From: a virus | Virus record (IMG/VR): IMGVR_UViG_3300047557_000687 | Location: 1 to 20,741 of that record | DNA length: 20,741 bases | Direction: 5' to 3' (one strand) | Part shown: positions 1 to 20,741 of the stretch, in pieces | Layout: each line of letters starts with the position of its first letter | Numbering within the stretch: position 1 is the stretch's first letter | The notes under the pieces: generated by a model | Database searches by the model: none | What the model was told of the DNA's origin: nothing | The model's input: only the letters and a program-made list of their open reading frames with translations | Program-made: the position numbers and the translations under genes

Positions 1-308
1 TCCCTAAACTGTGTAATTAGATTGTCAAAACCCAATTTATAAGCAGCGCTGGAAAAAACCAAAGAGTTATTTAAGTAATTTTGTGGAGTGTCAGCGTTTA
101 AAGCACGGAACATTCCATTGCGACCCCTACCCTTATGGATAATAAAAAGGGTATTGCCTTCTAAAATGCTATAAGTTTGTGGCTCACGAAGCTCCGCAAT
201 AATACTTGCCATAACTGCTGGGGCTGGGTATTCTGATTGAGTCTGCTTTGTTGCAATAGCAACAATCTCAGGAACGGTTAACTTTTTGGTTTTGCTGTCA
301 ACTAACAT
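1..308 (-). CDS. Uncharacterised protein, third gene of acyl cassette (C-terminus cut off by window edge)
   Basis: An open frame starts with ATG at 308-306, directly after the TAA of the ketosynthase gene (TAAATG), with GAGGG a few bases upstream as ribosome binding site. It runs about 102 codons without a stop to the window edge. I do not recognise the family with certainty. It begins MLVDSKTKKLTVPEIVAIA. Its middle (residues 49-65) has a hydrophobic strand TLFIIHKGRGRNGMFRAL, followed by an N-rich helix-like stretch and then AAYKLGFDNLITQF. That strand/helix pattern would fit an acyltransferase (GNAT-like) fold, but no diagnostic motif is visible. Its position directly behind acyl carrier protein and ketosynthase genes suggests that it acts on an acyl chain. 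This is inference from context only. Confidence 0.7.
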   Translation of the reverse strand, partial: MLVDSKTKKLTVPEIVAIATKQTQSEYPAPAVMASIIAELREPQTYSILEGNTLFIIHKGRGRNGMFRALNADTPQNYLNNSLVFSSAAYKLGFDNLITQFR

Positions 309-1436
309 TTACACCCTCGTATCTAGGATTGCAGCTGCATATATATTACCCATTCCAGCAGCTAAACTCAACATTAAGCCTTCAGGTGCATTTTCCTCTT
401 TTGATAGAAACTTGTCATCTGATTCTGTTCTGTTCTTAATTGCTGGAATTACGCCAGAATTAATATCGTCAATCATTAGGCAAGTTTCCAAAAGTCCGCT
501 AGCAGCCACCGTATGACCAATATGTTGTTTATAAGACGTTGCAATGAAATCGTCAAAAATAGTCGTAATCGCTGTTTTCTCTGACTGATTATTAGTTTTA
601 GTTCCAGTGCCATGGGTCTTAATAATCTTAATGTCTTTTGGTTTTACTTTAGCCATTTGCAAAGCACCTTGAATAGCCCGTTGATAGCCCTCTCCGTCTT
701 CCCTTTGACCGATTGGATTGGAGCATCTTTCGGCTGAGACCCAAGCACTGCAAAGCTCTGCTTTCGGATTTATGGAATTTTTTTCCACGGCGGAAGCGGA
801 TTCAAAAATGGCAATAGCAGCCCCCTGTCCCAAAATAAAACCTTGGTTTTTGCTGTCAAAAGCACTCGGAATGGACCCCGCTTCCTCATCTTTTAAAAGC
901 AAATTGGCTTTTGCTTGTCCAAAAAACTCAAGGGTTAGTTTAGACACTTGGTCTTCTAGGGCTAGAACAATGACTCTATCAAAACCCATATAATCTATTA
1001 AGTTTCTAACATCCATCATGGACTTAATGCCAGTAGCGCACGCAGAAGCATCTGTAGCCACGTAATCATAGGCTTCAAATACCGAAGCAATACGTCCAGC
1101 ATAGATATTGGTCATGCTTAAAACGCCTAGCTTGAAGGTATAGTCTAAAGACTGGCTTGGCTTATCCATTTCTTTTGACTTACCGCCAGCCCATCCTTGA
1201 GAGCCAGCAGCTAGCAAGAATCCAGTCTTTCCTTCTACTGGATTGTTTTTGACGTACTCAACTAAGTCTTTAGTAATAACCATATTGGCTACCTCATGGG
1301 GAACATAAGAAAAGCCAGTATGGATTTTTGCCATAGACTGAGGAATTAAGTGGACTCGTTGTGGATAAACAACGTCTGTAAATACCGTAGTTTCCCGTGA
1401 GCATACGGTTCTGTATTGGGTTAGGTAGATTTTCAT
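309..1436 (-). CDS. Beta-ketoacyl-[acyl carrier protein] synthase (FabF/KAS-like), phage-encoded
   Basis: This 375-residue protein has the thiolase-fold ketosynthase signature. Members condense an acyl chain held on the active-site Cys with malonyl-ACP, extending it by two carbons. The nucleophile is Cys133 in DASACATG, matching TACATG of FabF. The first His is His275 in KTHGTGT. A Lys (303) and second His (308) lie in YKQHIGHTVAASG, matching the K...GH pair of KAS enzymes. A GFILGQGAA segment (199-207) matches GFVMGEGAG, with Gln where Glu is usual. A glycine-rich C-terminal strand is also present. FabF is about 410 residues; the shortage lies mostly in the N-terminal half. The ATG overlaps the TGA of the ACP gene (ATGA), so the two are probably co-translated. 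All catalytic residues are intact, so I expect an active enzyme. Chain-length or substrate specificity cannot be read from the sequence. Confidence 0.9.
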   Translation of the reverse strand: MKIYLTQYRTVCSRETTVFTDVVYPQRVHLIPQSMAKIHTGFSYVPHEVANMVITKDLVEYVKNNPVEGKTGFLLAAGSQGWAGGKSKEMDKPSQSLDYTFKLGVLSMTNIYAGRIASVFEAYDYVATDASACATGIKSMMDVRNLIDYMGFDRVIVLALEDQVSKLTLEFFGQAKANLLLKDEEAGSIPSAFDSKNQGFILGQGAAIAIFESASAVEKNSINPKAELCSAWVSAERCSNPIGQREDGEGYQRAIQGALQMAKVKPKDIKIIKTHGTGTKTNNQSEKTAITTIFDDFIATSYKQHIGHTVAASGLLETCLMIDDINSGVIPAIKNRTESDDKFLSKEENAPEGLMLSLAAGMGNIYAAAILDTRV

Positions 1437-1714
1437 TTGACACCACTTAACGCTTCTTCAACGGTTTGTGGGTCTTTAGTCTTTACTTTGTCGATGCAGT
1501 CAAAGAGCTGACCAACAGTCTTAGGACTAAACGACATAGCTTCCTCACTGCTAATTCCGTATATTTCTGACATATACGAAACAATCATGGTGACATCTAG
1601 GCTATCTACGCCAATGTTATAAAACTCATCATCCAGACTAGTTGCCTTTACTTCATCTCCGGCAGCTGGTCTAGCTAGTATGAGTACCTCATTAAATAGT
1701 GCTACTTTGTCCAT
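1433..1714 (-). CDS. Acyl carrier protein
   Basis: This 93-residue acidic protein has the carrier-protein motif NIGVDSLDVTM. Ser38 is the expected 4'-phosphopantetheine attachment site, and the DSL core is intact. Helix II follows (VTMIVSYMSEIYGI), then an acidic loop and a helix (SPKTVGQLFDCIDKV), as in the four-helix ACP fold. Typical ACPs have about 78 residues; the extra length is a C-terminal tail. It must be charged by a holo-ACP synthase, which is not in this window, so a host enzyme or one encoded elsewhere is needed. The gene follows a 36-base spacer and has AGGGGA upstream of its ATG. It overlaps the ketosynthase by four bases. The pairing suggests that it presents substrate to that enzyme, but it could also dock with host fatty acid enzymes. 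Confidence 0.9.
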   Translation of the reverse strand: MDKVALFNEVLILARPAAGDEVKATSLDDEFYNIGVDSLDVTMIVSYMSEIYGISSEEAMSFSPKTVGQLFDCIDKVKTKDPQTVEEALSGVK

Positions 1715-1750
1715 ACAATCCCCTTTTTGTTGCGTTGCAATAAACCATTT

Positions 1751-2089
1751 TTACAGTCCAAGGGTCGAGGCTATCTGTTCGTGAATCGTCAGATGAGTAC
1801 CCAACCAATCGTAAAAATCTTGCTCGGCATTGAAGTCAACATCGAGCATATTAAAGGGGTCAGAAAGCCCTAAATAGAAGGCTAGAGCTTGATGCTCTTG
1901 CTGGTGAGCTAATAGCCAGTCATCTAGGTTTTCTACATAAGCATCCGTAATGGGATACTTGGGATAAAGAATGTTGGAGTCAGCTAAGGTTTCCCAAAAA
2001 AGATAGTGCTGAACTCCGTTTTCAAATAGAAACTCATTTAGCGACTCAACGTTGCCAAATTCCACAATGGATAAAGTTTCCATATTCAA
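1751..2089 (-). CDS. Hypothetical protein, acidic, 112 aa
   Basis: I do not recognise this family. It is an acidic protein rich in aromatic residues and leucine, with several His (QQEHQ, THLTIHEQ), no Cys and no membrane segment. The pattern NMLDVDFNAEQDFYDWLGTHL suggests amphipathic helices. It begins nine bases after the stop of the small membrane protein gene and ends 36 bases before the acyl carrier protein gene, in the same transcription unit. It starts MNMETLSI; either of the first two Met codons could serve. Position gives two options: part of a lysis cluster with the membrane protein upstream, or an accessory gene tied to the acyl cassette downstream. Nothing in the sequence decides between them. 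Confidence 0.75.
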   Translation of the reverse strand: MNMETLSIVEFGNVESLNEFLFENGVQHYLFWETLADSNILYPKYPITDAYVENLDDWLLAHQQEHQALAFYLGLSDPFNMLDVDFNAEQDFYDWLGTHLTIHEQIASTLGL

Positions 2090-2098
2090 GGGTTTACC

Positions 2099-2320
2099 CT
2101 ACCTATCTGCTTTGTTGCGTAACTCTCTATAGATTTCAGCTAGCATCCCTTTAATCTCAGAGATGTCAGATTTGTAATCGTCTTTAGTGACATAGTTTAA
2201 TGGCATAGCACGCACATCATCATCTAATTTGTTCATGGTTCTGCTAATGTTGTTCAGAATCCATCCGCCAAAAAAGCCGGCAATAGCCACTGCAATATTA
2301 AAAAGTATTTGCAAGTCCAT
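2099..2320 (-). CDS. Small membrane protein with C-terminal coiled coil (possible holin-like)
   Basis: This 73-residue protein has one hydrophobic N-terminal segment (residues 4-22, ILFNIAVAIAGFFGGWIL). A polar, charged helix with heptad-like spacing follows (KSDISEIKGMLAEIYRELRN). One membrane span plus a short coiled coil behind the tail fibre gene is a common layout for phage holins of the XhlA/class III type. No endolysin gene is visible next to it, so the lysis role is an inference. Its ATG directly abuts the TAA of the fibre gene (TAAATG), which suggests reinitiation. Alternatively it could be a virion-associated membrane anchor. Confidence 0.75.
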   Translation of the reverse strand: MDLQILFNIAVAIAGFFGGWILNNISRTMNKLDDDVRAMPLNYVTKDDYKSDISEIKGMLAEIYRELRNKADR

Positions 2321-3943
2321 TTAAACAATCACCCATCGTCCAGTAGTTACGGTTACAGTTACGTTGTTTGCTACAGATACGGTTCCAGCCGACATAGCAT
2401 TGTAGCCAGAACCAATGGTTACGTTTGAGCTAACGTTATTTCTGTTAATAACGATACCATTTTCAGCACTAAATAAGCTAGCACTTAGCTGTCCTGTAGA
2501 GGGGTTAAAGTAGAGCTTAGTAGAGCTGACGTTTTCAGTTGTAATTTGACCTGACGTATTAGCCGTCATCGTAATGTAACGGGTGCTATTACTGGTCGTA
2601 TCGTCGGTTAGGCTAATTCCTGTAGCTGGCAAAGCATTGCTAACCCATGCGCCACCAGTAGAGGTCAAAACGTTGCCAGCAGTTCCCGGGCTTGGCAATG
2701 GGGTTGTAACGGAGATAGTTACGTTAGAACGGGTAGTTCCGTCTGCTCCAGCAATGGTAATTCCAGTGCCCGGCAAGAAGTTAATAGTTTGCCGTGTTGC
2801 AACATCTACACCGTTATTTTGGACTCCAACAAGCTGTTGGGTTGTGTTAGCGACCACTGACAAAGTACGGTCTGCGCTTAAATCACCACCACCAGTTAAG
2901 CCAGTCCCAGTATTAATGGCTCGTGTATTCGGTACTGCTCCACTAACTTGATTTACAGAAATTGCTATTGCAACGTTAGAAGCAGAGTTGACTCTGCCAT
3001 AAGAGTCTATTGTGACTTGTGAAACATTAGATGCTGTGCCGTATGTCCCAGCAGTTACTCCAGATGTTGCTAAATCAATAACTGGAGTTGTGCCACCCGT
3101 TGACGTAATCCGTCCAGTAGTTCCAGAAACACTTGTAACGTAACTTCCAGAAGGCTGCTTATTATTAAATGTATTCCAATCCGTGCTTGTCAAATAACCA
3201 TCGGTTGTAGCATTTGCAGCTGGCATTGAAATGGTTGGAGTCGTTCCTCCAGAAGACTGGACTGGAGATGTTGCTCCTACGCTAGTAACTGGATTTGTGC
3301 CGTTTGAAGCAGATGTAATTCGACCTTGCTGGTCAACAGTAATTGTTGAATAAGTATAAGTAGCTGGAGTAACGGCTGTATTGGCTAGGCTAATTGTTCC
3401 AGTGCTAGTAATAGGACCGCCAGTTAATCCAGTTCCCGTTGCAATATTAGTTACCGTTCCCTGTGGAATAGCAACATTAGAAGCGCTAGTTACACTCCCA
3501 TAACCATCTACTGTAACGCTAGCAGCATTAGTACCACCGCCATAAGTTCCAGCAATAACTCCAGATGTGTTTAAAGTTAGGGTTACATTAGAGGCAAGAT
3601 TGCCTCCACCAGCCAAACCAGCTCCGGCAATAATGCTTACGGTATTTGGAACTGCTCCCGGTATATTGGCAACTGTTAGGGTAACGACTCCAGTTTGACC
3701 GTTAACAGAAACTACGGCTTCAGAGTTATCGACTTTTTGCCAAACAGAGCCGTTAAATACAGCCCAGTCATTAACTTGCCAGTCGGTAATGCCGTCAAGG
3801 TTTGTATTGCCAGCTACCGATACTAGGTAGTAGTAACCCTTAGTACCAATGCCACTAGCGAGTGTTGGCGTATTAGTACTAGCATCCCATGTGCCTTGGT
3901 AATTTAATGAACCAGACGCACCACCGGCAGCGACCTTGAGCAT
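2321..3943 (-). CDS. Tail fibre / adhesin with internal repeats
   Basis: This 540-residue Ser/Thr/Gly/Asn/Val-rich beta protein is typical of phage fibre shafts. The N-terminal part (residues 14-73) has the YQGTWDAST...YYYLVSVAG...WQVNDWAVFNGSVWQKVD pattern found in many fibre proteins, followed by VVSVNGQTGVVTL. The shaft has a repeat of the type AGTYG-x(5-8)-VT(I/V)D-x-YG-x-V-x-SASNVAI near residues 129-159 and 296-326, with a diverged copy at 191-215 (ITVDQQGRITSASNG). GTGLTGG-type turns occur near 108-114, 170-176 and 346-352. The C-terminus (508-540) carries a VTIGSGYNAMSAG...GRWVIV cap that is also found on a second protein, encoded at 8503-9072. It is the last fibre gene before the membrane protein. 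The likely role is host attachment or structural extension of the fibre. Confidence 0.85.
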   Translation of the reverse strand: MLKVAAGGASGSLNYQGTWDASTNTPTLASGIGTKGYYYLVSVAGNTNLDGITDWQVNDWAVFNGSVWQKVDNSEAVVSVNGQTGVVTLTVANIPGAVPNTVSIIAGAGLAGGGNLASNVTLTLNTSGVIAGTYGGGTNAASVTVDGYGSVTSASNVAIPQGTVTNIATGTGLTGGPITSTGTISLANTAVTPATYTYSTITVDQQGRITSASNGTNPVTSVGATSPVQSSGGTTPTISMPAANATTDGYLTSTDWNTFNNKQPSGSYVTSVSGTTGRITSTGGTTPVIDLATSGVTAGTYGTASNVSQVTIDSYGRVNSASNVAIAISVNQVSGAVPNTRAINTGTGLTGGGDLSADRTLSVVANTTQQLVGVQNNGVDVATRQTINFLPGTGITIAGADGTTRSNVTISVTTPLPSPGTAGNVLTSTGGAWVSNALPATGISLTDDTTSNSTRYITMTANTSGQITTENVSSTKLYFNPSTGQLSASLFSAENGIVINRNNVSSNVTIGSGYNAMSAGTVSVANNVTVTVTTGRWVIV

Positions 3944-4291
3944 TTATAGTCCATCTCCGGGAACAATGTACAAGTCAGCAGTATTAGCTGCAGTAATCGC
4001 TGTAAAGTATGCGTTGGGCTGGAATGTCAAAATCTCATCGGTATTCGGTAGCAAATAAAGCACTGCGCTAGCATTAGCTCCAGAGCCAGTCGGAATGACG
4101 CAGTTGGTTTGGGCGATATTTGCCGTTTCTCCCCACGACAAAAAGGCTCCTTGAGTGCCAGAGGAGTTAATAATGCGATATTGATTGCCACCGAGCGTTG
4201 TAGAGCTAACTTGAACGGCTGATGGATACGAAGTCGCTGCTTGAATTTTGACTGTTTTGCCACACGGCGTAAAGGCTGCTGGGACGGACAT
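3944..4291 (-). CDS. Hypothetical virion-associated protein, 115 aa
   Basis: The protein is beta-rich and soluble, beginning MSVPAAFTPCGKTVKIQAA and ending TADLYIVPGDGL, with no charged clusters. The predicted alternation of strands (QYRIINSSG, FLSWGETANIA, AVLYLLPNTDEILTF) suits a small beta-sandwich, such as a decoration or fibre-adaptor domain. It resembles the small head and tail beta proteins encoded at 11783-12547 in composition. Its stop directly abuts the start of the 540-residue fibre gene (TAAATG), so it may be an accessory subunit of that fibre. The family is not identified. GGAGCC lies just upstream of its ATG as a ribosome binding site. Confidence 0.75.
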   Translation of the reverse strand: MSVPAAFTPCGKTVKIQAATSYPSAVQVSSTTLGGNQYRIINSSGTQGAFLSWGETANIAQTNCVIPTGSGANASAVLYLLPNTDEILTFQPNAYFTAITAANTADLYIVPGDGL

Positions 4292-4300
4292 TATGGCTCC

Positions 4301-4507
4301 TTATGGCAAGCTATTAATAAAGGCTTCTGCATCTTTTTGTGACATAACGTCACCATCTGCATTTTGCAGTTCTGCACCAGCTAAGACATCTTTTTTGAAG
4401 GTTTGGTAGTCAGTGTTGTCGGGGTCGAATGGGATGCAAGCGTTGTCAGTTGTGCGAATTACACAATTTGCAATATTTCCAAAAGTATCTTTACATTTTT
4501 TATACAT
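4301..4507 (-). CDS. Small fibre-associated protein, 68 aa
   Basis: The protein contains IPFDPDNTDYQTFKKDVLAG, a pattern (PxDPxNTDYQ.F) that recurs in small phage proteins encoded next to tail fibres and resembles part of tail fibre assembly chaperones. It has four Lys and two Cys near the N-terminus (MYKKCKDTFGNIANCV) and an acidic C-terminal helix. The ATG overlaps the TAA of the fibre gene encoded at 4507-5634 by one base (TAATG), so translation is probably coupled to it. Likely role: chaperone or cofactor for the adjacent adhesin (inferred from position and motif). Confidence 0.75.
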   Translation of the reverse strand: MYKKCKDTFGNIANCVIRTTDNACIPFDPDNTDYQTFKKDVLAGAELQNADGDVMSQKDAEAFINSLP

Positions 4508-5634
4508 TATAGCTCCGCAGAAAGATTAAAAGCAGTAGAGTAATTGCCTGGAGAATCAATATATAAACAAGTTGCAAATCCATTTGTATAACCGCTTGCA
4601 GTTAATGCAATGTCATATTCAATCCTTGTCGTAGTAACATACGAAACGGTAATGCTTGATATTGCTCCAGTAGAAACAGTCCCATCAAAAAACCTTGCGT
4701 TACCAGTTGTTCCGACTTGTGAAATTGTTGTTGAAGGCGCTACTCTCATCCATGTTGCTAATGAACACGCTGCTCTACCAGCAGCGCTTGAGCCTGAAAC
4801 CACGCCTCTTAGTGGAGGGTCTATAATTCTTTGAAAATACCTCTGACACAAAGCCAATTCAGTTCCATAAGGTCTGTAATCAAAGCTAGTAGCTGTAGAG
4901 CCTACCTCAAGCTGAACTCCTGTGATGTAGAAAGTTGCTCCGTTTGTGCCGACTACGGATGTTGCTCCTGTAGCTGAAAGAAAATTTGATGATGCCCAAG
5001 CTCCAGCGGTTCCGCTATAAGTAGAACCCATGCCAAGACCAAATATCACACTCATTCCGTTGCCATTAGTTGTTAGCCAAGTGCCAGTTGTATCACCAGC
5101 AATAGTTACAGATTTTTGTTCCCAAGTATTTGCAGATGAAATGGTATATGCAAAAGGGTAACTTCTGGTAGCATTTGCATTTCTTAAAGCCCCACCAAAT
5201 GTTCCAGTAAGGCTAGAGCGCACCCAAAAAGAAAGTGTTACTGTTTTTGCTGTTGATTTTCCAAAATCAAAATCTGCAACATTAAAGCCTTCTACACGCT
5301 GAACACAGGCAAAATAATCTCCTGCTGCAACAGAATATGACGATGATGATGTGTAACCAATGTAATTTGTAAACCCAGCAGGTGGGGTTACAGAACCAGC
5401 GTTTTGTTGGATTGTTAATTTAGATGTTTGGGATGCTTCATTTACCCACCTATCAACAACAAAAACACCATCATTTCCAGTAACACTAGCACCAGCATTA
5501 CGCTGGTCAATCACGCACGCACCATTAATGATGCGGTTCTTGAACTGCGTTACTGGTACAAGGTACTCGGCAGTATTAGTACCATTATAGGTTGGTGTCG
5601 TGATGCCGGTGCTGCCAGAAATGACTACGGGCAT
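4507..5634 (-). CDS. Tail fibre / adhesin with carbohydrate-binding-like jelly-roll domain
   Basis: I place the start at the ATG at 5634-5632 (375 residues, MPVVISGSTGITTPTY). It has a strong AGGAG about eight bases upstream and forms TAATG with the stop of the endonuclease gene. The longer frame reaching 5652 would add six residues inside that gene. The N-terminus is a short fibre-attachment module, followed by FKNRIINGACVIDQRN...VDRW, a common entry segment of phage receptor-binding proteins. The middle has YFACVQRVEGFNVADFDFG, KTVTLSFWVRSSLTGTFGG and TYSGTAGAWASSNF. This layout is typical of galactose-binding-like jelly rolls in aquatic phage fibres. GATFYITGVQLEVGS and FDYRPYGTELALCQRY close that domain, and a variable C-terminal strand domain follows. 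Likely role: binding of a host surface glycan. Confidence 0.88.
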   Translation of the reverse strand: MPVVISGSTGITTPTYNGTNTAEYLVPVTQFKNRIINGACVIDQRNAGASVTGNDGVFVVDRWVNEASQTSKLTIQQNAGSVTPPAGFTNYIGYTSSSSYSVAAGDYFACVQRVEGFNVADFDFGKSTAKTVTLSFWVRSSLTGTFGGALRNANATRSYPFAYTISSANTWEQKSVTIAGDTTGTWLTTNGNGMSVIFGLGMGSTYSGTAGAWASSNFLSATGATSVVGTNGATFYITGVQLEVGSTATSFDYRPYGTELALCQRYFQRIIDPPLRGVVSGSSAAGRAACSLATWMRVAPSTTISQVGTTGNARFFDGTVSTGAISSITVSYVTTTRIEYDIALTASGYTNGFATCLYIDSPGNYSTAFNLSAEL

Positions 5635-6332
5635 TATCTTACTCCTTTGCAATTATCAAAGTGCCATCTATTACCAGCGCCTTTACTATGACCGCTTGTA
5701 TTGCAATGCGGGCAAATCCAAGCCTGTAATTTGGCTAATTCTTTCATTTTGTCGTTGTGCTCTTGCGACATTTTCATACCTTTTTTACCCGATGGTTTAC
5801 CAATCTTAACCAATCTCATACGCTCAATAGTTTCAGGTTTGTGTTTTTTACCAGCCATTTGAGATGGTTTGCCTTTGTGAGCATCAGACATACGCTGACG
5901 GTATTCAGGGTCTTGCCATAACTTTGCTACACCAGCGCTTAATTTAGCTTTGACTTCTTCATTCCAAGCCTTACCCTTGTTCCAAGCAACGGTTAAACCC
6001 TTTTTGCCTAGATTCCAACGATTAATTGGTGGCTTGTTACCACCTTTTACCAAGTTCCATCCAATCTTATCGGCTGGTCTTAGTTTTGCTTCAATCTCTA
6101 GGCAGTAATCTTCTTTGCCAATTAACACCTTTTCTTTGACTAAGTTATCCCAACCATACTTGTTGATTGCGTTCTTTAGGTATCTGTTTTGGGTTAATTT
6201 AAGATGCTCCCAAATTCTGCGTTCAAACCGCTTAGAAATGCCTACATAGCCTTGACGCAAGATGTCAGTATGTTCGGGTCTGTGAACCCAATAAACACAG
6301 CTAACGGCTTCAGGGCTAGGCACAAATGCCAT
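5634..6332 (-). CDS. GIY-YIG homing endonuclease with NUMOD3 repeats and zinc finger
   Basis: This 232-residue protein has three parts. Residues 11-95 form a GIY-YIG nuclease: CVYWVH is the GIY strand, GYVGIS the YIG strand, Arg38/39 in FERRIWEH the conserved Arg, and Glu79/81 in CLEIEAKLRP the metal-binding Glu. Residues about 105-200 hold NUMOD3-type DNA-binding repeats (WNLGKKG, AWNKGKAWNEEVKAKLS, GKKHKPETIERM, GKKGMKMSQEHNDKM). Residues 207-228 form a C-x2-C...H-x3-C zinc finger (CPHC, HFDNC). The set is the standard build of free-standing phage homing endonucleases. It sits between two virion genes with a TAATG overlap downstream, so it is integrated into the operon. No intron or split gene is seen around it. 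Confidence 0.9.
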   Translation of the reverse strand: MAFVPSPEAVSCVYWVHRPEHTDILRQGYVGISKRFERRIWEHLKLTQNRYLKNAINKYGWDNLVKEKVLIGKEDYCLEIEAKLRPADKIGWNLVKGGNKPPINRWNLGKKGLTVAWNKGKAWNEEVKAKLSAGVAKLWQDPEYRQRMSDAHKGKPSQMAGKKHKPETIERMRLVKIGKPSGKKGMKMSQEHNDKMKELAKLQAWICPHCNTSGHSKGAGNRWHFDNCKGVR

Positions 6333-6333
6333 A

Positions 6334-6594
6334 TTACGCTCCTAATCTTTTGGCTTGTTCAGCCTTAAATGTTTCGTATGCTTGGCGAACTTCAGGTGTC
6401 CATGCGGCATTGCAAATATCTTTGACCTTTTGTTCTTGACCGCTAATGTCCATATCAGGAGTTAATACCCAACGGTGGAATGTGCGAGATACAAATTCAC
6501 CATCTCGTTCAATAATGGTAGCCTGACGGACTTGAATATTCCAATCATTTACGACTTCAATTTTGTCAATTTCTGTGCGTTCTGTAAGTGCCAT
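6334..6594 (-). CDS. Hypothetical protein, 86 aa, fibre-module associated
   Basis: A small soluble protein in which residues 5-25 (ERTEIDKIEVVNDWNIQVRQ) look like two strands. RDGEFVSRTFHRWVLTPDMDISGQ and WTPEVRQAYETFKAEQ follow. I recall similar small proteins beside fibre genes of marine and freshwater phages, with the same TFHR...LTPDMDISGQ core, but I know of no function. The ATG is preceded by AAGGTAAATAAA, a modest ribosome binding site. It lies one base upstream of the homing endonuclease gene. The 43-base gap before it (6595-6637) holds only the leader. Confidence 0.75.
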   Translation of the reverse strand: MALTERTEIDKIEVVNDWNIQVRQATIIERDGEFVSRTFHRWVLTPDMDISGQEQKVKDICNAAWTPEVRQAYETFKAEQAKRLGA

Positions 6595-6637
6595 TTTATT
6601 TACCTTATAAATATCCAGTTAGACTAATCTTATCTAG

Positions 6638-7270
6638 TTAAGTCCAAAGAATAATTGTGCCTAAAAGTCGACTATTGTTTGTGAAATTTGTTTCATTCAA
6701 ATTACTGGAACCAGCCGTTCCTTGATAGCGTAATTCAACTGATGTCTGACCTTCATCTATTGTGTTTGTGTAACAGTTATCAGGCAAACTAGACATTCCT
6801 TCCCAATATGCTGGAAGCATTGAACCATAATTACCACTAACAACCCTTGAATTAAATGGTAGCCCACCTAAACTTGCAGCCCCACCTGAAGAACCTCTGT
6901 TACTTAATTTGACATCAAAAGTGCAAGTTACAATGTTGCCAACTTTTGTATAAAAACCTCTTTGATAAACATAAGTTAATCCAGCAGAAGCACCAGCAAA
7001 CCTAATTGTAGGCGACCAAGTTCCTTCTTCATAATCATCTAGCGTATTAGCGTCTGAACTTGCTGAAGCAGTAGCTGGAAATGTAATACCAGCACCGCTA
7101 GTCGATGCAGTAGCGTTACCAACGCCTAAACAGTTTGCTACTTGTACGCCTAAAGAAGTATTAATCGTTACAGCAGTATTACCATTATTCGTCTGAATGG
7201 CTAAGTTACCAGAGTTATCACCCGTTATGGCTACTCCAGTGGTAGTAGTGGCATTGATGATTGAGGGCAT
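6638..7270 (-). CDS. Tail fibre / tail-tip adhesin, 210 aa
   Basis: The N-terminus has MPSIINATTTTGVAITGDNSGNLAIQTNNG, a short repetitive beta stem. A segment around LGVGNATASTSGAGITF and NTLDDYEEGTWSPTI follows. The latter is a common junction leading into a receptor-binding tip. The C-terminal domain (residues about 90-210) contains YTKVGNIVTCTFDV, SSGGAASLGGLPF and SVELRYQGTAG, a pattern found at phage fibre ends. AAGGAG lies eight bases upstream of ATG. The start overlaps the stop of the small gene at 7270-7440 (TAATG). The likely role is a short adhesin with variable receptor specificity. Confidence 0.85.
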   Translation of the reverse strand: MPSIINATTTTGVAITGDNSGNLAIQTNNGNTAVTINTSLGVQVANCLGVGNATASTSGAGITFPATASASSDANTLDDYEEGTWSPTIRFAGASAGLTYVYQRGFYTKVGNIVTCTFDVKLSNRGSSGGAASLGGLPFNSRVVSGNYGSMLPAYWEGMSSLPDNCYTNTIDEGQTSVELRYQGTAGSSNLNETNFTNNSRLLGTIILWT

Positions 7271-7440
7271 TATTTAACTCCTTCTAACTGCTTATCTGTT
7301 GGTCTAGCAAGAGTAGGATGTTCCCACTTAGCAATGTAATCGCCTTTGCCGTCTGAATCGTTTTGCAGTGTAATTACAGTCATAAAGTCTTTATCTTCAA
7401 GACTTGGGTATAGTGCTTTAATTTTGTCGTATAAAGTCAT
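7270..7440 (-). CDS. Small XkdW-like fibre-associated protein, 56 aa
   Basis: A short gene easily missed because of its length. The protein begins MTLYDKIKALYPSLEDKDFM and ends GDYIAKWEHPTLARPTDKQL plus EGVK. The core VITLQNDSDGKGDYIAKWEHPTLARPT is highly characteristic of small proteins encoded next to phage tail fibres and related to the C-terminal part of the XkdW family. Its ATG overlaps the TAA of the upstream adhesin gene (TAATG). Its own TAA overlaps the ATG of the next adhesin in the same way, so it is wedged between two fibres. A role as a cofactor or chaperone for an adhesin is an inference. Confidence 0.85.
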   Translation of the reverse strand: MTLYDKIKALYPSLEDKDFMTVITLQNDSDGKGDYIAKWEHPTLARPTDKQLEGVK

Positions 7441-8018
7441 TATGCTGCCCTCACTAAAACACCACTAAAATTAGTGTTTTCTAAAACATTGTAAATATTA
7501 TATGAACCACCAGCAGTTCCATAAGAATAAAGTTCAACATAGTCTGTTGAGCCATTGAAATACACTAGTGTAGAAATTGTTGATTGTGCATAATAATTAG
7601 CATTTGCTAAATTAAAAGTTGCTTGAGCATAATTTGTTCCGTTTTTATAAATAGCACATCCAATATAATGTGTATTAGTTGTACTTACCATCGTAACGGA
7701 ACCGCTAATTTGATAGTAGCCAGCTACTGTAGGTGTAAATCGACTTGAGGCGTAATTACTATTAGTATCAAAAAGTTCTGTAGTTAAAGTTACTTTAGTC
7801 CATGTAGTTGCCGAAACACCAGTTTGTTGAACACTTTGCCACGCACTAAACGCTGGACCAGTTCCAGCAATATTTGATGGAAATGCAGACTGCGGACTTG
7901 CGCTTGTTAATACAGTTCCAGTTAAAGCTGGCAATGTTAATGTGCTAGTTCCAGCAACCGCTGTCGGTTCTAAAGTTATTGAGCCACTTGTAGCTCCCGC
8001 TAAGACTAGGTTTCCCAT
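7440..8018 (-). CDS. Tail fibre protein with C1q/TNF-like C-terminal domain
   Basis: This 192-residue protein starts MGNLVLAGATSGSITLEPTA followed by GTSTLTLPALTGTVLT, a stem typical of phage fibres. Residues about 55-192 read as a trimeric jelly roll of the C1q/TNF type: FSAWQSVQQTGVSATTWTKV, then FTPTVAGYYQISGSVTM (matches the FTVPxxGxYxFxxxV signature), CAIYKNGTNYA, STLVYFNGSTDYVELYSYG and a final FSGVLVR strand. Such domains form trimer tips that recognise host receptors. AAGGAT lies upstream of ATG. The HNH endonuclease gene precedes it, separated by eight bases. Confidence 0.85.
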   Translation of the reverse strand: MGNLVLAGATSGSITLEPTAVAGTSTLTLPALTGTVLTSASPQSAFPSNIAGTGPAFSAWQSVQQTGVSATTWTKVTLTTELFDTNSNYASSRFTPTVAGYYQISGSVTMVSTTNTHYIGCAIYKNGTNYAQATFNLANANYYAQSTISTLVYFNGSTDYVELYSYGTAGGSYNIYNVLENTNFSGVLVRAA

Positions 8019-8026
8019 ATATATCC

Positions 8027-8506
8027 TTAAACTCTTGCAAACTCGCCATGCAACATTTCTCTTGCTAGCATAGCAACTTCGTTTGCTTCATCTTTATTTA
8101 AAAAACGACCAAGAAATTTTTTCTTTCGGTTAAACCAAACTTCTGCAGTCCACTTATTTTTTGTTTTATCCCACCAAACACCACGATAACCAGATGTATT
8201 GTTTGATTGCATACGCTTATTTGCAACATTTTGAGATTGAGTACAAGCTCTTAAATTTTCTACTTTATTGTTTGTATTATTACCATCTGCATGGTCAATG
8301 TACTCTGGCAAATATCCGTTGTGCATTAAAAATATTGCTTGATGTACATAAAATCTTAAACCTTTATAAGCAATTACCCTATAACCATTTGGAGAATTTC
8401 CACCAGCCTCATCTCCAATATTTGTTCTTGCTGCTGGCGCAATTTTCCAATAAAGTTTTCCTTCTTTATATTCAAAAATAGAGTCACATAATTCTTTTGT
8501 AATCAT
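8027..8506 (-). CDS. HNH homing endonuclease with AP2 DNA-binding domain
   Basis: This 159-residue protein has an HNH_3-type nuclease at residues about 40-90: YVHQAIFLMHNG gives the first His (55), IDHADGN gives His72, and NNKVENLRA supplies the closing Asn (84). An AP2 domain covers residues 105-155: SGYRGVWWDKTKNKWTAEV and FLGRFLNKDEANEVAMLARE. The HNH plus AP2 fusion is a well-known free-standing homing endonuclease of phages. The ATG overlaps the TGA of the preceding fibre gene by four bases (ATGA). All key residues look intact, so it is probably active. It belongs to a different class from the GIY-YIG enzyme about 2 kb further downstream. Confidence 0.92.
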   Translation of the reverse strand: MITKELCDSIFEYKEGKLYWKIAPAARTNIGDEAGGNSPNGYRVIAYKGLRFYVHQAIFLMHNGYLPEYIDHADGNNTNNKVENLRACTQSQNVANKRMQSNNTSGYRGVWWDKTKNKWTAEVWFNRKKKFLGRFLNKDEANEVAMLAREMLHGEFARV

Positions 8507-9072
8507 AGTATTACGTACCTACTTCCTGAAGGAACTGTTAGGGTTGCATTTAAGGTAATTGGTCCTACTGACATGGCGTTTTTACCAGAAGTAATTGTGT
8601 AATTTGTAGTTAGGGTCTGGGTATTTTCATATAGCAGCCCCCCAGCTTCAGCACCACCACCGCCACCCCCTCCAGCTAATGTCCATGAGCCACCGTTATA
8701 CACAACGGTATAAATGCCATTAGCACGCAGTTCTCCGCCAGAAAGGGCAGAGCCGTCTTCACTGACAATGGCAGCAACGGTGCCAATCGTAATACTGTTG
8801 ACTTGGACTGTAAGAGTACAAGCTCCAGTATTCTGTAAGTTAGCCTTAAATGTTAGGGTTAACCCTGTAGTTAATTGAGTTGTTGTAATACCAGCGGGGT
8901 AGTTCAGTACAACGGCATTAGCAGAGCCAGTATCCGCAACGTAATTGCTGTACAAAGACAAGTCATTTAGGTTGTTGATAATGCTCGTAAAGTCGGCATC
9001 TAACTGCGACAACGGGATAGTCGTAGTTGCTGTTGCAAATATATTCGGTACGGAAGAAACTGGTTTAGCCAT
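8503..9072 (-). CDS. Tail fibre / virion protein, 189 aa, with shared C-terminal cap
   Basis: The N-terminal part begins MAKPVSSVPNIFATATTTIP, followed by LSQLDADFTSIINNLNDLS. This resembles the attachment ends of phage fibres. A beta domain follows (GLTLTFKANLQNTGACTLTV, SGGELRANGIYTVVYNGGSW), then a seven-glycine run (134-140). The C-terminal cap, YTITSGKNAMSVGPITL...GSRYVIL (residues 158-189), matches in layout the C-terminus of the 540-residue fibre encoded at 2321-3943. The ATG overlaps the TAA of the large tail gene (TAATG). As the first fibre gene after the tail hub, it may be the fibre anchor. Confidence 0.82.
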   Translation of the reverse strand: MAKPVSSVPNIFATATTTIPLSQLDADFTSIINNLNDLSLYSNYVADTGSANAVVLNYPAGITTTQLTTGLTLTFKANLQNTGACTLTVQVNSITIGTVAAIVSEDGSALSGGELRANGIYTVVYNGGSWTLAGGGGGGGAEAGGLLYENTQTLTTNYTITSGKNAMSVGPITLNATLTVPSGSRYVIL

Positions 9073-10820
9073 TAGAATCTCGCCCTTAATTCATGCTCAT
9101 ATTGGAAGCCATTGAAAGTAAATCCCGGTGATACAGATGTTACAGTCATTCCGAGATATTTTCCATATTGTTGTGCATCAGTTTTGTATAAATTGTAGCC
9201 AGTAGTACCCCAGCCAACAGGAACTCCAGAGCTATTGCTCCAAGGAATAACTTGCAAGCTATTGTTAACCCAGTTAACGACAGAACTTAATGTATAGGGA
9301 CTACTAGAACGGTTTTCGTTGTCAATCGTAGCATTTAGCGTAACGGCTGCATTGCCACTTGCTGTAGCCTCAATACCAATCTTGAGAGCCTGTTTGTCTC
9401 GGATTGGGTCGCCCATAGGAACCAATGCTGTGCGAACTACGCTAGCAATATTGGTTGTCTCGTCCTCATAGGTTTGGATTAGGTTTGAGCCGTCAGTGCC
9501 GTAGAGGTTAATTAAGCCACCAACGGGCACGGAAGTAACAAACTTAATGCCATTGCCTTGGGAAGCAAAGAACCACTTTTTGTCAAAGAATACGGCTTGG
9601 ATATACCGTGGACTAGAGATTTGTGGTCCTCTGTAATAAAAGTTAAAGGCTGCACACAAGAAGCTATTAATCAATACTTGTCCGGCGTAGACTGGACGGC
9701 TAAAGTCAATGAACGGGAAAATGCCGTCTAGCGGGTCAGATAGCTTGGTTGTGGTCGCTCCGACTAGGGCGTAAATACCGTAGTTGTTCATAAACAATAC
9801 GGAACGGAAAAACGGGAAAATAGCAAACTTGAGCTTAGAGCCAACAGACGCAGATACGTTTGTATTGGTAAATAGAGTAACTCCTGAGTTATTTACCCGC
9901 ACATCCGAAAACACGTTAATCGAGTCGTCGCCAAAGATGTACAAAAAGTTGTTGGCTGACAGTAATTGCTCAATATTGCCATGCAGCGTAGCGTCGGTCA
10001 GAATCACGTTTCCAGCAGAAATGCTAGAAAAGTCATTGTAAGAGCCAGCAGCCGTAAAGTAAATGGTACGGTTTTGAGCAATCCAAACACGCCCAGAGAA
10101 AGACTGGATACACGTTCCGGGCTGGTTAATTAGTGTGACATTAGCCGTAGCGTTATTACCCGTAGGGCTAGCATCAATGGTTACGGTAACGTTAGCAGCG
10201 TTAATGTAGCCAGTTCCAGTTTCCGTCAAAGTAATACTACCAACGGTATTGCCGACTAATGTAGCTACCGCAGTAGCGTTAACACCGCCAGTTTGTTGCG
10301 TTGCAGAAATAGTAACATTAGGAGCCGTAACGTATCCGCCACCACCACTAGTAACGGTTACTAAGGCAATCGAGCCAACAGCTACAGTATTTGTTCCATC
10401 CCACGTAAAGTATCCTTTTACTGGGTCAATAATGAGCATACGCTCGTTTTCCCATTGGGAAGTCTGAATTCCAGCATTGGAAAAAGTACCAGTTACAGCA
10501 ACGTTACCTTTTACATTTGTTGTTAGGTTAAAGTACTCTGCTCTACCGTCATCTTCAAAAGCAATAACAAAATCATCAAGACCAATGTTAGTGGTTGTTA
10601 AGTGCGTAACCGTGTTAGACCAAGTAATTGCAACATTGGTTGCGTTTAAAACTGCTTCTGGTCCAGCAATAATTTTGACGTTACCAAACCCAATCGGCAT
10701 GGCATTTTCAAGCCAAGAAAACTCATCGGGTCCAATAGCAGTACGGTTGTTCTTAGTATTGACTCCCTTAAAGTCTTTACTAATGTGGTATGACTTCCGT
10801 TGTTCTGGGGAGGCTGCCAT
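9072..10820 (-). CDS. Large tail / head-closure protein (stabilisation- or tail-hub-like)
   Basis: This 582-residue beta-rich protein lies between the adaptor-like gene and the fibres. Its start KDFKGVNTKNNRTAIGPDEFSWLENAMP is typical of podovirus proteins in the position of P22 gp10 (packaged DNA stabilisation). SW...N.NL/P-type openings and repeated blades (FSGRVWIAQNRTIYFT, NNFLYIFGDDSINVF, RSVLFMNNYGIYAL, IQAVFFDKKWFFA) suggest a beta-propeller-like build. Residues about 153-231 are two tandem copies of a glycine-rich repeat (GGGGYVTAPNVTIS and GTGYINAANVTVT, each followed by NATA), inserted into the propeller-like frame. The family assignment is tentative. The role as head closure or tail hub rests mostly on position. 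It starts at an ATG four bases after the previous stop, with no clear ribosome binding site, so translation is probably coupled. Confidence 0.75.
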   Translation of the reverse strand: MAASPEQRKSYHISKDFKGVNTKNNRTAIGPDEFSWLENAMPIGFGNVKIIAGPEAVLNATNVAITWSNTVTHLTTTNIGLDDFVIAFEDDGRAEYFNLTTNVKGNVAVTGTFSNAGIQTSQWENERMLIIDPVKGYFTWDGTNTVAVGSIALVTVTSGGGGYVTAPNVTISATQQTGGVNATAVATLVGNTVGSITLTETGTGYINAANVTVTIDASPTGNNATANVTLINQPGTCIQSFSGRVWIAQNRTIYFTAAGSYNDFSSISAGNVILTDATLHGNIEQLLSANNFLYIFGDDSINVFSDVRVNNSGVTLFTNTNVSASVGSKLKFAIFPFFRSVLFMNNYGIYALVGATTTKLSDPLDGIFPFIDFSRPVYAGQVLINSFLCAAFNFYYRGPQISSPRYIQAVFFDKKWFFASQGNGIKFVTSVPVGGLINLYGTDGSNLIQTYEDETTNIASVVRTALVPMGDPIRDKQALKIGIEATASGNAAVTLNATIDNENRSSSPYTLSSVVNWVNNSLQVIPWSNSSGVPVGWGTTGYNLYKTDAQQYGKYLGMTVTSVSPGFTFNGFQYEHELRARF

Positions 10821-10823
10821 AGC

Positions 10824-11462
10824 TTAGTACGCTGAAGAATAAGGGGTCGGCAGTCTGCGTGTAAATACGCTAGTCAGTGTTCCTTGGATATGACGGGCAT
10901 ATTCCTGTTTAAATATCTCTGCTTCGCCAAAGGACTGCTCGTAGTACTTGGCTTTGTAGCAAGCGTAAAAAGCGACTGGCTCAGTATAGGGAGCAATAAT
11001 TTCATCTACCTCAGAACCCGTAGTTAATGGATTTGGCAATAAAACGGTATCAAACTCAGCCGTGTAGTTTTCTTGTGGAACGGGTCCAATATAGATTTTG
11101 CTCTGTCCGTAAGCGGAAAAAGCAATGGGTAAACCACGGTAATTCTGCCAGTAACGTAACTGGGCGTTGAAATCTGTCCATGCTAAATAGCGCAATGGAG
11201 TGCGTGAATTTCCCCAATAAATGTTGATGTTTAAAACATCTAAAGTACGCAAGCCTTCAGGAAAGTCGGCAGCGTATGTATAAACCTCTTTTCCAGTCGT
11301 AAAAGTTAAGGTTTGAATTGAACGCAAGCAACCCGTATCCTGTACGGTATGACCTCTTGCTTCGTTAATGTAGTCGGTTAACTGCTGGTCTGTATAAAAA
11401 TTCCCGTTGGCATCATGGAGAAGTCTGCGACATTCTGTAATGTAATCCGATAAAGTTGCCAT
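10824..11462 (-). CDS. Head-tail adaptor-like protein, 212 aa
   Basis: The N-terminus is helical, MATLSDYITECRRLLHDANG followed by YTDQQLTDYINEARG. This matches the opening of phage head-tail connector/adaptor proteins (P22 gp4 position; other podoviral DUF6682-like families). The middle is strand-rich (LTFTTGKEVYTYAADFPEGL, YWGNSRTPLRYLAW, SKIYIGPVPQ), followed by a helical C-terminus (FYACYKAKYYEQSFGEAEIF). The connector assignment rests on the N-terminal pattern, size and position between the head proteins and the large tail protein. GGAT lies before the ATG. Confidence 0.7.
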   Translation of the reverse strand: MATLSDYITECRRLLHDANGNFYTDQQLTDYINEARGHTVQDTGCLRSIQTLTFTTGKEVYTYAADFPEGLRTLDVLNINIYWGNSRTPLRYLAWTDFNAQLRYWQNYRGLPIAFSAYGQSKIYIGPVPQENYTAEFDTVLLPNPLTTGSEVDEIIAPYTEPVAFYACYKAKYYEQSFGEAEIFKQEYARHIQGTLTSVFTRRLPTPYSSAY

Positions 11463-11465
11463 TTT

Positions 11466-11783
11466 TTATCCATGTTGTACTTGTTGGGCTTTTGCCCCCT
11501 TACCACCTTTCGATGGCGGAGGGGCTACTCGCTCAATCACCGGGGATTGTAAGTGATGCTTTACAGGTTCAGTAGTAAATCTAAAATCTAAAGAATACTC
11601 ATTGCTCATCTTTAACCAGCCATTACGAACCAGTACGGTATATTTATCATCTACGCCGTACCCAAAAATAAAACTAGCTACCTTCTCAGGAATTTCAACG
11701 GTTTTCCCTACGGGGAACTCGTATTTTGTACAAGCGTGCTCCGCAGAGAAATCCGTTTTTCCGTTGTTGGTAACGTAAATCAT
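11466..11783 (-). CDS. Hypothetical head-completion protein, 105 aa
   Basis: The frame can be read back to 11822, but I place the start at the ATG at 11783-11781 (MIYVTNNGKTDFSAEHACTK). That Met overlaps the stop of the preceding gene in a TAATG junction, as elsewhere in this operon, and the longer version would lie in that gene. The protein is strand-rich in residues 1-60, with FPVGKTVEIPEKVASFIFGYG and VLVRNGWLK. A positively charged, proline-rich tail follows (RVAPPPSKGGKGAKAQQVQ). I do not recognise the family. The position suggests a small minor head or joining protein. Confidence 0.75.
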   Translation of the reverse strand: MIYVTNNGKTDFSAEHACTKYEFPVGKTVEIPEKVASFIFGYGVDDKYTVLVRNGWLKMSNEYSLDFRFTTEPVKHHLQSPVIERVAPPPSKGGKGAKAQQVQHG

Positions 11784-12196
11784 TACAGTGTAACTATGTC
11801 GCCATAAACTGAAATGTCGCAAGTTCCACCACTAACTGCAGTGTTTACCTTTACATACAAGCTACCAGCTGTATAAACAGTGGAAGCTGCAGCAGTGGCA
11901 AGACCTAAATCTTGGTACTTGCTAGTTGCTGCGCTTACGCTTGATAACACTACGTTGTTAGATACTGCATTGGAAGTATTACCATCATTGGTTGTCAAGA
12001 TGGTAACGTTTGCCGTTGCAATAGATTGGTTTGCGTTGGTAACAGTTATCTGGCGAACAATGTAAGAGGTACCTTGGTCCAAAGTCAGCGCAGCTACAGC
12101 ATTTCCAGTAGCGCCAACACTTACGTTGACCGCTTTAGCAATACGGTATCTGAACTGGTCAGGAGTATTTGCACCTACGTGACTAAAATTCGCCAT
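11783..12196 (-). CDS. Small beta-rich virion protein, 137 aa
   Basis: The protein is Ala/Val/Thr/Asn-rich, with no membrane segment: MANFSHVGANTPDQFRYRIA, then TSYIVRQITVTNANQSIATA, and a final TCDISVYGDIVTL strand. Its composition matches small capsid decoration or accessory proteins that follow major capsid genes. GGAG precedes the ATG (CTAAGGAGCGAACATG). It lies between two other small head genes. The family is not recognised; decoration or head-stabilisation is an inference from position. Confidence 0.75.
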   Translation of the reverse strand: MANFSHVGANTPDQFRYRIAKAVNVSVGATGNAVAALTLDQGTSYIVRQITVTNANQSIATANVTILTTNDGNTSNAVSNNVVLSSVSAATSKYQDLGLATAAASTVYTAGSLYVKVNTAVSGGTCDISVYGDIVTL

Positions 12197-12205
12197 GTTC
12201 GCTCC

Positions 12206-12547
12206 TTAGTCGTTATAGGTTCCGGGGGCTGCTTCGCCACCGTTAACCTCTAACAATGTGACGTTGACGTTAGAGCCAGCGTCGTTGAGGAAGCGTACAT
12301 TCACGCCGTCGGAAACAAGCCATGGTGACGAAGTATTTTTCGCAACGATAGTTACCCAGTTAGAGCCGTTATCACGGGTAGCTTGGATAGCCACGTTAGC
12401 AGTAGCAAATAATACATATGCACCGGCTGGAACTAGAGTGTTCGCAGTACCAGTATCACGAGTAGTAATTGTTACAGCTTGAAAATACGCACCGGGGGTA
12501 TTGCTACCAGCGCCAGCTAGGATGATTTTGTTAAGTGCGAGTGCCAT
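12206..12547 (-). CDS. Small beta-rich virion protein (possible capsid decoration), 113 aa
   Basis: It begins MALALNKIILAGAGSNTPGA, continues with YFQAVTITTRDTGTANTLVP and AGAYVLFATANVAIQATRDN, and ends LLEVNGGEAAPGTYND. A single small beta domain with a GxYVLFAT core is likely. AAGGAG lies upstream of the ATG. It is the first gene after the major capsid protein, the usual slot for decoration or stabilising proteins. It is similar in size and composition to the neighbour at 11783-12196, so the two may be paralogues, but I see no clear run of identity. Family not recognised. Confidence 0.75.
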   Translation of the reverse strand: MALALNKIILAGAGSNTPGAYFQAVTITTRDTGTANTLVPAGAYVLFATANVAIQATRDNGSNWVTIVAKNTSSPWLVSDGVNVRFLNDAGSNVNVTLLEVNGGEAAPGTYND

Positions 12548-12559
12548 GTTATTTTCTCC

Positions 12560-13561
12560 TTACAGTGTTAACGAGTTATAACCGGTCACTACAGTCATTG
12601 ACTTAGGCTTGGTTGATACCAACTCAGCGATTGTCAAAACTGCACCAACATAACCAACTTGCCAGTTAGGCAATGTGGACTCAAATCCAGTGAATACAAA
12701 TGAACCTTGGTCATGTACATACATGGACATATAGTTCGTATTCAAGAGATACAAAGTACCTTCTGGGCAATATGGGTCTGGATAAATTGGAACACCAGCA
12801 ACCATCAATGCACGGAAAGCAGCTTGTGGACCGTCAGCAGAGTCATTGAAGCCAGCACCGGGGGTGATGACATATTGCTCTTGTCCAACGTAGTCTTGAG
12901 CCAAAAGGGTCCAAGTACCGAATCCGCAAACACCGAAGGTTGGCACTTCTGCGCCATTCTTAACGGTACCTGAGATGTACTGGAGTACGTTTTGACGGGT
13001 TGGGTTTACAGAACCGGCTGCATAAGCCTTGGACTGCCACCAGCTATAGGTACTACGGTCAATGTTACCGTATGTGCCGGAAGCGGAAACCGCTGCTGGC
13101 AAGCCAGTAAATTGCTGAGTATCAGTGCTGTTGGTGTACAAGGAAGTAGCCATTGCATCCATCATCACATTGGTTGCGTCGTTCATACGAGCTTCAATGA
13201 GAGGAATAATTGCATGGTCTTGCTGTACTGCGCCTTCCATTCCGAGGAAAGGAACTGGGGCAATCATCAGCTTGAGGTCAAATTCAGCGTTGTATGCACC
13301 TTGCTGTACTGCTGGCTGTGCAAACGAACCGCTGTAGTCAGACCACTGAGCGTTAACGAATTGCGACCCTTGAACGGGTACGGTTACGGACGACACACCA
13401 CCAGTAGCTTGTTGGCTGTTAGCCAGTAGAGCAGCTAATAGTGGAGTCGAGTTATAAAGTTGTACGACCAGCTTGGGGATAAAAGCACGACGAGTTACGT
13501 AAGTAAGTTCGTTATACTGACTTGACCCTGTTGCTGGAATAATACCTCCGCCGATTGGCAT
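12560..13561 (-). CDS. Major capsid protein (HK97-fold, inferred)
   Basis: This 333-residue protein follows the scaffold-like gene and precedes small head proteins, the standard slot. The N-terminal segment (residues 1-20) contains several Gly and Thr. Residues 20-50 form a helix (FIPKLVVQLYNSTPLLAALL) resembling the N-terminal arm/E-loop region of capsid proteins. The QQFTGLPAAV motif (149-158) resembles the F-x-G-L-x-x-h pattern common in HK97-fold major capsid proteins. The C-terminus ends in FTGFESTLPNWQVGYVGAVL and a Lys-containing segment. No head protease gene is seen near it. GGAGA lies upstream of ATG. Confidence 0.85.
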   Translation of the reverse strand: MPIGGGIIPATGSSQYNELTYVTRRAFIPKLVVQLYNSTPLLAALLANSQQATGGVSSVTVPVQGSQFVNAQWSDYSGSFAQPAVQQGAYNAEFDLKLMIAPVPFLGMEGAVQQDHAIIPLIEARMNDATNVMMDAMATSLYTNSTDTQQFTGLPAAVSASGTYGNIDRSTYSWWQSKAYAAGSVNPTRQNVLQYISGTVKNGAEVPTFGVCGFGTWTLLAQDYVGQEQYVITPGAGFNDSADGPQAAFRALMVAGVPIYPDPYCPEGTLYLLNTNYMSMYVHDQGSFVFTGFESTLPNWQVGYVGAVLTIAELVSTKPKSMTVVTGYNSLTL

Positions 13562-13595
13562 AGCTATTCTCCAAAATTAAAAAAATAAATCCCCA

Positions 13596-14126
13596 TTACA
13601 GACCTATCGGACGATTTGGTTTACGCAATTCGTGTAAAGCCTTGAACGCTTCATCCCTTGCTGCACCGACAGGGTTCTTCATAAACTTGCTCAAATCCCA
13701 CTTGCTCATTGTGTTGGGCTGGTAGCTAGACGCTGTTGGTTCAGCGGTTTGCTTCATCCAGTTCCAATACTCAGCAGCAGTTTCATGGTCAGCAATCTTT
13801 TTATCAAGCATGACCTTTTCCACTTGTGAGATGTCATCTTCGGACTGAACCAAGCCTTTTTTCACAAGGGAATTTCTGCGTTTTTCTAAAGTTTCCATTG
13901 CTTCTTTTTCACGTAACTGAGCTCTGATAGACTCGTTCTCTGCTCGCATTTGGTCTAATGCGTTAGTAGTACGGTCCTCAATTTCCAGTTCTGGAATAGG
14001 AAGGTCTGGATTGACTGATTTAGTCAAACGTAAAAATTCCTTACGAGTCTTGGGGTTGTCAGCTAATTTCTTAGCTAACGCTGCCAATTCATCTCGGGCT
14101 TCTAAACTCAAATCTTCTAATGACAT
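13596..14126 (-). CDS. Scaffold-like protein
   Basis: This 176-residue, highly charged and helix-rich protein lies directly before the major capsid gene. Residues 60-100 (DQMRAENESIRAQLREKEAM, LEKRRNSLVKKGL) form a likely coiled coil. The C-terminal part is basic and short-helical (KFMKNPVGAARDEAFKALHE, RKPNRPIGL), as in scaffolding proteins whose C-terminal basic helix binds capsid subunits. No protease motif is seen. AGGGGA lies upstream of ATG. Length and position fit a scaffold, but sequence families of scaffolds are too diverse to prove it from motifs. Confidence 0.75.
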   Translation of the reverse strand: MSLEDLSLEARDELAALAKKLADNPKTRKEFLRLTKSVNPDLPIPELEIEDRTTNALDQMRAENESIRAQLREKEAMETLEKRRNSLVKKGLVQSEDDISQVEKVMLDKKIADHETAAEYWNWMKQTAEPTASSYQPNTMSKWDLSKFMKNPVGAARDEAFKALHELRKPNRPIGL

Positions 14127-14145
14127 AATTAATCCCCTTTTAAAA

Positions 14146-14331
14146 TTAAATTACTTTCTTACCATCACCGGGAGGCACGATAGCATATTGATTCTTTTTG
14201 CCAATCTTGCTTGCGGTGTCTAATCCACCAAACTGACTAAAGCGTGGTGTATTAGTAATCTGACCGTTTTGCTGCGAGTTGTCGGTTGGACGACGGGGTG
14301 CTGCAGCTCCACGAGGTTTAAACAGTTCCAT
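14146..14331 (-). CDS. Small basic protein, 61 aa
   Basis: The protein is short, basic and probably disordered, beginning MELFKPRGAAAPRRPTDNSQ and ending YAIVPPGDGKKVI. It has no Cys or membrane segment. A strong AAGGAG lies five bases before ATG (AAGGAGTAACCATG). It sits nine bases after the stop of the acidic protein encoded at 14341-14805 and before the scaffold-like gene. The role is unknown; basic charge next to scaffold genes would fit nucleic-acid or scaffold binding, but that is a guess. Confidence 0.75.
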   Translation of the reverse strand: MELFKPRGAAAPRRPTDNSQQNGQITNTPRFSQFGGLDTASKIGKKNQYAIVPPGDGKKVI

Positions 14332-14340
14332 GGTTACTCC

Positions 14341-14805
14341 TTACATTGGAATTGGTGGTTGTTGTGTTCCCGGAATCGGGGCTAATGCTGCGACTCGCTG
14401 TTCGGGTGTTGCTCCGCCAGCTTGAGGCAAGGATTGAATCATCTGCATAATCTCGGCTGGAATTAACTCACGAGTCTTAGCTTCACGCTGACCGAAGGCT
14501 TTGGACAGGCTACCAATCACTTTGGTTAGCTCCATACCTTCTTTTGAGTTACTGCCGATAGCGGGCAAAGACTGTTGCAATAGGTCTAGTGCCATTTGAA
14601 TATTAATCATGGCTCCTTCTTTGGAGCCCATCTTGGGTTCTGGGGTGGACATAGGGGAAGCCATGGGAGGGGTTTCTTCGGCATCCATGCCGGCTTCTTC
14701 CTCATCATTACCTTCTTCCTCGGCTTTAATTTCAATTTCGCTAATCTTGCGTGGACCTTTTTGACCCGCTGCCATTAGCTCCATTAATTTTTCTTCCATC
14801 GCCAT
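14341..14805 (-). CDS. Acidic protein of the portal-scaffold interval, 154 aa
   Basis: The protein is very acidic at residues 22-46 (SEIEIKAEEEGNDEEEAGMD), then Pro/Met-rich (TPPMASPMSTPEPKMGSK). A helical part follows (MINIQMALDLLQQSLPAIGS, LTKVIGSLSKAFG) and a Pro-rich tail with GTQQPPIPM. The acidic stretch followed by helices could suit a scaffold partner or internal virion protein. It has AAAGG before ATG and is the first gene after the promoter-like gap at 14806-14908, so it may head a second transcription unit. Family not recognised. Confidence 0.75.
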   Translation of the reverse strand: MAMEEKLMELMAAGQKGPRKISEIEIKAEEEGNDEEEAGMDAEETPPMASPMSTPEPKMGSKEGAMINIQMALDLLQQSLPAIGSNSKEGMELTKVIGSLSKAFGQREAKTRELIPAEIMQMIQSLPQAGGATPEQRVAALAPIPGTQQPPIPM

Positions 14806-14817
14806 AAATATACCTTT

Positions 14818-14829
14818 GTAAGTACTTAC
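14818..14829. promoter_or_regulatory. Perfect 12-bp palindrome, possible operator
   Basis: GTAAGTACTTAC is its own reverse complement. It lies 6 bases downstream of the TATAAA hexamer at 14835-14840 and about 13 bases before the ATG at 14805. Given the position, it would overlap the transcription start of the proposed promoter. A palindrome with no loop is more consistent with a dimeric protein-binding site than with a stable hairpin. Confidence 0.45.
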
Positions 14830-14834
14830 TTCGC

Positions 14835-14863
14835 TTTATAACAAAAAAAATAATTTTGCACAA
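14835..14863 (-). promoter_or_regulatory. Sigma-70-like promoter candidate
   Basis: On the minus strand TTGTGC (plus 14858-14863; 3 of 6 match TTGACA) is followed by exactly 17 bases, including a T8 run, and then TATAAA (14835-14840; 5 of 6 match TATAAT). It lies in the largest intergenic gap of the window and points toward the scaffold and capsid genes. The -35 match is weak, so this is a candidate only. Confidence 0.45.
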
Positions 14864-14870
14864 ATTAGTT

Positions 14871-14890
14871 GGTGGAATCGACTCTCCACC
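14871..14890 (-). other. Stem-loop upstream of promoter candidate
   Basis: GGTGGA and TCCACC flank an eight-base loop (six paired bases) immediately after the micro-ORF. A run of eight T follows on the minus strand only after 20 bases. That distance makes it weak as an intrinsic terminator, but it could attenuate transcription or protect the RNA end between the portal and scaffold units. Confidence 0.4.
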
Positions 14891-14908
14891 GGGAGCACCT
14901 CACGTGAA

Positions 14909-14956
14909 TTATCTACGGGTTTTGCGACCACGCATCATTTTGCGACCATACATCAT
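14909..14956 (-). CDS. Very small basic peptide (15 codons), possible micro-gene
   Basis: ATGATG at 14956 opens a frame encoding MMYGRKMMRGRKTRR and then TAA. A strong AAGGAG lies six bases upstream, inside the end of the previous gene, which is the best argument that it is real. The peptide has eight Arg/Lys of 15 residues and contains two copies of an M-x-GRK unit made from an 11-base direct repeat (TGGTCGCAAAA; plus 14920-14930 and 14938-14948). It is too short for a family assignment. It could be a DNA-binding peptide, a translated leader, or a spurious frame with a chance ribosome binding site. Confidence 0.45.
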   Translation of the reverse strand: MMYGRKMMRGRKTRR

Positions 14957-14958
14957 GC

Positions 14959-15141
14959 TTATCTCCTTGTAGTAGAACGATAACTGCGGGGTTGAGGGAC
15001 ATTAGACTGACGTGAAATTGTACGTGTCATGCCTAATGAGGACGGTCTCTCTGTAGTTTCTATAGCACGAGCGCTCAAACGGGGCTGGTCTTGAGGACCT
15101 ACTGTTTGGGATATTCCACTTACGGGTACGTCAGCAGCCAT
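14959..15141 (-). CDS. Small basic protein after portal, 60 aa
   Basis: The frame is open further upstream, but the start is best placed at the ATG at 15141-15139: GGAGG precedes it, and the portal TGA (15145-15143) lies just before (TGATATG). The protein MAADVPVSGISQTVGPQDQP is followed by RLSARAIETTERPSSLGMTR and ends RSYRSTTRR. It is Arg/Ser-rich and probably disordered. Its role is unknown. It is the only gene between the portal and the micro-ORF, and its end contains the micro-ORF ribosome binding site. Confidence 0.65.
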   Translation of the reverse strand: MAADVPVSGISQTVGPQDQPRLSARAIETTERPSSLGMTRTISRQSNVPQPRSYRSTTRR

Positions 15142-15142
15142 A

Positions 15143-16780
15143 TCATTCCTCCGTTGGCATTTCAGGTGCGGAAGGCGGTGTTGGAGGGCTTGCTGGAGCT
15201 TGCATCGCTGCCATTTCTTCCTCTTTCTGCTCACGAATCCGCAGTTTCTCTATGAGTAATTGTTTCATTGGTGGCTCTAACAAGTCAAGCAAAGATTCTC
15301 TGTCAATCGCTTGGGCTTGAAATAAATTAAATGCCAATGTCCGCAAATCCTCTGTAAAGATAGGGCTATTGCTGTGTGCATCCACTTTTACAACGTAATC
15401 GCCCGTAAATTGGTTAGCAATAAACGGAATATTGCGGTCATCCACGTATCTTGTGTTGTCATAGACTTGCATGAGCTTGAGATAGAGGGTTGCTACCTTT
15501 TCTAAAGCATCTTCGACAATCAATGCTCGCTTTTTGGCTCGGGATGAACCCAAACGGGCAAGTTGGCTTGCGTGTCCAGCACTGCGAACCCCTGATTCTC
15601 CTCGTCCTTGTAGAACAGAACTAATGCCGGAAGCCTCTGCGAACATAGCATCAATTTCAGCAATCTCCCGATATGAATCGTTAGGTATGGACGGGGCAAG
15701 CTGTTCGATTTTGGCATTAGGACTATCGGTTGCGAGAAGTCCAGCTGCTCGATTGAGGGCAAAGTTCTTTTCATCGAGAATCCCTGTAAAGCCAATCAAT
15801 GCGGTTGGTGGGGCGACTTGTTTAGACAGCAAGTCTAATATCTCCGTCATCCGTTTATTACGCATTTGCTGTAAGAAAATGAGCATTTGCACTTCAGACT
15901 GACCCCAGAAGTAATCGTACTGGGGGTTTGGAGCTATCTGGATAAAGGGTAACTCGCCTTTTAGGAACAAAGATTCGCCCGGACGGTCATAAATTACTAC
16001 GTCTGGGTCAGCAATCGTGACGCACTGGTAGTCTTCGGTATCGTCATTCCATACCCAAAGCTCCCGCATCTCAACAGTATCCTCGGCTACAGTAGGCTTG
16101 TACTTATTCATACCGCCTAAATCCATATTAACGTTACCGTAAATGGTTGGCGTGACTGAACTTGTAATGATTCGGTCCATGGCTTCAGGAATTTCGGTAC
16201 GCTCATGCTGTACGGCATTGACCCGAGCCACAATTTCTTCCCGCTTGGGGTGGCTATAGAGGCGGTTATAGAGTTCTGACTTGGTGATGTAGTAGGTTTG
16301 TACTATAGCTTCTTGACGGTCTAAGCCAGTAACGTCCTCACGCAGTACGCCCATCGCACCCGGCTCTACCATGTAGGGCTGAATACCGTTGCGGTACACG
16401 AGCTTAATAAAGGTCGAGTTGTAGCAAAGAGCCCAGTTCAATGCCATGGAGAAAACGGCATCGGCGTTAGAGTTCATCCACTCGTTGTTTAGCGCCTTGG
16501 TCAGTACGGGTATCTTGTGATGCTCTGCTGGCGGGACTGCAGCACCTAAGTTAATCGAAAAACGGGTGGTTTCTGCTGAGTAAATAAAGCTAGAGAGCTG
16601 GTCAATGTGCGGATAAATCTTGTTAAATAACGCTGGTGGCTCCTCGGGTTCGCTACCAAAAAGGTAAAACGAGCGCTGCACCATGTAGTCCGAGCGACGT
16701 GTTTCACGTGTAACATTGCATTTAAAGGCTAGGTTAATGTAGAACAGTTCACGTTCAACGTCATTACTTGGGATTTTCAC
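15143..16780 (-). CDS. Portal protein
   Basis: This 545-residue protein lies in the standard slot between terminase and scaffold. It has typical portal features: an early aromatic segment (FNKIYPHIDQLSSFIYS), a wing region with FSMALNWALCYNSTFIKLVY, a probable crown-related EDTVEMRELWVWNDD, then DLLSKQVAPPTALIGF. The RGESGVRSAGHASQLARLGS motif, followed by SRAKKRALIVEDALEKVATL (long channel helix) and KLMQVYDN, is typical of podoviral portals of the P22-like class. The C-terminus is Pro-rich and acidic. The start is GTG (plus CAC at 16778-16780), overlapping the TGA of the previous gene (GTGA), with AAGGA about nine bases upstream. The dodecameric portal is the vertex through which DNA is packaged. 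Confidence 0.9.
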   Translation of the reverse strand: MKIPSNDVERELFYINLAFKCNVTRETRRSDYMVQRSFYLFGSEPEEPPALFNKIYPHIDQLSSFIYSAETTRFSINLGAAVPPAEHHKIPVLTKALNNEWMNSNADAVFSMALNWALCYNSTFIKLVYRNGIQPYMVEPGAMGVLREDVTGLDRQEAIVQTYYITKSELYNRLYSHPKREEIVARVNAVQHERTEIPEAMDRIITSSVTPTIYGNVNMDLGGMNKYKPTVAEDTVEMRELWVWNDDTEDYQCVTIADPDVVIYDRPGESLFLKGELPFIQIAPNPQYDYFWGQSEVQMLIFLQQMRNKRMTEILDLLSKQVAPPTALIGFTGILDEKNFALNRAAGLLATDSPNAKIEQLAPSIPNDSYREIAEIDAMFAEASGISSVLQGRGESGVRSAGHASQLARLGSSRAKKRALIVEDALEKVATLYLKLMQVYDNTRYVDDRNIPFIANQFTGDYVVKVDAHSNSPIFTEDLRTLAFNLFQAQAIDRESLLDLLEPPMKQLLIEKLRIREQKEEEMAAMQAPASPPTPPSAPEMPTEE

Positions 16781-17202
16781 GAGGCATCCTTTATGCTTAG
16801 ATTCTGATGGTCAGCAATATACGAGGCAGTTTTAGGACCTTTCAAGGTCGTAGAAGACTTGACAGCCTGTAAGCCATTGACCATTTCACCATTAATCGAC
16901 TGAGTATTGAACTGGCTAATTTGGTTAGGAGCGCCCCAACGAACAGCAAATGGATTGTCGGGTTGCTTCGGTGCAAACCGTGGTGGCTGGGCTTCACCTT
17001 CTCTTACGGATTTAATGTCGCTCATATTAAAGTCCATTGCTAGTTGCTGTACAGTGCGGTCATTGTTTTTGGTCCTATCCGATTTTAGACCGACTGGCTG
17101 CAAAAATACTACTTGTACTGTATCGCAACCATGTGGACAAATCGGTTTCGTGGACTCAAAAAATCCATGAACATCGCATTTGTAATCATTCTTTACCGCC
17201 AT
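16777..17202 (-). CDS. Zinc-ribbon (FmdB-like) protein, 141 aa
   Basis: The first 30 residues contain YKCDVHGFFESTKPICPHGC, with CDVHG and CPHGC as two metal-binding knuckles, a zinc-ribbon pattern resembling FmdB-like proteins. The rest has AMDFNMSDIKSVREGE, FAVRWGAPNQ and a Ser/Lys-rich end, without further domains. Similar small zinc-ribbon proteins are encoded just upstream of portal genes in some aquatic phages. The stop overlaps the portal GTG by four bases. A role in packaging or head assembly is suggested by position only. Confidence 0.8.
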   Translation of the reverse strand: MAVKNDYKCDVHGFFESTKPICPHGCDTVQVVFLQPVGLKSDRTKNNDRTVQQLAMDFNMSDIKSVREGEAQPPRFAPKQPDNPFAVRWGAPNQISQFNTQSINGEMVNGLQAVKSSTTLKGPKTASYIADHQNLSIKDAS

Positions 17203-17217
17203 ATTATTCCCCTTTCA

Positions 17218-17610
17218 TCATTTGAGCAATTCATCTAGGTTTGGGTCGGAGTAGTCGCCACGGGCTTTTAATCCAACCTTTAACTTAATCTCTTTACCAT
17301 CTACAGTTAACTGGAAACTGCGTCTTGCCTTGGGCTCGGGCTTTTCCCGATAGGTCACTCGCTTCTTACCGTTGTACCGATTACGCATAATGGCGACTTC
17401 GCCGTTCATGTAGTGCGTCAGCGCCTTATCTACACGGATTTGTAGGCGCTCAGAAAACGGTTCAGTTTCATAAATAAAGACTTTTTTAAGTGAGCTATCG
17501 CTAACCCCACAAAGGTCTGCAAATAAGGCGATGCTAATACCACGGTCATGGTCTGCAAAAAAGCGCTTCATCTGGCGCATCAGCTCGGCTTTCGTTCTTA
17601 CTTTTTGCAT
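17218..17610 (-). CDS. Helix-turn-helix protein, 130 aa
   Basis: The protein is basic, with a likely HTH at residues about 25-48 (ISIALFADLCGVSDSSLKKV, the GVSDSSLKK turn matching recognition-helix patterns). Basic stretches follow (RNRYNGKKRVTYREKPEPKA) and then a strand-rich tail. It overlaps the methyltransferase gene by 13 bases. It could be a regulator of late genes or a small packaging DNA-binding protein. A small-terminase role is possible but it is on the far side of the large terminase. No evidence of function beyond the HTH. Confidence 0.72.
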   Translation of the reverse strand: MQKVRTKAELMRQMKRFFADHDRGISIALFADLCGVSDSSLKKVFIYETEPFSERLQIRVDKALTHYMNGEVAIMRNRYNGKKRVTYREKPEPKARRSFQLTVDGKEIKLKVGLKARGDYSDPNLDELLK

Positions 17611-18131
17611 TTACGCCCCCAAAAGTACAAATCGTAACTTGTTTGGTTTGTAGAAAAAGCATGACTTTCAAACATTTTGGCAAAGTCAAAACAAGCCGTA
17701 AAGTCAGCATCGGTCAGGTTTTGGTAGTAATCGTTAGTGAATGGAGCATCTTTAGGATTTGTCCTAGTCGTGCCATGCTCCGCCCTTCCTGTAGTAGCGC
17801 AAGTGAACACTAACAATCCGCCGGGTTTGAGCAAGTCGTACATTTTTTGAAAAGTACGTTGCCAATGTTTATCGTGTTCAAAGCACTCGCACGAGATGGT
17901 TACATCAAAAACTTCGTCCTTATACGGTAATTGGTGTCCATAGCAGACAATATCAACCCCCGGACCAATACCTAAATCGCATCCAACGTAAAGACTGGGG
18001 TTTGTAAAGAACTCTCGGACTGTGCCATTAATGTTGAGCGAACCAATCTCAGCGACTCTTGTATTGATAAAGTCTTCTGGATACAGCTCCAAAACAGACC
18101 TTACAAAGTTTTGTTGGGCTGCGTGTGACAT
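17598..18131 (-). CDS. SAM-dependent methyltransferase
   Basis: This 177-residue protein has a Rossmann-like class I methyltransferase pattern (Methyltransf_11 type). Motif I is VAEIGSL (26-32; Ser in place of Gly at the third position). An acidic residue at the end of beta2 (Asp52, YVGCDLG), FDVTISCECFEHDKHW (75-90) and LLKPGGLLVFTCAT (100-113) follow. That length covers only a minimal methyltransferase fold. It follows the DUF5672-like gene with a 31-base overlap, so the two were probably acquired together. The substrate is unknown; pairing with a possible sugar-transfer protein makes a glycan or small molecule more likely than DNA (no DPPY or similar motif). Confidence 0.85.
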   Translation of the reverse strand: MSHAAQQNFVRSVLELYPEDFINTRVAEIGSLNINGTVREFFTNPSLYVGCDLGIGPGVDIVCYGHQLPYKDEVFDVTISCECFEHDKHWQRTFQKMYDLLKPGGLLVFTCATTGRAEHGTTRTNPKDAPFTNDYYQNLTDADFTACFDFAKMFESHAFSTNQTSYDLYFWGRKCKK

Positions 18132-18910
18132 ATTGTGTATCCAAGGGTATTAAATAATTCGTACACCCGTTCTTCGTTTTTAATTGCTTTCATCTCATCA
18201 CTACTTAATAACCAATTAATAGTATTATCATCTATAAGTCGTCTAAAGCGACTGTGATGACCAAATACGCAAGAAAGGTCAACGTCCTTATGCAAGGTAT
18301 CGTCTAGGTGCTCAAACGAAAAGTAAATTGCTTCGGAATCTGGGGCAAACTTTAAGCCAACCGATTCTAGTGACGGACGCATAAAGCAACAAAGTTGCAC
18401 ATCTTCGTTTTGGAAAATGTCTTGTTGCTTAACGTGCATCGTAATACCGTATTTAGAAGGAGCTTCTAAAAAGCGCTTGGAGCGTAAGCTAAAGCCACCG
18501 TTTTGGACAATCTGTTGAACGTCATCTCGCCCAACCCATTGAAATCCAGTAACGTAAAAGTTATCGCCACATTTAGCTGCGTGGGTTAGTCCACCAACAT
18601 AGTCGTACTCTAGCCATTTATCCCGCCACGCAGATGGATTTAGCGCCCACCCATCGTCTTGCACAATTAAGGCAAACTCAGTATCAATGAAGCTGTGCAA
18701 GCAGTAGATGACAAAGTGGCTATAACCAGAATAATCTAATCCTTGATGTAACACCTTCTGCTCAATGTTAGTATCTACTAACTTATCAGTTATTAATAAC
18801 TTCTTTGCACCGGGTAGCGCTCTAGCGGTACGCTCAATCGACGGAATCATGCTTTTCGCTCCGCCGTTACCGTGTATGGCAACAATCGTAATGTTGCTGT
18901 AATCACGCAT
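18101..18910 (-). CDS. DUF5672-like protein, possible glycosyltransferase
   Basis: I place the start at the ATG at 18910-18908 (MRDYSNITIVAIHGN, 269 residues), eight bases before the end of the terminase gene; the longer frame needs a TTG start. The sequence has an opening YSNITIVAIHG strand, HFVIYCLHSFIDTEFALIVQ followed by DDGW (85-88), EYDYVGG (101-107), NGGFSLRSKRFLEA (137-150) and NEDVQLC (168-174). This order is the DUF5672 pattern, a family thought to be glycosyltransferase-like, with QDDGW in the place of a DxD-like nucleotide-sugar motif. The family role is not proved. It lies directly upstream of a methyltransferase, so the pair may modify a glycan. Confidence 0.78.
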   Translation of the reverse strand: MRDYSNITIVAIHGNGGAKSMIPSIERTARALPGAKKLLITDKLVDTNIEQKVLHQGLDYSGYSHFVIYCLHSFIDTEFALIVQDDGWALNPSAWRDKWLEYDYVGGLTHAAKCGDNFYVTGFQWVGRDDVQQIVQNGGFSLRSKRFLEAPSKYGITMHVKQQDIFQNEDVQLCCFMRPSLESVGLKFAPDSEAIYFSFEHLDDTLHKDVDLSCVFGHHSRFRRLIDDNTINWLLSSDEMKAIKNEERVYELFNTLGYTICHTQPNKTL

Positions 18911-20666
18911 TGCCGTACATCCCAATGCGTTTTAAGTAGTTAGCCACATTCTTACCGACGGCAATCTGGTCAGGCTCAAGGTTATCGAGTGGCTTATTAG
19001 TCATCCGAGTGACCCGTTGGTTAATCAGTCTTGGTTGCACTTGCTCTGCAAAGGCAGCGGTAGCCAAGGCACTTGCAATCACACGGTCATCTTTGTTTCT
19101 GCCCATCGCAGCAATAACGCCACCCTCACGAACCACGGACTTCATTTCTTCTAAGCAATCCATGGAAAACACATTCATCATGCCACGCTCGAAAAAGTCT
19201 TTCATGTAAGAGAGCATCCTCTCTTTTGAGGCGGAGGTCGTAACCCAGCCAAGGGAGTTTGACCAGCCACCAAAAGAATCGTTGCGTCGCCAGATGTAAT
19301 TTTGCATATGGGCTAAAACAGCGTAGAGGTCTCGCCCCTTTTGGTCTCCCAAGGAGGTAGCGTAACGCTTGAGGTTACGTATCTCGTTAATGACGGCTTG
19401 ACCCGGACCATTGACTTCCAAGTTAAGGGTTGAGTTCTTGTACGCCCCAGCTAGGTAGCAGATGACCCACGCAAACTGGTAGGTGTTTAGTTCAGACGTA
19501 GCAAACTCCGCAACTTGGTCCAAACCGTCAGCATAGCAACGGTACACTTGTATGCAATGGCGGTCAGCCCAATCACTAGAGCCATAAGCGGGGTCAGCAC
19601 CAATAACGTAATAAGCAGTGTCCACCGGCTCCTCCCAAATGGACAGCGTAGCCATACGTTCCGTGCTTTTAAGCAATACCGTGTCTTCAAAGTTTGCTCC
19701 CATGGAAAAACGATAAAAGTCTGGCTGCATTTTCTTGGCTTCTTTAGCAGCTTCCGTACAACGGTTGGTTGAGAAGAAGCTCGTACCCGTCATCACAAAG
19801 GCGTAGTCTTCCGTGGGCGGAAACTCTTGGTACATGAGCCCATCGTCCTTAATTCCTTCGTGTAGCTTCCAACGCCACCACGCCATTTGGCGGGAATTAA
19901 TCTCAAAGTTGTAGAGCTTCTTAATCTCTTTGGTCCATTCTTTTTCTTCAGGACTTAGCTTTCCATCCCAATAGACTTTGTAGATGTCGGAGTCTGGGTC
20001 TGCTTGGTAAAACTGGTTACGCCACCAGCCACAAAAAATAGCCCGTTGAGTCTTCGCCCGTTTAGCTGTCGTGTACATATCGTGAAACATATTGAAGCCA
20101 CGAGCCGTACTCTCAAAGAGGTACAAACGGTTTGGGTTATTTTCCGCTAATGAAGCTAGCAAGGAGGCTAATCCTTCTTCATCTCCCCAAGAACTGGTTT
20201 CAGTTCCGTGCAGATAGGTGATAGCTTTACCTCTACCGAGTGAGCCTTTTGCTCGGAGTCCAGCCACTTGATAAAAGAGTCGGCTTCGGTTTTTGAGAGA
20301 AAGCTGATTTCGGTTGTGAGCGAGAAGTGGGATTCTAAATTCTTTTGGTAAGCCCTCCATATACATGGAGAGAGTTGACCTGAACATATCTCGATTTTCT
20401 TCTGTATCTGTAGTAAGAGTTCCTTGCAGCCCCGGGTTGAGGAAGTGCCAATACAGGTCAAGCGCAAGCGAAATAGTGGTAATACCCAGCTGTCGCCCTT
20501 TAAGAATAACGAAGAAGTGGACATCATCGGCTAATCCTTTCGCAATTTCGTCCATTACATAGGTTTGTGTTCCTAGTAATGTATCCATTTTCCGTAAGCC
20601 TTGCTCTTTGGTCTCGATTTTCAGTTCCGAGCAAAACTTGTAGAACTGCTTTAGATTGAAGTCCAT
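18903..20666 (-). CDS. terL: Terminase large subunit
   Basis: This 587-residue protein carries both ATPase and nuclease signatures. The Walker A-like P-loop is KGRQLGITT (56-64), as in K-x-R-Q-x-G-x-T terminases. A Walker B-like ITYLHGTETSSW holds the candidate catalytic Glu156, and the coupling motif is FESTARG (184-190). The linker FPPTEDYAFVMTGTSFF (282-298) is standard. The RNase H-like nuclease has Asp358 (GADPAYG), Glu417 (LNLEVNGPG) and Asp526/527 (KDDRVIASALATAA). It drives packaging and cuts concatemers. The ATG at 20666 lies inside the end of the upstream gene (16-base overlap). The ribosome binding site is weak. Confidence 0.95.
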   Translation of the reverse strand: MDFNLKQFYKFCSELKIETKEQGLRKMDTLLGTQTYVMDEIAKGLADDVHFFVILKGRQLGITTISLALDLYWHFLNPGLQGTLTTDTEENRDMFRSTLSMYMEGLPKEFRIPLLAHNRNQLSLKNRSRLFYQVAGLRAKGSLGRGKAITYLHGTETSSWGDEEGLASLLASLAENNPNRLYLFESTARGFNMFHDMYTTAKRAKTQRAIFCGWWRNQFYQADPDSDIYKVYWDGKLSPEEKEWTKEIKKLYNFEINSRQMAWWRWKLHEGIKDDGLMYQEFPPTEDYAFVMTGTSFFSTNRCTEAAKEAKKMQPDFYRFSMGANFEDTVLLKSTERMATLSIWEEPVDTAYYVIGADPAYGSSDWADRHCIQVYRCYADGLDQVAEFATSELNTYQFAWVICYLAGAYKNSTLNLEVNGPGQAVINEIRNLKRYATSLGDQKGRDLYAVLAHMQNYIWRRNDSFGGWSNSLGWVTTSASKERMLSYMKDFFERGMMNVFSMDCLEEMKSVVREGGVIAAMGRNKDDRVIASALATAAFAEQVQPRLINQRVTRMTNKPLDNLEPDQIAVGKNVANYLKRIGMYGNA

Positions 20667-20741
20667 GGCTTTTTTCTTTCGTTATCAAATTCATCTAGGT
20701 TCCATTCTGCGACTTTAAGCCGAGCCGTCTTGTTTCTAGCC
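20651..20741 (-). CDS. C-terminal end of upstream gene (partial; possible small terminase)
   Basis: Reading from the window edge, a frame encodes ARNKTARLKVAEWNLDEFDN, then ERKKPWTSI and TAA, overlapping the terminase start by 16 bases. The basic C-terminus and place directly upstream of the large terminase would suit a small terminase subunit, but with only 29 residues visible the family cannot be assigned. The N-terminus lies outside the window. Confidence 0.55.
   Translation of the reverse strand, partial: ARNKTARLKVAEWNLDEFDNERKKPWTSI

Follow-up and report, generated by a model that had tools for sequence, protein, structure and literature searches.

A mobile acyl carrier protein–ketosynthase gene pair in aquatic phages: a candidate acyl-ACP elongation unit

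Among bacteria, fabG-acpP-fabF is an ordinary operon order. The same arrangement has been reported from Rhodobacteraceae prophages (PMC8224337), where it could be a host operon lying inside loosely drawn prophage borders, and virome AMG lists name fabF, fabG or fabZ (PMC10653327, PMC12783922). These reports place acpP and fabF-type genes in phage or prophage regions, as does the acyl carrier protein (ACP) and ketosynthase (KS) pair analysed here. ORF32 of Erythrobacter phage vB_EliS-R6L is a phage-encoded lone ACP (PMC5463345); it has that component in common with the pair, and the available portion of the account mentions no KS alongside it. Earlier phage fatty-acid genes have mostly been metagenome listings made one by one, for which host contamination is a worry, and our literature searches returned AMG lists and one prophage report, with no description of an ACP-KS module. 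The nearest records are PHROG 35856 and the annotation of phage MW202545, which represent the same KS family (51% identical, with the ACP upstream and a gene that we call X downstream) and for which no published study was found in the literature searched. In the nearest deposited record the ACP is named hypothetical and the annotated KS start omits about 50 residues (MW202545.1, locus L003, 20154-21098, some 50 codons late, homology and the ACP overlap giving 19998). Unlike the fabG-acpP-fabF of the prophages, the pair described here comes without fabG, has its own ACP and a KS that belongs to a phage clade, and is mobile between phage loci. What is new is that the pair moves as a separate unit, with sites lacking it found in both of the genomic contexts where it occurs.

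The window, by which we mean the whole stretch of DNA that was analysed, is a linear IMG/VR virus record (IMGVR_UViG_3300047557_000687) of 20.7 kb that carries both genes complete; all of the genes discussed in it lie on the minus strand. The ACP (1433-1714, 93 aa), which has the ribosome-binding-like AAAGGGGA on its 5' side, carries its phosphopantetheine serine, Ser38, in GVDSLD (D37-S38-L39-D40) and runs into the KS (309-1436, 375 aa, with C133, H275, K303 and H308) through a 4-nt stop/start overlap, ATGA (1433-1436, CAAATGAAA). Pfam places both proteins, the ACP in PF00550 (PP-binding; 2.4e-5, 24.9 bits, above the 20.8 cut-off) and the KS in PF02801 (ketoacyl-synt_C; 3e-19) and PF00109 (ketoacyl-synt; 1e-9), with a further KS match to phrog_35856 (2e-40); against the fatty-acid ACP equivalog TIGR00517, the ACP scores 15.5 bits, below the 70.45 cut-off. 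An initial annotation of this DNA had the coordinates, residues and overlap right and was justified in calling the two families clear, but it left the minus strand of both genes unstated and passed over a partial third gene (3-308, minus strand). This is X, of which the first 102 codons are present before the contig end truncates it, and which abuts the KS with zero gap (HMM 2.6e-42). On the 5' side of the ACP lies a 112-aa ORF (1751-2089), conserved in loci L002 and L007 and with no family in Pfam, PHROG and NCBIfam scans, followed at the flank of the module by a small membrane-type ORF (2099-2320; phrog_462, 'lipoprotein', 7.5e-11). Elsewhere in the window, ORFs at 5634-6332 and 8027-8506 resemble GIY-YIG and HNH homing endonucleases on visual inspection and are scattered among tail-fibre-like genes, and a SAM methyltransferase (17598-18131; phrog_32762, 1.7e-63) and a DUF5672 protein (18101-18925), both between the terminase and portal regions, form a possible sugar or surface modification pair.

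The KS is best understood by comparison with FabF and FabB (KAS II and KAS I), with which it shares a full-length fold and a Cys-His-Lys-His active site. Its AlphaFold (AF2) model (pLDDT 91.9; structure predictions were taken without MW202545) superposes on FabF over the full length (Z 43.4, rmsd 3.0 over 360 residues), and the FabF comparisons as a whole give Z 41-43 with 350-365 residues aligned. The 375-residue protein is thus predicted to have the full condensing-enzyme fold rather than to fall outside it, and its four active-site residues align with those of E. coli FabF and FabB. Against the FabF equivalog TIGR03150 the KS reaches 126 bits, far below the 493.75 cut-off, which indicates that it is not a FabF equivalog; the GFGG gatekeeper loop of FabF reads GMGN in the window KS (AGMG being invariant in 82/82 KSs), the N-terminal GLG..SP.GN region of FabF is shortened, Gln204 is invariant among phage KSs and the KS falls in a separate clade. 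Since the equivalog score is low, the N-terminal region shortened and the loop altered, the substrate, and even the reaction, could differ from those of FabF.

Relatives of the pair occasionally have further acyl-chain genes close by, in phages where the pair occupies the second of the two genomic contexts described below (context B). A FabZ-type dehydratase lies directly 3' of the KS in context-B phages L010 (4204-4629; PF07977 1e-29, reading IPHRYPFLLVDRI) and L011 (7130-7558; PF07977 6e-30, reading LPHRYPFLLVDKI), and a holo-ACP synthase (AcpS) with GIGSDIV and KEAALKALGTG motifs lies a few kb upstream of ACP-KS in L019 (1450-1827; PF01648 5e-15) and L028, with close relatives in L023, L024 and L027. 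These companions are rare (FabZ in 2/38 records, AcpS in 2/38), and their presence in some context-B phages supports real acyl chemistry; the AcpS genes also lend indirect support to conversion of the ACP to its holo form. As no FabG-type reductase was found among the 38 phage records, the whole cycle would need the host; the gene set fits a partial acyl-elongation pathway that, judging from the type II pathway, would depend on the host for its reductions.

The missing reductase could also be read quite differently, with the phage ACP sequestering phosphopantetheine, malonyl or acyl groups while the KS works mainly as a malonyl-ACP decarboxylase or an unproductive condenser, so that host lipid synthesis would be shut down or redirected with no product. 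Such a brake would be compatible with the changed gatekeeper loop of the KS and its shorter N-terminal region, as well as with ACP helix II, which is less acidic than that of E. coli AcpP and may contact host enzymes poorly. We nevertheless consider this reading unlikely, because a decoy ACP has no need of a dedicated KS and because the FabZ and AcpS companions point toward productive chemistry.

The pair is widespread. Searching viral contigs with a KS profile built from five members gave 100 related loci, 80 of which were kept (48-98% identical); together with the window and MW202545 they make up the 82 KSs compared, which fall into 42 clusters at 90% identity whose representatives are at least 45% identical pairwise. 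C133, H275, K303 and H308 are present in all 82, and D37-S38 in 79/79 ACP homologues, a conservation that goes beyond chance. Pairing is strict, with the ACP immediately before the KS in all copies that no contig end truncates, most commonly with a 4-nt overlap, and there is one KS per phage record (33/33 checked). KS and ACP distances correlate (r 0.66, 0/2000 permutations), and comparison of the window KS with that of L002 (dN 0.0069, dS 0.080, dN/dS about 0.09) indicates strong purifying selection. The view that the active sites are intact, that this is no decaying fragment and that the gene order is kept across diverse phages, put forward when the pair was first noticed, has held up well.

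Its position close to the end of the contig might raise the suspicion that the pair is a chimeric artefact or a relic of host DNA, which is almost certainly wrong. L002, a separate assembly, has a copy that is 98% identical and flanked by the same genes, MW202545 is a complete circular phage carrying the pair, and more than 80 viral contigs have it; contamination was rejected on the same ground, that independent assemblies carry the pair. The GC content of the pair equals that of its flanks (mean difference -0.001 in 74 loci), which suggests that the module has long been resident in phages, and the strong purifying selection likewise speaks against a relic. Bacterial matches are far weaker and no close bacterial chromosomal relative was found: a single remote partial match (36%) came from 84,980 bacterial and archaeal genomes scanned for two short motifs, a method that may overlook relatives, and the best KS matches in 101 genomes from one bacterial phylum score about 110 bits, compared with 565-650 bits in 33 phage records. 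In a quick maximum-likelihood tree, with limited bacterial sampling and some long branches, 41 phage KSs form one clade split with full support from 24 bacterial KSs. Found in genuine phage genomes, accessory and under selection, the pair is a candidate AMG unit. A Serratia plasmid (L267, 3830-6157) has KS, MaoC-type and ACP genes adjoining an RHS-repeat gene; this small ACP-KS cluster is bacterial and lies outside the phage clade. Matches in Listeria, Enterococcus, Staphylococcus and Pseudomonas 'phage' records (26-32%, partial FabF, unannotated) were excluded as probable host DNA, and FabF-like matches in the unannotated 'phage' records OR844991, OR846xxx-OR849xxx, OQ572406 and PQ520154 are probably host contamination.

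The pair has been inserted cleanly in at least two different genomic settings, contexts A and B. In context A, that of the window, a tail/stabilisation-type gene, a small ORF, ACP, KS and X are followed by a large ejection-like gene, the whole forming a late virion module, which is an odd place for the early host takeover that a decoy would call for. The initial annotation had located the pair at the end of a tail fibre/lysis-like region, and the pair does come after tail-fibre-like genes, but no lysis gene was identified; its other side directly precedes the GNAT-fold gene X and ejection-like genes, and nothing was found in favour of the suggested support for lysis; the other outcomes it named, altered host membrane lipid, an acylated signal or a virion modification, are candidates. 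In context B, an SNF2-type helicase (PF00176 3e-24) is followed by ACP, KS and then small early-type genes. Both contexts have empty sites. In context A, L298 is without ACP-KS where L014 is filled (flanks 73/49/49/73% identical), and in context B, L335 is without it where L350 is filled (helicase 86%, next ORF 72%); among the 78 helicase loci where the contig extends far enough to tell, the pair is absent from 63 and present in 15. These filled and empty pairs argue that ACP-KS is a mobile two-gene module. Context switches at least three times on the KS tree, where the window KS groups with the context-B copies L009 (74%) and L010. G017 shares 74% portal identity with the window but no more than 53% KS identity (a single-protein portal search linked the window with G001 and G017 only). 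The changes of context and the mismatch between KS and portal both show that the pair moves between loci; exchange is the probable origin of the copy in the window lineage. That the two contexts are unrelated argues for self-contained chemistry. In L015, a 218-aa ORF (7097-7753) with no Pfam match lies between KS and X; judged by eye, it resembles a 2-oxoglutarate/Fe(II) oxygenase.

The full X is about 146 aa long, and the model of the full-length L002 protein (pLDDT 95, Z 11.3 to RimI, 2cnm, over 123 residues) assigns it to the GNAT fold, although it is without the motif A donor loop Q/RxxGxG/A after beta4, having instead the consensus RALNADTAxN with N71 and D73 invariant. X has no family in Pfam, PHROG or NCBIfam and no credible sequence match to a solved structure. 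In its 80 closest loci X is always preceded by KS, which suggested an obligate trio, an idea weakened by a search for more distant X genes, in which 18/41 loci carry X without ACP-KS. Some of these, such as L298, have an X that matches the profile equally well, and context B has ACP-KS without X. The occurrence of X without the pair marks it as a core gene of the virion module. P22 gene 14 and T7 gene 13, which are of similar size and occupy the same place before injection or internal virion genes, have no detectable sequence relation to X (hhalign), and no ACP or KS gene occurs in the matching P22 and T7 regions; homology of X to gp14 or gp13 was therefore set aside, position and a weak DUF2824 structure match alone pointing there. 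The gene after X encodes a protein that begins M-S or M-G in 88/96 distinct sequences, against a background of about 14% S+G at position 2 in other genes of these loci. The ejection-like protein (9578-11053 in L002, and context-A equivalents) has long amphipathic N-terminal repeats (M[S/G]AVV..DVVEAVGDVV) that resemble membrane-binding helices.

These neighbours invite the idea that X passes an acyl chain made or carried by ACP-KS to a virion protein. The likeliest target is the N-terminus of the ejection-like protein, exposed and with Ser/Gly after Met, and the modification would aid entry of that protein into the host envelope. The position of X directly 3' of KS in its 80 closest relatives, its GNAT fold, the M-S/M-G starts and the small genes at the matching position in P22 and T7 are all consistent with this. 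We find it improbable all the same, in view of the 18 distant loci with X but no pair, the context-B pairs with no X, the NADTA found where a GNAT usually has its donor loop and the want of a sequence link to gp14 or gp13, and because the M-S/M-G starts belong to homologous N-terminal sequences, so that their bias is not independent. About as improbable is a fuller version, a lipidation system in which ACP-KS would supply a dedicated acyl donor, X would modify the ejection protein before packaging and the injected protein would then anchor in the host membrane.

We therefore favour, with a probability of roughly 0.55, the reading of the pair as a phage-owned acyl-ACP elongation unit that works within host fatty-acid synthesis and is mobile among aquatic phages, which, going by their genes, probably build or divert fatty acyl chains while infecting. 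The phage ACP would gain its phosphopantetheine from a holo-ACP synthase supplied by the host or, in some relatives, by the phage itself, and host enzymes would load malonyl or acyl groups onto it. On the KS, Cys133 would accept an acyl group, His275 and His308 would assist in decarboxylating malonyl-ACP and the two groups would be condensed, after which a dehydratase (from the host, or from the phage in two relatives) and host reductases would complete the cycle. In an infected cell, the phage ACP would in this way collect acyl chains drawn from the type II fatty-acid synthesis of the host, and the end use would most likely be an altered host acyl or lipid pool.

In conclusion, a phage-specific KS with its own carrier moves as a unit between unrelated loci, and some relatives add a dehydratase or a carrier-activating enzyme. 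A two-gene unit with empty sites and four catalytic residues makes the question of what it does directly testable. If the pair is active, phages would be able to take part directly in building acyl chains, and this would affect host membranes, injected virion proteins and the way in which lipid flow is redirected by lytic infection in fresh water.
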